64,000 bases of DNA from Oscillospiraceae bacterium (GTDB lineage: Bacteria > Bacillota > Clostridia > Oscillospirales > Ruminococcaceae). The stretch lies in NCBI GenBank assembly GCA_017468365.1, contig JAFUIS010000005.1, forward strand, positions 1 through 64,000, written 5' to 3'. The notes under the pieces are model-generated. The model saw only the letters and a program-made list of their open reading frames with translations, did not search any database and was not told where the DNA came from. A program made the position numbers and the translations under genes. Shown here in pieces: positions 1-64,000 of this stretch. Position 1 is the stretch's first letter; each line of letters starts with the position of its first letter.

Positions 1-896
1 CCGTTATGCGCAAGGGAAATTTCGCCCGGGCTGGGTATAGTTCCGCCGCCGGTAAGTCCCGCCGGAGAAACAGTATGGTGCGGCGCGCGGAAGGGACGTT
101 TTTTCACAAGTCCCGTTCCTTCCGGAAGAGTTCCGCAAATGGAATGAATTTTTGTAGTTTCGATGGATTCATCAAAGGTCATTTCCGGAAGAATGGAGGG
201 AAGACGCTTTGCAAGCATGCTTTTTCCCGCTCCCGGAGGACCTATGAGAAGGATATTATGAAAACCGGCGGCTGCAATTTCAAGTGCGCGTTTTGCCTCA
301 TACTGGCCTTTTACGTCCTCAAAATCCGCTTCATAAACGTCGGCGGTCCTTGCAAAACCTTTTGTCGGTTCAAGGGGTTTTATGGGTTCTTCGCCGCTTA
401 AATGGGCTACCACTTCGCCCACGCTTCCCACCGCAAAAACGTTTATTCCTTCGACTACGGAACCTTCGGAAGCGTTGCCCTCGGGAATGAAGATGTTTTC
501 GATGCCGAGTTTTTTTGCTTCGAGCACCATGGGGAGGATTCCGCTGACGGGTTTTACGGTGCCTTCGAGCGAAAGCTCGCCGATGAATGCACAGTCGCGG
601 CAATCGGCGGTTATCTGACCGTCTGCGCGAAGGATGCTGATGAGTATCGGAAGGTCATAAAGCGAGCCGGCTTTTTTGATATCGCTGGGCGCGAGGTTGA
701 CGACTATTTTTCCGATGGGGAAATCAAATCCGCTGTTGATGATGGCGGTCCTTACTCTGTCGCGGGATTCTTTTACCGCAACGTCCGGAAGACCGACGAT
801 ATCAAAACCGGGAAAGGATTCGGAAAGGTCCACTTCCACCGCGACTTTGTAGGCGTTTATTCCAAAAAGTCCCATGCTTGTGCAGGTACAGAACAT
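1..896 (-). CDS. yifB: YifB/ComM-family Mg-chelatase-like AAA+ ATPase (partial, C-terminus off window)
   Basis: Reverse-strand reading gives an open frame of 298 codons that runs off the window edge, so only the N-terminal part is present. It opens [20 protein letters not shown], matching the family start at the usual length, and has the ChlI-like N-terminal domain ([20 protein letters not shown] near residue 30) followed by a Walker A GPPGAGKS near residue 222 and RAPHHT further on. The ATG at 896 has an AAAGGGGG ribosome site 9 bases upstream. ComM in gamma-proteobacteria is a branch-migration helicase for natural transformation; the role of the Firmicutes orthologue is less clear. It is transcribed away from the flavoprotein gene. 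Family assignment is secure, function is inferred. Confidence 0.93.
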
Positions 897-941
897 AAAG
901 CGGATCCCCCTTTCGTAAAAATAGATATATATATTTAATTT

Positions 942-971
942 ATTATATATCATATCACGATGCAAATACAA
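942..971 (-). promoter_or_regulatory. Promoter of the yifB-like gene
   Basis: On the minus strand TTGTAT and TATAAT are separated by 18 bases, about 46 bases upstream of the ATG at 896. A sigma-A type promoter by sequence only. Confidence 0.5.
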
Positions 972-1034
972 GTATATTTTAAAAAAACGGGTTTTGCGGT
1001 AATTTTTTTACGCCTTTGGGGTGATAATTTTAAG

Positions 1035-1063
1035 TTGCTTTTGCCAAAGATTGGGTCTATAAT
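1035..1063 (+). promoter_or_regulatory. Promoter of flavoprotein-phosphohexomutase pair
   Basis: TTGCTT, 17-base spacer, TATAAT, about 45 bases upstream of the ATG at 1108. A second TATAAT-like box follows at 1071-1076 without a good -35. Confidence 0.5.
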
Positions 1064-1107
1064 TAAGTTGTATAATTTTGTTCACATAAAGGGGTGCTGA
1101 TAAAAAT

Positions 1108-1731
1108 ATGAAAGTACTACTTGTTAACGGAAGTCCGCACAAAAACGGTTCCACCGCCGAAGCTTTGAAAGAGGTTGAAACCGCTCTTAACAATGAGGGA
1201 ATCGAAACTTCCGTGGTTTGGCTCGGAACGGACGCCATTTCCGGCTGCATCGCCTGCGGATACTGCAAGCGCAACGGAAAATGCGTCAAAAACGATATCG
1301 TAAACGATTTTGCCCAAAGGGCAAAAAATGCCGACGGTTTCGTTTTCGGAACTCCGGTACATTATGCCGCGGCTTCCGGTGCTATTACTTCTTTCCTTGA
1401 CAGGCTTTTCTATTCCGCTTCCGGCGATACCTTCCGCCACAAACCCGCGGCAGTTATCACCGTTGCAAGAAGAGGCGGCACCACTGCGGCTTATGACCAG
1501 CTTATAAAATATCCCGGTATTGCCGAAATGCCTATCATTTCTTCCCATTACTGGAACATGGTCCATGCCGCCGTTCCCGAAGAAGCAAAAGAAGACCGCG
1601 AAGGCATGCAGTGCATGCGTATTCTCGGCAAAAACATGGCATATTTTCTTAAATGTATCGAGGCAGGCAAAAAGGCCGGAATCACCGCTCCTGCCGCTGA
1701 AAAAAGAGACGTAACCAACTTCATACGATGA
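1108..1731 (+). CDS. Iron-sulfur flavoprotein-like NAD(P)H-dependent FMN oxidoreductase
   Basis: A 207-residue flavodoxin-fold protein. The N-terminus MKVLLVNGSPHKNGSTAEAL is the FMN phosphate-binding loop, and FGTPVHYAAASGAITSFLDR near residue 90 is the second flavin loop. Cysteines 47, 50, 53 and 59 form C-x2-C-x2-C-x5-C, the compact motif that binds a 4Fe-4S cluster in archaeal and clostridial iron-sulfur flavoproteins (Isf), so electron transfer between a ferredoxin-like donor and an unknown acceptor is plausible. Some flavoproteins of this type lack a cluster, so cluster binding is inferred. It ends 18 bases before the phosphohexomutase gene and probably shares its transcript. Confidence 0.8.
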   Translation: MKVLLVNGSPHKNGSTAEALKEVETALNNEGIETSVVWLGTDAISGCIACGYCKRNGKCVKNDIVNDFAQRAKNADGFVFGTPVHYAAASGAITSFLDRLFYSASGDTFRHKPAAVITVARRGGTTAAYDQLIKYPGIAEMPIISSHYWNMVHAAVPEEAKEDREGMQCMRILGKNMAYFLKCIEAGKKAGITAPAAEKRDVTNFIR

Positions 1732-1749
1732 TTTTCCGGAGGGTACATA

Positions 1750-3411
1750 ATGACTGAAAACGAAAAATATCTTGAATGGAAAGAATTTGTCCGCGACGAA
1801 GAACTTTTTTCCGACCTTAACCGCCTTGAAGGAAACGACGAAGAAATTTTTGAATGTTTCTATCGCAGCCTTGAATTCGGTACCGCAGGACTTCGCGGCG
1901 TTCTCGGTGCAGGCACCAACAGAATGAACATTTACACCGTCCGCCAGGCCACCCAGGGACTTGCGGAATATCTCAACGCCCACAAAGATGGCTCTTCCGT
2001 GGCTATCGCTTATGATACCCGCCACAATTCCGAAAAATTTGCAAAAGAGGCTGCCTGCGTTCTTGTTGCAAACGGAATCAAAGTCTGGCTTTATGCCGCA
2101 CCGGCACCCACCCCTATGCTTTCCTATGCGGTTCGCGAAAGAAACTGCGACGCCGGTATCGTAATCACCGCAAGCCACAACCCTGCAAAATATAACGGCT
2201 ATAAAGTCTACGGCTCCGACGGCTGCCAGATATCTCCCGAAGTTGCAAAAGAGATCCTTGCGGTAATCGACCGCACCGACGTTCTCAAAGGCGCAAAAAC
2301 CTGTAATTACGAAGCCGCCGTTTCCGAAAAGAACATCATTCTTATCCCCGAAAGCTTCTGGAGAAGATTCTATGCAAGAGTTCTTCAGGAAGGCGTTGAC
2401 CGCGAAAACCACGCAAAAAACGAACTCACCGTCGTTTATACTCCTCTTAACGGCACCGGTGCCATTCCGGTAGTGACCACCCTTTCCCTTGCCGGATTCG
2501 GCAACATCGAAATGGTCCGCGAACAGGAAAAACCTGACGGTGCATTCCCCACCTGTCCCTTCCCCAACCCGGAACTTCGCGAGGCACTTGCCCTTGCTCT
2601 TAAACTTGCCGAAGAGAAAAACGCAGACCTTGTTCTTGCCACCGACCCCGACGCAGACCGCGTAGGTATCGCTTCCAGAGAAAAAGACGGCTTCCGTCTT
2701 TTCACCGGCAACGAAGTGGGCGCACTTCTTCTTGACTTCATCGCTTCCGCAAGAGAAGAAAACGGCACCATGCCCGAAAACCCCGTTGCGGTCCGCTCCC
2801 TTGTTTCCACAAAACTTGCCGATGCCGTTGCCGCAGGCCACGGAATCGAAATGAAGAGCGTTTTTACCGGCTTCCGCTTTATCGGAAAAGTTATTGCCGA
2901 GCTTGAAGCCATTGAACAGCCCGAAAGATTCATCTTCGGATTCGAAGAAAGCTGCGGTTATCTTTCCGGAACTTATGTCCGCGACAAAGACGCCGTTGAC
3001 GCTTCCCTTCTTATCTGCGAAGCCGCAAACTTCTGGAAAATGCGCGGCAGGACCCTCGGCGAAGCACTTGCCAAAATCCAGGCAAAATACGGTTATTACC
3101 ACGACTTCCAAGATAACTTCTATTGCGAAGGCGCAGACGGCGCAAAACGCATTGCCAAAATCATGGCAGATCTTCGCGAAGAAGCTCCCAAAACCGTCTG
3201 CGGAAAAGCCGTTGTTGCCGCAAAGGATTATAAACCCGATGCCAACATGATCGAATATACCCTTGAAGGCGGTTCAAGCTTTATTGTCCGTCCTTCCGGC
3301 ACCGAACCCAAACTTAAAATTTATTATTCCGTAAAAGCCGCCGATTTTGAGACTGCAAAAGCCGAAGGCGAAGCAATCAAAGCCGAAGTTACCGCGCTTC
3401 TTGGCTTCTGA
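1750..3411 (+). CDS. pgcA: Alpha-D-phosphohexomutase (phosphoglucomutase/phosphomannomutase)
   Basis: A full-length 553-residue member of the phosphohexomutase superfamily, which interconverts hexose 1- and 6-phosphates in the cytosol. The four signature sites are visible: the phosphoserine loop TASHNP (Ser142), the magnesium loop DPDADR at 299-304, the sugar-specificity loop GFEESCGYL near 397 and the phosphate-binding RPSGTEPKLKIYY near the C-terminus. The N-terminal part with FGTAGLRG and the length match the PgcA/alpha-phosphoglucomutase group rather than GlmM, whose gene lies elsewhere in the window at 50551. Start ATG follows GGAGGGTACATA. Substrate preference (glucose versus mannose) cannot be read from the sequence. 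Confidence 0.93.
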   Translation: MTENEKYLEWKEFVRDEELFSDLNRLEGNDEEIFECFYRSLEFGTAGLRGVLGAGTNRMNIYTVRQATQGLAEYLNAHKDGSSVAIAYDTRHNSEKFAKEAACVLVANGIKVWLYAAPAPTPMLSYAVRERNCDAGIVITASHNPAKYNGYKVYGSDGCQISPEVAKEILAVIDRTDVLKGAKTCNYEAAVSEKNIILIPESFWRRFYARVLQEGVDRENHAKNELTVVYTPLNGTGAIPVVTTLSLAGFGNIEMVREQEKPDGAFPTCPFPNPELREALALALKLAEEKNADLVLATDPDADRVGIASREKDGFRLFTGNEVGALLLDFIASAREENGTMPENPVAVRSLVSTKLADAVAAGHGIEMKSVFTGFRFIGKVIAELEAIEQPERFIFGFEESCGYLSGTYVRDKDAVDASLLICEAANFWKMRGRTLGEALAKIQAKYGYYHDFQDNFYCEGADGAKRIAKIMADLREEAPKTVCGKAVVAAKDYKPDANMIEYTLEGGSSFIVRPSGTEPKLKIYYSVKAADFETAKAEGEAIKAEVTALLGF

Positions 3412-3454
3412 TCAAAAAATTTTGATTTTGTCAGAAATTTTCCGAAAAAAATTG

Positions 3455-3483
3455 TTGCATTCCGTCTTTGATTGTGATATGAT
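3455..3483 (+). promoter_or_regulatory. Promoter of rpmE
   Basis: TTGCAT, 17-base spacer, TATGAT, 62 bases upstream of the rpmE ATG. The AGAGGTGA ribosome site lies at 3533-3540. Confidence 0.6.
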
Positions 3484-3545
3484 ATCAATACTGATGTAAA
3501 AAAAGGACTTGTAATATAAGCTCTGAAGAGAAAGAGGTGACATAG

Positions 3546-3746
3546 ATGAAAGAAGGTCTTCATCCTAATTACAAACCCACCACCATTACCTGCGCTTGCG
3601 GCGCAACTTGGGAAACCGGTTCCACTAAAGAAGACATCCACGTAGAGGTTTGCTCCAAATGCCATCCTTTCTACACTGGTCGTCAGAAACTCGTTGACAC
3701 CGGCGGTCGTGTTGACAGATTCAAAAAACGTTTTGGCATGGAATAA
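3546..3746 (+). CDS. rpmE: Ribosomal protein bL31, zinc-binding type
   Basis: A 66-residue protein of exact family length. It begins [20 protein letters not shown] and contains [13 protein letters not shown], the hallmark of bL31 of the 50S subunit. Four cysteines (CAC near residue 16 and CSKC near residue 37) make it the C+ form that holds zinc, in contrast to the C-minus paralogue many bacteria express under zinc starvation. It has its own promoter and terminator and is monocistronic here. Confidence 0.98.
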
Positions 3747-3758
3747 TTCCAAAAAATC

Positions 3759-3787
3759 AAGCCCGGTATTTTTCCGGGCTTTTTTTC
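3759..3787 (+). terminator. Intrinsic terminator of rpmE
   Basis: Stem AAGCCCGG / CCGGGCTT with a 7-base loop, followed by a T run, directly after the rpmE stop. Confidence 0.9.
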
Positions 3788-3815
3788 TATCCGTTTTTGA
3801 AAGGAGCGGTGATTT

Positions 3816-4436
3816 TTGGCTGAATATAAAACCGTTAAACAGCGGGCAAGCGACGAATTCGTCGAAAAGAAATCCCGCTTCATAGGATATATCGCCCCGG
3901 TCGAAACCGAAGACGAGGCTATCGCTTTCATAAATGAAATCCGCGCAAAACACCGGGACGCCACCCACAACGTTTATGCCTATTCCCTTCGCGCAGGACA
4001 GATAAAACGCGCCAGCGATGACGGAGAACCTTCCGGCACCGGCGGCGTTCCTATGCTGAACGTTCTTAACGGAAACGGCCTTGTGGATGTTTGCTGCGTT
4101 GTGACCCGCTATTTTGGCGGAACTCTGCTCGGCGTTGGCGGACTTGTAAGAGCCTATACCGAAGGGGCAAAAATTGCCGTTGCAGCCGGCGGAATAAAAA
4201 CCATGGCGGAAAGCGCCGACGTTCTTGTGTGCTGCGACTACGGCCTTTACGGAAAGATAGAACATTATATAAATGAGCACGGCATTCTTGTTGTTGGAAG
4301 TGATTTCGGCGCAGACGTTTCGGTAACGGTACGTCTTAGCACCGAAGACGTTGCCGCCTTTGAAAAAGACATGGTGGAGCTTACTTCCGCAAAGGCAACA
4401 ACGGAAGTTATCAGCCGCGGCTGGAACGAAATGTGA
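3816..4436 (+). CDS. yigZ: YigZ/YvyE-type IMPACT family protein
   Basis: A 206-residue protein with the UPF0029/IMPACT N-terminal domain: KSRFIGYIAPVETEDEAIAF, then HNVYAYSL, DDGEPSGTGG near residue 70 and the signature RYFGGTLLGVGGLVRAY near 99-115, followed by a DUF1949-like ferredoxin-fold tail. The family is widespread and has been proposed to regulate translation or bind nucleic acid; no reaction is established. Translation starts at a TTG behind AAGGAGCGGTG, as often in this genome. It lies 15 bases before the phosphodiesterase gene and is probably co-transcribed with it. Confidence 0.92.
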   Translation: MAEYKTVKQRASDEFVEKKSRFIGYIAPVETEDEAIAFINEIRAKHRDATHNVYAYSLRAGQIKRASDDGEPSGTGGVPMLNVLNGNGLVDVCCVVTRYFGGTLLGVGGLVRAYTEGAKIAVAAGGIKTMAESADVLVCCDYGLYGKIEHYINEHGILVVGSDFGADVSVTVRLSTEDVAAFEKDMVELTSAKATTEVISRGWNEM

Positions 4437-4451
4437 CGGAGGAAAAGCCTT

Positions 4452-4985
4452 ATGAAACTTATGATAGCTTCGGATATCCACGGAAGCGCGTTCTTCTGTA
4501 AGAAGATGCTCAAAGCTTTCGAATACGAGCACGCCGAAAGGCTTTTGCTGCTCGGTGACGTTCTTTACCACGGCCCGCGTAACGACCTTCCCGAAGGTTA
4601 TGCGCCAAAAGAGGTAATTTCTATGCTCAACGGCATAAAAGAGAGTATTATTTGCGTTCGCGGCAACTGTGACACCGAGGTGGACCAGATGGTTTTGGGA
4701 TTTCCGGTGCTCAATGAACAGGTTTTTCTGAGCATCGACGGTTTCGAGATGCTCGCGGTTCACGGTCACAAAGCCTTCCCCGCTGTAAAAAGCAAAAGCA
4801 TCATCCTTTCGGGACACACCCACGTTCCGAAATTTGTCGAGGAAAACGGCGTTTTTTACCTGAATCCCGGTTCTGTTTCCATTCCGAAAGAAGGCAGTGC
4901 TCACGGATATCTTGTTTTTGAGCACGGGGTCTTTACTCACAAAGATCTTGACGGAAACGTTTTGAAAACATTTGAAATAAAATAA
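4452..4985 (+). CDS. yfcE: YfcE-family metallophosphodiesterase
   Basis: A 177-residue calcineurin-like phosphoesterase. The metal ligands appear in order: D8 and H10 (SDIHG), D36 (GDV), N72 (GNCD), H104 and H106 (HGH), and H121 and H123 (GHTH). Size and motif spacing match the YfcE/MJ0936 group, which hydrolyses phosphodiesters in vitro with Mn; the physiological substrate is unknown. It follows the IMPACT gene closely and ends inside a bidirectional terminator. Confidence 0.9.
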   Translation: MKLMIASDIHGSAFFCKKMLKAFEYEHAERLLLLGDVLYHGPRNDLPEGYAPKEVISMLNGIKESIICVRGNCDTEVDQMVLGFPVLNEQVFLSIDGFEMLAVHGHKAFPAVKSKSIILSGHTHVPKFVEENGVFYLNPGSVSIPKEGSAHGYLVFEHGVFTHKDLDGNVLKTFEIK

Positions 4986-5015
4986 AAAAAGCTCCCGCAT
5001 GCGGGAGCTTTTTTT
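4984..5015. terminator. Bidirectional terminator between yfcE and the nucleotidyltransferase gene
   Basis: A perfect palindrome GCTCCCGCATGCGGGAGC at 4991-5008 with an A run before and a T run after, so it can stop transcription from both convergent genes. Confidence 0.92.
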
Positions 5016-5018
5016 ATT

Positions 5019-5912
5019 TTATCCCCAAACCGGAGAGGGATATTTTCCTTCGTCGGTAAGGTTTTTAAGTGCTTCCATAAGCGCGGGGGTATCTTCCTTA
5101 TAGGTGACTCCGTACCATTTGTCCGGACATTCACAGACTTTTACGGTAACCTTTTTTTCGCGGAGAACTTCGCCCACCACGTTGGGAAGATAACATTCGG
5201 CTTTAAGGGGGTTTTCCACAAGTTCCGTCGCCTTAAATTTTTCAAGGGCGGCGTCAAGGTGGTCAAAAACGTCCGGGGTAAAGCCCCAAAAGTTCATGGA
5301 AACGGGGGTACCTTTGGGAAGTGCTACCCAATTTTCGCCGTCTTCGGTATATTCGGCACAGTCGCCGCGTTTTTCGATATGGGTACGCTCGTTTATTTCA
5401 ACAAGCATTCCGTTTTCGGTTCTGCAGACTCCTCTTGCGACGTGGCCTTTATCAGTGACGGTGTTTTCGATCCGGTAACCCATCATTGCATAGTCGCCTT
5501 CGGGCTTCATGTTTTCAAGGATCCCGCCCATGAGCTTATAGCAATGGTTTCCGTAATAATCATCCGCGTTTATTACAGCGAAAGGTCCGTCAACATGTCC
5601 GCGGCAAAGGGCAATGGCTTCGGCGGTGCCAAAAGGTTTGCTGCGGCCTTTTGCGGCATATTCTTCGTCTATCTCCTGGAAAACATAATCAACTTCCATA
5701 AATTTTGAAACCGGGTCTCCGATAACTTCGCGAAAATCCGCTTCAAGGTTTTTTCTGATGATAAAAACAACTTTTTCAAAGCCGGCTTTATAAGCATCGT
5801 ACATGGAATAATCGATTATTTTTTCACCGCAGGGGCCTACGGGAGTTATCTGTTTTGCTCCGCCGTATCTGTTTCCGATGCCGGCGGCAAGGATAACGAG
5901 AGTTTTTTTCAT
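5019..5912 (-). CDS. Sugar-phosphate nucleotidyltransferase family protein
   Basis: A 297-residue Rossmann-like NTP transferase. The N-terminal loop LAAGIGNRYGGAKQITPVG (residues 8-26) is a variant of the GxGxRxxPxTK nucleotide-binding signature, and INADDYYGNHCY near residue 114 contains the metal-binding aspartate. The rest resembles single-domain proteins annotated only as nucleotidyltransferase; the activated sugar is unknown. It is 48 bases downstream of the YgeW-like gene on the same strand, so they probably share a transcript, but no pathway link is evident. E. coli ygeW also lies near a MobA-like nucleotidyltransferase gene, though that enzyme is a different subfamily. Confidence 0.8.
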   Translation of the reverse strand: MKKTLVILAAGIGNRYGGAKQITPVGPCGEKIIDYSMYDAYKAGFEKVVFIIRKNLEADFREVIGDPVSKFMEVDYVFQEIDEEYAAKGRSKPFGTAEAIALCRGHVDGPFAVINADDYYGNHCYKLMGGILENMKPEGDYAMMGYRIENTVTDKGHVARGVCRTENGMLVEINERTHIEKRGDCAEYTEDGENWVALPKGTPVSMNFWGFTPDVFDHLDAALEKFKATELVENPLKAECYLPNVVGEVLREKKVTVKVCECPDKWYGVTYKEDTPALMEALKNLTDEGKYPSPVWG

Positions 5913-5960
5913 TTTTGGGGTAATCTTCTTTCGTTTTTTATAATCTATATGCAGAAATTA

Positions 5961-7136
5961 TCAGAAATATCTTTTGGTTGCTCTTTCTGCAATGGTTTTA
6001 AAAGCTGCTCTGGGGTCCTCGGATTTTGTAAGGATTATCATCGCGGCTATCACATAGGGACGAATTCCGGCTTCTGCAAGAAGGCTGTCGACATTTGCGT
6101 TATAAACCTGGGCGGTCATTTCGCCGCGGATGCAGGAAATATCGGTGATGTCGACAGGAAGATCGTGCATAAGAAGACCTTTTCCGTCCTTGGTTTTTTC
6201 CATCATCTCTTCGGTTACTTCCCAATCGATAAAATTATTATTGTTTTCGCGAAGCTCATGTTCAAGAAGGTCAATATAAGAACCAAGGTTTGCCGCGGAA
6301 AGTTCGGTGCGTTTTTCAAGGAATGTATAGGGTGCCCAGTTCATGGGGATGACGATATCCGCATCGGCAAAGGCTTCTTCCATAGAATCGGTGCGGGTGA
6401 AGGTGCCGCCGGAAAGTTCGGAGTTTTTTTCCGCTCTTTCATAAACTTCGGGCATAAGATCCATACCTTCGGGGGCTGCAAGAACAACGTTCATTCCGTA
6501 TCTGGTCACAAGGGAAAGAAGTCCCTGGGGAACCGCAAAAGAACGGGTGCCGTCCGGGGAATATGCCCAGGTGATGGAGATTTTTTTGCCTTTGAGGTTT
6601 TCGGTGCCGCCAAAGCGCTCCGCCATATATCTGATGTCAGAAATGGTCTGGACGGGGCTGTCCTCATCGCTTCCGAGGTTGAGAACACAGGGTTTCTGGG
6701 CGATAACGCCGTTTTCGTGGCTTACTTTTACTGCGTCGGAAATTCTTTTTATGTATCTTGCGCTTTTTTCGATGAACTTGCTTTCGCAAACGCCAATGGC
6801 ATCGGCCATGTAAGAAGCGACGGTTGCGGTTTCGTTGATGGCGTTGTTGCCGAGTTTTTTATCCATATCGATTATTGTAAGACCGAGAAGGTCGCATCCG
6901 GAAGCAAAAGCAAATTTAAGGTCGGTATCTTTTTCACAGAACATGGAAAGAGCGATACCGGAATCGAAGATTTTTGGAGAAACGTTGCTGTCGCGCATTG
7001 CTTTGAGGATTCCGGCGCCGTTTGCAACTGCGGCAATATCATCGTCGGTCATATCCCAGGTGCGAAGGATGCTTTTTCCGTAAAGGGTATTGTTTTCTTT
7101 ATCGGGAAGATTGTTGATTGCATCGGTAAAATTCAT
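5961..7136 (-). CDS. ygeW: YgeW-like knotted carbamoyltransferase with altered active-site motifs
   Basis: A 391-residue protein co-linear with E. coli YgeW (about 396 residues), a knotted transcarbamylase of unknown substrate. Family landmarks include KISITWAYSPDGTRSFAVPQ near 185, DADIVIPMNWAPYTF near 260 and MTAQVYNANVD near 350. The carbamoyl-phosphate loop expected to read STRTR appears as DTDLK (in FCEKDTDLKFAFAS near residue 70), and the HCLP motif is HDLP, so normal carbamoyl transfer is doubtful. The start is the ATG at 7136: GGAGG lies 7 bases upstream, whereas an in-frame TTG at 7151 would put the ribosome site inside the gene. Confidence 0.82.
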   Translation of the reverse strand: MNFTDAINNLPDKENNTLYGKSILRTWDMTDDDIAAVANGAGILKAMRDSNVSPKIFDSGIALSMFCEKDTDLKFAFASGCDLLGLTIIDMDKKLGNNAINETATVASYMADAIGVCESKFIEKSARYIKRISDAVKVSHENGVIAQKPCVLNLGSDEDSPVQTISDIRYMAERFGGTENLKGKKISITWAYSPDGTRSFAVPQGLLSLVTRYGMNVVLAAPEGMDLMPEVYERAEKNSELSGGTFTRTDSMEEAFADADIVIPMNWAPYTFLEKRTELSAANLGSYIDLLEHELRENNNNFIDWEVTEEMMEKTKDGKGLLMHDLPVDITDISCIRGEMTAQVYNANVDSLLAEAGIRPYVIAAMIILTKSEDPRAAFKTIAERATKRYF

Positions 7137-7178
7137 TGTTTTTTCCTCCAAAACGGCTCTTTTTGTTTTGCTTTATTA

Positions 7179-7207
7179 ATAATAACAATCCTTTTGGTTC
7201 AAGTCAA
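7179..7207 (-). promoter_or_regulatory. Promoter of the ygeW-like operon
   Basis: Minus-strand TTGACT, 17-base spacer, TATTAT, about 45 bases upstream of the ATG at 7136. Confidence 0.7.
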
Positions 7208-7311
7208 CCTAATAATTATTAATTTTTTATTATGCCTTTGTTGATAATAACCTTTTTTCTGTTAAAAATTTTATTTAATATACCAAATTGACACAAAACC
7301 ATCACATAAGT

Positions 7312-7326
7312 TACAATATTATTGTA
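7312..7326. promoter_or_regulatory. Operator-like palindrome before the DUF1538 operon
   Basis: TACAATATTATTGTA is a perfect 7-1-7 inverted repeat that overlaps the TATAAT-like box at 7325-7330 upstream of the gene at 7360. A regulator could bind here, but no -35 is convincing and none is assigned. The rest of 7208-7359 is AT-rich with no gene. Confidence 0.35.
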
Positions 7327-7359
7327 TAATATTCCACACAGAAGGGCGGGTAACCCTCC

Positions 7360-8958
7360 TTGAAAAACGAACTCTTTTCAAAATTCAAAGAAACAGCCAT
7401 TGCCGTACTTCCCGTAGCCGGCATTGTTTTGCTGCTTCACCTTACAATAGCACCAATGCCTTTCGGCGTCCTGGCGCTTTTTTTATCGGGAACTTTTCTT
7501 CTCATCGTCGGTATGACACTGTTCCAGTTGGGTTCTGAGGTGGGTATGACCCCTATCGGAAACCAGATAGGAAGCAAGCTTGTCGAACTTAAAAACCTTA
7601 AAATATTCCTCATCACGGCTTTTCTTCTCGGTTTTCTTGTAACCATTGCCGAACCTGACCTTCAGGTCCTTGGAAAACAGATGCCCGAACAGACTCTTTT
7701 CAGCCTTTTCGGAATGGATATGACCGTCGGCCAGACCCTTATTTACATGGTCGCCTTCGGCGTTGCGATTTTTTTGACCGTTGCGGTAATCCGCGTTGTA
7801 TTCGGATTTGACCTTTCAAGGCTTTTCTTCGGTCTTTATATCGTTGTATTCATCCTTGCGTTTTTTACAAGACCGGAATATCTTGCTGTTTCATTTGACT
7901 CCGGCGGCGTAACCACCGGACCTATCACCGTTCCGTTCATCCTTGCTCTCGGCGTAGGTATCGCTTCCGTTGAAAAGGGCGCCGATTCCGAAACCGACAG
8001 CTTCGGTTTCGTAGGTCTTTGCTCCGTAGGTCCTATTATAGCGGTTGCTATAATGGGTATGCTCGTCAAGGGTGATGCTTCTTATGACCCCACCGTTATT
8101 CCGGATATTGAAACCATCGGCGACGTCGTAATGGTTTACGTAAGAGCGTTCCCGACTTTCTTTAAAGAAGTCGCCCTTGCTCTTTCACCCATTATTGCCG
8201 TTTATATTTTCTTCCAGCTTGTTTATCTTAAACTCCCCAAAAGCTCTGTCATCAAAACCCTCATCGGTGTTTTGTATACATACATCGGACTTGTAATTTT
8301 TCTTACCGCCGCAAACGTCGGCTTTATGCCGGCGGGAAGCTATATGGGCGGTACTCTTGCCGTTCTTGATTTCAACTGGATAATCATTCCCATAGGAATG
8401 CTCGTCGGCTTCTTCATTCTTATGGCGGAACCCGCGGTTTATGTTCTTACCGTTCAGGTCGAGGAAGTTACCGGCGGCACCATCACCAGAAAAATGATGA
8501 TGACCGCACTTATGATAGGAATGAGCATTTCCGTCGGTATGGCGATGCTTCGTGTCATCACCGGAATTTCCATTTGGTATCTTCTTATTCCCGGTTATGC
8601 CATTGCGCTGGGACTTCTCTTCTTTGTTCCGAAGGTATTTACCGCCATTGCTTTTGACTCCGGCGGCGTTGCTTCCGGTCCCATGACCGCGACTTTCCTT
8701 CTTCCTTTTGCAACCGGCGCCTGCACCGCCATTGGCGGAAATGTTCTTATGGACGGCTTTGGCGTTGTTGCAATGGTCGCAATGACCCCCCTTGTTGCTA
8801 TCCAGATCCTCGGTGCGGTTTATGCCATTAAAGAAAAACGCGCCCTTAAAGAAAACGACGAGGAACTTGCGGAAATCTTCGAAGATATCGAAGAAGAAAT
8901 CGAATTCTATCAGCTCGACCTTGAATCTGCTATCATCGAGCTTGATTATGATGAATAA
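7360..8958 (+). CDS. DUF1538 family integral membrane protein (two tandem DUF1538 repeats)
   Basis: A 532-residue, strongly hydrophobic protein with roughly a dozen predicted membrane spans and an acidic cytoplasmic tail (ENDEELAEIFEDIEEEIE). It contains two homologous halves: the motif FDSGGVTTGP occurs at residues 179-188 and FDSGGVASGP at 432-441, and both halves share a GSxVGMTPIG or VLTVQVEEVT-like segment before them. This pseudo-repeat suggests an inverted or tandem transporter fold. The family has no assigned substrate. The start is TTG at 7360. It is followed at once by two P-II-like genes, which suggests that its activity or expression responds to an energy or nitrogen signal (inference). 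Confidence 0.85.
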   Translation: MKNELFSKFKETAIAVLPVAGIVLLLHLTIAPMPFGVLALFLSGTFLLIVGMTLFQLGSEVGMTPIGNQIGSKLVELKNLKIFLITAFLLGFLVTIAEPDLQVLGKQMPEQTLFSLFGMDMTVGQTLIYMVAFGVAIFLTVAVIRVVFGFDLSRLFFGLYIVVFILAFFTRPEYLAVSFDSGGVTTGPITVPFILALGVGIASVEKGADSETDSFGFVGLCSVGPIIAVAIMGMLVKGDASYDPTVIPDIETIGDVVMVYVRAFPTFFKEVALALSPIIAVYIFFQLVYLKLPKSSVIKTLIGVLYTYIGLVIFLTAANVGFMPAGSYMGGTLAVLDFNWIIIPIGMLVGFFILMAEPAVYVLTVQVEEVTGGTITRKMMMTALMIGMSISVGMAMLRVITGISIWYLLIPGYAIALGLLFFVPKVFTAIAFDSGGVASGPMTATFLLPFATGACTAIGGNVLMDGFGVVAMVAMTPLVAIQILGAVYAIKEKRALKENDEELAEIFEDIEEEIEFYQLDLESAIIELDYDE

Positions 8959-8972
8959 AGGAGGTGCCTTGT

Positions 8973-9350
8973 TTGTCAGAGTTTGAAAAAATAGATTCAG
9001 TTACCAGCAGCGAACGGCTTGACGTTATTTTCACCATCGTTCCAAAAGGAAAAGGCGAAGCCGTCACCGACGTTCTCAGAAAAAACGACGTTCTTGAATG
9101 TCTTATATTCCACGGACACGGTACCGCCCCTTCAAACATCCTTAAAATGCTCGGACTCGGCGCCACCGACAAAGAAATCGTTCTCGGTTTTACCCAGGAC
9201 GAAAAAAGCCACGACATCATAAAAGCCATTGACAAAAAGCTTAATTTTGAAAAACCCGGAAACGGAATTTCCTTTGTTGTTCCGTTACAAAGCGTTGCCG
9301 GAATCATAGCTTTTAAATTCCTTACCACTAACTATTCGGAGGATATGTGA
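8973..9350 (+). CDS. P-II-like signalling protein 1
   Basis: About 125 residues with a ferredoxin-like fold pattern: DVIFTIVPKGKGEAVTDVL at the N-terminus, the glycine-rich HGHGTAPSNILKMLGLGATD stretch, then KEIVLGFTQ and GISFVVPLQSVAG. The arrangement is that of the P-II superfamily, but the uridylylated T-loop tyrosine of GlnB is not evident, so it belongs to a divergent P-II-like group. The start is taken as TTG at 8973 because AAAGGAGGTG ends 6 bases upstream; the GTG at 8964 falls within that ribosome site. It sits 14 bases after the DUF1538 gene and 3 bases before a second P-II-like gene. Confidence 0.82.
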   Translation: MSEFEKIDSVTSSERLDVIFTIVPKGKGEAVTDVLRKNDVLECLIFHGHGTAPSNILKMLGLGATDKEIVLGFTQDEKSHDIIKAIDKKLNFEKPGNGISFVVPLQSVAGIIAFKFLTTNYSEDM

Positions 9351-9353
9351 CTT

Positions 9354-9692
9354 ATGAAAAACAAAACCGTATATTCGCTTATTGTAAGTATTGTAAACCG
9401 CGGATACTCCGACGAAGTTATGAACGCAGCTCGCAACGCCGGTGCAAAAGGCGGCACCATCATCAATGCCCACAGCACCACCCTTGGCGATGAAGAACGC
9501 TTCTTCGGAATTTCCATTCAGCCGGAAAAAGAGATCGTGCTTATCCTTGCGGATAATGAAAACAGGCCCGTTATCATGCGCGAGATAGTAAACCACGTAA
9601 GCCTTGATACCGAAGGTGCGGGAATCACCTTTTCCCTTCCCGTTTCGGACGTTGAGGGAATCAAACAGTTCCCCGTTCCTGAAGAGGACTGA
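9354..9692 (+). CDS. P-II-like signalling protein 2
   Basis: A 112-residue protein starting KTVYSLIVSIVNRGYSDEVM, with AGAKGGTIINAHSTTLGDEE near residues 30-48, EKEIVLILADNENRPVI and the closing DTEGAGITFSLPVSDVEGI. It is more like canonical P-II than its neighbour but again lacks a clear modification tyrosine. GGAGG lies 11 bases before the ATG. Two different P-II-like proteins next to one membrane protein may form a hetero-oligomeric sensor that binds the transporter, as GlnK does for AmtB (analogy, not shown). Confidence 0.85.
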   Translation: MKNKTVYSLIVSIVNRGYSDEVMNAARNAGAKGGTIINAHSTTLGDEERFFGISIQPEKEIVLILADNENRPVIMREIVNHVSLDTEGAGITFSLPVSDVEGIKQFPVPEED

Positions 9693-9713
9693 TAAAACCG
9701 CATAAGCATCAGA

Positions 9714-9757
9714 TAAAAAAGCAGCCGTGCTCAATTTGAGCACGGCTGCTTTTTTTC
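9714..9757. terminator. Bidirectional terminator after the P-II-like genes, CCGTGCTCA family
   Basis: Stem GCAGCCGTGCTCAA / TTGAGCACGGCTGC at 9721-9749 with A and T runs on either side; it also closes pckG on the other strand. The core CCGTGCTCA...GAGCACGG recurs at 20911, 32642 and 33543. Confidence 0.92.
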
Positions 9758-9767
9758 TTAGGAGTGT

Positions 9768-11531
9768 TTATTCAAGGTTCTTTTCAAGTTTTTCAAGTTC
9801 CGCCATAAGTTCAGCGGGAAGTTTTTCGCCGAATTTTTTATAGAATTCGCGGATTCCTTCGGCTTCTTCCTTCCAAAGTTCCTTATCGACGGAAAGAAGA
9901 CCTGCAACGGTCTCTTTCGTGATGTCGAGCTCTTCGATGTTGATATCCCCGGGGCGGGGCTCATAACCGATGGCGGTTTCAACCGCTTCGGCTTCGCCGT
10001 CGCATCTGCCGAGTATCCACATAAGAACGCGCATATTGTCACCGAATCCGGGCCAGATGAATTTTCCATCGTCGTCAGTGCGGAACCAGTTTACGTTGAA
10101 GATCTTAGGCGCTTTGTCACCCAGCTTTTCGCCCATATCGAGCCAATGCTGAAAATAATCCGCCATATGATATCCGCAGAACGGAAGCATCGCCATTGGG
10201 TCGCGGCGAACAACACCAACTGCGCCGGCTGCTGCTGCGGTGGTTTCGGAAGCCATGGTGGAACCTACGAAAACGCCATGTTTCCAGTCGCGGGACTGAT
10301 ATACCAGCGGTGCGGTTTTTGCGCGGCGTCCGCCAAAGATCATTGCGGAAATCGGAACGCCTTCCGGGTCGTCAAATTTGGGGCTTACGCAGGGGCAATT
10401 CTTCGCCGGTGCGGTAAAACGGCTGTTGGGGTGAGCGGCTTTTTCGGTTGCGGTGGAACCGCTCCAAGGGTTGCCCTTCCAGTCAATGGCATTTTCGGGC
10501 GGATTTTTATCAAGGCCTTCCCACCATACGGTGTTGTCATCAAGATTATGCGCAACGTTGGTGAAAATGGTGTTTTTCATGGTTGCCGCAAGGGCGTTGG
10601 GGTTCGATTTTGCGTTGGTTCCGGGTGCAACGCCGAAAAAACCGTTTTCGGGGTTTACCGCCCAAAGGCGGCCGTCTTTTCCTATGCGGAGCCATGCGAT
10701 ATCGTCGCCCACGCACCAGACTTTATAGCCTTTTTTCTTATAAAGTTCCGGTGGGATGAGCATTGCAAGGTTGGTCTTTCCGCAGGCGGAAGGGAACGCG
10801 GCGGTAACGTATTTTATCTCGCCTTTCGGATTTTCGATTCCGAGAATGAGCATATGTTCAGCCATCCAGCCCTCTTTCCAGCCCTGCCAGGAAGCGATTC
10901 GAAGGGCGAAGCATTTTTTGCCCTGAAGGACGTTTCCGCCGTAGTTGGAGTTTATGGACCAAATTGTGTTGTCTTCCGGGAACTGGACGATATAGCGCTG
11001 TTCCTCATCAACGTCGAGGGAACAGTGAAGCCCTTTTACAAAATCGGCGGAATCTCCCAGCTGATCAAGAGCCGCCTTACCCATTCTGGTCATTATTTCC
11101 ATATTGAGAACGACATAGATACTGTCGGTAAGTTCGATTCCGATTTTTGCAAAGGGAGAACCCATCTGTCCCATGCAGTAAGGAACCACATACATGGTGC
11201 GGCCCTTCATTGCTCCGTCAACAAGAGGAGTAAGGCGGGCATACATTTCGTCCTTTTCAACCCAGTTATTGGTAGGACCTGCCATTTCTTTTTTTGTGGT
11301 GCAGATGAAGGTTCTTGCTTCAACTCTTGCAACGTCGTTTACTTTCGTTCTGTGAAGAAGGCAGCCGGGAAGTTTTTCGGGGTTCAGTTCTTCCATAAGA
11401 CCGGTTGCAACGGCCTCGGCTTTAAGTGCTTTTATCTGTTCTTCGCCTTCGGTGACCCAGACGACCTTGTCGGGTTTAACGAGTTCCTTCATTTCTTCTA
11501 TCCATTTGAGGACATGGGGGTTATTCGTCAT
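9768..11531 (-). CDS. pckG: Phosphoenolpyruvate carboxykinase, GTP-dependent
   Basis: A full-length 587-residue GTP-type PEPCK, which interconverts oxaloacetate and PEP with GTP. Recognisable blocks are RTMYVVPYCMGQMGSPFAKI, the kinase P-loop FPSACGKTNLAML with C250 and K252-T253, the metal-binding VGDDIAWLR and the GTP-site FGGRRAKTAPLVYQ. The start is the ATG at 11531, with AAAGGAG 9 bases upstream; the open frame continues to a TTG at 11552 that lies before the ribosome site. In anaerobic Clostridia the enzyme often works in the CO2-fixing or anaplerotic direction (known of the group). It is monocistronic with its own promoter and a TTGCAA-rich upstream region. Confidence 0.97.
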   Translation of the reverse strand: MTNNPHVLKWIEEMKELVKPDKVVWVTEGEEQIKALKAEAVATGLMEELNPEKLPGCLLHRTKVNDVARVEARTFICTTKKEMAGPTNNWVEKDEMYARLTPLVDGAMKGRTMYVVPYCMGQMGSPFAKIGIELTDSIYVVLNMEIMTRMGKAALDQLGDSADFVKGLHCSLDVDEEQRYIVQFPEDNTIWSINSNYGGNVLQGKKCFALRIASWQGWKEGWMAEHMLILGIENPKGEIKYVTAAFPSACGKTNLAMLIPPELYKKKGYKVWCVGDDIAWLRIGKDGRLWAVNPENGFFGVAPGTNAKSNPNALAATMKNTIFTNVAHNLDDNTVWWEGLDKNPPENAIDWKGNPWSGSTATEKAAHPNSRFTAPAKNCPCVSPKFDDPEGVPISAMIFGGRRAKTAPLVYQSRDWKHGVFVGSTMASETTAAAAGAVGVVRRDPMAMLPFCGYHMADYFQHWLDMGEKLGDKAPKIFNVNWFRTDDDGKFIWPGFGDNMRVLMWILGRCDGEAEAVETAIGYEPRPGDINIEELDITKETVAGLLSVDKELWKEEAEGIREFYKKFGEKLPAELMAELEKLEKNLE

Positions 11532-11570
11532 TTTTGACAGCTCCTTTCCCAAAAAAGTTATTATGAGTCT

Positions 11571-11598
11571 ATTATATACCTATTTTTTTATTTTGCAA
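11571..11598 (-). promoter_or_regulatory. Promoter of pckG
   Basis: Minus-strand TTGCAA, 16-base spacer, TATAAT, 40 bases upstream of the ATG. Confidence 0.6.
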
Positions 11599-11696
11599 TA
11601 GATTTTTGCAAGTTTAATTATAAAATAATGCAAATTTTGTTAATCAGAAGGTTGCAAAAAAGGATATTTGCAATAATCTGAATTTAAAATTGCAAA
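11593..11696. promoter_or_regulatory. Cluster of TTGCAA motifs upstream of pckG
   Basis: The hexanucleotide palindrome TTGCAA occurs at 11593, 11606, 11653, 11669 and 11691, with a variant ATGCAA at 11628. The first overlaps the pckG -35 and the last two are in the arms of the tsaD terminator. It may be a regulator-binding array or simply AT-rich sequence; no regulator is identified. Confidence 0.3.
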
Positions 11697-11706
11697 TATC
11701 CTTTTT
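11657..11706 (-). terminator. Terminator of tsaD
   Basis: An AT-rich hairpin with arms GGATATTTGCAA and TTGCAAATATC and about 16 bases of loop, followed on the minus strand by a T-rich stretch. It separates tsaD from pckG. Confidence 0.6.
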
Positions 11707-11717
11707 AAAAACTTTTA

Positions 11718-12734
11718 TTATTCAAAATCCTCATCAATGGGCATGGTGGGTCTTGCGTTGAGCGAAAGGTCCGCAAAATGTCCTTCCAGTGCTTCATAAT
11801 AAGCCTGGGAACCTATCATTGCCGCGTTGTCGCCGCAAAGTTCCAGAGGCGGAACAAAAAGCTCAAGGTGACGGCGCTTGCATTCCCTTTCAAGAAGCGC
11901 ACGAAGACCGCTGTTGGCAGAAACACCGCCGGCAGCAACTATGGTTTTATATCCGCCTTCTTTTGCGGCAAGCATCGCTCTGTCAACAAGGGCGTGGCAG
12001 ATGACATCCTGATAGGAAGCGCAAAGGTCGGGGATGTTTATCTCTTCGCCGCGCTGCTCTGCATTATGCAGTATATTCACAACGGCGGTTTTAAGTCCGG
12101 AAAAACTCATATCAAGGGGGCTTCCTTCAACTCTCGGTTTAGGAAGCCTGAAAGCCTTGGGGTCGCCCTCTTTTGACATTTTGTCAAGGTGTACTCCGCC
12201 GGGATAAGGAAGTCCCATGGCTCTTGCGGCTTTGTCAAAAGCTTCACCCGCGGCATCGTCCCTGGTTTTGCCGAGGATTTTGAACTTGGTATAGTCCGAA
12301 ACCTCGACGATATGGCTGTGTCCGCCGGAAACCACAAGACAAAGGAACGGCGGTTTAAGTTCCTGATGAGCAAGATAGTTTGCGGCGATATGGCCTTTGA
12401 GGTGGTGCACCGGAATAAGTTTTTTGCCGGTGGCAAGGGAAAGTCCTTTTGCAAAGTTTACGCCGACCAAAAGCGCACCGATAAGTCCCGGCGCGGCAGT
12501 GACCGCGATATAATCCACGTCATCAAGGGTCATGGAAGCGTCGGAAAGAGCTTTGTCCACAACGGCAACGATGTTTTCGGTGTGGCGGCGCGAAGCAATT
12601 TCGGGTACTACGCCTCCGTAAAGGCCGTGTTCCGCAACCTGGGTATTTATTACGGAGGAAAGAATTTTTCTTCCGTCTTCGATTATTGCGGCGGCGGTTT
12701 CGTCGCAGGAGGATTCTATAGCTAAAATTTTCAT
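11718..12734 (-). CDS. tsaD: tRNA threonylcarbamoyladenosine (t6A) transferase TsaD
   Basis: A 338-residue ASKHA-fold protein that transfers threonylcarbamoyl to A37 of ANN-decoding tRNAs together with TsaB and TsaE. It begins MKILAIESSCDETAAAI; the metal-binding HxxxH is H111 and H115 (PVHHLKGHIAANY), followed by LVVSGGHSHIVEV, AAGGVSANSGLRALLE and ELCGDNAAMIG near the C-terminus. Length and motif order are standard. The partners are not in the window. It is read from the same strand as a small unknown gene and exonuclease III upstream. Confidence 0.97.
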   Translation of the reverse strand: MKILAIESSCDETAAAIIEDGRKILSSVINTQVAEHGLYGGVVPEIASRRHTENIVAVVDKALSDASMTLDDVDYIAVTAAPGLIGALLVGVNFAKGLSLATGKKLIPVHHLKGHIAANYLAHQELKPPFLCLVVSGGHSHIVEVSDYTKFKILGKTRDDAAGEAFDKAARAMGLPYPGGVHLDKMSKEGDPKAFRLPKPRVEGSPLDMSFSGLKTAVVNILHNAEQRGEEINIPDLCASYQDVICHALVDRAMLAAKEGGYKTIVAAGGVSANSGLRALLERECKRRHLELFVPPLELCGDNAAMIGSQAYYEALEGHFADLSLNARPTMPIDEDFE

Positions 12735-12769
12735 TCTGTCATCGCCTTAACAAATACATTTTTCAAAGC

Positions 12770-12789
12770 GGAACGGTCAAGACCGTTCC
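12770..12789. repeat. Small palindromic intergenic element
   Basis: GGAACGGTC AA GACCGTTCC is a perfect 9-bp stem followed by CTACAG. It lies between tsaD and the small gene and resembles the element at 62217 (hairpin followed by CCCTAC). It looks like a dispersed miniature hairpin repeat rather than a terminator because no T run follows. Confidence 0.5.
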
Positions 12790-12838
12790 CTACAGATAAA
12801 TTATAAACTATAGCGGCAATTTTTACAATATTTTGATT

Positions 12839-13006
12839 TCAGCTTTTCGGTTTTTGATTTTCGAGTATCGCGCTTACCGAAAGTTCGCCGGCAAAACGAA
12901 AAAGCGTTTCGGACATTATTTTTTCCGGAATGGTGTTCGTTCTTCTTGCAAGAGTCTCATAAAATCTTGCAGCGGCAGGGTCGATTTCAAGAATATATTT
13001 TTTCAA
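12839..13006 (-). CDS. Small hypothetical protein, 55 residues
   Basis: Reverse-strand frame of 55 codons from a TTG at 13006 to a TGA at 12839. GGAG lies 10 bases upstream (AAAGGAGAAAG). The product starts MKKYILEIDPAAARFYETLA and continues with a basic turn (RRTNTIPEKIMSE) and an amphipathic helix (TLFRFAGELSVSAILEN). The beta-strand plus two-helix pattern recalls ribbon-helix-helix proteins, but no family is recognised. It is located between exonuclease III and tsaD on the same strand. A good ribosome site, plausible composition and lack of any overlapping gene support it as real. Confidence 0.6.
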   Translation of the reverse strand: MKKYILEIDPAAARFYETLARRTNTIPEKIMSETLFRFAGELSVSAILENQKPKS

Positions 13007-13052
13007 AAAAAGCTTTCTCCTTTTTCGTTTTTCTTTATTATTCGTTTTTTTA

Positions 13053-13083
13053 ACAAAAAAACACCCGCCGAAACGGCGGGTGA
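13053..13083 (-). terminator. Terminator of the exonuclease III gene
   Basis: Stem CACCCGCCG / CGGCGGGTG (13062-13082) with AAA loop, followed on the minus strand by a run of seven T. Confidence 0.92.
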
Positions 13084-13088
13084 ACTTT

Positions 13089-13841
13089 TTATTTTGTGAT
13101 TATCGCAACCGGGCAATGGTCGCTTCCGTAATACTGGGGATAGATAAGGCTGTCCTCGATTCTTTCGGCAAAGCGTTCGGAGCAGATGAAATAGTCGATT
13201 CTCCAGCCCGCGTTCTTTTCCCTTGCGTGGAACATATAGCTCCACCAGGAATAGGCGTCTGTGCGGTCCGGATAAAGATAGCGGAAGGTATCGGCAAAAC
13301 CCGCTCCCAGAAGTTCGGTCATCTTTCCGCGTTCCTCATCGGTGAAGCCGGCGTTTCCTCGGTTGGTCTTATAATTTTTAAGGTCTATTTCTTCATGTGC
13401 AACGTTCATATCGCCGCAGATGATAACGGGTTTGTGCTTATCAAGGGAGCTTACGTATTCGCGGAAGCAGTCTTCCCAATCCATTCGGTATTCAAGGCGT
13501 TCAAGATCGCGTCTTGCGTTGGGAACATAAACATCCACAAGATAAAAATCCGGATATTCAAGGGTGATGACTCTTCCTTCGTGGTCGTGGCGCTCGACGT
13601 CGATTCCGTAGTTTACGGAAAGGGGTTCATGCTTTGTGAAAATGGCGGTTCCGGAATAACCTTTTTTCTCGGCGCTGTTCCAGAACTGGTAATACCCCGG
13701 AAGCTCCATGGTTATCTGGTCCGGCTGGAGTTTTGTTTCCTGAAGGCAGAAAAAATCCGCGTCCATTTCAGCAAAGCTTTCCATAAAGCCTTTTCCCATA
13801 CAGGCACGAAGTCCGTTGACGTTCCAGGATACAAATTTCAT
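13089..13841 (-). CDS. xth: Exodeoxyribonuclease III / AP endonuclease
   Basis: A 250-residue member of the Xth/ExoA family for repair of abasic sites. It starts MKFVSWNVNGLRACMGKGF, has catalytic Glu35 in CLQETKLQ, VYVPNARRDLERLEYR, the GDMNVAH metal and substrate motif, WWSYMFHAREKNAGWRIDYF and the terminal YGSDHCPV with the catalytic Asp-His pair. Full length. It is 12 bases downstream of the DUF1846 gene on the same strand. Confidence 0.97.
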   Translation of the reverse strand: MKFVSWNVNGLRACMGKGFMESFAEMDADFFCLQETKLQPDQITMELPGYYQFWNSAEKKGYSGTAIFTKHEPLSVNYGIDVERHDHEGRVITLEYPDFYLVDVYVPNARRDLERLEYRMDWEDCFREYVSSLDKHKPVIICGDMNVAHEEIDLKNYKTNRGNAGFTDEERGKMTELLGAGFADTFRYLYPDRTDAYSWWSYMFHAREKNAGWRIDYFICSERFAERIEDSLIYPQYYGSDHCPVAIITK

Positions 13842-13852
13842 GATTTTCTCCT

Positions 13853-15337
13853 TTATGCGTGATAAAGTTTTTTGTTGCGGTATTTGGGTTCGCAGGTAAG
13901 GTTAAGTCCGAGCTTTTTGAAGGTCTGGGTATCTACCTGGGAAAGGATAACTGTAGAATGACATTCGCATCCGCGGATCTCTTCAAGACAGGCAAGAGCC
14001 TTTGCAGCATCGGGGTTTTTGGGTGCGCTTACCGCAAGGGCAAGAAGCACTTCGTCAAGGTGGAGCCTTGCGTTGTTGTGGCCAAGGTGTTTCTTTTTAA
14101 GTTCCTCGACCGGGTTCATTACCAGCGGGTCGATTATATCGACGGAATCTTCGATTCCTGCAATTTCTTTAAGGGCATTAAGAAGCATTGCGGCGGAAGA
14201 ACCGAGAAGAGAGCTGGTTTTTCCGACGATGATCTTTCCGTCTTTAAGTTCAATGGAGGTTGCAGGCATTCCGGTCTCTTCTTCTTTTTCAGCAGCGGCG
14301 GCAACAACTTTTCTGTCCGCGGTGGTAACGCCCACTCTTTCCATAAGAACGCCGATTCTGAGGACCGGGTCTTCGCCGCATTTTCCCTGACGCTGGTCAC
14401 AGGCAGCTTCGTAATAACGGCGGATGATTTCCTGTTTTGCGGCTTCGCAAACCACTTCGTCATCACAGATGCAGTTTCCGACCATGTTTACGCCCATATC
14501 CGTCGGGGATTTATAGGGGCTTTCGCCGAGAATGGTTTCGAAAATTCGGTTGAGCACCGGGAAAACTTCGATATCGCGGTTATAGTTTACGGTCATTTCG
14601 CCGTAGGCGGCAAGGTGATAGTGGTCTATCATGTTGACGTCGTCAAGGTCTGCGGTGGCAGCTTCGTATGCAAGGTTTACGGGATGGGTGAGGGGAAGAT
14701 TCCAGATGGGGAAGGTTTCAAATTTTGCGTAGCCGGCTTTTACGCCGCGTTTGTTTTCATGGAAAAGCTGGGAAAGGCAGGTCGCCATTTTTCCGCTTCC
14801 GGGACCGGGTGCTGTTACGACAACAAGGGGACGGCTTGTTTCGATATAATCGTTTTTGCCAAATCCTTCGTCGCTGACAACAAAGTTGACGTCCATGGGG
14901 TATCCCTCGATGGGATAGTGGATATAACTTTTGATTCCGAGAGAATCAAGTTTTGCACGGAATGCATCGGCAGCTCTCTGGCCGGAATACTGGGCGATAA
15001 GAACGCTTCCGACATAAAGGCCAAGGGAAGAAAAGGCGTCGATAAGGCGCATTACTTCGAGGTCATAGGTGATTCCGAGGTCGCCGCGGACTTTGTTCTT
15101 TTCGATATCCGTTGCGTTTATTACAATTATGATCTCTGCCTGGTCTTTCATCTCACAGAGGAGTTTTACCTTTGAGTCATAGGCAAATCCGGGAAGGACC
15201 CTTGAAGCGTGAAAGTCATCGAAAAGCTTTCCGCCGAATTCAAGATAGAGCTTTCCGCCGAATTCTTCTATCCTTTCTTTTATCTTCTGTGACTGCATGC
15301 TGAAATATTTGGCGCTGTCAAAACCGATTTTCTGCAT
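13853..15337 (-). CDS. DUF1846 domain-containing protein
   Basis: A 494-residue soluble protein that matches the DUF1846 family along its length: MQKIGFDSAKYFSMQSQKIK at the start, DFHASRVLPGFAYDSKVKLL, ITYDLEVMRLIDAF, PGPGSGKMATCLSQLFHENK near residue 180, and FPIWNLPLTHPVNLAYEAAT. The GPGSGKMATCLSQ block looks like a phosphate-binding loop. Structures of streptococcal members exist but no activity is established. It is well conserved in Firmicutes. It is probably co-transcribed with the exonuclease gene. Confidence 0.93.
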   Translation of the reverse strand: MQKIGFDSAKYFSMQSQKIKERIEEFGGKLYLEFGGKLFDDFHASRVLPGFAYDSKVKLLCEMKDQAEIIIVINATDIEKNKVRGDLGITYDLEVMRLIDAFSSLGLYVGSVLIAQYSGQRAADAFRAKLDSLGIKSYIHYPIEGYPMDVNFVVSDEGFGKNDYIETSRPLVVVTAPGPGSGKMATCLSQLFHENKRGVKAGYAKFETFPIWNLPLTHPVNLAYEAATADLDDVNMIDHYHLAAYGEMTVNYNRDIEVFPVLNRIFETILGESPYKSPTDMGVNMVGNCICDDEVVCEAAKQEIIRRYYEAACDQRQGKCGEDPVLRIGVLMERVGVTTADRKVVAAAAEKEEETGMPATSIELKDGKIIVGKTSSLLGSSAAMLLNALKEIAGIEDSVDIIDPLVMNPVEELKKKHLGHNNARLHLDEVLLALAVSAPKNPDAAKALACLEEIRGCECHSTVILSQVDTQTFKKLGLNLTCEPKYRNKKLYHA

Positions 15338-15398
15338 ATTTCCCCCTGAAAAACTTAATTATAATTTTAAAAAGAATATTAAGTTTATGTAAAAAGTG

Positions 15399-15427
15399 GT
15401 GACAAAAGGCATTAAATCCGTTATAAT
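15399..15427 (+). promoter_or_regulatory. Promoter of the lipoprotein gene at 15539
   Basis: GTGACA, 17-base spacer, TATAAT. The leader to the ATG is about 105 bases and holds no obvious structure. Confidence 0.65.
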
Positions 15428-15538
15428 ACCCTTATAACCGCTTTTAAAAAACACTACCTATTAACTATAAACCTAATTGTCTTTTCAGTCAACAAAGGTT
15501 TTTGAAATTAAACGAAAATTTTTATCGGAGGATAGAAA

Positions 15539-16288
15539 ATGGCAAAAAGAATTCTTGCCGCGCTTCTTCTTGCGGCAATGCTCATCGGTTTTTCCGGCTG
15601 CTCCCCTGCCGAAACCATAAGCGGTTGGCTCGACGAAGCAAGCGGACTTATTCCGAACGATATCGAACTTATCGTTGCACAGATTTTCGGAATGGACGAC
15701 GAAGTTACCGAACACGAAATTATCCTTTCCGAAGGATACGTCAATATGCTTGAAAACGGAACTTTTTATATGAGTTACACCCTTGCGGACGGCACCGAAG
15801 TTATGTACGGAAGCAACGGAGTCCGCACCGGCACAAGCTATCCGGAACCCGCCGAGCTTGAAGGAACCGAACCCGAATATGACGACGATGGAAACCTTAT
15901 CGAACCCGAAATCCCCCACGAGCATATCGTTCTTTTTGAGGGAACTTATTATTACATCGACGACGATCAGTCCAAAATGTTCACCGTAAATCCCGAAAAT
16001 TACAAGGCCGTTCCTTTCGAAATTTCCACCGCAAACATTATTCTTGCCGCCACCGGCGAAGAAACTTTTGGCAGCAAAATGTGCCGCTATGAGCGCTATT
16101 CCACCACCGACGGCGACATCACCTTCTATTACGACAATACTGTTCTTTGCGGAATGGCAATAAGCCAAGGCGAAAACATCGTTATCGAAAACATCACCGC
16201 ATTCAACAAATACCTCAACCCCACCCTTGTTTCCATGCCGGAAAGCTATAAGATAGTGGAATACTGGACTCCCGAATCCGAAGGTTAA
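15539..16288 (+). CDS. Putative lipoprotein of unknown function
   Basis: A 249-residue protein with a lipoprotein signal: KR then ALLLAAMLIGFSG and Cys21 as the lipidation site (the -3 residue Phe is unusual for a lipobox). The mature part is acidic, rich in Tyr, Thr and Glu (EPAELEGTEPEYDDDGNLIE) and has repeated short strand-like segments such as NGTFYMSYTLADGTEVMYGS and GDITFYYDNTVLCGMAI, so it is likely an all-beta surface protein. No known family is recognised. It is monocistronic with its own promoter and terminator. GGAGG lies 7 bases before the ATG. Confidence 0.75.
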   Translation: MAKRILAALLLAAMLIGFSGCSPAETISGWLDEASGLIPNDIELIVAQIFGMDDEVTEHEIILSEGYVNMLENGTFYMSYTLADGTEVMYGSNGVRTGTSYPEPAELEGTEPEYDDDGNLIEPEIPHEHIVLFEGTYYYIDDDQSKMFTVNPENYKAVPFEISTANIILAATGEETFGSKMCRYERYSTTDGDITFYYDNTVLCGMAISQGENIVIENITAFNKYLNPTLVSMPESYKIVEYWTPESEG

Positions 16289-16302
16289 AAGAAAAATAAA
16301 AT

Positions 16303-16337
16303 GCCCGTCTTCTTTTGAAGGCGGGCTTGTTTTTTGC
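16303..16337 (+). terminator. Terminator of the lipoprotein gene
   Basis: Stem GCCCGTCTTC / GAAGGCGGGC (one G-T pair) with TTTT-type loop, followed by TTGTTTTTT. Confidence 0.88.
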
Positions 16338-16362
16338 TTTTTTATTTTACATTTTGTATAAA

Positions 16363-16929
16363 TCAGCGGCCTCTATACGCTCTGTCGAGAGCTTTTTTGC
16401 AAACCGGCGCAAGAAGCACCGAAACGACTATCGCAAAAACAGCATTCACACCGGAAGTCACGAACTTGGTTCCGCAGGCAACCAAAGCGGCGGAAGCATC
16501 GCTTCCTTCAAGAAGAAGTGTGATGAAAGATTTTCCGAGGTGGAGCACAAGATAGGTGCAGGCACCGCAAACGGCTCCGATTATATTCTGCTTTGTCTTT
16601 GTACCGTCGTTGCCGCCGAGTTTTGAGACCCAGCCGCAGACGTACGCCATGGCGAAAAAGAAAGCGAAGGTAAAAGGCGCTCCCGCAACAAAAGCTGGCT
16701 GGGTAAGGTCGAACATTGCGGAACCTATTCCTGCGGCAAGACCGCCTTTTGTTTTTCCGAAGACCATTGCGCCCAGAAGGCAGACCGCGTTGCCCATTTT
16801 GAACTGGGTGGGACCCGCGGGAGTGGGTATCGGTCCGATTTTAAGAAAATAAGTTGCCACAAAAACCAAAGCCGCAAGAACTCCGATTTCGGCAAGATCG
16901 CGAACGGTGAACTTTTTCTGTGTTTCCAT
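16363..16929 (-). CDS. ECF transporter S component, substrate unknown
   Basis: A 188-residue membrane protein with about six spans. The N-terminal RDLAEIGVLAALVFVATYFL carries the S-component AxxxA-type helix-1 pattern that docks to EcfT, and QFKMGNAVCLLGAMVFGKTKGGLAAG is the usual loop and helix pair of this fold. S components bind the vitamin and borrow the EcfA1-EcfA2-EcfT motor; those genes lie at 46.4-48.9 kb. The nearest annotated type is not clear, and no riboswitch is visible in the short leader to hint at the ligand. GGAGGCG lies 7 bases before the ATG. Confidence 0.82.
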   Translation of the reverse strand: METQKKFTVRDLAEIGVLAALVFVATYFLKIGPIPTPAGPTQFKMGNAVCLLGAMVFGKTKGGLAAGIGSAMFDLTQPAFVAGAPFTFAFFFAMAYVCGWVSKLGGNDGTKTKQNIIGAVCGACTYLVLHLGKSFITLLLEGSDASAALVACGTKFVTSGVNAVFAIVVSVLLAPVCKKALDRAYRGR

Positions 16930-16960
16930 TTTTTCGCCTCCGTTTTTTTAAGCTGACTAA

Positions 16961-16989
16961 ATTATAAAACCGATTTTTCAAAATCTCAA
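16961..16989 (-). promoter_or_regulatory. Promoter of the ECF S component gene
   Basis: Minus-strand TTGAGA, 17-base spacer, TATAAT, about 31 bases upstream of the ATG, leaving no room for a riboswitch. Confidence 0.7.
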
Positions 16990-17294
16990 ATTTCAAAATT
17001 TCCGTTTTTTGTTTTTCGGTTTTGGTAAAAAGCAACAAGTGAAAAGTAACAAAAGTTTTTCCGGTTGGCGGGTTTGACGGAATTTTTTGAGACGGTTTTT
17101 CCTTTTCAAAACCCCTTTCGGCAAATTATCCAAAGGAAGGTTTTCGATTTCGGCGGCAGATATGCAAAAGGTAAAAAGTGTGATTTTGCACAATCGAAGC
17201 CTTTTTTAAAAAAGGGTTTTATTATAAATTTTTAACATTGAAACAGGCATCAATATCCCGGTTTTTGCAAAACGCCGAAGTCGCGGTTTTTCCC
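16990..17294. other. AT-rich intergenic stretch between the S component and pgk
   Basis: About 300 bases with no convincing gene. It contains a weak palindrome CCTTTTTTAAAAAAGG near 17200 and a 66-codon minus-strand frame from a GTG at 17193 with a very basic, low-complexity translation and no ribosome site, which is not accepted as a gene. Confidence 0.5.
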
Positions 17295-17323
17295 TTGAAA
17301 AAATGTATATTTTATTATATATT
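17295..17323 (+). promoter_or_regulatory. Promoter of pgk-tpiA-gpmI
   Basis: TTGAAA, 17-base spacer, TATATT, with a leader of about 65 bases to the pgk ATG. Confidence 0.6.
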
Positions 17324-17395
17324 TAATATGAAGTAATTTGGCTTCGATTTTAAATTTGTTTTCAATTAATTCACCATAGAAAGGATGTTGTTCCC

Positions 17396-18586
17396 ATGAA
17401 CACTGCCAACAAAATGTCTGTAAAAGACATCGACGTAGCCGGCAAAAAAGTTCTTGTCCGCTGCGATTTCAACGTACCGCTCAAAGAAGGCGTAATCACC
17501 AACGATAAAAGAATCGTTGCCGCCCTTCCCACCATCAAATATCTTAAAGAAAACGGCGCAAAAGTAATCCTTTGTTCCCACCTTGGCCGTCCGAAGGGCG
17601 AATGGCTTCCCGAATTTTCTCTCGCTCCCGTTGCAAAAAGACTTTCCGAGCTTCTTGAATGCGAAGTAAGAATGAGCAAAGACGTAATCGGCGAAGACGC
17701 AAAAAACATCTCCGAAACCCTTAAAGAAGGCGAAGTCGCTCTTCTTGAAAACGTCCGTTATTACAAAGAAGAAACCAAAAACGTTCCCGAATTTGCAAAA
17801 GAGCTTGCTTCTCTTGCTGAAATTTTCGTAAACGACGCTTTCGGCACCGCACACCGTGCACATGCTTCCACCGCCGGCGTTGCAGATTATCTTCCCGCAG
17901 TCTGCGGCTTCCTTATCCAGAAAGAGATCGACGTTATGGGCAAAGCTCTTGATAACCCCGTAAGACCTTTTGTTGCTGTTCTCGGCGGTGCAAAAGTTTC
18001 TGACAAAATCGGCGTTATCACCAACCTTCTTGAAAAAGTCGACACCCTTATCGTCGGCGGCGCAATGGCTTACACCTTCCTCAAAGCCGAAGGTCACAAC
18101 GTAGGCACTTCTCTTTGCGAAGAAGACAAACTCGAACTCGCCTCCGAACTTCTTGCAAAAGCAAAAGAAAAAGGCGTTTCCCTTCTTCTTCCTGTTGACC
18201 ACATTGCAGCAGACAAATTTGACGAAAACGCAGAACCCGTTGCCGTTGACGGAAAAGACATTCCCGAAGGCCTTATGGGTATGGACATCGGCGCAAAATC
18301 CGTTGAACTCTTTAAAGAAGCAATTAAAAACGCAAAAACCGTTATCTGGAACGGACCTATGGGCGTATTTGAATTCAAAAACTTTGCAGGCGGTACTTTT
18401 GCAGTAGCAGAAGCCATCGCAGAAACCGACTGCATCTCCATCATCGGCGGCGGCGATTCTGTTGCGGCAGTTACCAAACTTGGTTTTGCAGACAAGATGA
18501 CCCACATTTCCACCGGCGGCGGCGCTTCTCTTGAATTCCTCGAAGGTCTTGAACTTCCCGGCATTGCCGCTCTTAACGAAAAATAA
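17396..18586 (+). CDS. pgk: Phosphoglycerate kinase
   Basis: A full-length 396-residue PGK, which makes ATP from 1,3-bisphosphoglycerate. Visible signatures are [20 protein letters not shown] (residues 20-40), HLGRPKGE near 62, the hinge region [39 protein letters not shown] and the nucleotide site WNGPMGVFE with the terminal [13 protein letters not shown] and [13 protein letters not shown]. It is the first gene of a compact glycolytic cluster; tpiA starts 19 bases after its stop. GAPDH, normally upstream, is not in the window. Confidence 0.98.
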
Positions 18587-18605
18587 TCCGAAAGGAAGTT
18601 TTATC

Positions 18606-19373
18606 ATGAATAAATCCAAACGCGCCGCTGTTATTGCCGGCAACTGGAAAATGAACAAAACCCGCGCAGAAGCAAAAGCTCTTATCGAAGAACTTCTTCC
18701 CCTTGTAAGCGAAGCGGATTGCTCCGTTGTCGTTTGCACCCCCTATCTTGACCTTGAAACCGCAGTCAACGCAACTTCCGGTTCCAACGTAAAAGTCGGC
18801 GCACAGAACTGCCACTGGGCACCCGGCGGCGCATTCACCGGTGAAATTCCCGCTTCCATGATCAAGGAAGTCGGCGCAGAATACGTTATCATCGGTCACA
18901 GCGAAAGAAGACAGTATTTCGGCGAAACCGACGAAACCGTTAACGAACGTACCCGCGCTGCTCTTGACGAAGGTCTTACCGTTATTCTTTGCTGCGGCGA
19001 ACTTCTTAACGAACGCGAACAGGGAATTATGGAAGAAGTTGTGGGCAAACAGCTTAAAGTTGCTCTCGGCGGTGTTTCCGAAGATGAACTTAAAAACATC
19101 ATCATCGCTTATGAACCCGTCTGGGCAATCGGCACCGGCGTTACCGCCACCGCAGACCAGGCTGAGGAAGCCTGCAAATTCATCCGCGAACTTATCGCAA
19201 AACTTTATTCCAAAGAAGCTGCCGAAGGCATCACCATTCAGTACGGCGGAAGCATGAACGCAAAGAACGCCGCAGAGCTTCTTTCCAAAGAAGATGTTGA
19301 CGGCGGACTTATCGGCGGCGCTTCTCTTAAAGCTCCCGATTTTGCAGCTATCGTTGCAGCAGCTTCCAAATAA
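18606..19373 (+). CDS. tpiA: Triosephosphate isomerase
   Basis: A 255-residue TIM barrel. Catalytic residues are in place: K15 (GNWKMN), H98 (IIGHSERR) and E170 (AYEPVWAIGTG), with the phosphate-binding YGGSMNAKNA and GGLIGGASLK near the C-terminus. The ATG at 18606 has AAAGGAAG upstream and gives the standard length; the frame is open further back into pgk but that extension is not expected to be used. It lies between pgk and gpmI in one transcript. Confidence 0.98.
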   Translation: MNKSKRAAVIAGNWKMNKTRAEAKALIEELLPLVSEADCSVVVCTPYLDLETAVNATSGSNVKVGAQNCHWAPGGAFTGEIPASMIKEVGAEYVIIGHSERRQYFGETDETVNERTRAALDEGLTVILCCGELLNEREQGIMEEVVGKQLKVALGGVSEDELKNIIIAYEPVWAIGTGVTATADQAEEACKFIRELIAKLYSKEAAEGITIQYGGSMNAKNAAELLSKEDVDGGLIGGASLKAPDFAAIVAAASK

Positions 19374-19385
19374 GGAGAAAACCGA

Positions 19386-20891
19386 ATGAAACCCCTTGTT
19401 TTAATGATACTCGACGGTTTCGGCTATAACGAAAGCGATTACGGTAACGCTATCCGCGCCGCAAAAATGCCGAACCTTGACAAAATAAAGGCCGAATGTC
19501 CCAAAACCATCATCGGCGCTTCCGGACTTGACGTCGGTCTTCCGGACGGTCAGATGGGAAACTCCGAAGTCGGCCATACCAACATCGGCGCCGGAAGAAT
19601 CGTTTATCAGCCGCTGATGCGAATCACCAACGCGGTCCGCGACGGAAGCTTTTTTGAAAACGAAGCACTTTGCTCCGCTATGGAAAACTGCAAAGAAAAA
19701 GATTCCGCCCTTCATATCCTCGGACTTCTTTCCGACGGCGGTGTTCACAGCCATCTTGAACATATCTTCGGCCTTATTGACATGGCGAAGAAAAACGGAC
19801 TTTCGAAAGTTTATCTTCACTGCTTTATGGACGGAAGGGACGTTCCTCCCTCCTCCGGAAAAAGTTTTATCGAAAAGCTTGAAGCAAAACTTTCCGAAAC
19901 CGGAATCGGCAAAATCGCTTCCGTCGGCGGAAGATATTACGGAATGGACCGTGACAAACGCTGGGACAGAGTTGAAAAACATTATAAAGCTCTTGTTCTC
20001 GGCGAGGCACCTTTTGAAGAAGATGCCGCAGCGGCAGTTCAGAAAAGCTATGACGAGGGCGTGACCGATGAATTCATCGTTCCGTTCATCTGTGAAAAAG
20101 ACGCCGGAATCAAAGACGGCGATTCGGTTATTTTTGCAAACTTCCGCCCCGACCGCGCAAGAGAAATGACCCGCGCCATTGTTGACAAGGAATTTTCCGG
20201 TTTTGAAAGGACCGCAAAGGACGTTTGCTACGTTTGCATGGCTCAGTATGACGAAAGCATCGAAAACGTAAAGGTGGCGTTCCCGCCCCTTGTTCTTGAA
20301 GATACCTTCGGCGAATACATCGCCAAAAAAGGTCTTAAACAGCTTCGCATTGCCGAAACCGAAAAATATGCCCACGTCACCTTCTTCTTCAACGGCGGCG
20401 TCGAAACTCCTTATGAAAACGAAAGCCGCGACCTTATCGCTTCGCCCAACGTTGCGACCTATGACCTTCAGCCCGAGATGAGCGCTTATCTCGTTACCGA
20501 AAAGCTTCTTGAAGAGCTTGACAAAAACGAAAACGACGTCATCATCCTCAACTATGCAAACACCGACATGGTCGGTCACACCGGCGTTTTTGAGGCGGCT
20601 GTGGCAGCCTGTGAGGCCGTTGACGAATGCCTTGGCAAAGTTTGCGAGAAGGTAAAAGAACTTGGCGGTGCGGTCATTATAACCGCCGACCACGGCAACG
20701 CAGACGTTATGCTTGCCAAAGACGGAACTCCTTTTACCGCACACAGCACCAACCCCGTTCCGTTCATCGTTTACAACTATCCTTGCGAACTTCGCACCGG
20801 CGGTGTTCTTGCGGATATTGCACCCACCATGCTCAAAATGCTTGGAATGGAGCAGCCCGAAAGCATGACAGGAAAAAGCATTATCATTTAA
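19386..20891 (+). CDS. gpmI: 2,3-bisphosphoglycerate-independent phosphoglycerate mutase
   Basis: A 501-residue metal-dependent iPGM of the alkaline phosphatase superfamily. It has D10 and the nucleophile S60 (GQMGNSEVGHTNIGAGR), DGRDVPPSSG near residue 150, NFRPDRAREMTRA and the C-terminal metal ligands in NYANTDMVGHTG and TADHGNAD. It begins 12 bases after tpiA with GGAG upstream. It converts 3- to 2-phosphoglycerate, completing the three-step cluster; enolase is not in the window. Confidence 0.98.
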   Translation: MKPLVLMILDGFGYNESDYGNAIRAAKMPNLDKIKAECPKTIIGASGLDVGLPDGQMGNSEVGHTNIGAGRIVYQPLMRITNAVRDGSFFENEALCSAMENCKEKDSALHILGLLSDGGVHSHLEHIFGLIDMAKKNGLSKVYLHCFMDGRDVPPSSGKSFIEKLEAKLSETGIGKIASVGGRYYGMDRDKRWDRVEKHYKALVLGEAPFEEDAAAAVQKSYDEGVTDEFIVPFICEKDAGIKDGDSVIFANFRPDRAREMTRAIVDKEFSGFERTAKDVCYVCMAQYDESIENVKVAFPPLVLEDTFGEYIAKKGLKQLRIAETEKYAHVTFFFNGGVETPYENESRDLIASPNVATYDLQPEMSAYLVTEKLLEELDKNENDVIILNYANTDMVGHTGVFEAAVAACEAVDECLGKVCEKVKELGGAVIITADHGNADVMLAKDGTPFTAHSTNPVPFIVYNYPCELRTGGVLADIAPTMLKMLGMEQPESMTGKSIII

Positions 20892-20904
20892 GATGCTCAA
20901 AACA

Positions 20905-20942
20905 AAAATCCCGTGCTCAAAACGAGCACGGGATTTTTTTGT
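20905..20942. terminator. Bidirectional terminator between gpmI and the fusion gene, CCGTGCTCA family
   Basis: Stem AATCCCGTGCTC / GAGCACGGGATT with a short AAAAC loop and A/T runs on both sides. Confidence 0.92.
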
Positions 20943-20953
20943 TATGTTTTTTA

Positions 20954-23900
20954 TCAGTATTTGATGCCGATATAGCAGTTGGAATAATATTTGAGAAGAA
21001 TTTCGTCCCATTCATATCCCTGCTTTGCATAAGCTATGGAGCCCACTGCGCTGAGACCGACACCGTGGCCGTAACCGCGGGTGGTGAACACGAAAACATC
21101 TCTTGCGGAGTTGTATTCAACCTCGAAAGCGGTGGAACGGAGGGTGGAACCTCCGAGCACGTTTTCGCGGAGTTTTCTTGCGCTGTAAGTGGTTCCGCCG
21201 AGGTTTACTTTATCGACATAGTCGGTAGTTCCGAAATAGCTGGAAATGCTTATCCATGTGGAAGGATCGCCGGAAAGGGTTATTCCCGCTTTGCTTTTCA
21301 CCTTGTTTTTGAAATCGGTGGAAGAAATGGTTTTTACGGTTTCGGCTTTTCCGTCAACGGGAGAAGGTACGGAAAGAAGGTTGCGGTTGCTTCCGCCCCA
21401 GACCCATTTGGAATCGGCGGTCACGCCGCAACTTTCGGAGAAATAGGTTGCAAGAATAAAGTCGTCGCTTCTGTCGTCAAGAACCGCATAGCCGATAACT
21501 TCGGCAACGCAGCGTTTTATCTGGCTGTCAAGTTTTGCGGCGCTTGTGCCTGCGCTTACAACGCCGCCGTGATACATAAGATAGGTATAGGTCGCGACTG
21601 CCTGGGCTTTTACGTGTTCGTCAGGCTGTCCTCTTCCCGCTTCGTATGCAACTATCTGGCAGACCGCATCGTAAACGGTCATTTTGGTTCCGTTGACCTT
21701 TACGGTCTCAACAAGGGAACGCTCGTAATATCCGCTTCCGGAAGAAGGAGCGGAAGGTCTTGCGCTTCCGAGGAGCATTCCGCTCGCAGAGGCAGAAGTG
21801 CTTTCGGAGGAAGTGTTTCCGTCGCCGCTGATGATTATCTTATCCGGTTCGGAAGAAACGGAGGTGCCTTCGGAACTTGTTTGAGGCGGAAGAGAAGAAA
21901 CCGGTGCGGAAGAGGTGCTTCCGGAAGGTTCGGACGGAGCGGAAGAAGTTGCGGAAGAAATACTTTCGGAAGAAGTGCTTTCGGAACTTGTTTCCGCTTT
22001 GGTAACGTTGATTTCGAAGGTTATTTCTTTTCCTTCATAGGTTACTTTTACGACTTTTTTGCCCTCAGTTTCAAGAACGGTTCCGTTTTCAAGGTCAAGA
22101 ACGAAATCGGCGGTGATATCTTCATAGCTGCCGTCGCTCTTCTGAACTCTTATTACAAGGCCGGTGGTATCGAATTTATCGCCGACTTTATATTCGAGCT
22201 TGGTGGGTTTTACCTTTACCGCAAGGGATTCGACCTTGATTTCGGAAGAAGTGGTCGCGGAAGAGGTGGAATCGGAACTGGTTTCCGCAGAAGTGGAATC
22301 GGAACTGGGCTCGGAAGAGGTTTCGGAAGAAGTTTCTTCGGAAGAGGAACTTTCGGAATCCGCAATTTCTTCGGCGTCGCCGAAGGTGGCATCTTCTTCT
22401 TTCTTCTGTGCCTCGGCAATGGTCTTATACCATTTATCCGGCATGAGCGGGTTTGCATTATAATATGCAGCGCTGGTATCAATGGCGCTTAGGTCCTCGC
22501 CCTCGCGAACTTCCCTTGCAATGATGACTACCCTTGCATCGGTGAAGTCATAGCTGCAGGTGGAAAGGGTGAGGAAATGGTCGTTTTCGTTATAATCAAC
22601 TCCGGTCACGACCATGGTGCGTTTTGCAACTTCTTTTACGAATTCGCGGGTCTCTTCCGCGGTTCCGTAAATAAAGTTGTTATAGTTCCATACGGGGCCG
22701 TCTTTTTCATAAGCGTTGGTAAGAACAACGCCTACCACCAGCCAATCCTTATCGCCGTAAAGGGTGTCAAAATGGATGACCGGGTGCTCTTTATAGAATT
22801 TGAGTTTGCGGTATTTGAGAAGGTCGCTGAACATCTGGCCGTCGTCATAGACGTTGTGGCCGTAAACGATAAGGTTGGTGCTCTGGATATCCGGGCGGGT
22901 ATCGCAGCGGTAATCAAGGAACGGAGTTCCGTACATGGAATAGTTTCCGTAAAAGTCCTTGCGCAGATAGTACTGGCCTTTTTTGCCTTTATCGTTTGCC
23001 ATTTCGGTCTGGACGACCGGGAAATTGACGTTGGTGCCGTCAATTTTTATGTAGCCGATGAGGTCGCGGTTTTCTTCATAAAGTGCATAGAGTTTTTCGT
23101 TGAATTCCCAATCCTCCGGCACCTCGATGTTTTCCTGCTGAACAAGGTTCTGCAGGTTTGCGGCAAGGCTTCTGTGAGTTACGGAATCGGCAACTTTCGT
23201 TCCAAGGTAACCCATGCAGCCGAGGAAAACAAGGATACTGATTATAAAGACAGATTTTCTGACGGTCTCGCCTTTGGAATCGCCTTTCATTGGGATGAAT
23301 CTGGAATACCATTTTCCGCCGGATTTTGTTTCGGAAGTGCGGAATTTTGCTTTTCCGGAAACGGCGGCTTTAAAGGATACCGCATTTTCATAAAGTTTTG
23401 GATAAGCGGAAACAACGGCTCTTGCAAGATGAACTGCCGCAAAACCTGCCGCGGCGATAAGTTCTTCACGGGTGGAGGCGGTGACGTGTTCGGTCCAGAC
23501 GTTGTCGCCCATGCATACGGCGACGTTTGCGCCTTCGGAAACTTTCATGGGGTCGCTCGTTATGGCGATACCGATGTTGGAACCGTAGCTGCGGTTGACC
23601 TCTTCCGCAAGGATGGATGCGGTCCATGCGCTGTTTTTCCCGTGGCGTTTAAGAGTTTTTTCCGGAACGTTGCAACGGTCAAGGCCCTGGGAAGTTCCGA
23701 GGTAGTTTCCGACGTACTCACTTGTGTAAGCGGCGGAAGCTATTTCGTTTCGCTGGATTCCTTCAAGAGCAATGGCGGCTTTAAGGTCTTTTTTGCTCAG
23801 TTCTTTTCCAAGCGCCTGACCTACGTTTTCGGCATCCACCGCATAAGCGGCGCTTCCGAGTTCTTCAACAATGCTTTTTATCGCAGAATTTACTCGGGTA

Positions 23901-24502
23901 TAAGCTTCTTTTCTGTTTTCGCCTTTTGCATAGACCTGAACGGCAATCTCGCCTTCGTCCTCATAAACTCTTGCGGCGGCGCCAAAAGTTTCGGCAGCGG
24001 AAACCGCTTCTTCGGCCTCAGCTTTGGTAATCTTGCAGGCGCGGACGGTGCGCATTGCGAAAGGTGCTTCAACAAATTCCGCAAGGTACTGGGAAACGCG
24101 GTAGCAAAGCATGAACTGAAGGCTTTTTGCTCCGCCGGGTATCATGATGATGCACTGGTTTCCTGCGGAAATGGCGCATCCGCTGGGTCTTCCCTCTTTG
24201 TTGCGGAAAATTTCGGCGCCTTCGGGGAAAAGTTCTCCGTCTTTCATAACGGTGTTGAAACCGATTGCCGACGAAACGGCGGAAACGGTCATGTTGCCGT
24301 TTCTTTCGCCCATGCCGCCGATAATCAATATTACGTTATAATCGGCAAGAGATTCCGCCACGGTTTTATGGATGGCTTCCTGCTCTGCATCGATGCGCTT
24401 GCCTTTGATGTTGGTGATCCCAAGCATCTCGAACTGTTTCTGAACAAGCGAAGCGACGTTATCCTGTTTCACGTTGCTGAGAAGAATTACTTCAGACTGC
24501 AT
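20954..24502 (-). CDS. CinA-like / class B sortase / Ig-like / SpoIID multidomain membrane protein
   Basis: One uninterrupted 1182-codon frame. Residues 1-145 resemble the CinA N-terminal MoCF domain (IIGGMGERNGN for the usual GGLGP loop), 150-215 a CinA KH-like region, 240-370 the CinA C-terminal amidase fold, where the catalytic SxTGG is absent. A short basic stretch precedes one membrane span (416-436). Residues 470-665 form a class B sortase with H549 (YGHN), C649 (TLSTC) and R657. A Ser/Thr-rich linker (717-753), a bacterial Ig-like domain (754-834), a second Ser-rich linker (835-925) and a SpoIID domain (925-1182; E954, RGYGHGVGLS at 1142) follow. Expected topology: CinA part in the cytoplasm, the rest outside. 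The ATG has AAAGGAGTG upstream. It is the last gene of the cysteine desulfurase-thiI operon. The domain calls are firm, the combined role is unknown. Confidence 0.88.
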   Translation of the reverse strand: MQSEVILLSNVKQDNVASLVQKQFEMLGITNIKGKRIDAEQEAIHKTVAESLADYNVILIIGGMGERNGNMTVSAVSSAIGFNTVMKDGELFPEGAEIFRNKEGRPSGCAISAGNQCIIMIPGGAKSLQFMLCYRVSQYLAEFVEAPFAMRTVRACKITKAEAEEAVSAAETFGAAARVYEDEGEIAVQVYAKGENRKEAYTRVNSAIKSIVEELGSAAYAVDAENVGQALGKELSKKDLKAAIALEGIQRNEIASAAYTSEYVGNYLGTSQGLDRCNVPEKTLKRHGKNSAWTASILAEEVNRSYGSNIGIAITSDPMKVSEGANVAVCMGDNVWTEHVTASTREELIAAAGFAAVHLARAVVSAYPKLYENAVSFKAAVSGKAKFRTSETKSGGKWYSRFIPMKGDSKGETVRKSVFIISILVFLGCMGYLGTKVADSVTHRSLAANLQNLVQQENIEVPEDWEFNEKLYALYEENRDLIGYIKIDGTNVNFPVVQTEMANDKGKKGQYYLRKDFYGNYSMYGTPFLDYRCDTRPDIQSTNLIVYGHNVYDDGQMFSDLLKYRKLKFYKEHPVIHFDTLYGDKDWLVVGVVLTNAYEKDGPVWNYNNFIYGTAEETREFVKEVAKRTMVVTGVDYNENDHFLTLSTCSYDFTDARVVIIAREVREGEDLSAIDTSAAYYNANPLMPDKWYKTIAEAQKKEEDATFGDAEEIADSESSSSEETSSETSSEPSSDSTSAETSSDSTSSATTSSEIKVESLAVKVKPTKLEYKVGDKFDTTGLVIRVQKSDGSYEDITADFVLDLENGTVLETEGKKVVKVTYEGKEITFEINVTKAETSSESTSSESISSATSSAPSEPSGSTSSAPVSSLPPQTSSEGTSVSSEPDKIIISGDGNTSSESTSASASGMLLGSARPSAPSSGSGYYERSLVETVKVNGTKMTVYDAVCQIVAYEAGRGQPDEHVKAQAVATYTYLMYHGGVVSAGTSAAKLDSQIKRCVAEVIGYAVLDDRSDDFILATYFSESCGVTADSKWVWGGSNRNLLSVPSPVDGKAETVKTISSTDFKNKVKSKAGITLSGDPSTWISISSYFGTTDYVDKVNLGGTTYSARKLRENVLGGSTLRSTAFEVEYNSARDVFVFTTRGYGHGVGLSAVGSIAYAKQGYEWDEILLKYYSNCYIGIKY

Positions 24503-24545
24503 GAAATCACTCCTTTCAAAAATAAATTTTCATTTGCATAAGTTA

Positions 24546-25724
24546 TCAGTTTTTAGGAAAGAGACGAAGACGCTGGTGTTTTATTTCGCAGCGGTCAAGA
24601 AGAGCCTCGATATCGAGAGCCTTTTCTGCCTCTTCGATCATTTCAAGTGTCGGGCGGGTTCTGGGGTGTCTGGGGGTAAACACGGTGCAGCAATCTTCGT
24701 AAGGAAGGATCGAAGTTTCGAAAGTATCGATTTTTTCGGAAATTTCGATGATCTCCTGTTTATCCATACCGATAAGGGGACGGAAAACCGGAAGAGTGGA
24801 AACCGCATCGGTGCAGCCTATTGCGGGCATCGTCTGGCTTGCAACCTGGGCAAGGCTTTCGCCGGTGATGATTGCGCCGCATTCCTCTTTTTCCGCAAGG
24901 CGAAGCGCAACTCTCATCATAAAGCGGCGCATTATTACGGTGAAGAGTTCTTCGGGACATTTGTTTTTTATCTCTTCCTGAATCTCGGTGAAACCGGCGG
25001 AGAAAAGATCGATAACCCCGCAGTAATCACAAAGTTTCTGGGCAAGGGTCTGGACTTTGAGCCATGCTCTTTCGCCTGTATAAGGCGGGGACTGGAAATG
25101 AAGAGCGCAGATATCAACGCCGCGTTTTGCCATCATATAACCGGCAACGGGGCTGTCGATTCCGCCGGAAAGAAGGAGAAGTCCTCTTCCGCTGGTACCT
25201 ACGGGCATTCCGCCTGCGCCGGGAAGCTGCTGGCCGTGGATATAGGCATATTTTTCGCGGATCTCGACCATTACGACGATATCCGGGTTATTTACGTTTA
25301 CTTTAAGGTGGTGGAATTTGGAAAGGAGCACCGCACCCATTTCTCTTGCAATCTCGGGGGATTTCATGGGAAAGCTTTTGTCGCTTCGCTTTGCCTCTAC
25401 CTTAAAAGTTTTGAGATAAGGAAGAGTATCCGCAAGATAGATCTTTGCTTTTTCGGTGATGTCTTCCCAGTTTTTTTCGGCAACGCAGGCTCTGGTAAGA
25501 GCTACGATTCCGAAAACTTTCTGAAGGCGCTCCACCGCTTCGTCAAGGTCAAGTCCCTCTTCCTGGGGCTCGATATAAACGGTGGACTGGCTTTTCCAGC
25601 ATTTGAATTTTCCGAGGGATTCAAGGCGGCGTTTGCAGTTTTTGATGAGCCTGTCTTCAAAACCGGAACGGTTGAGACCTTTGAGGGCAATTTCGCCGCA
25701 TTTTATAAGTATGATTTCTTTCAT
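24546..25724 (-). CDS. thiI: tRNA 4-thiouridine synthetase ThiI (no rhodanese domain)
   Basis: A 392-residue protein with an N-terminal ferredoxin-like part, a THUMP domain (about 60-165; RLQKVFGIVALTRACVAEKN) and a PP-loop ATPase domain with SGGIDS at 186-191. It adenylates U8 of tRNA and inserts sulfur from the cysteine desulfurase encoded 14 bases upstream. The C-terminal rhodanese domain of the E. coli enzyme is missing, as is usual in Firmicutes. C-terminal TRPTLEMIEEAEKALDIEAL is conserved in the family. The coupling to its sulfur donor in one operon supports the assignment. Confidence 0.96.
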   Translation of the reverse strand: MKEIILIKCGEIALKGLNRSGFEDRLIKNCKRRLESLGKFKCWKSQSTVYIEPQEEGLDLDEAVERLQKVFGIVALTRACVAEKNWEDITEKAKIYLADTLPYLKTFKVEAKRSDKSFPMKSPEIAREMGAVLLSKFHHLKVNVNNPDIVVMVEIREKYAYIHGQQLPGAGGMPVGTSGRGLLLLSGGIDSPVAGYMMAKRGVDICALHFQSPPYTGERAWLKVQTLAQKLCDYCGVIDLFSAGFTEIQEEIKNKCPEELFTVIMRRFMMRVALRLAEKEECGAIITGESLAQVASQTMPAIGCTDAVSTLPVFRPLIGMDKQEIIEISEKIDTFETSILPYEDCCTVFTPRHPRTRPTLEMIEEAEKALDIEALLDRCEIKHQRLRLFPKN

Positions 25725-25738
25725 TTATGGACCTCTTT

Positions 25739-26872
25739 TTATCTGCAGAGTAAGCTCATTGCGTCTTTTATTGCGGCAACGAGTTCGTCAATATCTTCTT
25801 TTTCGGTATCCCTTCCGAAGCTGATTCGAAGGGCGGAATCTATTCTTGCGCTTTCATATCCCATTGCGGCAAGAACATGACTTTTTGCCCCAAGAGCACA
25901 AGCGGAACCGCTCGAAACATATATTCCTCTTTCTTCAAGAAAATGGAGCATTATTTCGCTTCGAATCCCGGGAACGGAAATGTTGACAATATTCGGAATG
26001 GAGTTTTCTTTGGAGTTCACAACGATTCCTTCGACATTTTCAACGGAATCGAGAAGGTGTTTTTTGAGCATGCTCATGCGCTCTTCCCTTCCCGGCATAA
26101 AAGAACTGTCGATGGCAGCGGCTTTTCCAAAAGCGGCAATAAGGGGCATCGCCTGGGTTCCGGGACGAAGCTGTTTTTCCTGTTCGCCGCCGAAATGATT
26201 GGGAAGCACTCTTGCGCCTTTTTTGAGCCAAAGAGCGCCGACGCCTTTCGGTCCGCCGATTTTATGGGCGGTGACGGTGACCATATCCACTCCGGATTTT
26301 TCGGCCTTGAACGGAATTTTGCAAAAGCCCTGTACCGCGTCGGTATGAAAAACCACTTCGGGATTTTTGCGCTTCGCGGCGGTGCAAAGTTCCTTTATCG
26401 GGTTTATCGCGCCAATCTCGTTGTTGACGAGCATTATTGAAACAAGAACGGTTTTTTCGTCCACCGCCTCAAAAAGCGAAGCGGGAGTTATTATTCCGTT
26501 TTCGTCCGGCATAAGATAGGTTACGGAAAAACCCATGCTTTCAAGCTGTTTTGCGCTTTTTATAACGGAATCGTGTTCATAGGCGGAAACGATGACTTTG
26601 TTTCCTCTTCGTTTTTTGGCAAGGGCACCGCCGATAACCGCAAGGTTGTTGGCTTCGGTACCGCCGGAGGTGAAATAAAGTCCGTCCGGGTTTACGCCAA
26701 GAGTTTCGGCAACGGTTTTTCTTGCTTCCTCCATTATTTTTTCCGCTTCGATTCCTTTTGAATGGAGCGAAGAGGGATTTCCGTAGGTTTCGGTCATAAC
26801 TTTATATGCGACCTTTGCGGCTTCATCATAAACCTTTGTGGTCGCACTGTTATCAAGATAAATTTCTTTCAT
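25739..26872 (-). CDS. nifS: Cysteine desulfurase (NifS/IscS-like)
   Basis: A 377-residue PLP enzyme that removes sulfur from cysteine. It starts MKEIYLDNSATTKVYDEA; the PLP lysine is K204 in TAHKIGGPKG, H100 is in SAYEHDSVIKSA, and the active-site C325 is in SSGSACALG. The start is the ATG at 26872, 8 bases after GGAGG; an ATG at 26905 adds 11 residues but has no ribosome site. Pairing with thiI points to tRNA thiolation as its main task, as for the dedicated NifZ of Bacillus (known of that system, inferred here). Confidence 0.95.
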   Translation of the reverse strand: MKEIYLDNSATTKVYDEAAKVAYKVMTETYGNPSSLHSKGIEAEKIMEEARKTVAETLGVNPDGLYFTSGGTEANNLAVIGGALAKKRRGNKVIVSAYEHDSVIKSAKQLESMGFSVTYLMPDENGIITPASLFEAVDEKTVLVSIMLVNNEIGAINPIKELCTAAKRKNPEVVFHTDAVQGFCKIPFKAEKSGVDMVTVTAHKIGGPKGVGALWLKKGARVLPNHFGGEQEKQLRPGTQAMPLIAAFGKAAAIDSSFMPGREERMSMLKKHLLDSVENVEGIVVNSKENSIPNIVNISVPGIRSEIMLHFLEERGIYVSSGSACALGAKSHVLAAMGYESARIDSALRISFGRDTEKEDIDELVAAIKDAMSLLCR

Positions 26873-26916
26873 TGACCTTGCCTCCGATTGAACATAGTTA
26901 TCCATTATTCAGAGTT

Positions 26917-26945
26917 ATTATACACAAAACGACGGGATATTTCAA
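26917..26945 (-). promoter_or_regulatory. Promoter of the desulfurase-thiI-fusion operon
   Basis: Minus-strand TTGAAA, 17-base spacer, TATAAT, about 45 bases upstream of the start. All three genes are likely read from it. Confidence 0.75.
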
Positions 26946-27013
26946 TATTTCTCTTTATATTTTAATATATTATTTATATATAAGTGCGGATTTTTTTATG
27001 ATTTATTGCATAA

Positions 27014-27045
27014 AAACAAAAAAACGCGCCTTTTAAAAGACGCGT
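27014..27045 (-). terminator. Terminator of the sigma/anti-sigma operon
   Basis: ACGCG-C-CTTTT / AAAAG-A-CGCGT stem with one mismatch, followed on the minus strand by TTTTTTTGTTTTT. Confidence 0.8.
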
Positions 27046-27065
27046 TTCGCTTTCGGTTTGCTTTT

Positions 27066-27869
27066 TTACTGAACGTAGCCTTCAAGAATAAGCTTTAAAG
27101 GTTCGTAACCGTATTCACCGTTTTCCGCATAAGCGGTGAAATATTTTACCTCCGTAAGCACTCCGTTTATTGCGGCATATGCGGCAAAATCACAGCCGTA
27201 TTCCCTGACGTTCTGTACTATACGAAAATCTATGCCCGCCGAATTTGTATAAATTTCTTTTTCGGAAGAAACTCCTTCGGTGCCCCAGCCCGTTCCGGTT
27301 CCCCATTTTTCGTCTTCGCCGGCATCCACGATATATCTTACATCGATGTTTCCGTAGAAAAACGCGGAGGTAATGGTGCTTTCAAGGTTTCCTTCTTCAT
27401 CATTGGCAAGCATTACGTAACAGTTGACTTTTCCGCTTTCCCGTTCTCCGTTTCGGTTATAAGCTTCCATATATACGTTCGGCCCGTTTCCGGAACGTCT
27501 TTCAATAAGCTCGTTTTTCGGAAATTCAATTCCCAAAAATTCTTCCGCCTCGGAAAGCGACTTCATTCTGTAACAGCAGACCGTTTCTTTCTGGTTTTTT
27601 GCGGTTTCTATGACTTCATCGGAAAATTCTTCGATTGGAATAAAAACATCGCTGCTGGCCGACCAGCCGCCTTCATAAACCAAAAGATCGACCTTGAAAA
27701 CCGCCGCCATTACCGGAACCGCTACCAGAAGAGCAACGCAGGCGGCAAGAACACTCCATTTTATTTTTTTGAAGGGTCTGAGGCTGATTTTTGCCGGTTC
27801 TTCAAAAGCCGAAAGCAAAAGTTCATCGTTTATATTTTCAAAAGCATCATAAAATTTTTCGCAGTTCAT
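27066..27869 (-). CDS. Putative membrane-bound anti-sigma factor
   Basis: A 267-residue protein with a short cytoplasmic N-terminus (MNCEKFYDAFENINDELLLS), one membrane span at about 38-58 and a beta-rich extracellular part of 200 residues with no recognised domain. The layout and position are those of an anti-sigma factor: its ATG overlaps the TGA of the sigma gene by one base (TGATG), so the two are translationally coupled. No zinc-binding ZAS motif is seen, so inhibition would use another type of cytoplasmic segment. The role is inferred from the pairing, not from homology. Confidence 0.65.
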   Translation of the reverse strand: MNCEKFYDAFENINDELLLSAFEEPAKISLRPFKKIKWSVLAACVALLVAVPVMAAVFKVDLLVYEGGWSASSDVFIPIEEFSDEVIETAKNQKETVCCYRMKSLSEAEEFLGIEFPKNELIERRSGNGPNVYMEAYNRNGERESGKVNCYVMLANDEEGNLESTITSAFFYGNIDVRYIVDAGEDEKWGTGTGWGTEGVSSEKEIYTNSAGIDFRIVQNVREYGCDFAAYAAINGVLTEVKYFTAYAENGEYGYEPLKLILEGYVQ

Positions 27870-28426
27870 CAAAAAAGTCCCTCCTTTTCCAGATATTTTT
27901 TAAGTTCTTTTCTCATTCGGAAAAGCACGGATTTTGTCTTGCTTTCGCTTATTCCGTAAGCTTTTGCAATTTCCGCCACCGGGTACATATACCAGTAGCG
28001 GCGGATAAATATGCTGCGTTTTTCCGGCGGATTGGAATAAAGAAACTTTTCAATGACGGAAGTGATTTCCGCTCTTTCGATTTCTTCTTCCACCCCGTTT
28101 TTTTCCGGAATACATTCCTCAAGTTCCGAAAAAGCCGCTTCGGCTTCGCCTCCGCCGCGCTTTTTCCTTACGTTTTTTCTGAAGCGGTTTATGGCAATGT
28201 TATGGGTTATTCTTCCGATATAAGCGCCGAGTTTTTCAGGCGAATTGGGCGGAATGGTGTTCCATAGCGCAAGGCAGGCGGAGCTTAAACATTCTTCTGC
28301 ATCTTCTTCGTTTTGAAGAACGTTCTTTGCTATGGTAAGGCAATAGGCGCCGTATTTTTCTTCGCAGGCGGAAACGGCTTCTTCGTTTCTTTCAAAAAAC
28401 AGCTCTATGATTTTGCAGTCCTCCAA
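27869..28426 (-). CDS. ECF-type RNA polymerase sigma factor
   Basis: A 185-residue sigma-70 family protein with regions 2 and 4 only. Region 2 covers LQNEEDAEECLSSACLALWN and GAYIGRITHNIAINRFRK; region 4 is FIRRYWYMYPVAEIAKAYGI followed by SESKTKSVLFRMRKELKKYL, a helix-turn-helix. The start is a TTG at 28426, 6 bases after GGAGGG; the frame is open 15 codons further to an ATG with no ribosome site. A putative promoter of ECF type lies just upstream, consistent with autoregulation. Confidence 0.9.
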   Translation of the reverse strand: MEDCKIIELFFERNEEAVSACEEKYGAYCLTIAKNVLQNEEDAEECLSSACLALWNTIPPNSPEKLGAYIGRITHNIAINRFRKNVRKKRGGGEAEAAFSELEECIPEKNGVEEEIERAEITSVIEKFLYSNPPEKRSIFIRRYWYMYPVAEIAKAYGISESKTKSVLFRMRKELKKYLEKEGLF

Positions 28427-28474
28427 TGCTTTCCCTCCTTTTTTCGGTTTCTTAAAAGGCCTTTCACCCATAAA

Positions 28475-28500
28475 GTCGCTTTTCTTTTATTTTCGTTGCA
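28475..28500 (-). promoter_or_regulatory. Candidate ECF sigma autoregulatory promoter
   Basis: Minus-strand TGCAAC, exactly 16 bases, CGAC. The AAC box and CG-containing -10 match the general form of ECF promoters (AAC then CGT or CGA). Transcription would begin about 45 bases before the TTG start. No sigma-A promoter is obvious in the gap. Confidence 0.5.
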
Positions 28501-28502
28501 TC

Positions 28503-28540
28503 AAAAAACAAAAAAGTCCTCTTTTTTTGCAAAGAGGACC
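28503..28540 (-). terminator. Terminator of the YczE-like gene
   Basis: Stem GTCCTCTTT / AAAGAGGAC at 28516-28539, followed on the minus strand by TTTTTTGTTTTTTG. It overlaps the upstream end of the sigma promoter region. Confidence 0.85.
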
Positions 28541-28546
28541 CGTTTT

Positions 28547-29233
28547 TTATTCTTTGTTTGTAAGTATAACTTTTGCGGTGGTGACGATATCTTCGTGGAC
28601 GACATTTCGCGGTTCAAAGCGACAGGCTTTGAAAGTGATATCCATTACGAAGCCAAGTCCGAAAACCGAAAGCACCGTTCCGATTCCGATAGTGGCACCC
28701 ATGCACCAGGAAATAAAAAGCACCACGACGCTGATGATGTTGTTGACCGTTCCGATGCTTATCTTTTTGCAGCGCTTGCCGACGGCAACGGTAAAAGCAT
28801 CCCGGGGTCCGCAGCTCAAAGCGGTTATCATATAAAGATACTGGCCGTAGCTGAGAATGAAAAGGCTTGCGATGAAAATAAGAATCTTTGCAGCAAGGCT
28901 TTCCGTTGCCGGAACGGGATCGAGCATTGCAAAAAAGTCGCAGCCCAGTCCGACACATACCGCATCGATAAGGGTTCCCATTCCGATAGGCTCCTTCATA
29001 AGAAGGTCAACGAGCACGATCGAAAGTCCGATAGTTATGCTTGCAGTGCCGTAGGTTATGGGAAAAACTATCGAAAAACCCTGGTTAAGGGCGTTCCATG
29101 AGGGAAAACCGATATCCGCTTCTATCTGAAGATAGATCCCAAAGCCGATGAAAAACATGGTCAGGGCTGACCAGAGCATTCGCACTATTCTGTTGTAACG
29201 GGGCGGAAGGTTTTTCCAAAGTTTTTCGAACAT
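28547..29233 (-). CDS. YczE/YitT-type integral membrane protein
   Basis: A 228-residue protein with five or six hydrophobic segments. Features typical of the YczE/YyaS group include RMLWSALTMFFIGFGIYLQI near the N-terminus, ADIGFPSWNALNQGF, a YGTASITIGL helix, and SCGPRDAFTVAVGKR before the last helices. B. subtilis YczE influences surfactin production, but no transport substrate is known for the family. It is monocistronic, with its own promoter and terminator. Confidence 0.82.
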   Translation of the reverse strand: MFEKLWKNLPPRYNRIVRMLWSALTMFFIGFGIYLQIEADIGFPSWNALNQGFSIVFPITYGTASITIGLSIVLVDLLMKEPIGMGTLIDAVCVGLGCDFFAMLDPVPATESLAAKILIFIASLFILSYGQYLYMITALSCGPRDAFTVAVGKRCKKISIGTVNNIISVVVLFISWCMGATIGIGTVLSVFGLGFVMDITFKACRFEPRNVVHEDIVTTAKVILTNKE

Positions 29234-29266
29234 TCTTTTCCCTCTTTTTCTTTTGGCAATAGAATG

Positions 29267-29295
29267 ATAATAGCACTTTTGGATTATCGTGTAAA
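29267..29295 (-). promoter_or_regulatory. Promoter of the YczE-like gene
   Basis: Minus-strand TTTACA, 17-base spacer, TATTAT, 34 bases upstream of the ATG. Confidence 0.7.
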
Positions 29296-29396
29296 GAACG
29301 GCGATATTCTTTTTACTTTTTGACCAAAAGCCGTTTTGATGCGAAACATTTTTGCCGCAAAGTGTTTTATGTTAAATATTTTGTTGTCGATTCATA

Positions 29397-29424
29397 TTGA
29401 ATATTTGCAATTTTTTGCTATAAT
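29397..29424 (+). promoter_or_regulatory. Promoter of the GlpA-like operon
   Basis: TTGAAT, 16-base spacer, TATAAT. The leader to the first start codon is about 110 bases and carries a terminator-like hairpin. Confidence 0.6.
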
Positions 29425-29453
29425 TAAGGTGTTAGAATATGCGCAATATCAAG

Positions 29454-29518
29454 AAGTGCACGAAAGGAGGCTTTTGGAAAGCGTTAATGCCCAAATGTCT
29501 TTTATCGTGCGCTTTTTT
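29454..29518 (+). promoter_or_regulatory. Terminator-like hairpin in the leader of the GlpA-like operon (candidate attenuator)
   Basis: AAGTGCACGA pairs with TCGTGCGCTT over 10 bp and is followed by TTTTTTG; an additional AAAG / CTTT pairing can extend the stem. The hairpin lies between the promoter and the gene, so it could be a regulated terminator, as in GlpP-controlled glp leaders of Bacillus. A good GGAGG inside it at 29466-29470 precedes only a short frame that runs through the first start codon; no leader peptide is claimed. Confidence 0.45.
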
Positions 29519-29541
29519 GTTGCTGAAAGGGGATTTTTTAA

Positions 29542-30990
29542 TTGGTCTATGACGTTGCTGTGATCGGCGCGGGCATCATCGGTTGCGGTGTTGCAAGAGA
29601 ACTTTCCCGCTATAACTGCAAAGCTGTGCTGATCGAAAAAGAAAACGATGTTGCAATGGGTACCACCCGTGCAAACAGCGCAATCATCCACGCGGGCTAC
29701 GACCCGAAACCCGGTACCCTTATGGCAAAATACAATGCCCCGGGTAATAAAATGGCCGGCGAAATCTGTGAGGAGCTTGACGTTCCTTTCAAACGCTGCG
29801 GTTCTTTTGTTCTCGCTTTCAGCGAGGAAGAAATGGAAACCGTAAAACACCTTTATGAAAACGGTGTTGCAAACGGCGTTCCGGATCAGCAGATCCTTTC
29901 CGGCGAAGAAGTTCGCAAAATGGAACCCAACGTTTCCGAAAACTGCGTCGGCGCTCTTTTTGCTCCTTCCGCAGGTATCGTAAACCCCTGGGAATTCGCT
30001 CTTGCCATGGGCGAACAGGCAGTTGAAAACGGCGTCGATCTCAAGCTTTGCTGGGAAGTTGCCTCCATTGAAAAAGAAGGCGAAAACTTCGTCATCACCG
30101 GCAAAAACGGCGAAAAGATCGAAGCAAAATTCGTAGTAAATGCCGCCGGCGTTTACAGCGACACCGTCGCAAACATGATCGGCGACGAAAGCTTCACCAT
30201 CGATTCTTCCAGAGGTCAGTATTATCTTCTCGACAAATCCCAAGGCGAACTTTTTAACCATGTTATGTTCCAGTGCCCCGGTCCTCTCGGAAAAGGCGTT
30301 CTTGTTGCTCCCACCGTTCACGGAAACCTTATCGTAGGTCCCGATGCAAACCCCGGTTGTGAAAAAGACGACGTTTCCACCGACCGCGACGGTCTTGCAA
30401 ACGTTGCCGCAACCAGCAAAAAAACCACCACCGCGGTAAACTTCCGCGAGTGCATCAGAAACTTCGCAGGTCTCAGAAGCGAACCCTCCACCCACGACTT
30501 CATCGTAGGTTTTTCCGAAAAAGACGACCACTTCATGAACATTGCCGGCATCAAATCTCCCGGTCTTTCCGCCGCTCCCGCAATTGCAGAAGACGCGGTA
30601 AGAATGCTTCTTGAAGCAGGCGTTCCCTCCGAAAAGAAAGAAAACTTCATCGGCGGACACAAACACCTTCGTTTCAAAGAACTTTCCGACGAAGAAAAAG
30701 CAGCCGCTATCGCAAAGAACCCCGCATACGGAAGAGTTATCTGCCGCTGCGAAACCATCACCGAAGGCGAGATCGTTGACGCTCTTCACGGCGTTATCGT
30801 TCCCAGAACCCTTGACGGTATCAAACGCCGCTGCAACGCGGGTATGGGCAGATGCCAGAGCGGCTTCTGCGGACCCAAAGTTCTCGAAATCATCGCCCGC
30901 GAACTTGATATGGATCCCATTGACGTTCTTCTTGACAAAGAAGGTTCTTACATACTCACCGGTAAAACCACGAAGGGAGGCTGCCGTTAA
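29542..30990 (+). CDS. glpA: GlpA-like FAD-dependent dehydrogenase with C-terminal 2Fe-2S (BFD-like) domain
   Basis: A 482-residue flavoprotein. VIGAGIIGCGVARELSRY at residues 7-24 is the FAD Rossmann loop, and GMGTTRANSAIIHAGYDPKP-type residues near 40-57 are typical of the glycerol-3-phosphate dehydrogenase/DAO family. Residues about 395-450 form a BFD-like cluster domain with C401, C403, C438 and C443 (CRCE... CNAGMGRCQSGFC). The start is TTG, 8 bases after AAAGGGGA. It is followed by a second FAD oxidoreductase and DUF1667, a conserved trio in Firmicutes usually annotated as anaerobic glycerol 3-phosphate oxidation. Electron acceptor unknown. Confidence 0.88.
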   Translation: MVYDVAVIGAGIIGCGVARELSRYNCKAVLIEKENDVAMGTTRANSAIIHAGYDPKPGTLMAKYNAPGNKMAGEICEELDVPFKRCGSFVLAFSEEEMETVKHLYENGVANGVPDQQILSGEEVRKMEPNVSENCVGALFAPSAGIVNPWEFALAMGEQAVENGVDLKLCWEVASIEKEGENFVITGKNGEKIEAKFVVNAAGVYSDTVANMIGDESFTIDSSRGQYYLLDKSQGELFNHVMFQCPGPLGKGVLVAPTVHGNLIVGPDANPGCEKDDVSTDRDGLANVAATSKKTTTAVNFRECIRNFAGLRSEPSTHDFIVGFSEKDDHFMNIAGIKSPGLSAAPAIAEDAVRMLLEAGVPSEKKENFIGGHKHLRFKELSDEEKAAAIAKNPAYGRVICRCETITEGEIVDALHGVIVPRTLDGIKRRCNAGMGRCQSGFCGPKVLEIIARELDMDPIDVLLDKEGSYILTGKTTKGGCR

Positions 30991-32270
30991 TGTATTATGA
31001 TTTAGTTGTTGTCGGCGGAGGCCCCGCAGGTCTTGCCGCTGCAGAAGAAGCCAAAAAGAACGGCGCGGGTTCCGTTCTTATCATCGAGCGTGACAAAGAG
31101 CTTGGCGGTATTCTTAACCAGTGCATCCACTCCGGTTTCGGTCTTCACGTTTTTAAAGAACAGCTTTCCGGTCCGGAATATGCCCAGCGTTTCATCGACC
31201 GCCTTGAAGGCACCGGCATCGAAGTAAAAACCGATACCATGGTCCTCGGCATCACCCCCGAAAAATCCGTTTATGCAATCAGCGCAGCTGAAGGCTATAT
31301 GAAAATCGACGCAGGTGCCATCGTTCTTGCAATGGGCTGCCGCGAAAGAACCCGCGGCGCTATCGCTATCCCCGGCGAAAGACCTTCCGGTATTTTCACC
31401 GCCGGCGCCGCACAGAAATATATCAACATGGACGGCTATATGGTCGGTAAAAAGGTACTTATCCTCGGTTCCGGCGATATCGGTCTTATCATGGCAAGAA
31501 GAATGACCCTTGAAGGCGCGGAAGTTAAAGCGGTTGTTGAACTTATGCCCTATTCCAACGGTCTTAAACGTAACATTGCACAGTGCCTTGACGACTACGG
31601 TATTCCGCTTTATCTCAGCCACACCGTAACCGATATCAAAGGTGAAAACGGCCGTCTTTCCAAAGTCATCGTCAGCAAGGTAAACGGTTATGACCCCATT
31701 CCCGGCACCGAAATTGAATTTGACGTAGATACCCTTCTTCTTTCCGTCGGTCTTGTTCCGGAAAACGAACTTTCCCGTTCCGCAGGTGTTGTTCTCGATA
31801 AACGCACCAACGGCGCGATCGTTGATGAAACAATGATGACTTCCATCCCCGGAATTTTTGCCTGCGGCAACGTTCTTCACGTTCATGACCTTGTTGACTT
31901 CGTAACCCACGAATCCGAAAGAGCCGGTAAAGCAGCCGCCGAATATCTTAAAGCACAGCGTGAAAACGCAGAAACCACCGAAGCCGAAGCTCCTATCGAA
32001 CTTCACAACGGCGACTTCATCGGCTACACCGTTCCCCAAAAAGTTACCGTTTCCAAAGTTGATAAATTCATCGAAGTTCTCTTCCGTGTAAGAGCTGTTC
32101 TTAACAACGCAACCGTTGTCGTAAAAGCCGGCGACAAAGTTCTTATGAGCAAAAAACACGAGCAGATGCTTCCCGCAGAAATGGAAAAACTTATCATTCC
32201 CAAAAAGATGCTTGAAATGGCAGAGGGAAAAGATATCGAAATTGCTGTTGTAAAGGAGGGTGAAGAATAA
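30990..32270 (+). CDS. NAD(P)/FAD-dependent oxidoreductase, partner of the GlpA-like protein
   Basis: A 426-residue two-dinucleotide-binding flavoprotein. YYDLVVVGGGPAGLAAAEEA binds FAD, GGILNQCIHSGFGLHVFKEQ near residue 38 is a conserved segment with a cysteine, and KVLILGSGDIGLIMARRMTL near residue 152 is the second Rossmann loop for NAD(P). GIFACGNVLHVHDLVDFVTH near 286-310 is the family closing motif. The ATG overlaps the preceding TAA by one base. The C-terminal 100 residues form an extra domain. It probably passes electrons between NAD(P) and the GlpA-like subunit (inference). Confidence 0.88.
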   Translation: MYYDLVVVGGGPAGLAAAEEAKKNGAGSVLIIERDKELGGILNQCIHSGFGLHVFKEQLSGPEYAQRFIDRLEGTGIEVKTDTMVLGITPEKSVYAISAAEGYMKIDAGAIVLAMGCRERTRGAIAIPGERPSGIFTAGAAQKYINMDGYMVGKKVLILGSGDIGLIMARRMTLEGAEVKAVVELMPYSNGLKRNIAQCLDDYGIPLYLSHTVTDIKGENGRLSKVIVSKVNGYDPIPGTEIEFDVDTLLLSVGLVPENELSRSAGVVLDKRTNGAIVDETMMTSIPGIFACGNVLHVHDLVDFVTHESERAGKAAAEYLKAQRENAETTEAEAPIELHNGDFIGYTVPQKVTVSKVDKFIEVLFRVRAVLNNATVVVKAGDKVLMSKKHEQMLPAEMEKLIIPKKMLEMAEGKDIEIAVVKEGEE

Positions 32271-32620
32271 TGCTTAAAACCATAACCTGTATCTGCTGCC
32301 CCAAAGGCTGCCTTGTTACCCTCGATACCGAAAACCCGGAAGAAACCGCAAAAGGCTTTAACTGCCCCCAGGGAAAAGAATACGCCATCGGCGAACTTAC
32401 CCACCCCATGCGCACCATTTCTTCCACCGTTGAAATTAAAGGCGGACTCCACCCCAGAATCCCCGTTAAGACCAACGGCAACATTCCCAAAGAAAAAATC
32501 TTCGAGGTAATGGACGAAATCAACAAGATTTCCGTAGAAAGCCCCGTTAAATGCGGCGACATTCTTCTTGAAGACGTTCTCGGCACCGGCGTAAACATCG
32601 TTGCTTGCAGAAACATGTGA
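32270..32620 (+). CDS. DUF1667 cysteine-rich protein, third gene of the glp-like operon
   Basis: A 116-residue protein starting MLKTITCICCPKGCLVTLD; CICCPKGC plus the later NCPQGKEYA and KCGDIL cysteines are the DUF1667 signature and look like an iron-sulfur or zinc site. It follows its neighbour with a one-base overlap (TAATG) and GGAGGGTG upstream. The family occurs almost only with these two FAD oxidoreductase genes, which suggests a small redox subunit, though no biochemistry is assigned. Confidence 0.93.
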   Translation: MLKTITCICCPKGCLVTLDTENPEETAKGFNCPQGKEYAIGELTHPMRTISSTVEIKGGLHPRIPVKTNGNIPKEKIFEVMDEINKISVESPVKCGDILLEDVLGTGVNIVACRNM

Positions 32621-32633
32621 TTCAATTTAAACA

Positions 32634-32675
32634 AAACGAACCCCCGTGCTCAAATGAGCACGGGGGTTTTGTTTT
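32634..32675. terminator. Terminator after the glp-like operon; left copy of a 34-bp direct repeat
   Basis: CCCCCGTGCTC AAAT GAGCACGGGGG at 32641-32666 followed by TTTTGTTTT. The 34 bases 32642-32675 are identical to 33543-33576, in the same orientation, so the repeat brackets the small two-gene cassette. It also closes the convergent minus-strand gene at 32677. Confidence 0.92.
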
Positions 32676-32676
32676 A

Positions 32677-33222
32677 TTAGGGATTACAGTTTTTGCAAGG
32701 AGAATAACCTTTGTTTATGGCTTCCGTCCTTGTTCCGTCAAAATAAAGCTTGTTCTTTTCTTTCATTTGGTTTACGGAATTGCACCACGAGTAGTGGAAT
32801 TTACCTGTGTTTTTGTTAAGGATATAAGAGTATTCTTTTTCATCATTTGAAGAATAATTATTTGAAACGTAAGAGTCTCCGCTATAATTGTTCGAACTTG
32901 AAGAAGATTTTGAAGAACCTTTGGAGGACGATTTGGAGTCCTCTTTGCCTTGATTGTATCCGTCATTGTATCCTACATAATACCCTTCATTGTATCCACT
33001 TCTCCTTCCTTCTTCCCTTCCTTTTTTCAACCCTTTATTATATTCTTCAACTTTCGCCGTTTCATATCCACTGTTGTATGCTTTATCAATTTCTGCAATA
33101 TATAAATTATATCCGCCAAAGCCAATTATAACGATTGCCAATATAGCATAAACAATAGTGGAAAAACCAATTCCGGATTTTATTTTAACATCATTCTGGT
33201 ATGTATTTTGAGAATCAGCCAT
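32677..33222 (-). CDS. Membrane-anchored protein with GY-repeat stalk and Ada-like zinc-binding domain
   Basis: A 181-residue protein. Residues 1-17 are polar, 18-41 form one membrane span, 52-92 hold repeats of the GYNxGY type (SGYNEGYYVGYNDGYNQG), 97-125 are almost pure Ser/Asn, and 132-181 form a compact domain with KFHYSWCNSVNQM and GYSPCKNCNP, in which H143, C147, C176 and C179 can bind zinc. This C-terminal domain resembles the Ada metal-binding-like tail seen on secreted nucleases. The start is ATG 33222 behind GGAGGCGCAAA. Base composition is more AT-rich than the neighbours. It is divergent from an XRE regulator. Function unknown. Confidence 0.72.
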   Translation of the reverse strand: MADSQNTYQNDVKIKSGIGFSTIVYAILAIVIIGFGGYNLYIAEIDKAYNSGYETAKVEEYNKGLKKGREEGRRSGYNEGYYVGYNDGYNQGKEDSKSSSKGSSKSSSSSNNYSGDSYVSNNYSSNDEKEYSYILNKNTGKFHYSWCNSVNQMKEKNKLYFDGTRTEAINKGYSPCKNCNP

Positions 33223-33246
33223 TTTGCGCCTCCAAAATATTTTATA

Positions 33247-33266
33247 ATGCCACAATATTGTAGCAT
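33247..33266. promoter_or_regulatory. Operator-like palindrome, copy 1
   Basis: ATGCCACAATATTGTAGCAT: arms ATGCCAC and GTAGCAT match at 6 of 7 positions around AATATT. It is 24 bases upstream of the membrane-protein start and centred 33 bases from copy 2, three helical turns. Confidence 0.6.
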
Positions 33267-33279
33267 AATCCAATATTTT

Positions 33280-33299
33280 ATGCAACAAAATAGTAGCAT
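33280..33299. promoter_or_regulatory. Operator-like palindrome, copy 2
   Basis: ATGCAACAAAATAGTAGCAT: arms ATGCAAC and GTAGCAT match at 6 of 7 positions. It ends 20 bases before the XRE start and shares the GTAGCAT half with copy 1. Likely target of the adjacent XRE protein (inference). Confidence 0.6.
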
Positions 33300-33319
33300 A
33301 CCTTATGAGGTGATGCTGA

Positions 33320-33535
33320 ATGTTCTTTCAAAGACTGGCTGATTTAAGAATCGACTCCGATAAAACCCAACAGGAAATTGCCGATTTGCTCGACTGCAAA
33401 CGCGAAGTTTATCGCAGATATGAAAAAGGTATCCACGAAATCCCGGTTTGGGCATTAATAAAATTGGCAGAATTTTATAATACCAGCACCGATTACATTT
33501 TAGGGCTTACCGACAATCCCAAACCGTACAAATAA
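33320..33535 (+). CDS. XRE-family helix-turn-helix regulator
   Basis: A 71-residue Cro/C1-type DNA-binding protein. LRIDSDKTQQEIADLLDCKR is the first part of the HTH (helices 2 and 3), followed by EVYRRYEKGIHEIPVWALIK and LAEFYNTSTDYILGLTD, the standard end of single-domain XRE proteins. There is no effector domain. GAGGTGAT lies 5 bases before the ATG. It is divergent from the membrane protein gene with two palindromes between them, so it most likely represses both promoters. Confidence 0.93.
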   Translation: MFFQRLADLRIDSDKTQQEIADLLDCKREVYRRYEKGIHEIPVWALIKLAEFYNTSTDYILGLTDNPKPYK

Positions 33536-33542
33536 AAAGGTT

Positions 33543-33576
33543 CCCCGTGCTCAAATGAGCACGGGGGTTTTGTTTT
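33543..33576 (+). terminator. Terminator of the XRE gene; right copy of the 34-bp direct repeat
   Basis: CCCCGTGCTC AAAT GAGCACGGGG then TTTTGTTTT; identical over 34 bases to 32642-32675. Beyond it, 33577-33645 holds only imperfect fragments such as GAGCACGGAACGG and no gene. Confidence 0.92.
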
Positions 33577-33645
33577 TGAGCACGGAACGGTTTTTCGAAA
33601 GGGCCGTTTCCGCCCGCGCTGTAAATAAACGGTTCTCGCCGCTTC

Positions 33646-33678
33646 AAAAAAGAAGCTCCCTTTTATCAAGGGAGCTTC
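33646..33678 (-). terminator. Terminator of the MtnA-like gene
   Basis: Stem GAAGCTCCCTT / AAGGGAGCTTC with a 5-base loop; the minus strand continues with TTTTTT. Confidence 0.9.
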
Positions 33679-33683
33679 TTTTA

Positions 33684-34754
33684 TTATACGATAAGTTCGT
33701 ATTCGCCGGTGCCGTCGTCGCCGTTGTAATAATCCCAAAGTTTGTCGCCGTCATAGATGCCTTTGTCGGTGACAAATCCGGTTACAAGTTCCGGAGGAGT
33801 TTTGTCGAATGCGGGATAGAAGCCGTTTACGCCTTCAACAGCGGTACGGGTTCCAAGCGCTTCGAGAACAAGGTTCGGGTCTCGCTCTTCGATTTTAACG
33901 TCTTTTGCAAAGGGGTGGCATTTATCGGGAGTGCCGGTTACATAGAAAGGAATTCCCCAATATTTTGCTGCAAGAGCGATCTGGAAAGTGCCGACCTTGT
34001 TGATAACAACACCGTCCATGGTGATAGCGTCTGCCGCGCAGGTGAATACGTCAACTTTCTTTTCGTGCATGGTCCAGCCGGGCATATTATCGGTGATAAC
34101 GGTTACGTCAAATCCCATGTCGTGAAGAACGGAAGCGGTAAGTCTTGCGCCCTGGAAATAAGGTCTGGTTTCCGGGCAGACGAATTTGATCTTTTTGCCC
34201 TGGGCTTTTATTTCCTTGCACATAAAGCCGAGAATGGTTTCCGCATAGCACTGGGTCATGACGGTACCTTCGTCCGGGAATTTGGAAACAAGGTGTTTTG
34301 CAACTTCGCCGATTTTGTTATAGCGGTTATCGGTGAGTGCGATGATGCGGTCAAAAGTTGCCTGAATGGCGTCTTTTTCGCCGGCGGCAAAGGCTTCTTC
34401 CGCGGCCGCAACGCAGGAATCGGTGATGATTTTAATGCGTTTTGCGGTGGTGGGTCTTGCGTTTACGATAAGGTCCTGAGCATGACGGATATGTTCCATA
34501 GCCTTGTCATAGGGCATATTTTTTGCTTCGTAAGCGGCGAGAACGATTCCCATTCCGCAAGCAAGATAAGGGCCTGCGCTCTGGACGATCATATCTCTCA
34601 TTGCGTTTGCAACTTCTTCGGAGGAATAGCAGGTAACAAATTTGATTGGATGCGGATAGCAGCGGCGGTCAAGGATTCTGACCGTTCCGTTTTCGTACCA
34701 CGCGACGTTTTCATATCTGAGAAGGAATGCAAGACCTTCGTCTGCTCTTGCCAT
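33684..34754 (-). CDS. MtnA/eIF2B-alpha-family sugar-phosphate isomerase
   Basis: A 356-residue protein of the eIF-2B alpha/beta/delta and methylthioribose-1-phosphate isomerase superfamily. It shows NARPTTAKR near residue 98, MTQCYAETILGF near 165, RPYFQGARLTASVLHDMGFD near 195-214, DNMPGWTM and the INKVGTFQIALAAK block near 250. MtnA has GAD in the motif that here reads CAADAI, so the catalytic Asp is in place but the context differs. No other methionine-salvage gene is near, so it could act on another pentose phosphate. It is monocistronic. Confidence 0.75.
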   Translation of the reverse strand: MARADEGLAFLLRYENVAWYENGTVRILDRRCYPHPIKFVTCYSSEEVANAMRDMIVQSAGPYLACGMGIVLAAYEAKNMPYDKAMEHIRHAQDLIVNARPTTAKRIKIITDSCVAAAEEAFAAGEKDAIQATFDRIIALTDNRYNKIGEVAKHLVSKFPDEGTVMTQCYAETILGFMCKEIKAQGKKIKFVCPETRPYFQGARLTASVLHDMGFDVTVITDNMPGWTMHEKKVDVFTCAADAITMDGVVINKVGTFQIALAAKYWGIPFYVTGTPDKCHPFAKDVKIEERDPNLVLEALGTRTAVEGVNGFYPAFDKTPPELVTGFVTDKGIYDGDKLWDYYNGDDGTGEYELIV

Positions 34755-34795
34755 ATTTAAAATCCCCTTTCGGCTTTATACTTTATAATAAATTT

Positions 34796-34824
34796 ATTAT
34801 ACTATCTTTCAAAAGAAGATACAA
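34796..34824 (-). promoter_or_regulatory. Promoter of the MtnA-like gene
   Basis: Minus-strand TTGTAT, 17-base spacer, TATAAT, 42 bases upstream of the ATG. Confidence 0.7.
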
Positions 34825-34828
34825 GCCA

Positions 34829-34860
34829 TAAAAAAAGCGCCCGACAAACAAGCGGGCGCC
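34829..34860 (-). terminator. Terminator of htrA
   Basis: Stem GGCGCCCG / CGGGCGC with ACAAACAAG-type loop, followed on the minus strand by a run of seven T. Confidence 0.88.
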
Positions 34861-34877
34861 GTTTTTTGTTTTTGTTA

Positions 34878-36392
34878 TCAGCCTTTGCTCTCTTTGAGTT
34901 CAACTTCTACGGTGTAGGAAAAATCGCTTTTTCCTGTTGCGGAATAGCGGTAGAATTCCATTACGACTTTGTCGCCGGGAACATGTTCCGTAAGGTATTC
35001 ATGAAGGTCTTCAACGCAGGTGACATTTTTTCCGTCAAAGTGGGTGATGATATCGCCGACCTTGACTTCGGTTCCGTAAAGGCTTCCGTCCGGGTTGATT
35101 TCGATTATCTGGACACCTTCGGGAACGTCATAGTATCTTGCGGTGACAGAGTCAATAGTGATGACGTTGATGCCTATCATGGCTCTTCCGGAAACGTAGC
35201 CGTTTTTAATGATATCCTCGATAAGGGGCTTTGCGGTTTCGGTAGGGATGGCAAAACCGATGCCTTCATAGTCGGTGGAAATTATTTTTGCGCTGGTGAT
35301 GCCGACCACCTGGCCGTATTCGTTGATAAGAGCACCGCCGGAGTTTCCGGGGTTGATTGCGGCGCTGGTCTGGATAACGCTCATGTAATAGCTGGATTCA
35401 ACGTTGATAACGCGGTCAAGTCCGCTTATCATGCCGTCGGTAAAGCTGGACTGAAGGCTCAGTCCGCCGGGATTTCCGAGAGCATAGACGGTCTCGCCGA
35501 TTTCAAGCTGGGAAGAATCGCCGAGTTCAACTTCAACAAGGTTTTCCGCATCAATTTTTAATACGGCGATATCGGTCTGGATATCGGAACCGATGACTTC
35601 GGCTTCATATTCCTCTTCGTTATAAAGAACGACTTTTACTGCTTCGGCACCTTCGATAACGTGTGCATTGGTCACGATATAACCGTCGTCGCTGATGATG
35701 ATTCCGGAACCGGAACCGGCAGCTTCAAGGGAATAGCTGTATTGATACTGCACAACGCCAACAACGGAGGGGCTTACTTTTTTATAAATTTCGGTGGCAG
35801 AAAGTTTTCCGTCGGTGGTCACGGTGTTCTCTTTGGGAATATCGTGAAGGCTGATATCCGGAACTTCAGCTTCGTTCGGGGTTTCTTCTTTTTCTACGGA
35901 AGGAATGGGGCTCGAGATACGGTTTTCGCCGCTGAGCATGCGGTAGATTCCGATGGAAGAAAGGGAAACGATGCAGACCGCAAGAAGTGCGCCGACTATT
36001 GCAAGGAAAACTTTAAGGCCTTTTCCCATGCCCTTTTTGCCGGTTTTCTTTCCGGCTTCGGCGCTTTCGTATTTATTGAAATCCCACTGATAATTTTCAC
36101 CGCTGTTGCTGTAATAATTGGTCCGGGGGTTTCCGTAATAACCGTAACGGGTGCCGTATTCTCTTCTGGGAGGCTGCTGTTCGCCTGCGGGATTTCCCGG
36201 ATTCCAGCGCGCGCTGTTTTCATCGGCGCTTCCGTCCCAGGAAACATACTGGTTGGTATTGGCGGAATAGGTCCAGCCGGAAGGGGCGTTTGTATTTCTT
36301 TCGCCGGATTCGGAAGGCTGTTCTTCCCTTACTTCCTCTTTCGGTGCTTCGGAAGGTTCCGCGTTCATTTCACTTTTCTCAAATTCGTCCAT
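34878..36392 (-). CDS. htrA: HtrA/DegP-like membrane-anchored serine protease with PDZ domain
   Basis: A 504-residue protein. Residues 1-125 are a disordered, Glu/Asn/Tyr-rich cytoplasmic region (with an unusual WTYSANTNQYVSWDG segment), 126-151 the membrane span, 200-380 the trypsin-like protease with the triad H244 (TNAHVI), D274 (TDIAVL) and S351 (NPGNSGGAL), and about 395-500 one PDZ domain. It degrades or refolds damaged envelope proteins. The gene follows a response regulator and sensor kinase on the same strand, the same association as in many Firmicutes (WalRK or CssRS with HtrA). The 126-base gap to the kinase contains an inverted repeat. Confidence 0.94.
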   Translation of the reverse strand: MDEFEKSEMNAEPSEAPKEEVREEQPSESGERNTNAPSGWTYSANTNQYVSWDGSADENSARWNPGNPAGEQQPPRREYGTRYGYYGNPRTNYYSNSGENYQWDFNKYESAEAGKKTGKKGMGKGLKVFLAIVGALLAVCIVSLSSIGIYRMLSGENRISSPIPSVEKEETPNEAEVPDISLHDIPKENTVTTDGKLSATEIYKKVSPSVVGVVQYQYSYSLEAAGSGSGIIISDDGYIVTNAHVIEGAEAVKVVLYNEEEYEAEVIGSDIQTDIAVLKIDAENLVEVELGDSSQLEIGETVYALGNPGGLSLQSSFTDGMISGLDRVINVESSYYMSVIQTSAAINPGNSGGALINEYGQVVGITSAKIISTDYEGIGFAIPTETAKPLIEDIIKNGYVSGRAMIGINVITIDSVTARYYDVPEGVQIIEINPDGSLYGTEVKVGDIITHFDGKNVTCVEDLHEYLTEHVPGDKVVMEFYRYSATGKSDFSYTVEVELKESKG

Positions 36393-36447
36393 TTTTGCAA
36401 AATACCTTTCTGGGTGGAATTAGATTGTTTTTATGTTTTTTATTTTA

Positions 36448-36495
36448 ACCGCAAATTGTTAAATAAAAATAAACAAGGCATAAATAATTTGCGGT
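36448..36495. repeat. Inverted repeat between the sensor kinase gene and htrA
   Basis: ACCGCAAATT at 36448-36457 and AATTTGCGGT at 36486-36495 form a perfect 10-bp inverted repeat with a 28-base AT-rich spacer. No T run follows on either strand, so it is not a normal terminator; it may be a regulator site or an RNA processing stem. Confidence 0.5.
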
Positions 36496-36518
36496 AATTT
36501 TGCCGAAAAAGCAAAAAA

Positions 36519-38021
36519 TCAGGTGTTTCCCTTTTCACTTTCGTCCAAAGAGCGGCGCTTGTTCTTTTCTTTAAGTACTTTGGGGTCCGTTGCGGGAACG
36601 GAGAAGGTGAATTCGGTATACTCCCCTTCGACGCTTTTTACAAAAAGGTCTCCCTTATGCTGGTTTACAATGGTCTGGACGATATAAAGTCCCAGACCGA
36701 CGCCGGTTTTATCAAGGCTTCGGGATTTGTCGGTTTTATAGAACCTGTCGAAAAGCCTCGGAAGTTCCTGTTGGGCAATTCCCGCTCCGGTGTTCCTTAC
36801 GGAAACAAAAACGTTTCCGTCTTTTATGTTATAAGCGAAAGAAATGCATCCACCGTCGTTAACAAATTTTACGGCGTTATCGATAAGGTTATAGACCACC
36901 TGGTGTATAAGGTCATTATCCGCATTGACAAAGACCTCGTCGGATTCAAGACCCATGATTTCAAGGTTCTTTTCCTCAATTTTCTGTTCAAAGGCAAAGA
37001 CCGTTCTGCAAACAAGCTCGTTCACGTCAAAATCCGTCGGATTTATCTTCATGTCGCCCGCTTCTATCCTTGCGATGCTGAGCATGGATTTTACCATTCT
37101 GGAAAGGCGCTTTACCTCTTCGGAAACGATTTCGAGATACTGCTTGCGCTTTTCTTCCGGAACCGTTCCGTCAAGAATTCCGTCGATGAAACCGCCTATG
37201 GTCATCATCGGGGTTTTGAGTTCGTGGGAGATGTTGGCGATAAAGCTTCTTCTTACGGATTCAAGATCCGCCATGGAATCCGCCATATGGTTGAAGGATT
37301 TTGCCAGCTGTGCAATTTCGTCTTCGCCATCGACCGGTACTCTTACGGTGAAGTCGCCGGTGGAAAAGCTTTTTGCCGCGGCCGCCATTTCACGAAGAGG
37401 CTTTGTCATCTTGTTGGTGACAAAATAAATGGCAATGGAAGATATTGCGGTGGCGATAAGGGCGCAGAAGAAGATTATATCCATAAGGTCCATTATGAAA
37501 AACCATACGTCCGTTGCCTCGGTGGCAGCAAAAAGCACCGCAAGCGTTTCATTATTGTGTTTTATGGGGATACCGACGATGTAATGCGAGGTCTCATAAA
37601 TTCCGTCAAGAGTTCCTGAGCCGTTATATTCCCCGGCTATTGCCTCTTTCATTATGTTTTCCGAAATACTGAAGGTTCTGTGGTTACAGTTTTCGCCTTC
37701 GGAACAGATTATGGTGTTTCCGTCAAGTCCCACAAGGAATATGTTCGATTCCGTGGTGGCGGAAATTATGCGGTATCCGTTTTCAACCGTTCCCACCGGG
37801 ATTTTGCGATATCCGTAATCGGACATCCCCGCAAGGGTTATTCCCGCGGCCTGTTCGGCGTTTTTATGAAGAGTTTCGCGGCTGTTTTCGCTGAAATAGG
37901 TTGCAGAAAAACCTATAATCAACACTCCCATAAGGGTGAGCGTTGCAAGAATTACCGCGGAACAAATTGCAAAATATCGGTTGAACAGCGATTTTTTTAG
38001 GCTTTGTTTTATCTTTGACAT
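36519..38021 (-). CDS. Two-component sensor histidine kinase
   Basis: A 500-residue membrane kinase. Two spans (about 18-42 and 174-201) enclose a 130-residue extracellular sensor domain, then HAMP (about 200-255), HisKA with the phosphorylated H266 in NISHELKTP, and HATPase with N-box VVYNLIDNAVKF, G1-box VRNTGAGI, F-box LFDRFYKTDKSR and G2-box GVGLGLYIV. It phosphorylates the regulator encoded 3 bases upstream. The signal is unknown; the nearby htrA suggests envelope stress or cell-wall state. Confidence 0.95.
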   Translation of the reverse strand: MSKIKQSLKKSLFNRYFAICSAVILATLTLMGVLIIGFSATYFSENSRETLHKNAEQAAGITLAGMSDYGYRKIPVGTVENGYRIISATTESNIFLVGLDGNTIICSEGENCNHRTFSISENIMKEAIAGEYNGSGTLDGIYETSHYIVGIPIKHNNETLAVLFAATEATDVWFFIMDLMDIIFFCALIATAISSIAIYFVTNKMTKPLREMAAAAKSFSTGDFTVRVPVDGEDEIAQLAKSFNHMADSMADLESVRRSFIANISHELKTPMMTIGGFIDGILDGTVPEEKRKQYLEIVSEEVKRLSRMVKSMLSIARIEAGDMKINPTDFDVNELVCRTVFAFEQKIEEKNLEIMGLESDEVFVNADNDLIHQVVYNLIDNAVKFVNDGGCISFAYNIKDGNVFVSVRNTGAGIAQQELPRLFDRFYKTDKSRSLDKTGVGLGLYIVQTIVNQHKGDLFVKSVEGEYTEFTFSVPATDPKVLKEKNKRRSLDESEKGNT

Positions 38022-38024
38022 TTA

Positions 38025-38720
38025 TCAGTCGTCTTTCGTTTCAAATTTATAGCCTACGCCCCAGACGGTTTTAAGGCTCCATTTTTCGGAAACACCTTCA
38101 AGCTTTTCACGAAGGCGCTTGATGTGAACGTCAACGGTGCGGGAATCGCCGTAATATTCAAATCCCCAGACTTCGTCAAGAAGCTGGTCGCGGGTATAGA
38201 CCCTGTTGGGGTTGGAAGCAAGATGGAAAAGAAGTTCAAGTTCCTTGGGGGGAGTATCGACGACTTTTCCGTCTACTTTGAGTTCATATTTTGTCATGTT
38301 TACGGTAAGCTTGTCAAAGTTGACTTCCTTCTTGTCGTTTTCGGCGGAAGCTTTTCCGGTCCTGCGGAGCACCGCTTTGATACGGGCGATTATCTCTTTG
38401 GGCTCAAAGGGTTTTACGACATAGTCGTCCGCGCCCAGTTCAAGACCGAGAACTTTGTCAAAGGTCTCGCCTTTTGCGGTTATCATGATTATGGGACATT
38501 CGGATTTTTTGCGAAGTTCGCGGCAGACCTGCCAGCCGTCAAGACGGGGCATCATTACATCAAGAAGAATGAGGTCCGGTTCTTCCTCGTCGAATTTTCT
38601 GAGGGCTTCTTCGCCGTTTCCGGCAATGACGACGGAATAGCCGTCTTTTTCAAGATACATTCTTAAAAGTTCGCAGATATTTCTGTCGTCATCCGCCACA
38701 AGAATTTTTGCGTTTGTCAT
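38025..38720 (-). CDS. OmpR/PhoB-family response regulator
   Basis: A 231-residue regulator with a receiver domain (D10, D11, phospho-acceptor D54 in LILLDVMM, K105-type lysine in VVKPFEPKE) and a winged-helix output domain (about 130-228; GVGYKF at the end). It is the first gene of a likely three-gene unit with its kinase and htrA. Directly upstream lie two TGTTCA repeats 11 bases apart, the spacing preferred by this regulator class, so it may control its own promoter. Confidence 0.96.
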   Translation of the reverse strand: MTNAKILVADDDRNICELLRMYLEKDGYSVVIAGNGEEALRKFDEEEPDLILLDVMMPRLDGWQVCRELRKKSECPIIMITAKGETFDKVLGLELGADDYVVKPFEPKEIIARIKAVLRRTGKASAENDKKEVNFDKLTVNMTKYELKVDGKVVDTPPKELELLFHLASNPNRVYTRDQLLDEVWGFEYYGDSRTVDVHIKRLREKLEGVSEKWSLKTVWGVGYKFETKDD

Positions 38721-38773
38721 TATCTGAAATCCTCCTTTATGTAAAAGGGTTTTATTTTATTCCTAATAATACT

Positions 38774-38817
38774 ATTATAGCGCATTTTACGGAAGAATAG
38801 TGAACACTTCTTGAACA
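38774..38817 (-). promoter_or_regulatory. Promoter and TGTTCA direct repeats upstream of the response regulator
   Basis: Minus-strand TATAAT lies at 38774-38779. TGTTCA occurs at 38812-38817 and again at 38801-38806, an 11-base period, where the -35 would be expected. No consensus -35 is present, which fits an activated promoter. Confidence 0.55.
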
Positions 38818-38843
38818 TTTTTTTGATTTTTTCGTAAATTCTC

Positions 38844-38871
38844 TTGTTAATTCGCCGATTTAATGTATAAT
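38844..38871 (+). promoter_or_regulatory. Promoter of ychF-folT
   Basis: TTGTTA, 16-base spacer, TATAAT, about 70 bases upstream of the ychF ATG. Confidence 0.6.
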
Positions 38872-38940
38872 TAGTATGTTATATTATCGAAACATGCTTT
38901 TGATTTCAAAAAATACGAAAGAAAAGGACGTTTTTTATTT

Positions 38941-40035
38941 ATGAAACTCGGTATGATCGGACTTCCGAACGTCGGAAAATCCACCCTTTTTAATGCAATC
39001 ACCAATGCAGGCGCTCAGGCGGCAAACTATCCTTTCTGCACCATCGAACCCAACGTGGGTGTTGTTGCCGTTCCGGAACCCCGTCTTGACAAGCTTGCCG
39101 AAATTTACGAGCCGGAAAAATACACCCCTGCAACCGTTGAATTTGTTGACATTGCGGGTCTTGTAAAAGGCGCCGCAAAAGGCGAAGGCCTCGGCAACAA
39201 ATTCCTTGCAAACATCCGCGAAGTCGATGCGCTCATTCATGTTGTGCGCTGTTTTGACGATGACAACGTCATCCACGTTGACGGCAGCGTAAACGCCGGC
39301 CGCGATATCGAAGTCATCAACCTTGAACTTATCTTCTCCGATATCGAAATTCTTGACCGCCGCATTGCAAAAGTTGAAAAAGACCTTAAAGGCGACCGCA
39401 GCCTTGCTGACGAACTTGATCTTCTCAAACGCCTTAAAGAACATCTTGAAAACGGAAAATCCGCCCGTGCATTCGCTTGCGACGAAGAGGAAAAAGAAAT
39501 CATTTCCGCTGTTCCCCTTCTTTCCAACAAACCCATCATCTATGCCGCAAACATGAGCGAAGATGACTTTATAAACGGCGTTGAAAACAACGAAAACTAC
39601 AAATTTGTCGAAGAAATAGCAAAATCCGAAAATTCTGCCGTCATGCCCGTCTGCGCAAAATTCGAGGAAGAGATTTCCGACATGGATGCTGACGAGAAAA
39701 AAGAATTTCTTGCGGAAATCAACCTTGAAGAATCCGGCCTTGACCGTATGATAAAAGCCAGCTATGACCTTCTCGGACTTATGAGTTATCTTACCGCCGG
39801 CAAAAAAGAGGTCCGCGCATGGACCATTAAAAAAGGCACCAAGGCTCCCAAAGCCGCAGGTGCGATCCACTCTGACTTTGAAAAAGGCTTTATTCGTGCA
39901 GAAATCGTAAAATACGATGACCTTGTGGCTCTTGGTTCCTGGAACGCCGCAAAAGAAAAAGGCCTTATGAAAAGCGAAGGCAAAGAATATGTTATGCAGG
40001 ACGGCGATATTGTCGAATTCCTGTTTAATGTATAA
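38941..40035 (+). CDS. ychF: Redox-regulated ribosome-associated ATPase YchF
   Basis: A 364-residue OBG-family P-loop protein. G1 is GLPNVGKST (7-15), followed by [20 protein letters not shown] near residue 66 (G3), the coiled-coil insertion around 130-160 and the C-terminal TGS domain ([20 protein letters not shown], then [12 protein letters not shown]). The non-canonical G4 motif of this family makes it prefer ATP over GTP. Full length. It is followed 37 bases later by a vitamin transporter gene on the same strand. Confidence 0.97.
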
Positions 40036-40072
40036 AATTTAATAACTGCAACCAAAAGGAGGCGCAGATACC

Positions 40073-40612
40073 ATGAAACCGAAACGCCTTTTATCCCACA
40101 TTGTGACCATCTGTTTTAACGGAATGCTTATCGCAATGTACACCGTGTTAAGCCTTGTTGCCACCATAAACCTTGGCAACATGAAGTTCACCCTCGACAG
40201 TCTTCCGATACTTGTCGGCGGTGCGCTTTTCGGTCCTGTAAGCGGAATGACGATCGGACTTTTAGGCAGCTTTTTAAACCAGATGATCACCTATGGCTTT
40301 TCCGCCACCACCCTGCTTTGGATAATTCCTGCAGGTGCACGCGGACTGCTTATCGGTCTTTATGCAAAGCACCATAACTTTGATATGACCTTTAAACAGA
40401 CCCAGTTCATCACCATTTCTTCGGCACTTGTCGTTACGGCGCTGAACACTCTTATTATGTATATCGATTCCAAGATATACGGTTATTACTCTTTCGCATA
40501 TGTTTTTGGCGGAATAGTTCCCAGAATCGTTGCCGGCGTTATAATCGCGTTCATCTTTGCGGCAATTCTTCCGCATATTCTTAAACCCCTTAAAAAAATC
40601 GTCGGAAAATAA
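40073..40612 (+). CDS. folT: FolT-like ECF transporter S component (probable folate)
   Basis: A 179-residue membrane protein with about six spans. MKFTLDSLPILVGGALFGPV and GMTIGLLGSFLNQMITYGFS near residues 42-80, TLLWIIPAGARGLLIGLYAK, and FGGIVPRIVAGVIIAFIFAA at the end match the folate family of group II ECF S components. Folate specificity is inferred from this resemblance; there is no THF riboswitch in the 37-base gap to ychF. Its energising module is probably EcfA1-EcfA2-EcfT at 46.4-48.9 kb. AAAGGAGG lies upstream of the ATG. Confidence 0.82.
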   Translation: MKPKRLLSHIVTICFNGMLIAMYTVLSLVATINLGNMKFTLDSLPILVGGALFGPVSGMTIGLLGSFLNQMITYGFSATTLLWIIPAGARGLLIGLYAKHHNFDMTFKQTQFITISSALVVTALNTLIMYIDSKIYGYYSFAYVFGGIVPRIVAGVIIAFIFAAILPHILKPLKKIVGK

Positions 40613-40624
40613 AGCAAAAACTCA

Positions 40625-40652
40625 AAAGCGCTCCAAAATCGGGGCGCTTTTT
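40625..40652 (+). terminator. Terminator after folT
   Basis: Stem GCGCTCC / GGGGCGC (one G-T pair) with AAAATC loop, followed by TTTTTT. Confidence 0.88.
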
Positions 40653-40660
40653 TGTAATCA

Positions 40661-40690
40661 AAAAAGGCACCCTTTTCGGGTGCCTCTTTT
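40661..40690 (-). terminator. Terminator of pnp
   Basis: Stem GGCACCC / GGGTGCC at 40666-40684, followed on the minus strand by TTTTTGATT. Convergent partner of the folT terminator. Confidence 0.88.
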
Positions 40691-40704
40691 TTTACGGTTT
40701 TTTA

Positions 40705-42822
40705 TCAGCCGTTTCTTTTCTGTTTTGCTTCGATGTCAGCAAGAGCGTCTTTTCTGGAAAGGTTGATTCTGCCCTGCTGGTCGATTTCGACAACTTTTAC
40801 GATGACTTCGTCGCCGGGTTTTACAACGTCTTCGACTTTTTCAACGCGGTTTTTGTCAAGTTTGGAAATGTGGCAAAGGCCTTCTTTTCCGGGAGCAATC
40901 TCTACGAATGCGCCGAACTGCATAAGGCGGGTTACTTTGCCTTTATAGATAGCGCCGACTTCGGGATCCATGGTGATGGTCTGGATGATCTGGATGGCTC
41001 TTCTTGCGTTATCAATATCCATACCGGAAACAAATACGCTGCCGTCTTCTTCAATGTCGATTTTAACGTCGCATTCTGCGCAGATCTTCTGGATGGTTTT
41101 GCCGCCGGAACCGATAACGTCACGAATCTTGTCGGTATCGATTTTGATGGTGAGCATTTTGGGAGCATATTTGGAAAGCTCTGCTCTCGGTTCTGCAATT
41201 GCGGGAGCCATGATATCGTCAAGGATGTAGAAACGGGCTTTTTCGGTTTTGTCGAGAGCCTCTTTGATGATTTCAGGAGTAAGGCCGTCGCATTTGAGGT
41301 CCATCTGAATTGCGGTGATACCGTCTTTGGTACCTGCAACTTTGAAGTCCATATCGCCGAAGAAGTCTTCAAGGCCCTGGATATCGACCATGGTCATCCA
41401 ACGGTCGCCTTCGGTGATAAGGCCGCAGGAAATACCTGCAACAGGTTTTTTGATCGGAACACCTGCATCCATAAGTGCAAGGGTGGAACCGCAGATTGCA
41501 CCCTGGCTGGTGGAGCCGTTGGAAGAAAGAACTTCGGAAACGGTTCTGATTGCATAGGGGAATTCTTCTACGGGCGGGATAACGGGTTCAAGGGCTCTTT
41601 CAGCAAGAGCGCCGTGACCGATCTCACGTCTGCCGGGACCACGGGAAGGTCTGGTTTCGCCTACGGAATAGGAAGGCATGTTGTACTGGTGCATATAGCG
41701 TTTGGTTGCTACGCCGTCAATGCCGTCGAGTTCCTGGGATTCGGAAACAAGGCCGAGGGTTGCAACGGTGAGTACCTGGGTCTGTCCGCGGGTGAACATA
41801 CCGCTGCCGTGGGTTCTGGGAAGAAGGCCTACTTCTGCGGCAAGAGGTCTGATTTCATCAAGACCGCGGCCGTCAACACGTTTGCCGTCGTCGATGAGCC
41901 AACGTCTTACAACGTATTTCTGAAGTTTATAGATAGCCTCGTCGATTTTGAGGATATCGTCGGGATAGATTTCGTCGAATTTTTCATGAACAGCAGCGAT
42001 GATGGGCTGAAGAGCTGCATCGCGAACGTTTTTGTCGTCGGTGTCAAGAGCTCTTCTGATATCTTCGATTGCAAATTCTTTGATTTCTTCGAACATTTCT
42101 GCGGGAACGTCGATTACCTGATATTCGAATTTTTCTTTACCGATCTCTGCAACAACGCTGTTGATGAAGTTTACCATTTTAACGTTTTCTTCGTGAGCAG
42201 TCATGATTGCTTTGAGCATGGTGGCGTTGTCAACTTCGTTTGCGCCTGCTTCGATCATAACAACTTTTTTGTCGGTGGAAGAAACGATAAGGTGAAGGTC
42301 AGATTTTGCGTCCTGTTCAGCGGTGGGGTTGAGAATGATCTCGCCGTCAACAAGGCCAACTTCGCAGCCTGCGATAGGTCCGTTCCACGGAACGTCGGAA
42401 ATTGCAACAGCCATGGAAGCGCCGATCATTCCGCACATGCAGTAGGAATAGTCGGGGTCAACGGACATTGCGGACATAACTACTGCGCAGTCGTTTCTCA
42501 TATCTTTGGGGAAAAGAGGGCGCATGGGACGGTCGATTACACGGCTGTCAAGAATTGCTCTGTCGGTGGGGCGGCCTTCTCTTCTGGGGAAAGAGCCGGG
42601 GATTTTGCCGACGGAATAAAGCTTTTCGTCAAAATCGACGGAAAGAGGGAAATAGTCGATTCCTTCGCGGGGGGTCTTGCTTGCGGTAACGTTGCAAAGA
42701 ACAGCGGTTTCGCCGTATCTTACAAGAATGGAAGCGTTTGCGAGGCAGCACATTTTGCCGGTCTCAAAGCTGATTTTTCTGCCGCAGTATTCGGTTTCAA
42801 AAACTCTGTAATTTTCGAACAT
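40705..42822 (-). CDS. pnp: Polyribonucleotide nucleotidyltransferase (PNPase)
   Basis: A 705-residue enzyme with two RNase PH-like domains, a KH domain (IKIDTDKIRDVIGSGGKTIQ near residue 555) and an S1 domain (VGAIYKGKVTRLMQFGAFVE). FPRREGRPTDRAILDSRVID and GGGRREIGHGALAERAL-type motifs are in place. It degrades RNA 3' to 5' by phosphorolysis. The start is the ATG at 42822 with GGAGG upstream; the frame is open 25 codons further back but that extension lies in the structured leader. Gene order rpsO-pnp matches that of most bacteria. Confidence 0.97.
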   Translation of the reverse strand: MFENYRVFETEYCGRKISFETGKMCCLANASILVRYGETAVLCNVTASKTPREGIDYFPLSVDFDEKLYSVGKIPGSFPRREGRPTDRAILDSRVIDRPMRPLFPKDMRNDCAVVMSAMSVDPDYSYCMCGMIGASMAVAISDVPWNGPIAGCEVGLVDGEIILNPTAEQDAKSDLHLIVSSTDKKVVMIEAGANEVDNATMLKAIMTAHEENVKMVNFINSVVAEIGKEKFEYQVIDVPAEMFEEIKEFAIEDIRRALDTDDKNVRDAALQPIIAAVHEKFDEIYPDDILKIDEAIYKLQKYVVRRWLIDDGKRVDGRGLDEIRPLAAEVGLLPRTHGSGMFTRGQTQVLTVATLGLVSESQELDGIDGVATKRYMHQYNMPSYSVGETRPSRGPGRREIGHGALAERALEPVIPPVEEFPYAIRTVSEVLSSNGSTSQGAICGSTLALMDAGVPIKKPVAGISCGLITEGDRWMTMVDIQGLEDFFGDMDFKVAGTKDGITAIQMDLKCDGLTPEIIKEALDKTEKARFYILDDIMAPAIAEPRAELSKYAPKMLTIKIDTDKIRDVIGSGGKTIQKICAECDVKIDIEEDGSVFVSGMDIDNARRAIQIIQTITMDPEVGAIYKGKVTRLMQFGAFVEIAPGKEGLCHISKLDKNRVEKVEDVVKPGDEVIVKVVEIDQQGRINLSRKDALADIEAKQKRNG

Positions 42823-42853
42823 AAAAAAATACCTCCGTTTTAAATTTTTGCGC

Positions 42854-42960
42854 GCGGCAAAAACAAAAGCGGAAGCGGGAATAAACAATAAATCCAAAAA
42901 CCAAAATCTTCTTTGGTCCCTCGATTAACTGCTTATTTCCGTGCCTGCCGTTTTTGCCGC
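42854..42960 (-). promoter_or_regulatory. Structured pnp leader with long-range inverted repeat
   Basis: GCGGCAAAAAC and GTTTTTGCCGC form a perfect 11-bp inverted repeat (42854-42864 and 42950-42960) that encloses 85 bases just upstream of pnp. A smaller ACCAAA / TTTGGT hairpin sits inside. In E. coli a leader stem cut by RNase III is the basis of PNPase autoregulation; a similar role here is an inference. Confidence 0.5.
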
Positions 42961-42990
42961 ACATTCTGATTATTGGTTTTCTAACTCAAT

Positions 42991-43025
42991 AAAGTCAGGG
43001 GAAAATAAAATTTTCCCCTGACTTT
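42991..43025 (-). promoter_or_regulatory. Strong hairpin between rpsO and pnp
   Basis: AAAGTCAGGGGAAAA / TTTTCCCCTGACTTT is a perfect 15-bp stem with a 5-base loop, 13 bases after the rpsO stop. There is no clear T run after it on the minus strand, so it is more likely a processing or mRNA-stabilising stem, or a leaky terminator, than a full stop. Confidence 0.7.
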
Positions 43026-43038
43026 AAAAAAGACAAAA

Positions 43039-43305
43039 TTATCGTCTGATACCGAGTTTTGCAATGATTGCACGATAACGTTCGATGTCGGTTCTCATGA
43101 GGTAGTTAAGAAGGTTTCTTCTTTTACCAACCATTTTGAAAAGGCCGCGGCGGGAATGGTTATCTTTTTTGTGCTCTTTAAGATGCTCGGTAAGGTCAGT
43201 AATTCTTTTGGTAAGAACTGCGATCTGAACTTCGGGGGAACCGGTGTCGGTTTCGTGAAGTCTGTTAGCAACGATTACTTCGGTTTTTTCTTCCTGTCTC
43301 ATCAT
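43039..43305 (-). CDS. rpsO: Ribosomal protein uS15
   Basis: An 88-residue S15 of standard length: [20 protein letters not shown] at residues 17-36, then [20 protein letters not shown] and [20 protein letters not shown]. It binds the central domain of 16S rRNA. Two consecutive ATG codons open the frame; GAGGTGA is 6 bases from the first. The leader of about 150 bases is long enough for the usual S15 autoregulation. Confidence 0.97.
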
Positions 43306-43458
43306 AGTGATTCACCTCAAAAAAATTTTTTATTTGTTTGGCTTTTTCGCAGGAAAGGGCGAAATGCTTTTGAGGCAACCGCTACCGGACGTTCATCGCG
43401 TTCAGCGGACAAACCCTTTTCCGGGAAAAAGTTAATGCCGAACATAGTCAGCCTTAAA
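43306..43458 (-). promoter_or_regulatory. rpsO 5' leader, possible S15-binding autoregulatory element
   Basis: A 150-base untranslated leader that is GC-richer than other spacers and can fold: CCGGAAAAGGG, GTCCGCTGAACGCGATGAAC and GTCCGGTAGCGG segments offer several short stems. S15 represses its own translation in many bacteria through unrelated leader folds. No known consensus is matched by eye. Confidence 0.4.
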
Positions 43459-43487
43459 ATTATATCAAACGAAATCGCTTTTGTAAA
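43459..43487 (-). promoter_or_regulatory. Promoter of rpsO-pnp
   Basis: Minus-strand TTTACA, 17-base spacer, TATAAT. Confidence 0.8.
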
Positions 43488-43532
43488 GCCTTTTTTAAAG
43501 GTTTTTATAAATATTTTTCCATTTATTTTATA

Positions 43533-44615
43533 TTATTCCGCATTGGCAACACCCGGAAAAATATCGTAATATTTTTCTCCGCTTTTCGCCATATATTTTA
43601 CTTTCAGCGGACCGCGAAGTTTCTCAATAGGTTCGATTTTAAAATAATTCGTCCATTCGCCGGTTTTTGTATCAAGCGAAGCGATAAAGCAGCCGTCATC
43701 CGTTTTGAAATTTATCCAGATCTCGCTGCCATGCATATAAACTGTGCCGGGGGTGTTGATGCTTTCCGGCGAAAGTTTCTTTCCAAAAGGGTGCGGCACT
43801 TCGGCAATTTCGGTGATTTCTCCGGAACCGGAAATTTCAAAAATCACAACGTTTCCTTTTTTGTTGTATCCGGCGGCTTTGAAGGTGTTTTCTTCCGCGA
43901 CAATTCCGAAAAGTTCACATTCCGCGTCAATGACCTTCGTTTTTCCGGATTCGAAGTCATACGTTATGATGCATGACTTTCCGTTTTTTTCTGCGGGTAC
44001 CGCAAGCACGTCTTTTCCGGCGGAAAAAGAAGTATAGTCTATGCCCGAAATTTCCGCTCCGTTATAGTCTATGACAAAAGCCCGCTCCGCTTTTGCGTCT
44101 TTTGAAAAGCGGTACGCATATATGTGCTCATCGGAATCATCGAGAGTCATAAGATGAAAAGCGCCGTCAAAAAACAGAAAATCCGCAAAGCTTTCGTTTT
44201 GTTCAAGGATAAGTTCCGCTTCGGCGTCATTTATTATAACGGTATATTTATTCTGTCCCGAAATGGTTTTAAAAAACACGAAAGCTTCGTATTCCTTCGC
44301 GCCGTAATATTTCATCAGCTGGCCGTATTTTTCGCGCATATCCGAATCAACGGCTGAAAGCGGATAGGTTTCGGACCAGGTGCGGCCGTGTTTTTCGATT
44401 TCGAAAGCTTCGCCGTTTTCTATCCGGTAGGTATAGCTGTGGCAGGAAGTGCTGAGCATATCGACGAGGCTAAGGTCAAGGTCCTCGTAATAGAGAACGG
44501 GGAAAACTTTTTGTTCGCCCGCGGCGAAAGAATCGTTCGAAATCATCGGTGCTTCTGCTTTGCATCCGCAAAGCAGAAGCAAAACCGCAAGAACGGCAAA
44601 TAATTTTTTATACAC
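43533..44615 (-). CDS. Putative lipoprotein with beta-propeller-like repeats
   Basis: A 360-residue protein that starts at GTG 44615 (AAAGGAGGCG 5 bases before). A signal of KK plus LFAVLAVLLLLCG ends at Cys18 as the lipidation site. The remainder has many short strand pairs with alternating Tyr, Asp and Gly (DEHIYAYRFSKDAKAERAFV, SCIITYDFESGKTKV, GCFIASLDTKTGEWTNYF), suggestive of a surface beta-propeller; no family is recognised. Its ribosome site lies in the 3' arm of the hairpin that follows ribF. Probably a single-gene unit or read through from ribF. Confidence 0.72.
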   Translation of the reverse strand: MYKKLFAVLAVLLLLCGCKAEAPMISNDSFAAGEQKVFPVLYYEDLDLSLVDMLSTSCHSYTYRIENGEAFEIEKHGRTWSETYPLSAVDSDMREKYGQLMKYYGAKEYEAFVFFKTISGQNKYTVIINDAEAELILEQNESFADFLFFDGAFHLMTLDDSDEHIYAYRFSKDAKAERAFVIDYNGAEISGIDYTSFSAGKDVLAVPAEKNGKSCIITYDFESGKTKVIDAECELFGIVAEENTFKAAGYNKKGNVVIFEISGSGEITEIAEVPHPFGKKLSPESINTPGTVYMHGSEIWINFKTDDGCFIASLDTKTGEWTNYFKIEPIEKLRGPLKVKYMAKSGEKYYDIFPGVANAE

Positions 44616-44667
44616 AAAAACGCCTCCTTTTGTTCCTATAAGCATAGTAACTCAGGCAAGGCGTTTT
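44616..44667 (-). terminator. ribF terminator whose 3' arm is the next gene's ribosome binding site
   Basis: On the minus strand AAAACGCCT pairs with AGGCGTTTT across a 33-base loop that has an inner CTAT/ATAG stem; five T follow and the GTG start comes at once. The AGGAGGCG Shine-Dalgarno lies partly in the 3' arm, so hairpin formation would stop transcription or hide the ribosome site. Confidence 0.55.
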
Positions 44668-44682
44668 GCAGCAGATTTCGTT

Positions 44683-45627
44683 TTAAATTCCGAGGAGTTT
44701 TGCGGTTTCTTCTCCGCGGGTCCTTATCCAGCGGTTCGAAAGGCGTTCGGCATTGCTTCTGTCGATAGCAATCCTTGCAAAAAGTTCCTCGCGGTTTTTA
44801 AAAACCATTTCCTCCCTGACAAAATCAATGAGGAAAACCGGAACTTTTTTTCCGTAAAGGTCGGCGCTCATTCCGATAAGGTGGGTTTCTGCCGCGGGAA
44901 TGTTTGCGTCGGAAACGGTGGGTTTTACTCCGACGTTGGTCACTGCGGGATAGAATTTTCCGTCAACATAAGCGGCGGAAACATAGACGCCGTATTTCGG
45001 GATTATGTAGCCTTCGGCAATGGGCTGGTTTATGGTGGGAAGTCCGAATTCCCTTCCGAGCTTGTTGCCTTTTACTATTTCGGTTTCGATGCAGAAAGGA
45101 TAACCTGTAAGAAGTTCCACTTCGGGCATATCGCCTCTTTCGGCTGCTGCACGGATCCTTGTGGAACTTATGGCTTCGCCTTTGTCAAAAACTTTTTCGA
45201 CGGCACAGAATTCCATTCCGTATTTTTCACAGAATTCCTTCATTTCGGCTGCGCCGCAGGAAGCTTTGTGACCAAAGCGGTAATCCGTTCCGCAGACGAC
45301 TTTTTTGCAGCGGAGTTTTCCCACAAGAATATCGCGGACGAATTCTTCGCCGGAAAGGTCTTTTACGTCGGCGAAATCCGGTGCAAAAACGTGAGCGATG
45401 CCGCAGGCTTTCATGATGCTGAATTTTATTTCCGGAGGTTCAAGGCGCTTTGCGCCGGCTTTTCCGGTGGGAAGGCTTTTTTCCGAAAAAGTGAATACCC
45501 ATGGTTCAAGGTCCTTTGAATTCACCGCACGGCGAAGAACTTCGCGGTGACCGCGGTGGACTCCGTCAAAAACGCCGAGGGCGACCGCTGTTTCTTTTTG
45601 CGGAAATTCAGTTGTGATAAATTCCAT
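44683..45627 (-). CDS. ribF: Bifunctional riboflavin kinase/FAD synthetase
   Basis: A 314-residue enzyme. The N-terminal FMN adenylyltransferase domain has ALGVFDGVHRGHREVLRRAV near residue 16 (HxGH-type) and ISSTRIRAAAERGDMPEVE near 150; the C-terminal kinase domain has NKLGREFGLPTINQP near 185 with the GxPTxN motif and YGVYVSAAYVDGKFYPAVTN. It turns riboflavin into FMN and FAD. It is the last gene of the long ruv-ecf operon, 5 bases after truA, and flavin synthesis next to an ECF transporter module is functionally suggestive. Confidence 0.97.
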   Translation of the reverse strand: MEFITTEFPQKETAVALGVFDGVHRGHREVLRRAVNSKDLEPWVFTFSEKSLPTGKAGAKRLEPPEIKFSIMKACGIAHVFAPDFADVKDLSGEEFVRDILVGKLRCKKVVCGTDYRFGHKASCGAAEMKEFCEKYGMEFCAVEKVFDKGEAISSTRIRAAAERGDMPEVELLTGYPFCIETEIVKGNKLGREFGLPTINQPIAEGYIIPKYGVYVSAAYVDGKFYPAVTNVGVKPTVSDANIPAAETHLIGMSADLYGKKVPVFLIDFVREEMVFKNREELFARIAIDRSNAERLSNRWIRTRGEETAKLLGI

Positions 45628-45632
45628 TTCTG

Positions 45633-46385
45633 TCAGTCCTCTTCCTCATCATAAAGTACATAGTCAAGATAAAGTCCTTCGGGTCTTGCAGTCCTTCCGG
45701 CTTTTTTGCGGTCTTTGGATTCGATTATATCAAGAATTTCGTCCGGTTCGATTTTTCCTTCGTTAACTTCAAGCAAGGTTCCTACCATGATGCGGACCAT
45801 GTTGTAAAGGAACCCATCGCCTGTGACGGAAAAAGTAACGAGGTCCCCTTCCCTTTCTACCTGGCAATCGAAAACCGTTCTGGTGCAGTCTTCCTGTTCA
45901 CCGTTGGAACCGCAGAAGGCGGAAAAATCATGGGTGCCGATGAAATCGGTGCAGACCGCATCAAGGAAGTTTTCGTCAAGGGGTTTGGGATAGTGGAGCG
46001 CAAGTCCCTGCCAGAATGGGCTCATATAAGGCGCGTTCCAGATTTTATAAACATAGCGTTTTCCCTTACAGGAATAGCGCGCATGAAAATCGTCGGAAAC
46101 CTCTTCACAATCCACCGCGGCAATATCGTCCGGAAGAATTGCATCAAGGCTTCTTCTGATATGGTCGCAGGTGAAGTCGCTTTCGGTTTTAAAGCTGACG
46201 CAGAACATGTTTGCGTGTACCCCGGCGTCCGTTCTGGAACAGCCTTTTACGTCGGGTCTTTCGCCCTGAAAAAGGGTCTGCATAGCGTCCTGAAGGGTCT
46301 CGCAGACGGTCACGGCGTTCTTCTGCACCTGAAAGCCGTGGTAATTGGTGCCCTTATAAGAAATGGTCAGAAGAAGGTTTCTCAA
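45633..46385 (-). CDS. truA: tRNA pseudouridine synthase A
   Basis: A 250-residue pseudouridine synthase for tRNA positions 38-40. Catalytic D53 is in CSRTDAGVHANMF; other landmarks are ISYKGTNYHGFQVQ, YVYKIWNAPYMSPFW and the closing FLYNMVRIMVGTLLEV. The ATG overlaps the ecfT stop by 4 bases, the usual ecfA1-ecfA2-ecfT-truA order of Firmicutes. Confidence 0.97.
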   Translation of the reverse strand: MRNLLLTISYKGTNYHGFQVQKNAVTVCETLQDAMQTLFQGERPDVKGCSRTDAGVHANMFCVSFKTESDFTCDHIRRSLDAILPDDIAAVDCEEVSDDFHARYSCKGKRYVYKIWNAPYMSPFWQGLALHYPKPLDENFLDAVCTDFIGTHDFSAFCGSNGEQEDCTRTVFDCQVEREGDLVTFSVTGDGFLYNMVRIMVGTLLEVNEGKIEPDEILDIIESKDRKKAGRTARPEGLYLDYVLYDEEED

Positions 46386-47200
46386 AGACGGAACACCTCC
46401 GGTCCGAACATATTCATAAAAATTATAGCCGCAAATCCGCCGGCAACAAAAAGTGCCGCGCCAAAATCTTTTGCGGTGAGTTTAAGCTGCTTCATACGGG
46501 TTCTGCCTTCGCCGCCGTGATAGCAGCGGCACTCCATTGCAAGGGCAAGTTCGTCCGCTCTTCTGAATGCAGAAACAAAAAGCGGAATAAGGATGGGAAT
46601 AAGAGCCTTGGCTCTCTGGATAATATTGCCGCTTTCCATATCCGCACCCCTTGCCTTCTGGGCGGCCATTATCTTCTGAGTTTCATCGATAAGAGTGGGA
46701 ATGAAACGAAGAGCAATGGTCATCATCATGGAAAGTTCGTGGACCGGAACTTTGATTTTCTGGAGCGGCTTGAGCAGGCGTTCAAGTCCGTCGGTAAGGG
46801 CAATGGGGGTGGTGGTATAGGTAAGAAGGCTGCTTCCTGCGATAAGGCAGATTATGCGGATACACATGAGCACCGCGGTGAGCACGCCTTTTCCGGAAAC
46901 GGAGATGAATTTCCATTCGAATATCGGATCGCCCTCAACAAAGAAAACGTTGAGCACGGCAGTGAAGATGATGATGGGCATGATGGGTTTTATGCACTTG
47001 ATAACGAGCTTCCAGGGAAGTTTTGAAAGGGCATAGAACACGACTGCCATCGCCGCGCCGATAAGAAGAGAGAAAAGTCCGTCCGCAACGAAAAGAAGGA
47101 CGATATAGGCGATGATAAGAATGAGTTTCATTCTTGGGTCAAGGCGGTGGATTATGGAATCACCGGGAAAATACTGGCCGAAAGTGATATCTTTAATCAT
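46382..47200 (-). CDS. ecfT: ECF transporter transmembrane subunit EcfT
   Basis: A 272-residue membrane protein. It starts [20 protein letters not shown], followed by DPRMKLILIIAYIVLLF, three to four more spans, and the two cytoplasmic coupling helices with the Ala-Arg-Gly-type motifs (MAAQKARGAD near 190 and SAFRRADELALAMECRCY near 225). It links the ATPases to interchangeable S components. The start is ATG 47200, after GGAGGCGAAGAGA, and overlaps the ecfA2 end; the frame is open 35 codons further back inside ecfA2. Confidence 0.95.
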   Translation of the reverse strand: MIKDITFGQYFPGDSIIHRLDPRMKLILIIAYIVLLFVADGLFSLLIGAAMAVVFYALSKLPWKLVIKCIKPIMPIIIFTAVLNVFFVEGDPIFEWKFISVSGKGVLTAVLMCIRIICLIAGSSLLTYTTTPIALTDGLERLLKPLQKIKVPVHELSMMMTIALRFIPTLIDETQKIMAAQKARGADMESGNIIQRAKALIPILIPLFVSAFRRADELALAMECRCYHGGEGRTRMKQLKLTAKDFGAALFVAGGFAAIIFMNMFGPEVFRL

Positions 47201-48068
47201 TCTCTTCGCCTCCTTTTTTAAGGAGTTTGAGCACCGCTTCTTTTGCTTCGGCAACGGTGAGCACGCTTTCGGGAACGTTTGCTCCGTTTTCGCGGAGTTT
47301 TGCAAAAACGCGGCTTATCTGGGGAACTTCAAGACCTATTTCGCAAAGTTCTTCAACGCGTTTGAACACTTCGCGGGTCTCGCCGTACATGGCGACCTTG
47401 GAATGGTTCATTATGAGCACGTGGCTTGCAAAACGGGCAACGTCCTCCATGCTGTGAGAAACGAGAATTACAGTTGCACCGGTGCGGTCATGATAGTTCT
47501 TTATCTCGGAAAGGATGAATTCGCGGCCTTTGGGGTCAAGTCCTGCGGTGGGCTCATCAAGAATGAGCACCTCGGGGCGCATTGCGAGCACACCGGCGAT
47601 AGCAACTCTTCTTTTTTCGCCGCCGGAAAGTTCAAAGGGCGATTTTTCAAGATAATCTTCGGTAAGACCGGTGAGTTTTGCGGCTTCGATAACTCTTGCT
47701 TCGATCTCTTCTTCGGAAAGTCCCATGTTTTTGGGGCCGAAGGCGATATCCTTGCGTACGGTCTCTTCAAAAAGCTGGTGCTCGGGATACTGGAAAACAA
47801 GACCTACCTTGAAGCGGAATCTTCTTATATCCTTGGGATTTGCCCAAAGGTCTTCGCCGCCGATGAAAATTTTTCCCTCGCTGGGTTTAAGAAGTCCGTT
47901 GAGATGCTGGATGAGGGTGGATTTTCCCGAACCGGTATGACCGATAAGGCCTACGAAAGAGCCTTTTTCGATTTCAATATTGACGTTGTCGATAGCGCGG
48001 TGCTCATAGGGAGTTCCGGCGGAATAGATATAGCTGAGGCCTTCAGTTTTAATGATTTTTTCAGCCAT
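47193..48068 (-). CDS. ecfA2: ECF transporter ATPase EcfA2
   Basis: A 291-residue ABC ATPase. Walker A is GHTGSGKST (43-51), Q-loop [16 protein letters not shown], signature [17 protein letters not shown], Walker [13 protein letters not shown] and the switch histidine in LVSHSMED. It ends in a C-terminal extension that dimerises ECF ATPases. The start is ATG 48068; GGCGGTGAG lies upstream, inside the end of ecfA1, and the two genes overlap by 8 bases. Confidence 0.95.
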
Positions 48069-48930
48069 TGTTCTCACCGCCTTTCAAAAGTTTTTCAAGT
48101 GCGGCAACGCATTCTTCCTCGGTGAGCACGCAATCCGGAAGGTCAAAGCCTTCTTTTTTTAGCTCGTGGCAAAGCTCGGTCACCTGGGGAACATCAAGAC
48201 CGATTTTTTTGATTTCGTCGACTTTTGCAAAAACTTCGCGGGGAGTGGAATCCATAATGACCTTTCCGTCATCAACAATGGCAACACGGTCGCACATAGC
48301 CGCCTCGTCCATATAGTGGGTGATGATGACAACGGTGATTCCAAGTTCTTTATTGAGCTGTTTTATGGTCTCCATTACCTCACGGCGGCCTTTGGGATCA
48401 AGCATTGCGGTGGGTTCGTCAAGAACAACGCATTTGGGGCGCATTGCAACAATGCCCGCAATGGCTATACGCTGTTTCTGTCCGCCGGAAAGCTGGTTGG
48501 GCGCATGAAGACGGTATTCATACATATCGACTTTTTTGAGGGCATCGTCAACGCGCTCGCGAATTTCCTTTGGCGGAACACCAAGGTTTTCGAGTGCGAA
48601 GGCAACGTCCTCCTCAATAATGGTGGCAACTATCTGGTTGTCCGGATTCTGGAAAACCATTCCCACTTCCTGACGGATCTCAAAAAGCCTTGATTCCTCG
48701 GCGGTTTTTATTCCGTTTACGGAAACTTCGCCCTCGCCGGGAACAAGAATCGCATTGAAATGTTTCGCAAGGGTGGATTTTCCCGAGCCGTTATGTCCCA
48801 AAACCGCGACAAATTCGCCCTCTTCGATGGAGATGCTTACTCCGTCAAGAACAAGGGGCGGTATCACGTCGTCATAAGCGGGATAGCTAAAGCTTATGCT
48901 GTTTGCTTCGATAAAACTTTTCTTTGACAT
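48061..48930 (-). CDS. ecfA1: ECF transporter ATPase EcfA1
   Basis: A 289-residue ABC ATPase. Walker [10 protein letters not shown] (45-53), Q-loop [20 protein letters not shown], signature LSGGQKQR (147-154), Walker [14 protein letters not shown] and switch [13 protein letters not shown] is the typical EcfA1 feature. With EcfA2 and EcfT it forms the shared motor of group II ECF transporters; the two S components in this window (16363 and 40073) are not adjacent to it. Confidence 0.95.
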
Positions 48931-48968
48931 TTTAAATCCTTTTTATGTGAATTTTAAAATCTTTTTCG

Positions 48969-49667
48969 TTATTTAAAAACCCATGTCACGATTTTTTCGG
49001 AAAGCGCCATTCCGCTTTTCCTTTGAAGAGCCATGGATTTTTCGTTTCCGACCACAACGTGGTCATAGGGTATCCTTCCTTCGGAAAGGCGGCGGTTGAT
49101 GACCCTTGCTTCAAGGGCTTCGCCGATTCCTCTTCTGCGGTATTCCGGAAGAACCTGCAAAAGTCCCATGGCGCCTTCGCCGTGGAATCCGACAAATGCG
49201 GCGCAGTTTCCGTCTTCGTCAAAAGCGCCGATCATTCCGTATTCGATGCGGCTTTTTATGTAATCCTCATCGTCGTCATAGTGGTCACAGACGAAACGGA
49301 GCTGTTCCATGGTGAGGGGCTTAATGGTGATTCCCGGCACCTCTTTTTCTTCCTTGCGCTCATCGGAAGGATATGCCGCCTGGTAACATGGCATGGTTTC
49401 CGCAGCGCCTTTTACAGCAAAAAATTCCGGAAGAAAGCGCAAGGGACGGATTATTGCCATATAGCGGTCTTTTTCGATGAGTTTTGCCATTTTCGTCATG
49501 GCTTCGGCGGAATTTGCGGAAATCGCATAGGGACCTTTTCCGCCGATGCGAAGCATCACGCCGTCCTCTTCGGAATAAAGCACCTTCGTTCCTTCGGTAA
49601 GAAGCGCATCGAGCATATCCGCATGGTATGCAAAATCTTTTTCGAGATAGGTTTTCGGGTCTTTCAT
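48969..49667 (-). CDS. GNAT-family N-acetyltransferase
   Basis: A 232-residue protein. The C-terminal half shows the acetyl-CoA fold: CAAFVGFHGEGAMGLLQVLPEYRRRGIGEALEARVI with the Q/RxxGxG/A-type loop YRRRGIGEAL near residue 177, then YDHVVVGNEKSMALQRKSGM. The N-terminal 90 residues form a second, degenerate part typical of FR47-like two-domain acetyltransferases. The substrate is unknown. It starts one base after the methyltransferase stop and belongs to the ruv-ecf operon. Confidence 0.85.
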   Translation of the reverse strand: MKDPKTYLEKDFAYHADMLDALLTEGTKVLYSEEDGVMLRIGGKGPYAISANSAEAMTKMAKLIEKDRYMAIIRPLRFLPEFFAVKGAAETMPCYQAAYPSDERKEEKEVPGITIKPLTMEQLRFVCDHYDDDEDYIKSRIEYGMIGAFDEDGNCAAFVGFHGEGAMGLLQVLPEYRRRGIGEALEARVINRRLSEGRIPYDHVVVGNEKSMALQRKSGMALSEKIVTWVFK

Positions 49668-49668
49668 T

Positions 49669-50541
49669 TTATTCTTTGCTCCAGATTGCGGAAGAACCGC
49701 AGGGAAGGACCATTCCGCTGGCGGTTACGGGAAGACCGATTTCTTCCGCGGTAACTTTTCCGCCAAAATCCTTCATGTTTGCGCCGAGGACGTATGCCAT
49801 GGTGGAAGCGGAAAGTCCGGTGGTATAGGAATTGAGAAGAACGAAAAGCGGGTCTTCGGTAAGAACGCCGGCAACAAGGTTTATAAGTTCATAAATATGT
49901 TCTTCAAGCTTCCAAACTTCGCCGCCGGGACCTCTTCCGTAAGAAGGAGGGTCAAGGATGACGGCGTCATATTTGCTTCCGCGGCGGATCTCTCTTTCAA
50001 CGAATTTTTTGCAGTCGTCGATTATCCAGCGGACGGGTTTTTCGTTAAGACCGGAAAGTTCGGAGTTTTCTCTTGCCCAATGGACCATGCCTTTTGCAGC
50101 ATCGACATGGCAGACGGAAGCGCCTGCGGAAGCTGCGGCAAGAGTTGCGCCGCCGGTATAGGCGAAAAGGTTGAGAACGCGGACTTCTCTTCCCTCTTCT
50201 TTTGCGGCTTTTATTTTTTCACGCATCATATCCCAGTTTACGGCCTGTTCAGGAAAAAGTCCGGTGTGTTTAAAGCCTGTAGGGCTTATTTTGAAGGTGA
50301 GGTCCTTATAGTTGATTTTCCAGAATTCCGGAAGTTCGCGGCGATATTCCCAATGTCCGCCACCTGCGGAAGAACGGACGTATCTTGCGTCGGCGTGTTT
50401 CCACATGGGGTGTTCCTTGGGGGTGTTCCAGATGACCTGGGGGTCGGGTCTTATAAGAATGACTTTTCCCCAGCGTTCAAGTCTTTCGCCTTCGGAACAG
50501 TCCAGAAGTTCGTAATCTTTCCAATCCTTTGTATATCTCAT
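49669..50541 (-). CDS. Class I SAM-dependent methyltransferase, RlmI/RlmK-like
   Basis: A 290-residue Rossmann methyltransferase. SAM-binding motif I is VLNLFAYTGGATLAAASAGA near residue 120, and motif IV is DAVILDPPSYGRGPGGEVWK near residue 195, where DPPSYGRG is typical of RlmI-type 23S rRNA cytosine methyltransferases. The PUA domain of RlmI is absent and a 90-residue beta-rich N-terminal part replaces it. Substrate is probably rRNA but not proven. It is 9 bases after glmM. Confidence 0.85.
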   Translation of the reverse strand: MRYTKDWKDYELLDCSEGERLERWGKVILIRPDPQVIWNTPKEHPMWKHADARYVRSSAGGGHWEYRRELPEFWKINYKDLTFKISPTGFKHTGLFPEQAVNWDMMREKIKAAKEEGREVRVLNLFAYTGGATLAAASAGASVCHVDAAKGMVHWARENSELSGLNEKPVRWIIDDCKKFVEREIRRGSKYDAVILDPPSYGRGPGGEVWKLEEHIYELINLVAGVLTEDPLFVLLNSYTTGLSASTMAYVLGANMKDFGGKVTAEEIGLPVTASGMVLPCGSSAIWSKE

Positions 50542-50550
50542 TTTAAAACC

Positions 50551-51894
50551 TCAACTGATAAGATTCTTAAGTGTTTCGGCACATTCGTTTACAAGTTTGT
50601 TTATCTTTTCCTGATCTTTACCCTCTATCATGATTCTGATAAGGGGTTCGGTTCCGGAAGGACGGACAAGGATCCTTCCGTCGCCTTCAAGACGGCTGCT
50701 CTCTATGTCGATGTAGCTTTTGACTTCGGCATCGTTGAGCTTTGCCTTCATTTCGGGGGTGGCTTCGATGTTGACCATTACCTGGGGATAAACGGTCATT
50801 ATCTTTTTAAGTTCGGAAGCTTTCTTTCCGGAAAGCTTCATGCTTTCGATAAGCAGCAGTGCGGAAAGTTCGCCGTCGCCGGTGGTCATATATTCGGGAA
50901 TAATGATATGACCGCTCTGTTCACCGCCAAGGGAAGCTTCAAGTTTGAGAAGGGATTCAAGAACATATCTGTCGCCGACCTTGGTGGGGTAACAGCTCAT
51001 TTTATGTTCTTCGGCGAATTTGAAAAGCCCCATGTTGCTCATAATCGTGGGAATGAAGATGTTCTTGTTGAGCCTTCCCTCTTCGCTGAATCTTTTTGCA
51101 AGAATAGCCATGAGCATATCGCCGTCGATAAGTTCGCCGTTTTCATCAACACCAAGGCAGCGGTCTGCATCGCCGTCAAAGGCAACGCCGATATCGAAGC
51201 CGTTTTCTTTGACGTATTTTCCAAGACCTGCAATGAAAAGCGAACCGCATTCGCGGTTTACGTTGGTGCCGTCCGGTTCGCAGTTGAGGAAGGTGGCTTC
51301 GGCATTTGTTTTTTCAAAAATCTTTTTTGCGGTGGCATAAGAAGCACCGTTTGCGCAGTCGACCGCAATTTTTATTCCGGAAAGGTCGCCGACGGTGCCT
51401 GCGATATGGTCTATATATTCTTCCACTGCAGCGGAGTTATGGGTAACTTTTCCGATTTTGCCGGTGGGCGCAAGTTCGATAGGTTCGGCGCCGTCAAGAA
51501 CGATTTTTTCGATTCGTTCTTCCTGTTCGTCGGTAAGCTTAAAACCGGTGGAACCGAAATATTTGATTCCGTTATACTGATAGGGGTTATGGCTTGCGGT
51601 TATCATAACGCCGCCGGAAGCTCCGAGTTTTGTTACAAGATAAGCTACTGCGGGAGTGGGAACAACGCCGAGAAGTTCGACGTCGCATCCAACGGAAGAA
51701 AGTCCCGCGGCAACGGAAGCTTCAAGCATCGTTCCGGAAAGGCGGGTATCCCTTCCGACGATGACTTTGGGTTTTCCGGCGGTTTCGCTTTTTATAATTA
51801 TTCCTGCGGCACGGGAAATGGCTATTGCAAGTTCAACGTCGAGCTTTTCATTCGCAATTCCGCGTACTCCGTCTGTTCCGAAAATTCTTCCCAT
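50551..51894 (-). CDS. glmM: Phosphoglucosamine mutase
   Basis: A 447-residue phosphohexomutase that makes glucosamine 1-phosphate for peptidoglycan. It opens GRIFGTDGVRGIANEKLDVE; phosphoserine S101 is in MITASHNPYQYNGIKYF, the metal loop is DGDADRCLGVD near residue 240, the specificity loop is GGEQSGHI, and the phosphate loop is VRPSGTEPLIRIM. These distinguish it from the general phosphohexomutase at 1750. It lies 3 bases after ruvB. Confidence 0.97.
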   Translation of the reverse strand: MGRIFGTDGVRGIANEKLDVELAIAISRAAGIIIKSETAGKPKVIVGRDTRLSGTMLEASVAAGLSSVGCDVELLGVVPTPAVAYLVTKLGASGGVMITASHNPYQYNGIKYFGSTGFKLTDEQEERIEKIVLDGAEPIELAPTGKIGKVTHNSAAVEEYIDHIAGTVGDLSGIKIAVDCANGASYATAKKIFEKTNAEATFLNCEPDGTNVNRECGSLFIAGLGKYVKENGFDIGVAFDGDADRCLGVDENGELIDGDMLMAILAKRFSEEGRLNKNIFIPTIMSNMGLFKFAEEHKMSCYPTKVGDRYVLESLLKLEASLGGEQSGHIIIPEYMTTGDGELSALLLIESMKLSGKKASELKKIMTVYPQVMVNIEATPEMKAKLNDAEVKSYIDIESSRLEGDGRILVRPSGTEPLIRIMIEGKDQEKINKLVNECAETLKNLIS

Positions 51895-51897
51895 AAA

Positions 51898-52956
51898 TCA
51901 TTCTCCTATTCTCATTTGTTCGCATTCGCCGCAGGGCTGCTGGGGCATTGCCATGCCGAGATGTTCATAGGCAAGGGCTGTGGCACAGCGGCCTCTGGGT
52001 GTTCTGGTAAGGAAGCCTATCTGCATAAGGTAGGGTTCGTAAACGTCCTCGATGGTGACGGCTTCTTCACCGGTGGCGGCTGCAAGGGTTTCAAGTCCCA
52101 CGGGGCCGCCGTTATAGTTTTTTATCATCATTGTGAGTATTCTGCGGTCGATGGCATCAAGGCCGAGTTCATCCACTTCAAGCCTTGAAAGAGCTTCCGC
52201 AGCGATTTCTTTTGTCACGACTCCGTCGCCGATGACCTGGGCAAAGTCGCGTATCCTTTTAAGAAAGCGGTTTGCGATTCGGGGGGTTCCGCGGCTTCTT
52301 CTTGCAAGTTCCATTGCGCCTTCGTGTTCCACTTCGATGCTGAGGATGCCCGCGCTTCGCTCGATTATCCTGCAAAGTTCGGAAGGGGTATAAAGTTCAA
52401 GTCTTTCGACAACACCAAATCGGTCGCGAAGCGGTGCCGAAAGCTGACCCGCTCTTGTGGTCGCACCGATAAGGGTAAAATGAGGAAGGTCAACGCGGAT
52501 GCTTCTTGCGGAAGGGCCTTTTCCGACGATGATATCAAGTGCATAGTCCTCCATTGCGGGATAAAGCACCTCTTCAACGCTGCGGTTCATTCTGTGGATC
52601 TCGTCGATGAAAAGAATGTCGTTTTCGTTGAGGTTGGTAAGAAGTGCGGCAAGGTCGCCGGGTCTTTCAATGGCGGGACCGCTGGTTATTCGGAAGCTTA
52701 CGCCCATTTCGTTTGCGATGATTTCGGAAAGGGTGGTCTTACCGAGTCCGGGAGGTCCGTAAAGAAGAACGTGGTCAAGAGCTTCGCCGCGGCGTTTTGC
52801 CGCTTCGATATAAACTGCCATGTTTTCTTTTGCTTTGGTCTGGCCGATATATTCATCAAGAGTTTTCGGACGGAGGGAAAGATCGTTTTCCCTGTCCATT
52901 TCCTCCATTTCGGGAGCGACTATTCTGTTTTCAAAATCTCTTTCACCTGAAAGCAT
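51898..52956 (-). CDS. ruvB: Holliday junction branch migration ATPase RuvB
   Basis: A 352-residue AAA+ motor. [19 protein letters not shown] precedes Walker [10 protein letters not shown] (67-75); Walker B is [10 protein letters not shown], sensor I is [10 protein letters not shown], and the C-terminal winged helix has [19 protein letters not shown]. The C-terminus has an extra [11 protein letters not shown] with two cysteines. Order ruvC-ruvA-ruvB on one strand completes the resolvasome. Confidence 0.98.
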
Positions 52957-52969
52957 TTTTTATCACTCC

Positions 52970-53578
52970 TTATCTTTTCATTGCAATGGCTTTAAGAGCC
53001 GCTTTTATCATTTCATCTACCGGCAGGCTCTGGTCAAGTTTTCCGATGACGGCAGCCGCTTCGGAATTGGTGTAGCCAAGACTGACCATTGCGGCAATGG
53101 CTTCGCCTGCGTTTCCGCCTATTCTTCCGACAGAAACGGAAGGTGCGGAAGAGAAACCTTTGGAAACGGATTCGTTGGATATCTTGTCGCGAAGCTCGAG
53201 GATTATTCTCTGGGCGGCTTTGGGTCCTATACCCTTCGCTCTTGTAATCGCTTTTGCGTCGCCGGATGCAACAGCAAGAGCAAAAGAATCCGGGGTGAAT
53301 TCCGAAAGAACGGAAAGTGCCGCTTTGGGACCGATTCCGGAAATGGAGGTCAGCATGCGGAAGCAATCCTGTTCCGCCCGGTCATAAAATCCATAAAGGT
53401 CCGAGCCGGTTTCCTGGTTATAGGTCATGGTTGTATAGACGAAAACTTCGCTTCCGCTGGGGGGAAGACAGGAAATGGTGGTGGCAGAAGCTTTGCAAAG
53501 ATATCCGACTCCGCCGCATTCCACTACAAAAAAAGTATCTTCAACGTGCGAAAGTTTTCCGTTAAGGCTGTATATCAT
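52970..53578 (-). CDS. ruvA: Holliday junction DNA-binding protein RuvA
   Basis: A 202-residue protein: N-terminal OB-fold (MIYSLNGKLSHVEDTFFVVE), tandem helix-hairpin-helix motifs (ISGIGPKAALSVLSEF and AKGIGPKAAQRIILEL near 80-130) and the C-terminal domain III that contacts RuvB (EAIAAMVSLGYTNSEAAAVI). It is 12 bases after ruvC and 13 bases before ruvB. Confidence 0.97.
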   Translation of the reverse strand: MIYSLNGKLSHVEDTFFVVECGGVGYLCKASATTISCLPPSGSEVFVYTTMTYNQETGSDLYGFYDRAEQDCFRMLTSISGIGPKAALSVLSEFTPDSFALAVASGDAKAITRAKGIGPKAAQRIILELRDKISNESVSKGFSSAPSVSVGRIGGNAGEAIAAMVSLGYTNSEAAAVIGKLDQSLPVDEMIKAALKAIAMKR

Positions 53579-53590
53579 GGTCTTTTCCTC

Positions 53591-54094
53591 TTACTTCGTT
53601 TCTTTAATGACTTTTGAAAGCAGCGAGCCGTGGCTGTAACCATGACAGATGGCTGCCGCAAGGGCGTCTGCGGTATCGTCGGGTTTTGGAACCGATTCAA
53701 GGCGAAGAGTGTCCCGGACCATTATCTGGACCTGGTGCTTTTCCGCCCTTCCGTAACCCACAAGGGACTGTTTTATCTGTAAAGGGGTATATTCGTAAAT
53801 CGGGATACCTGCTTTTATTGCGGCAAGAAGAATAACTCCTCTTGCTTCCGCAACGTCGATAGCCGTTTTCTGGTTGTTGTTGAAATAAAGGCGCTCAATG
53901 CTCATGCATTCGGGTTTTGTCTGGGCGATGACTTCGCTTACTGTGTCGTAAATCATGCGAAGGCGCTCTTCAAAAGGAGTTCCCGCGGGGGTATCCACCG
54001 CGCCGTATTTTACGGGGTAAAATTTGTTTTTTACATAGTCGACAACGCCTACGCCGACTATGGCATAGCCGGGGTCGATTCCGATTATCCGCAA
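53591..54094 (-). CDS. ruvC: Holliday junction endonuclease RuvC
   Basis: A 167-residue resolvase with RNase H fold. It starts at TTG 54094 (read as Met), 7 bases after GGAGGCGG, giving MRIIGIDPGYAIVGVGVVDY with catalytic D7; the other acidic residues are in CMSIERLYFNNN and near the terminal DDTADALAAAICHG. An ATG 19 codons upstream lacks a ribosome site. It is the first gene of the long operon reaching ribF. Confidence 0.96.
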   Translation of the reverse strand: MRIIGIDPGYAIVGVGVVDYVKNKFYPVKYGAVDTPAGTPFEERLRMIYDTVSEVIAQTKPECMSIERLYFNNNQKTAIDVAEARGVILLAAIKAGIPIYEYTPLQIKQSLVGYGRAEKHQVQIMVRDTLRLESVPKPDDTADALAAAICHGYSHGSLLSKVIKETK

Positions 54095-54137
54095 AATACC
54101 GCCTCCTTTTTTGCCCAATAACCCATTTTGACATTTT

Positions 54138-54166
54138 ATTATACCATACATATATATTTAAGGCAA
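54138..54166 (-). promoter_or_regulatory. Promoter of the ruv-glmM-ecf-truA-ribF operon
   Basis: Minus-strand TTGCCT, 17-base spacer, TATAAT, about 37 bases upstream of the ruvC start. No terminator is seen until after ribF, so eleven genes may share it. Confidence 0.7.
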
Positions 54167-54212
54167 TTAATTTTTTGTTAATTCGCTTTTTTGTTTTCAG
54201 CCAAAACGGATA

Positions 54213-54241
54213 TGGACAAAACCTGTTTTTTTCGATAAAAT
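54213..54241 (+). promoter_or_regulatory. Promoter of the DUF2284 gene
   Basis: TGGACA, 17-base spacer, TAAAAT, 33 bases upstream of the ATG. Confidence 0.65.
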
Positions 54242-54274
54242 ATATGAAGATTTTATCCGAAAAGGAGTTTTTTT

Positions 54275-54811
54275 ATGACTGACAAAATGCTTATTGAACT
54301 TGCAAAAGAAGAAGGTTTTTCAAACGCCGCCGTTGTTGATACTGCGGATATTGTTTTCGACGAAGCCTTCCGCCCTTATTGCGCGGAAAACCTTTGCGGA
54401 AAATTCGGCGTTAACTATTCCTGTCCGCCGGATTGCGGAACTCCCGAACAGATGAAAAACCGCGTTCTTGCCCACCGCCACGCAATCGTTCTTCAAAGTA
54501 TCTGGCCCATTTCCGATTACAAGGACGGCGAAGCCATAAAGAAAGTTAAAAGTCAGCATAACGCCGCGGGGCTTCGCCTTATGAAACGCCTTCGTGAAGA
54601 AGGCCACGAAGGATTCATGATAGGTTCCAGCGGATGCGCGCTTTGCAGTCCCTGCGCCATAACCGAAGGAAAACCCTGCAAATTCCCGGACCTTCAGTTT
54701 TCCTGCATTTCGGCTTTTTGCATCCACGCAAGAAAGCTTGCCGAAAGTGCCGGAATGGAATATGACGGAAACGGAACTCTTGCACTTTTCGGGCTTTATG
54801 TTTGCGACTGA
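54275..54811 (+). CDS. DUF2284 cysteine-rich metal-binding protein
   Basis: A 178-residue protein with the DUF2284 pattern: FRPYCAENLCGKFGVNYSCP followed by PDCGTPEQM near residues 32-58, then GSSGCALCSPCAITEGKPCK near 118 and LQFSCISAFCIHARKLAESA. Ten or more cysteines in CxxC-like groups suggest a metal or iron-sulfur site. The family is common in anaerobes and methanogens, with no assigned activity. AAAGGAG lies upstream of the ATG. It is monocistronic. Confidence 0.92.
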   Translation: MTDKMLIELAKEEGFSNAAVVDTADIVFDEAFRPYCAENLCGKFGVNYSCPPDCGTPEQMKNRVLAHRHAIVLQSIWPISDYKDGEAIKKVKSQHNAAGLRLMKRLREEGHEGFMIGSSGCALCSPCAITEGKPCKFPDLQFSCISAFCIHARKLAESAGMEYDGNGTLALFGLYVCD

Positions 54812-54814
54812 AAA

Positions 54815-54851
54815 TAAAAAAATCCCGCCGTTTTCGGCGGGATGATTTTTT
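54815..54851 (+). terminator. Terminator of the DUF2284 gene
   Basis: Stem ATCCCGCCG / CGGCGGGAT with TTTT loop and T run after. Confidence 0.9.
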
Positions 54852-54861
54852 GATGAAAAAG

Positions 54862-54893
54862 AAAAACGCATCGGCCGTCGCCGATGCGTTTTT
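54862..54893. terminator. Second hairpin upstream of the partial tRNA copy
   Basis: AAACGCATCGGC CGTC GCCGATGCGTTT with A and T runs on both sides. Read on the minus strand it lies just after the partial tRNA 3' end, the same place the hairpin at 55029 has relative to the intact tRNA. Confidence 0.75.
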
Positions 54894-54896
54894 CAA

Positions 54897-54915
54897 ATGG
54901 TGGACGGTACAGGAC
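54897..54915 (-). repeat. 19-bp duplicate of the tRNA-Val 3' end
   Basis: ATGGTGGACGGTACAGGAC is identical to 55067-55085, which covers the CCA end, acceptor strand and part of the T arm of tRNA-Val. The match stops there; the 170 bases between the copies are unrelated to a tRNA. It looks like an attachment-site duplication or a relic of a second tRNA gene. Confidence 0.75.
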
Positions 54916-55028
54916 AGCGACTCGCTTCGCTCCCTGCATAAGTTCCGTCAGCCGCTCAAACTGCGCCAATGGCTTGTTTTTGCGGGTCGTCACTTATCGA
55001 ACTTCGTTCTCGTCCTTGCTATTTCAAA

Positions 55029-55066
55029 ATAAAAAACAGGTCGGCTTTTGCCGACCTGTTTTTTTT
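55029..55066. terminator. Terminator of tRNA-Val
   Basis: Stem AACAGGTCGGC / GCCGACCTGTT with TTTT loop, flanked by A and T runs, directly downstream of the tRNA on the minus strand. Confidence 0.9.
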
Positions 55067-55067
55067 A

Positions 55068-55143
55068 TGGTGGACGGTACAGGACTCGAACCTGTGACCT
55101 TCCGCACGTCAAGCGGAAGCTCTACCAGCTGAGCTAACCGTCC
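55068..55143 (-). tRNA. tRNA-Val(GAC)
   Basis: A 76-base minus-strand tRNA with encoded CCA. Acceptor stem GGACGGT pairs with ACCGTCC, the D arm is GCTC...GAGC, the anticodon stem TCCGC / GCGGA holds the loop TTGACGT with anticodon GAC (valine, GUC/GUU codons), and the T arm is ACAGG TTCGAGT CCTGT. All stems pair fully, so the gene should be functional. Confidence 0.97.
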
Positions 55144-55223
55144 ATGTCTTTAGTAGAGCGAGAATTATTATAACCTATCGAAACGAAAAAAGCAAGAGTA
55201 TTTTTGAAATTTTCCGAAAAATT

Positions 55224-55736
55224 TTATTCTTCCGCATAAAATTCCCATTCCGAAAAGGAAAATTCCGTTTTGTATTCAGGAAAAACCGCACTTTCCAGCA
55301 AAAAATCTTCCGGTGAAAGAATTGCAGAAAAATTTTCGCCTTTTGCCAAAACGGAATTTTTATCGGTGCTCAGGGTAAAATCTTCTTCGTCGGAAAGATT
55401 TTCAAAAAGCTCTTCCACAAGAAAAAACGGCGCCTTTTCCGGAAGATTTTCGGTTTCAAGCAAAAGTTCCATTCCTTCAAAATCCACCTTTGCGTGCTCA
55501 TCCGAAAGAGCAATGCTCAAGCCTGAAAATTCCTTTGGACTTTCAACGATAAAGCTGATGCTCATGCCGTTTTTTGTTATTTTAAAATCCGTTTCATTTT
55601 CGCCGTAAGTTGCCTTTGCCTTCACCAAAAAATCGTTTTTATAAACTGCCGCAACGTCTTTCGGCTTTGGTTCAAAAGCTTTTGAGCACCCGGCTAAAAC
55701 AAAAACCAACGCTATAAACGCAATTATTCTTCGCAT
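55224..55736 (-). CDS. Putative lipoprotein, 170 residues
   Basis: The protein starts MRRIIAFIALVFVLAGCSKA with the lipobox LAGC and Cys17 as the modified residue. The mature part is rich in Phe, Glu and Ser with alternating strands (FKITKNGMSISFIVESPKEF, FSGLSIALSDEHAKVDFEGM), so a small beta-sandwich surface protein is likely. No family is recognised. The ATG at 55736 has GGGAGG upstream; the frame is open 28 codons further back into the nnr terminator. That ribosome site is part of a hairpin (see 55738). Confidence 0.72.
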   Translation of the reverse strand: MRRIIAFIALVFVLAGCSKAFEPKPKDVAAVYKNDFLVKAKATYGENETDFKITKNGMSISFIVESPKEFSGLSIALSDEHAKVDFEGMELLLETENLPEKAPFFLVEELFENLSDEEDFTLSTDKNSVLAKGENFSAILSPEDFLLESAVFPEYKTEFSFSEWEFYAEE

Positions 55737-55737
55737 T

Positions 55738-55785
55738 AAAAAACCTCCCTTTCGGAACAATCTATTCCGGCTTGGGAGGTTTTTA
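55738..55785 (-). terminator. nnr terminator whose 3' arm is the next gene's ribosome binding site
   Basis: On the minus strand AAACCTCCC pairs with GGGAGGTTT, with an inner CCGGAA / TTCCG stem, and six T follow; the ATG comes 2 bases later. The Shine-Dalgarno GGGAGG is the 3' arm, so the same hairpin can end transcription or block translation of the lipoprotein. Confidence 0.7.
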
Positions 55786-55789
55786 TTCA

Positions 55790-57328
55790 TCAAAGGCCTT
55801 TTTCCGCAAAAATTTTGCAAAGGTAATTGGGTATATCGCTCGGAAGCATTCCGTATTCGGAAAGTTCTTTTGCGGCATTATCCGCGGCAAGACCGTGGAG
55901 ATAAACTCCGCAGACGGCGCAGGCGGTTTCGATATATCCCTGGGCGGCAAAAGAAGCTATCATTCCCGCAAGGCAATCGCCGCTTCCGCCTTTTGAAAGT
56001 CCGGGATTTCCGGTGGAATTGAAGTAAACGTCACCGTTAGGCTCGGCAATAACCGTGGAAGCGTCTTTAAGCACCACTATCGCGTCATATTTTTTAGCGG
56101 TTTCAAGGGCTGTTTCAACGCGTTTATTGACCACTTCGGGAATGGAAATTCCGCAAAGTCTTGCCATTTCGCCAATGTGGGGAGTTATTATCGGTATTTC
56201 TTTTGCTTTTTTTAGAACGGCAGGATCTTCAGAAATGCAGTTGAGCCCGTCCGCATCGATTATCACGGTGCCGGAAGCATTTTCGAGAACGAAATCCACA
56301 AGATTTGCAATATCTTTTCCTCTTCCAAGTCCGCAGCCGACAAGCACCGCATCGACTTTTTCGATCATTGGAAGAAGTTTTTCCTTTGCCGCAGCAGAAA
56401 TCGTACCGTCTTCGTTTTCCGGCAGCGGAAGAAAGGTTGCTTCTGGGATTCTCGGAGCTATCATCGAAACGACTTTTTCGGTGGTGGCAACGGTGACGAT
56501 TCCCGCTCCGCTTTTAAGTGCGCCGAGGGCGGAAAGAATTGCCGCACCGGGAAAATTCGCGCTTCCGGTAATGCAGAGAAGTTTTCCGAAGGTGCCCTTG
56601 TTGCTGAAGCGGGGTCTTCTTCGAATGGAGGAAAAAACCATGTTTTCGCCGGTGACAAAACAGTTTTGCTCCACCTGTGCCCTGACTTCGTGGGGAATAC
56701 CGATATCCACGACCTCGGTCTTTCCGCAAAATTCTCTTCCGGGAAGAAGAATATGGCCGGGTTTTGCCGCTTCGAAAGCAACGGTAAAGTTGGCTTTTAC
56801 GGAATTTTTTGCGGCGATTCCGGTTTCGGCATTGACTCCGCTGGGTATATCGAGAGATATTTTTACCGCAAGGGCGGAATTTATCATTTCGGCGATTTCA
56901 TCATAGGGCGCACGGAATTCTCCCGCAAAACCAGTTCCGAAAAGCGCATCGATTATGATATCCGCACCGTCAAGAAAAGTATCGACTTTTTTGCGGTCAA
57001 TATCAAAATCCAGCATGGTTATCCCCGCCTGGATTATGCAGTTATACATATATTTTGCTTCTTCGCTTCTGGGAAGTCCTCCGCAGAGAACGACGATGAC
57101 GTTTGCGCCTTCTTCAAAAAGTTTTCTTGCAACAACAAGTCCGTCGCCGCCGTTGTTTCCGTTTCCGCAAAAAATCATAAAATTGCGTCCAGCGACGTTC
57201 GAAAGAGTTCTTCTTATAAAGGAAGCGGCGGCGCAGCCCGCGTTTTCCATAAGGCGCTGATAGGTCACGCCCATTTCGTCCGAAAGACGTTCTTCGGTCT
57301 TCATTTGTTCAACGGTGAGGATTTTCAT
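55790..57328 (-). CDS. nnr: Bifunctional NAD(P)H-hydrate epimerase/dehydratase
   Basis: A 512-residue repair enzyme. The N-terminal YjeF-N epimerase domain (1-215) has MKILTVEQMKTEERLSDEMG, MIFCGNGNNGGDGLVVARKL near residue 51 and IIIDALFGTGF; the C-terminal ADP-dependent dehydratase domain (225-505) has NKGTFGKLLCITGSANFPGA, the catalytic-loop TPHIGEMARL and the nucleotide motif KGGSGDCLAGMIASF. It restores NADH and NADPH from their hydrated forms. Divergent from the pheS T-box unit. Confidence 0.96.
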   Translation of the reverse strand: MKILTVEQMKTEERLSDEMGVTYQRLMENAGCAAASFIRRTLSNVAGRNFMIFCGNGNNGGDGLVVARKLFEEGANVIVVLCGGLPRSEEAKYMYNCIIQAGITMLDFDIDRKKVDTFLDGADIIIDALFGTGFAGEFRAPYDEIAEMINSALAVKISLDIPSGVNAETGIAAKNSVKANFTVAFEAAKPGHILLPGREFCGKTEVVDIGIPHEVRAQVEQNCFVTGENMVFSSIRRRPRFSNKGTFGKLLCITGSANFPGAAILSALGALKSGAGIVTVATTEKVVSMIAPRIPEATFLPLPENEDGTISAAAKEKLLPMIEKVDAVLVGCGLGRGKDIANLVDFVLENASGTVIIDADGLNCISEDPAVLKKAKEIPIITPHIGEMARLCGISIPEVVNKRVETALETAKKYDAIVVLKDASTVIAEPNGDVYFNSTGNPGLSKGGSGDCLAGMIASFAAQGYIETACAVCGVYLHGLAADNAAKELSEYGMLPSDIPNYLCKIFAEKGL

Positions 57329-57356
57329 TCTTCTTCCCCCTTTCCGATATATTTTA

Positions 57357-57384
57357 ATTATATCACCCCTTCGGCAATTTTCAA
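57357..57384 (-). promoter_or_regulatory. Promoter of nnr
   Basis: Minus-strand TTGAAA, 16-base spacer, TATAAT, 29 bases upstream of the ATG. Confidence 0.65.
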
Positions 57385-57396
57385 TCGAAAAAGGTC

Positions 57397-57425
57397 TTGA
57401 AAATTACTTTTAATTATGTTATTAT
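57397..57425 (+). promoter_or_regulatory. Promoter of the pheS T-box operon
   Basis: TTGAAA, 17-base spacer, TATTAT, about 20 bases before the first conserved T-box segment. Confidence 0.7.
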
Positions 57426-57439
57426 CTCTTTTGTTATTA

Positions 57440-57712
57440 ATATAAACAACGCATTGACCGGGAGAGTAAAAATTATTTTTCCGAAAAGAGAGGAAAAGCC
57501 GTCGGCTGAAAGCTTTTCCGCGGAAAAGGATTTTGAAGTTCACCCGCGAGCGGTTCTGCTGAAAGTTTTCGATTAGGCAGAAACGGGCGGCGCCGTTATA
57601 CGCTTTATTAAGTGCCCGATGGATTTTTTCATCGGGAATGCGGGTGGTACCGCGGAGAATTATAAGTTTATGAGTCTTCGTCCCAATTTGCGGCTGGGGC
57701 GAGGATTTTTTT
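57440..57712 (+). ncRNA. T-box leader (Phe) of pheS-pheT
   Basis: A tRNA-sensing riboregulator. Stem I begins with the AG-bulge region GACCGGGAGAGTA; the likely specifier codon is TTC at 57539-57541 (GAAG-TTC-A), which reads phenylalanine and fits the downstream genes. The T-box antiterminator sequence GGGTGGTACCGCGG is at 57642-57655. A terminator with CGTCCCA / TGGGGCG and a run of eight T follows at about 57679-57711. Uncharged tRNA-Phe should allow read-through into pheS. Confidence 0.95.
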
Positions 57713-57780
57713 TGCCCTTTTTTCGCAATATTACGCAAAACCTCATAAACAGAAATCATAATAAATGGAGTTGAAAAAAT

Positions 57781-58800
57781 TTGAAAGAGCAGCTTGAACA
57801 GATCCGCCTTGAAGCGAAAAAAGCTCTTGAACTTTGTGAAGATCCCAAAGCTCTTGAAGAACTTCGAATCCGCTATCTTGGCAAAAAAGGCGAACTTACC
57901 GCCATTCTTAAACAGATGGGTTCTCTTTCCGCAGAAGAACGTCCTGTAATCGGCCAGCTTGCAAACCAGGTCCGCGCCGAAATCGAAAACGACATTACCG
58001 AGGCCGCTGAAAAGATCCATCAGCACCTTCTCGAGAAAAAACTCGCTTCCGAAACCATCGACGTAACCCTTCCCGGAACTGCTTGCCCCACCGGTAAGGA
58101 GCACCCCCTCAACATCGTTCTCAACGAAGTTGAAGATATCTTCCTCGGCATGGGCTTTTCCATTGCCGAAGGTCCCGAAGTTGAAACCGACTATTATAAC
58201 TTTGAGGCACTCAACCTTCCGAAAGATCATCCTGCAAGAGATACTCAGGATACTTTCTATATCACCGAAAACGTCCTTCTCCGTACCCAGACCTCTCCCG
58301 TACAGGTCCGCGTAATGGAAAAACAGCAGCCTCCTATCCGCATCATCGCACCCGGAAGAGTTTACCGCAGCGACGCCGTTGACGCCACCCACTCTCCTCT
58401 TTTCCACCAGATAGAGGGACTTGTTGTTGACAAAGGCATCACCATGGCTGACCTTAAAGGCACCCTTGAAATCTTCATCAAACGTCTTTACGGCGAAGAT
58501 TCCGTTGTTCGTTTCCGTCCGCACCACTTCCCCTTCACCGAACCCTCTGCCGAAATGGATATCCAGTGCTTCAACTGCCACGGCGAAGGCTGCCCGATGT
58601 GCAAAAACGAAGGCTGGATCGAAATTCTCGGCTGCGGCATGGTACACCCCAAAGTTCTTTCCAACTGCAACATTGACCCCGAAGAATACAGCGGCTTTGC
58701 TTTCGGTATCGGACTTGAACGTATCGTTATGAGAAGATTTGCCATCAACGACCTTCGTCTTCTTTATGAAAACGACCTTCGTTTCCTCGACCAGTTTTAA
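57781..58800 (+). CDS. pheS: Phenylalanyl-tRNA synthetase alpha subunit
   Basis: A 339-residue class II synthetase subunit. It has an N-terminal coiled-coil arm (1-90; [20 protein letters not shown]), motif 1 near [20 protein letters not shown], motif 2 [20 protein letters not shown] and motif 3 [14 protein letters not shown]. The start is a TTG with TGGAG about 11 bases upstream. It is controlled by the T-box upstream. Confidence 0.98.
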
Positions 58801-58816
58801 TTGAGGAGGGCTCAGA

Positions 58817-59212
58817 ATGACCAGCAGAAAAGAACTTTCCGAGCTTACTCTCCGCTTTCAGGCAAGAACCCTTAACATTTACCGCAAGCTTTTCTTTGAC
58901 CTTCAGGAACGCGAATATTCCGTGGAACTTCGCGACAGAGCCGCAAAGCTTGCAAAAGCGATCAAGGACGAGGATTATTCCGAAGCAAAAAGCCAGGCTG
59001 ACAACATCACCTATCTTTTCAAACTTTGCTTTCAGGCAAACCTTATCCTTCCCACCGTTTACCAGGGACTTGCCGTTGACGGACTTACCCTTTCCGCAAC
59101 TATTGACGAAGCAATAAACGGCGAGATTGGTCCCGACCCGGAACCCGAAATTATTCCTGTTGAAGAAATCCCCGCGGCTGTAAGAAAATACATCCCCGGC
59201 GGTGAAAAATGA
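58817..59212 (+). CDS. Unknown small protein encoded between pheS and pheT
   Basis: A 131-residue protein, largely helical and charged: LRFQARTLNIYRKLFFDLQE, then LAKAIKDEDYSEAKSQADNI, with a proline- and glutamate-rich tail (GPDPEPEIIPVEEIPAAV). No domain is recognised. It begins 16 bases after pheS (GGAGG upstream) and ends 51 bases before pheT, so it is made together with the synthetase under T-box control. Most bacteria have pheS and pheT directly adjacent, which makes the insertion unusual. Codon use does not differ visibly from its neighbours. Confidence 0.82.
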   Translation: MTSRKELSELTLRFQARTLNIYRKLFFDLQEREYSVELRDRAAKLAKAIKDEDYSEAKSQADNITYLFKLCFQANLILPTVYQGLAVDGLTLSATIDEAINGEIGPDPEPEIIPVEEIPAAVRKYIPGGEK

Positions 59213-59263
59213 TTTTTGAATTTCCTGCAAAGGAAACCCACTAAATGTAAAGAAGGTTAGACA

Positions 59264-61645
59264 ATGGATTTATCTCTCAGATGGCTCGCCGATTACGTTG
59301 AGACCGGTGTTACCCCCAAACAGTTCTGCGACGCCATGACCATGTCCGGTTCCAAAGTTGAATGTTTCAACGAGGAAGCCGATTATATTTCCAACGTTGT
59401 TGTTGGTAAGATTCTTAAAATTGAAAAGCACCCCGACGCGGACAAACTTCAGATCTGCCAGATCGATATCGGCCGCGAAGAACCCATTCAGATCGTAACC
59501 GCCGCACAGAACGTTTACGAAGGAATGATGGTTCCCGCAGCACTTGACAACTCCACCCTTGCGGGCGGCGTTAAAATCAAAAAAGGCAAACTCCGCGGCG
59601 TTCCCTCCAACGGAATGATGTGCTCCGTTGCCGAACTCGGCGTTACCGTTCACGATTTCCCCTATGCCATCGAAGACGGCATTATGGATATCAAAGAAGA
59701 CTGCAAACCCGGCGACGATATCAGAACCGCTCTCGGCCTTAACGATACCACCGTTGAGTTCGAAATCACTTCCAACCGCCCGGACTGCCTTTCCGTTCTC
59801 GGACTTGCAAGAGAAGCCGCCGCAACTTTTGGCAAAGAGCTTCATATGCCCGAAGTAAAAATTGAAAACGAGACCGGCGACATCAACGAACTTCTTTCCG
59901 TTGAGGTTAAAAACCCCACTCTTTGCCGCCGTTACGTTGCAAGAATGATCAAAAACATCAAAGTCGCTCCCTCTCCCAGATGGATGAGAGAAAGACTTCG
60001 CGCCAGCGGCGTCCGCCCCATCAACAACCTTGTTGACATCACCAACTTCGTAATGCTTGAATACGGTCAGCCCATGCACGCATTCGACTATAAATATCTT
60101 GCAGGCAACAAGATCGTTGTTCGCAACGCAGAAGAGGGCGAAAGCATCATGACCCTTGACGGCGTTGAAAGAAAGCTTTCTCCCGAAATGCTCTGCATCT
60201 GCGACGCCGAAAAACCTTCCTGCGTGGCAGGCGTTATGGGCGGCGAATACAGCGGAATCCAGGACGACACCAACACCGTTGTTTTCGAATCCGCTTCTTT
60301 CCTCGGTTCTTCCGTAAGAACCACCGCAAAAAAACTTGGCATGAGAACCGAATCTTCCGGCCGTTTTGAAAAGAACCTCGATTCCAGAATGTGCATCGAC
60401 GCAGTCAACCGCGCATGCCAGCTTGTTGAAATGCTCGGCGCAGGCGAAGTTGTCGGCGGATATATCGACATCGACAACGAAGGCGACGAACCTTACACTA
60501 TCGAATTCTGCCCCGACTGGATCAACAAATTCCTCGGAATTGAGCTTGAAGCAGAAAAAATGGTCGAGATCCTTGAAAAAATCGGCTATAAAGTTGAAGG
60601 CAACGTCATCACTGTTCCTTCCTTCCGCTGCGGCGACACCCGCCACAAAGCAGACATTGCCGAAGAAATCGCCCGTTTCTACGGCTATGACGTAATTCCG
60701 AACACCGCTGTTCAGGGTGCTTCCCAGGGTGCTCTTACCCTTCGTCAGCAGTTCGAGAAAAAACTTTCCCGCCTTCTCATGGCAAACGGCTGCTATGAAG
60801 TTCAGACCTATTCTTTCATCAGCCCCAAATATTACGATAAAATCGGTCTTGCGGAAGATTCCGAACTTCGCAGAAGCGTTGTTATCACCAACCCTCTCGG
60901 CGAAGATACTTCCGTTATGAGAACCACCTGCGTTCCTTCCATGCTTGAAGTTATTGCGAGAAACTATAACAACCGCAACGTTGCAGGACGTTTCTTTGAA
61001 CTCGGCACCGTATATCTCCCCAAAGAGTCCGCTGACATTCTTCCGGAAGAAAGGGGCGTTGCAGTAATCGGTTCCTACGGCGAAAAAGAAGACTTCTTCG
61101 CACTCAAAGGAATCCTTCTCGAAGCACTCGACAAGCTCGGTGTTTACGGCGTTGAATTCACCGCAAACAAAGAGAACCCCACTTTCCACCGCGGAAGATG
61201 CGCAGACATCTCCATCGGTGAAAAGAAAATCGGTGAAATCGGCGAAATCGCTCCCGCTGTTCTTGAAAACTACGGCATCGGCACCCGCGCTTACGTAGCA
61301 ACTCTTGACATTGCCGACATCTTCGACGCAAGAATCGTTGAGAAAAAATTCAAACCCACCCCCAAATTCCCCGCTTCCACCCGTGACCTTGCTATCATCT
61401 GCGACGATGAACTTCCCGCAGCAGCACTTGAAAAAGCAATCCGCCAGGGCGCAGGCAAACTTCTTGAAAAAGTTGAGCTCTTTGACGTTTACAAAGGCTC
61501 TTCCATTGCCGAAGGCAAAAAGAGCGTTGCTTATACCATGACTCTTCGTGCCGCAGACCGCACTCTTACCGTTGAGGAATGCGACAGAGCAGTAAACAAA
61601 GTTCTTAAAGAACTTGCAAACATCGGCGCAGAACTCAGAAGCTGA
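59264..61645 (+). CDS. pheT: Phenylalanyl-tRNA synthetase beta subunit
   Basis: A full-length 793-residue subunit: N-terminal tRNA-binding EMAP-like domain (about 40-150; VVGKILKIEKHPDADKLQIC), B3/B4 editing domain (about 205-380; RPINNLVDITNFVMLEYGQP), B5 domain (about 400-475), catalytic-like core and the C-terminal ferredoxin-fold anticodon-binding domain (about 700-793; PKFPASTRDLAIICDDELPA). It forms the alpha2-beta2 enzyme with PheS and corrects Tyr-tRNA-Phe. Confidence 0.98.
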   Translation: MDLSLRWLADYVETGVTPKQFCDAMTMSGSKVECFNEEADYISNVVVGKILKIEKHPDADKLQICQIDIGREEPIQIVTAAQNVYEGMMVPAALDNSTLAGGVKIKKGKLRGVPSNGMMCSVAELGVTVHDFPYAIEDGIMDIKEDCKPGDDIRTALGLNDTTVEFEITSNRPDCLSVLGLAREAAATFGKELHMPEVKIENETGDINELLSVEVKNPTLCRRYVARMIKNIKVAPSPRWMRERLRASGVRPINNLVDITNFVMLEYGQPMHAFDYKYLAGNKIVVRNAEEGESIMTLDGVERKLSPEMLCICDAEKPSCVAGVMGGEYSGIQDDTNTVVFESASFLGSSVRTTAKKLGMRTESSGRFEKNLDSRMCIDAVNRACQLVEMLGAGEVVGGYIDIDNEGDEPYTIEFCPDWINKFLGIELEAEKMVEILEKIGYKVEGNVITVPSFRCGDTRHKADIAEEIARFYGYDVIPNTAVQGASQGALTLRQQFEKKLSRLLMANGCYEVQTYSFISPKYYDKIGLAEDSELRRSVVITNPLGEDTSVMRTTCVPSMLEVIARNYNNRNVAGRFFELGTVYLPKESADILPEERGVAVIGSYGEKEDFFALKGILLEALDKLGVYGVEFTANKENPTFHRGRCADISIGEKKIGEIGEIAPAVLENYGIGTRAYVATLDIADIFDARIVEKKFKPTPKFPASTRDLAIICDDELPAAALEKAIRQGAGKLLEKVELFDVYKGSSIAEGKKSVAYTMTLRAADRTLTVEECDRAVNKVLKELANIGAELRS

Positions 61646-61650
61646 TAAAC

Positions 61651-61679
61651 AAAAGGCGGAGCTTTGCTCCGCCTTTTTT
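61651..61679 (+). terminator. Terminator of the pheST operon
   Basis: Stem AAGGCGGAGC / GCTCCGCCTT with TTT loop and T run. Confidence 0.92.
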
Positions 61680-61699
61680 GCATGAAAGGAGATATCATT

Positions 61700-62212
61700 A
61701 TGGAAGCTATGGAAAATCTTCTTACCAGAAGAAGCTGCAGAAACTATACCGAAAAACAGGTTCCGGATGAACTTCTTGACAAAATTCTTGAAGCGGGAAC
61801 TTTTGCCGCCAGCGGAATGAACCGCCAGAGCACCTATCTTGTTGCTGTGCGCGACAAAAAGACCCGCGACCTTCTTTCAAAAATCAATGCGGAAGTCATG
61901 AACGGTCAGAATGATCCTTTTTACGGCGCGCCCTGCGTTGTTGTCGTTCTTGCCGCTCCGGACCCCACTTATCTTGAGGACGGAAGCCTTGTTATGGGAA
62001 ACCTTATGAATGCGGCTCATGCTCTCGGTCTTGGTTCCTGCTGGATCCACAGAGCAAAACAGACTTTTGAAACCGCCGCAGGAAAAGAACTTCTTGCAAA
62101 ATGGGACCTTCCGGAAAACCTTGTCGGAATCGGAAACTGCATTCTTGGTTTTGAAGCGGAATCCCCTGCTGAAAAGCCCAGAAAAGAAGGAAGAATCGTT
62201 AAAGTCGATTAA
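61700..62212 (+). CDS. Nitroreductase-family FMN protein
   Basis: A 170-residue single-domain nitroreductase. MENLLTRRSCRNYTEKQVPD gives the RRSxRxY FMN-phosphate motif, TFAASGMNRQSTYLVAV the PSxxNxQ-like loop, and LGLGSCWIHRAKQTFE and the FMN-binding LVGIGNCILGFEAE region close the fold. The true start is ATG 61700, 8 bases after AAAGGAG; an earlier in-frame start at 61664 lies in the pheT terminator. Substrate unknown; members reduce nitro or quinone compounds or act as flavin reductases. Whether it has its own promoter is unclear, as only the pheT terminator lies upstream. Confidence 0.9.
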   Translation: MEAMENLLTRRSCRNYTEKQVPDELLDKILEAGTFAASGMNRQSTYLVAVRDKKTRDLLSKINAEVMNGQNDPFYGAPCVVVVLAAPDPTYLEDGSLVMGNLMNAAHALGLGSCWIHRAKQTFETAAGKELLAKWDLPENLVGIGNCILGFEAESPAEKPRKEGRIVKVD

Positions 62213-62216
62213 GATC

Positions 62217-62235
62217 GGGCGGATAATACCCGTCC
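62217..62235. repeat. Small hairpin element followed by CCCTAC
   Basis: GGGCGG ATAATAC CCGTCC followed by CTACGG. It resembles the element at 12770 in layout and position (spacer directly after a gene), and is not a terminator itself. Confidence 0.45.
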
Positions 62236-62257
62236 CTACGGTTTTATTGAAAATAAA

Positions 62258-62288
62258 AAGAGCCCTGCCGACCGGCAGGGCTTTTTTG
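62258..62288. terminator. Bidirectional terminator between the nitroreductase and amidohydrolase genes
   Basis: Stem AGCCCTGCCG / CGGCAGGGCT with AC loop, A run before and T run after. Confidence 0.92.
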
Positions 62289-62290
62289 CT

Positions 62291-63838
62291 TTATTTTTTG
62301 AAAACGCCGCGTACGACCTGTTTTATGGGGTTTTCGGAAAGGGGGCGATAGGCTTTTCCGCCGAGGAAAAGTCTTTCGACTTTAAGAGTGCCGAGTTTTT
62401 CGGTTTCGGTTTCATACGGATTTGCGGAAAGGATGACCATATCTGCGAATTTTCCCACCTCAAGAGTGCCGCGTTCTTTTTCGTCAAAGGTCTGCCAATA
62501 TCCGTTTGCGGTGCACATGCGAAGGGCTTCCCGGACGGAAAGGGATTCCGCGCCGTTGTTGCAGGCTTTATAGAGCCAGTTTATGGGATCCGGGTCGGTG
62601 CAGGGACCGTCGGAACCGACGCTCATTTTTATGTTATGGTCGGCATAGGTGCGGAAAGGATTGAGCTTTTTGGCGCGGCTTCCGAGAATTCGTTCAAGGT
62701 AATCATTGGGTTCCTGGGGCCAGTCGATAAAGGCGCTTTGCACCGCAAGACCGATTTTATATTCTTCGCAGATGCGGATACCTTCTTCGGTGGGAAGGCA
62801 TGCATGGATTATGGTGTGGCGGTGGTCTTCGCGGGGAAAATCATCAAGGGCTGCTTTGAGCGCTTTTGTTGCCTGGTCAAAGGCGGCGTCGCCTATGGCG
62901 TGCATTTCTATCTGAAGTCCGGCGCGGTTGGCTTCCTTACAGAAATCCGCGACCTTTTCGTCGGAATAATAAAGGACGCCTTTGTTTTCGGTGCCTTCAT
63001 AAGGTTCGAGCATTGCGGCATCTTCGGAACCGAAGCAGCCGTCAAGAGCCGTTGCAAAACAGCCGCCGATTCGCGGAAGACCGCGGCGCTTTACCTTTTT
63101 TACGTCCATGGTCTGGAAGAAAACGCGGAGCTGAAGTCCGTTGTTAAGGCCTTTTCCAAACCAGTTTTCCATATCGACGTCCATATCAAGAGGAAAACCG
63201 ACGCCGCTTACGGTATGTATCATTCCGATTCCGCGGGAAGCCATATGGTCGGCAGCATTCTGCATATTTTTGAGAAGCTTGGGAATCGAAACGGAGTTGG
63301 TGACGTAATCGGAAACCGCAAAGAATGCTTCCTGGTTCATTTCGCCGCTTTCGGGATGAAATCCGCGAAGATCCTGCGCTTTTTCGCGCACAAGTTCAAG
63401 AAGCTTCGTGTTGATAACGCAGGTGTGTCCGTCATATTTGACCATAAAAAGCGGTCTTTCGGGGCAGACTTCGTCAAGCTGTTCGCGGGTGACAAAATGT
63501 TTTTCCTCAACGGAATGGGGCGAAGCGCCGAAAGCAATTACAAGTTTATCTTCGCATTTTTTGACAAACTCCCGAAGCATTTCGAGAATCTCTCCGTTGC
63601 TTTTTGCATCGGCAACGTTGAGACCCGCAAGAAAAGTGGCATAGCTTGCAAAATGGATATGGCTGTCGGTAAAAGACGGAATGAGCGCCCTTTCGCCCAG
63701 TTCGATCTTTGTTGCGGCGGCATATTTTTCCGGCAGTTCATCGCCGGTGAAAACGATTTTTCCGCCGTCCTCAACAAGATAGCGGACCACCTCGTCCTTT
63801 TCGTTACAGGTCAAAACAGCGCCTTCATAAACTTTCAT
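62291..63838 (-). CDS. YtcJ-like amidohydrolase
   Basis: A 515-residue metal-dependent amidohydrolase. The metal-binding HxH is in IPSFTDSHIHFASYATFL near residue 68; further ligands are in MHAIGDAAFDQA and HTIIHACLPTEEG, and DPDPINWLYKACNNGAESLS with ADMVILSANPYETE near the C-terminus are typical of the YtcJ/LAF3 group (amidohydro_3), which has no established physiological substrate. The start is ATG 63838 (GGGGTG upstream); the frame is open 38 codons further into the promoter. Confidence 0.88.
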   Translation of the reverse strand: MKVYEGAVLTCNEKDEVVRYLVEDGGKIVFTGDELPEKYAAATKIELGERALIPSFTDSHIHFASYATFLAGLNVADAKSNGEILEMLREFVKKCEDKLVIAFGASPHSVEEKHFVTREQLDEVCPERPLFMVKYDGHTCVINTKLLELVREKAQDLRGFHPESGEMNQEAFFAVSDYVTNSVSIPKLLKNMQNAADHMASRGIGMIHTVSGVGFPLDMDVDMENWFGKGLNNGLQLRVFFQTMDVKKVKRRGLPRIGGCFATALDGCFGSEDAAMLEPYEGTENKGVLYYSDEKVADFCKEANRAGLQIEMHAIGDAAFDQATKALKAALDDFPREDHRHTIIHACLPTEEGIRICEEYKIGLAVQSAFIDWPQEPNDYLERILGSRAKKLNPFRTYADHNIKMSVGSDGPCTDPDPINWLYKACNNGAESLSVREALRMCTANGYWQTFDEKERGTLEVGKFADMVILSANPYETETEKLGTLKVERLFLGGKAYRPLSENPIKQVVRGVFKK

Positions 63839-63871
63839 TTTCTGCACCCCGTTTCTTGTTTTTATGATTTG

Positions 63872-63900
63872 ATTATAATTCAGTTTTAAATAAAAAACAA
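63872..63900 (-). promoter_or_regulatory. Promoter of the amidohydrolase gene
   Basis: Minus-strand TTGTTT, 17-base spacer, TATAAT. The -35 lies in the T run of the preceding terminator. Confidence 0.5.
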
Positions 63901-63930
63901 CCTTCCCGAAAAAATTCGGGAAGGTTTGTT
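63897..63930 (-). terminator. Terminator of the gene running off the right edge
   Basis: Stem AACCTTCCCGAA / TTCGGGAAGGTT with AAAA loop; on the minus strand TTGTTTTTT follows. Confidence 0.85.
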
Positions 63931-63939
63931 TTATATAAT

Positions 63940-64000
63940 TCATCTGGTCCAATCAGCAAAAAGATAGATTTCTCCGCCTTTTTCCATAAAGGCTTTGAGC
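63940..64000 (-). CDS. C-terminal end of an unidentified protein (partial)
   Basis: The reverse strand encodes the last 20 residues of a gene that starts outside the window, ending LKAFMEKGGEIYLFADWTR and a TGA at 63940. The terminator at 63897 supports a real gene end. Too short to assign. Confidence 0.55.
   Translation of the reverse strand, partial: LKAFMEKGGEIYLFADWTR

Follow-up and report, generated by a model that had tools for sequence, protein, structure and literature searches.

A candidate wall-remodelling fusion of CinA-like, sortase, and SpoIID modules encoded behind iscS and thiI in Oscillospiraceae

The window, a stretch of 64,000 nucleotides of Oscillospiraceae DNA, contains a gene for a protein of 1182 residues that stands directly behind thiI in what is likely an operon headed by iscS (Table 1). 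The initial annotation had described a single 1182-codon frame with a strong ribosome-binding site. This frame is intact, but it is read from the minus strand, with its ATG at 24502-24500 and its stop at 20956-20954, whereas the plus-strand reading is interrupted by an internal stop. The ribosome-binding site was confirmed as AAAGGAG, seven nucleotides before the ATG. The promoter-like site ahead of iscS belongs to a sigma-70-type pattern that was found nine times in the region against 6.8 expected occurrences.

Table 1. Coordinates of the fusion gene, its modules, and its surroundings in the window.
Feature	Position	Strand	Basis
CinA-like/sortase/Big_3/SpoIID fusion gene	20954..24502	-	frame, domain matches, same frame in relatives
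Shine-Dalgarno AAAGGAG, 7 nt 5' of ATG	24510..24516	-	read directly from sequence
thiI, directly upstream of fusion gene, same strand	24546..25724	-	
iscS-type cysteine desulfurase (Pfam aminotransferase class V), at head of likely operon	25739..26905	-	
Sigma-70-type promoter-like site just 5' of iscS, 11/12 matches	26917..26945	-	consensus match only
Terminator-like hairpin between fusion gene and convergent gpmI	20904..20938	.	consensus match only
COG1058/MoCF domain, residues 1-148, without catalytic Glu and Asp residues	24059..24502	-	PF00994 4.4e-9; residue check
CinA KH-type domain, residues 149-224	23831..24058	-	Pfam match below cut-off; fold match
CinA-C (NMN deamidase) fold, residues 225-372, without SxTGG and catalytic Lys	23387..23830	-	NCBIfam, residues, fold
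Transmembrane span, residues 417-435	23198..23254	-	hydropathy
Class-B-type sortase domain, residues 445-670	22493..23170	-	Pfam, NCBIfam, PDB sequence match, residues
Sortase His549	22856..22858	-	residue check
Sortase Cys649	22556..22558	-	residue check
Sortase Arg657	22532..22534	-	residue check
Ser/Thr/Glu-rich linker, residues 671-756	22235..22492	-	sequence; dN/dS 0.25
Big_3 Ig-like domain, residues 757-836	21995..22234	-	Pfam
Second Ser-rich linker, residues 837-924, under lowest constraint of all segments measured	21731..21994	-	dN/dS 0.73
SpoIID domain, residues 925-1182, with RGYGHGVGLS	20957..21730	-	frame, NCBIfam
SpoIID catalytic-position Glu954	21641..21643	-	residue check

Pfam matches of the protein exceeded the cut-off for MoCF_biosynth (4.4e-9), Sortase (2.1e-7), and Big_3 (1.3e-5) and stayed below it for SpoIID (5e-4), CinA (7e-4), and CinA_KH (2e-3). 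The NCBIfam models of class B sortase (2.6e-42), SpoIID (2.1e-27), and CinA (PRK00549, 8.4e-24) all matched below their curated equivalog cut-offs. An Ig-like domain is indeed present between Ser-rich linkers, but it is of the Big_3 type and not Big_4 as first assigned; its copy number ranges from 0 to 3 among congeners. In sequence order, the CinA-derived half comes first, followed by the membrane span, the sortase, and SpoIID. The span at residues 417-435 is the strongest by hydropathy, in line with the single span that had been proposed, and a weaker stretch (348-366) lies inside the CinA-C match. In 71 of 76 fused frames there was a single strong hydrophobic span, and it lay between CinA and sortase, which supports the predicted topology with CinA inside and sortase and SpoIID outside. 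Of 29 operon SpoIIDs encoded as separate proteins, 28 have a span at their N-terminus, and no span lies between the two domains in 41 of 43 SrtB-SpoIID fusions. Within the window's genus, dN/dS was 0.13 for MoCF, 0.23 for KH, 0.11 for CinA-C, 0.15 for the sortase, 0.18 for SpoIID, and 0.25-0.73 for the linkers. The predicted model of residues 400-1182 is poor (pLDDT 43, pTM 0.27), and no result rests on it.

The CinA-like nature of the N-terminal half is upheld by the MoCF_biosynth and PRK00549 matches and by fold comparison. The best PDB match was Thermus thermophilus CinA (4cta; Foldseek E 1.4e-12, with a TM-score of only 0.41), and against Streptococcus mutans 6mr3 the TM-score was 0.71 by target length and 0.46 by query. 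According to this model, which is of medium quality (pLDDT 61, with residues 1-71 below 50 and the MoCF start thus poorly modelled), the protein has the three-domain MoCF-KH-CinA-C fold of bifunctional CinA. Both catalytic sites are altered. The COG1058 catalytic Glu is absent and GGLGPxxDD is replaced by GGMGERNGN; at the second site, EGIQR stands in place of SxTGG, which we take to be the PncC loop motif, and the column of the catalytic Lys holds Gly, so that not only the reported loss of SxTGG but also that of Lys was found. Mutants in the COG1058 Glu and in either Asp are described as inactive in one study (PMC3680494), and another names Lys-301 as the catalytic Lys of PncC (PMC4246079).

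We surveyed 111 loci chosen from search matches, calling CinA-C and sortase intact or lost from residues alone. The CinA-C motif was intact in 62 loci, altered in 37, including the window and ten congeners, and absent or too weak in 12; the catalytic Lys was kept in 12 of the 37 altered domains. A CinA outside the operon was found in 26 of 28 family genomes with an altered operon CinA-C and in none of 42 with an intact one, but the independent events behind this association are few, with 6 pairs in total, of which 2 are supported. Where the operon CinA is intact, it is apparently the sole CinA enzyme of the cell.

The sortase of the window protein has the complete triad of His549, Cys649, and Arg657 at the positions given earlier. 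It passed the Pfam Sortase cut-off and scored 144.8 bits against the TIGR03064 cut-off of 153.75; we therefore name it class-B-type and not a class B member. Sortase His and Cys were present in 85 loci and lost in 16, three of which were assigned by hand, and the other 10 had no sortase or a cut-off one. The SpoIID domain, with Glu954 and RGYGHGVGLS as annotated, scored 21.1 against the PF08486 cut-off of 23 and 73.7 against 83.3 for TIGR02669; of its relatives, L051, L054, and L193 passed PF08486, and L038 and L197 fell below. All 73 loci with a SpoIID domain have the catalytic-position Glu, and no SpoIID was found in the fetched region of the other 38. These comparisons suggest that the constant activity is cleavage by SpoIID.

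In 93 of the 111 loci, thiI is immediately followed by a member of the set in the same orientation, and five more stand at contig edges. Nine further congeneric Oscillospiraceae MAG records (L037-L042, L044-L046; best-segment identity 64-79%) have CinA half, sortase, and SpoIID in the same full frame, and all but L037 also match Big_3; a frameshift or chimera is therefore very unlikely. On the whole, these three parts share one frame in 40 of the 111 loci, and relatives encode them as separate co-linear genes, so the search for the same architecture gave both outcomes. Elsewhere in the order, other families have thiI-cinA without sortase (L162-L165, with a small MoCF-like gene next in L162 and L164), cinA is followed by a separate srtB (L151-L153, L161), or CinA and SrtB are fused (L154-L156, L159, L160). 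Three separate genes, cinA, srtB, and spoIID, were found in another family (L123) and in the window's own (L069, L169, L170, L179). This combination suggests that the fusion grew by stepwise joining of operon genes. An IscS+ThiI tree of 92 loci requires at least 7 changes each for CinA and for the sortase, 10 for the CinA-SrtB fusion, and 13 for the SpoIID fusion. To see whether the fusion occurs beyond the order, a sample of 196 class genomes was searched at E<=1e-122, which would miss weaker fusions; this gave three matches, namely the window genome and G674 and G740 (CinA alone covered). In two genomes of 0.8-0.9 Mb, infB is followed by a fusion of sortase and SpoIID (G160) or by a sortase alone (G087). 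As a side aspect, a defence system was rejected, as there was no PADLOC match at E<=0.01.

We favour, with a probability of roughly 55%, the reading that the protein is a vegetative membrane-tethered wall-remodelling factor produced from the iscS-thiI operon, with glycan cleavage as its constant output and the CinA and sortase parts serving partly as scaffolds. The chain would have grown by gain and fusion of neighbours, with cinA, then srtB, and then spoIID. In this reading the CinA half lies in the cytoplasm and sortase and SpoIID outside, and the constant chemical output would be the cutting of glycan strands in the manner of SpoIID. The sortase, which is intact in the window protein, may act as accessory transpeptidase or as wall-docking platform, and the window CinA half may be a dead enzyme that was retained as a cytoplasmic scaffold, perhaps one that brings about dimerisation, given that CinA of T. 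thermophilus is dimeric. As sortase His and Cys are so often kept (85/111), "accessory" may be too strong a term, and as SpoIID was not found at 38 of the loci, CinA-SrtB must do something without it.

The frequent retention of sortase His and Cys would also fit an anchoring machine whose purpose is the attachment of surface proteins, with SpoIID trimming glycans for access or release and the CinA half as a passenger. SrtB adjoins cinA without SpoIID in other families, some operons have three to four sortase genes (L083-L086, L190), and genome G013, which has the three-gene form, gave 32 matches to the srtB_target model TIGR03063 at E<=1, four of them above cut-off and with TGD-type C-terminal sorting signals. 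We nevertheless consider this doubtful, as the locus persists in the 16 cases without sortase His and Cys, with the SpoIID Glu kept in all 13 of these that have SpoIID. The window genome, which codes for two further sortases (L002, L007), had no srtB_target match at E<=1, with a model that also weakly matched 7 of 14 control genomes, and neither its 10 PxTGD matches (DNA pattern) nor its 44 matches to KTGD, the form seen in G013, lay within a C-terminal sorting signal. A signal-gated machine, in which the CinA half binds a nucleotide (such as NMN or ADP-ribose) and turns the enzymes outside on or off via the membrane span, is unlikely. In the window's genus, purifying selection on the altered CinA half is strong, its dN/dS values being comparable with those of the other domains, and among 11 congeneric sequences 12 of 15 former active-site positions are invariant versus 168 of 357 elsewhere (p 0.011); moreover, PMC4246079 proposes a domain movement of T. 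thermophilus CinA during its cycle. However, the pocket conservation is non-significant once neighbouring positions are counted (p 0.10-0.23), operons L084 and L199 showed no CinA part, genome G160 gave no CinA match anywhere, and many loci have an intact CinA motif in what is there the sole CinA found. The nucleotide sensing and signal gating considered in the initial annotation thus received no direct support, with the COG1058 and NMN-deamidase motif residues gone and the pocket test weak. That the former pocket of a decayed NAD-cycle enzyme has become a cytoplasmic NMN/ADP-ribose sensor gating SpoIID and sortase outside is distinctly unlikely; if true, peptidoglycan remodelling in these gut bacteria would respond directly to the state of NAD or of DNA damage.

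A sporulation factor, that is, a paralogue of the engulfment SpoIID, would agree with the presence of the sporulation marker SpoIVA in 168 of 197 family genomes, including the window genome, but is very improbable. One branch (SH-aLRT 96) of the SpoIID tree parts 65 operon SpoIIDs from 21 stand-alone SpoIIDs (from 20 genomes and the window genome), which presumably are the sporulation SpoIIDs; in the midpoint-rooted drawing, three of the operon type (L150, L158, L173) stand on the side of the stand-alone sequences. Among the 13 SpoIVA-negative genomes surveyed, nine have an operon SpoIID with its Glu, and the other four (G036, G043, G080, G087) have no SpoIID at the fetched locus. It was this tree and these genomes that led us to set a sporulation role aside, and the iscS-thiI head of the operon with its sigma-70-type promoter-like site also speaks against it. 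The window SpoIID is not a member of the sporulation equivalog TIGR02870 (96.1 bits against a cut-off of 234.75). An assembly chimera or annotation artefact might be suspected from the 33 contigs of the window genome and from the metagenomic origin of the assemblies of the named relatives, but it is extremely improbable in view of the nine separate congeneric records and of the few-contig assemblies G051 (2 contigs) and G078 (7 contigs), where five Pfam domains above cut-offs lie on one chain.

The locus would represent a wall-remodelling system that is widespread in a large group of gut bacteria and is not described in the literature searched. This literature, which covered few subscription papers, contained no report of CinA with sortase and SpoIID, of class B sortase with SpoIID, or of sortase with CinA and ThiI, and papers on sortase and SpoIID together appeared unrelated from title and start of abstract. 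In the locus, the merging of neighbouring genes can also be followed. Natural experiments are provided by the same chain with intact or altered CinA and with living or dead sortase, while the SpoIID Glu is invariant in 73 loci; this makes it testable why SpoIID-like lyases exist in non-sporulation settings and why larger proteins retain dead enzymes as parts.

Among known systems, CinA (COG1058 ADP-ribose pyrophosphatase plus PncC NMN deamidase; 4cta) has the domain order and fold in common with the window protein, and same-locus relatives retain every catalytic residue checked. The window copy differs by the missing COG1058 Glu/Asp/Asp and PncC SxTGG and Lys and by its fusion to membrane span, sortase, and SpoIID. 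The best PDB sequence matches of the sortase are class B sortases (S. aureus, B. anthracis-type, C. difficile SrtB; 1rz2, 4.8e-24), with which it shares His-Cys-Arg and a hydrophobic span directly before the domain. Unlike these, it stands between a CinA half and Big_3 and SpoIID, scores below the TIGR03064 cut-off, has no substrate recognised by TIGR03063, PxTGD, or KTGD in the window genome, and is dead in some relatives. Sporulation SpoIIDs of C. difficile and others are related in sequence (5i1t, 6.2e-13) and have the catalytic-position Glu and the GYGHGVG motif in common, whereas the window type is split off by one branch, lacks a separate membrane span in its fused form, and occurs in SpoIVA-negative genomes. 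The C. difficile enzyme requires prior action of the SpoIIP amidase, as stated in PMC6221140. The SpoIID homologue of the Chlamydia-related Waddlia chondrophila has no CinA or sortase fusion in the available text of PMC6635528, and its Asp 48 is reported as important for activity where the window family has Glu. As described there, it is located at the division septum and acts on peptidoglycan, and this non-sporulation SpoIID provides a precedent for a vegetative role.

The initial annotation had described one frame of 1182 codons that joins CinA, a class B sortase, an Ig-like domain, and SpoIID, and this observation is confirmed and extended here. The single frame was borne out, but it lies on the minus strand; the plus-strand reading of the same interval contains an internal stop. 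The strong ribosome site claimed for it was read directly as the Shine-Dalgarno sequence AAAGGAG, 7 bases 5' of the ATG. In the Pfam search, MoCF, sortase, and Big_3 (the match of the Ig-like domain) exceeded the cut-offs, whereas CinA_KH, CinA, and SpoIID stayed under them. With NCBIfam, class B sortase (2.6e-42), SpoIID (2.1e-27), and CinA (8.4e-24) were found under the equivalog cut-offs, and the matches of a PDB sequence search were in line with this domain assignment. The predicted CinA half (pLDDT 61) had T. thermophilus CinA as its top match among solved structures (E 1.4e-12, TM 0.41). The catalytic-position residues described as intact, His549, Cys649, and Arg657 of the sortase and Glu954 of SpoIID, are present.

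Features of the window and of its genome, with positions in the window
Feature	Position	Strand	Remark
Fusion gene, 1182 codons	20954-24502	-	single open frame
Antisense open frames over the fusion gene, 621 and 654 aa	20627-22492, 22577-24541	+	
Sigma-factor-like gene (200 aa) and, possibly, its anti-sigma partner (268 aa)	27066-28471	-	by eye
Small membrane-anchored protein, Gly/Tyr-rich repeats (GYNEGYYVGYNDGYNQG)	32677-33288	-	by eye
PncC-like gene, 178 aa (locus L117)			own genome; second CinA-type gene

The antisense frames are probably a composition effect. An assembly artefact is very unlikely, judged from related sequences. Ten loci resemble the fusion protein, all titled Oscillospiraceae MAGs and nine of them named from ruminant samples; nine of the ten carry the CinA half, sortase, and SpoIID on one frame, and the remaining one (L043) runs off its contig. 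The proposed check for the same architecture in related genomes is thus answered by nine other MAG loci. Separate genes in relatives, which had been named as weakening the reading, were also found, both as three-gene loci and in congener G061, where SpoIID is encoded apart from the rest and carries an N-terminal span of its own (locus L047). The Big_3 copy number among congeners ranges from 0 (L037) to 3. Surface proteins at three loci of the own genome (L004, L005, and L006 on contigs C9, C11, and C26) share Big_3 and a Ser-rich linker at 39-52% identity, and this cassette may move between surface proteins; L004 and L005 have similar C-terminal membrane spans that start with GIPFWVWII. The Big_3 protein is matched with the same score on contigs C11 and C26, and SpoIVA likewise on C7 and C27, which suggests redundant sequence in the assembly.

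Some part of the fusion protein was matched in 195 of 197 family genomes (E<=1e-5), many matches spanning the sortase or the SpoIID part only. From the listed matches to the fusion protein, a CinA-SrtB alignment, and PF02464, 100 regions were picked by hand as a non-random sample, which with the ten congener loci and the window made 111 loci; the models used to score them came from the fusion protein's family. A member of the set immediately follows thiI, in the same orientation, in 93 of them; 5 are at contig edges, and 13 fail the distance test, some with thiI nearby. Pfam confirms ThiI and an IscS-type enzyme in the window. Consensus matches comprise a sigma-70-type promoter-like site 5' of iscS (11 of 12; barely more such sites than in shuffles) and a terminator-like hairpin 3' of the fusion gene. 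The sigma-factor-like gene and its possible partner also lie 5' of the iscS operon.

The gene set occurs in many forms. In other families of the order Oscillospirales, we found thiI-cinA without a sortase (L162-L165, an IscS-type gene adjoining in three of the four, and a small MoCF-like gene following in L162 and L164), cinA then srtB as separate genes (L151-L153, L161), CinA-SrtB fusions (L154-L156, L159, L160, and, at a contig edge, L149), all three genes separate (L123), and CinA without thiI (L166, L167). The window's family contains the three-gene form (L069, L169, L170, L179), a lone CinA-C with one to four sortases and SpoIID behind it (L083, L085, L086, L184, L185, L188-L190), CinA-SrtB plus SpoIID (L058, L059, L062, L067, L068), and full fusions. 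One frame holds a CinA part, SrtB, and SpoIID in 40/111 loci (31 without nine congeners). On a quick tree of IscS+ThiI from 92 loci, parsimony, with no direction inferred, required at least 10 changes for the CinA-SrtB fusion and at least 13 for the SpoIID fusion. Among 196 sampled class genomes, none from outside the order gave a fusion at E<=1e-122. At one locus (L204, genome G024, contig C11, 964-3917), thiI, an intact cinA, and a decayed CinA-SrtB stand in tandem, which resembles a duplication in place at an intermediate stage.

The catalytic columns of CinA were defined from PMC4246079 and PMC3680494, and the SpoIID column from PMC6221140. The CinA columns were mapped on 27 reference CinAs (L087-L116), several of them themselves in such operons. 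The SxTGG motif of CinA-C is the one named in the initial annotation. All seven CinA-C motif columns are kept in 62 of the 111 loci, 45 of which also have the COG1058 Glu/Asp/Asp, while 15 are without COG1058 columns and 2 without the Glu. CinA-C deviates in 37 loci, none with all three COG1058 residues, and 12 of these keep the catalytic Lys, which makes 'dead' less sure for them; in 12 further loci, CinA-C is absent or too weak. Both residues of the sortase, His and Cys, occur in 85 loci (L077 solely through a second sortase downstream) and lost in 16 (degenerate sortases L191, L192, and L196 assigned by hand), and 10 loci have no sortase or one cut off. Dead sortases read YGNR, YGSN, or YANS where YGHN is expected, and LSTA, LSTE, or LATP for LSTC; this state changed at least 7 times on the IscS+ThiI tree. 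The SpoIID Glu, in turn, is present in 73/73 loci with SpoIID, fragment matches in L173 and L205 missing the position. Nei-Gojobori dN/dS across ten congeners was 0.13 for MoCF, 0.23 for KH, 0.11 for CinA-C, 0.15 for the sortase, and 0.18 for SpoIID (Big_3, blurred by copy number, 0.42), with dS near 1. The linkers gave 0.25-0.73, and by this substitution pattern the altered CinA half in the window's genus is not junk.

Where the operon CinA-C is altered, another CinA was found elsewhere in 26/28 family genomes, the exceptions being G032 (91% complete) and G026 (87% complete). Where it is intact, no CinA was found outside the operon in 42/42 family genomes; 41 had a single match inside the fetched operon region, and G024 had two, both inside the operon. 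These counts leave out loci without an operon CinA-C and congeners lacking a genome handle. Despite a Fisher p of 3e-17, the data are consistent with an association rather than proving it, since independent tree pairs are few (2 supported, 6 in all). The simplest story would be that the operon CinA serves as sole CinA until a second gene arises, and afterwards decays yet is kept.

A single strong hydrophobic span separates CinA and sortase in 71/76 fused frames; the window, with a weaker second stretch within CinA-C, is among the five exceptions. As separate operon SpoIIDs have their own N-terminal span in 28/29 cases and 41/43 fused ones lack a span between the sortase and SpoIID, fusion would let two extracellular enzymes use a single anchor.

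The operon SpoIID probably does not serve sporulation. SpoIVA is present in 168/197 family genomes, and among 13 SpoIVA-negative genomes surveyed (4 of them, including G160 and G187, by elimination or among the matches listed), 9 have an operon-type SpoIID with the Glu, including G017 (96% complete), G041 (94%), and G160 (94%, 0.8 Mb); the fetched regions of G036, G043, G080, and G087 contain no SpoIID. A quick tree compared 65 operon rows, left after eight congeners were dropped, with 21 stand-alone SpoIIDs, presumed to be the sporulation SpoIIDs. One branch (SH-aLRT 96) splits the two groups, though operon rows L150, L158, and L173 lie on the side of the stand-alone ones when the drawing is midpoint-rooted. 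G160, with no CinA match in the genome, has a sortase-SpoIID fusion directly behind infB (L197, 4717-6558), and G087 has a lone sortase behind infB (L198, 5829-6731), with no SpoIID in the fetched region. Both infB-adjacent arrangements, away from iscS-thiI, occur in 0.8-0.9 Mb genomes. A published precedent is a chlamydial homologue of SpoIID, reported in PMC6635528 to cleave glycans at the septum.

Regarding sortase substrates, G013, a genome with the three-gene form, gave 32 srtB_target matches (E<=1), most of them in frames >1000 aa, with a model also weakly positive in 7/14 controls. Four exceeded the cut-off, and these end in sorting signals of the TGD type, AKTGD in three and PPTGD in one; loci L208, L219, L224, L227, and others form a candidate substrate set beside the three-gene operon. 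In the own genome, srtB_target had no match up to E=1, and neither the 10 PxTGD nor the 44 KTGD matches include a C-terminal sorting signal; the KTGD-coding pattern had 18 matches in the reversed control.

Anatomy, conservation, residue patterns, and gene order are read from the sequence, and a mechanism built on them is conditional. The operon would be expressed vegetatively, with the CinA half on the cytoplasmic side as a scaffold or dimeriser, the sortase in an accessory role, and SpoIID predicted to cleave glycan; for the history of the gene locus, we infer a direction of growth. Counting against this mechanism, however, 38 loci show no SpoIID in the part that was fetched, and the sortase is mostly intact. 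The 'signal-gated' reading of the initial annotation is possible. Each module is already known; a conserved CinA-sortase-SpoIID chain whose first two members have repeatedly lost catalytic residues did not turn up in the papers searched.
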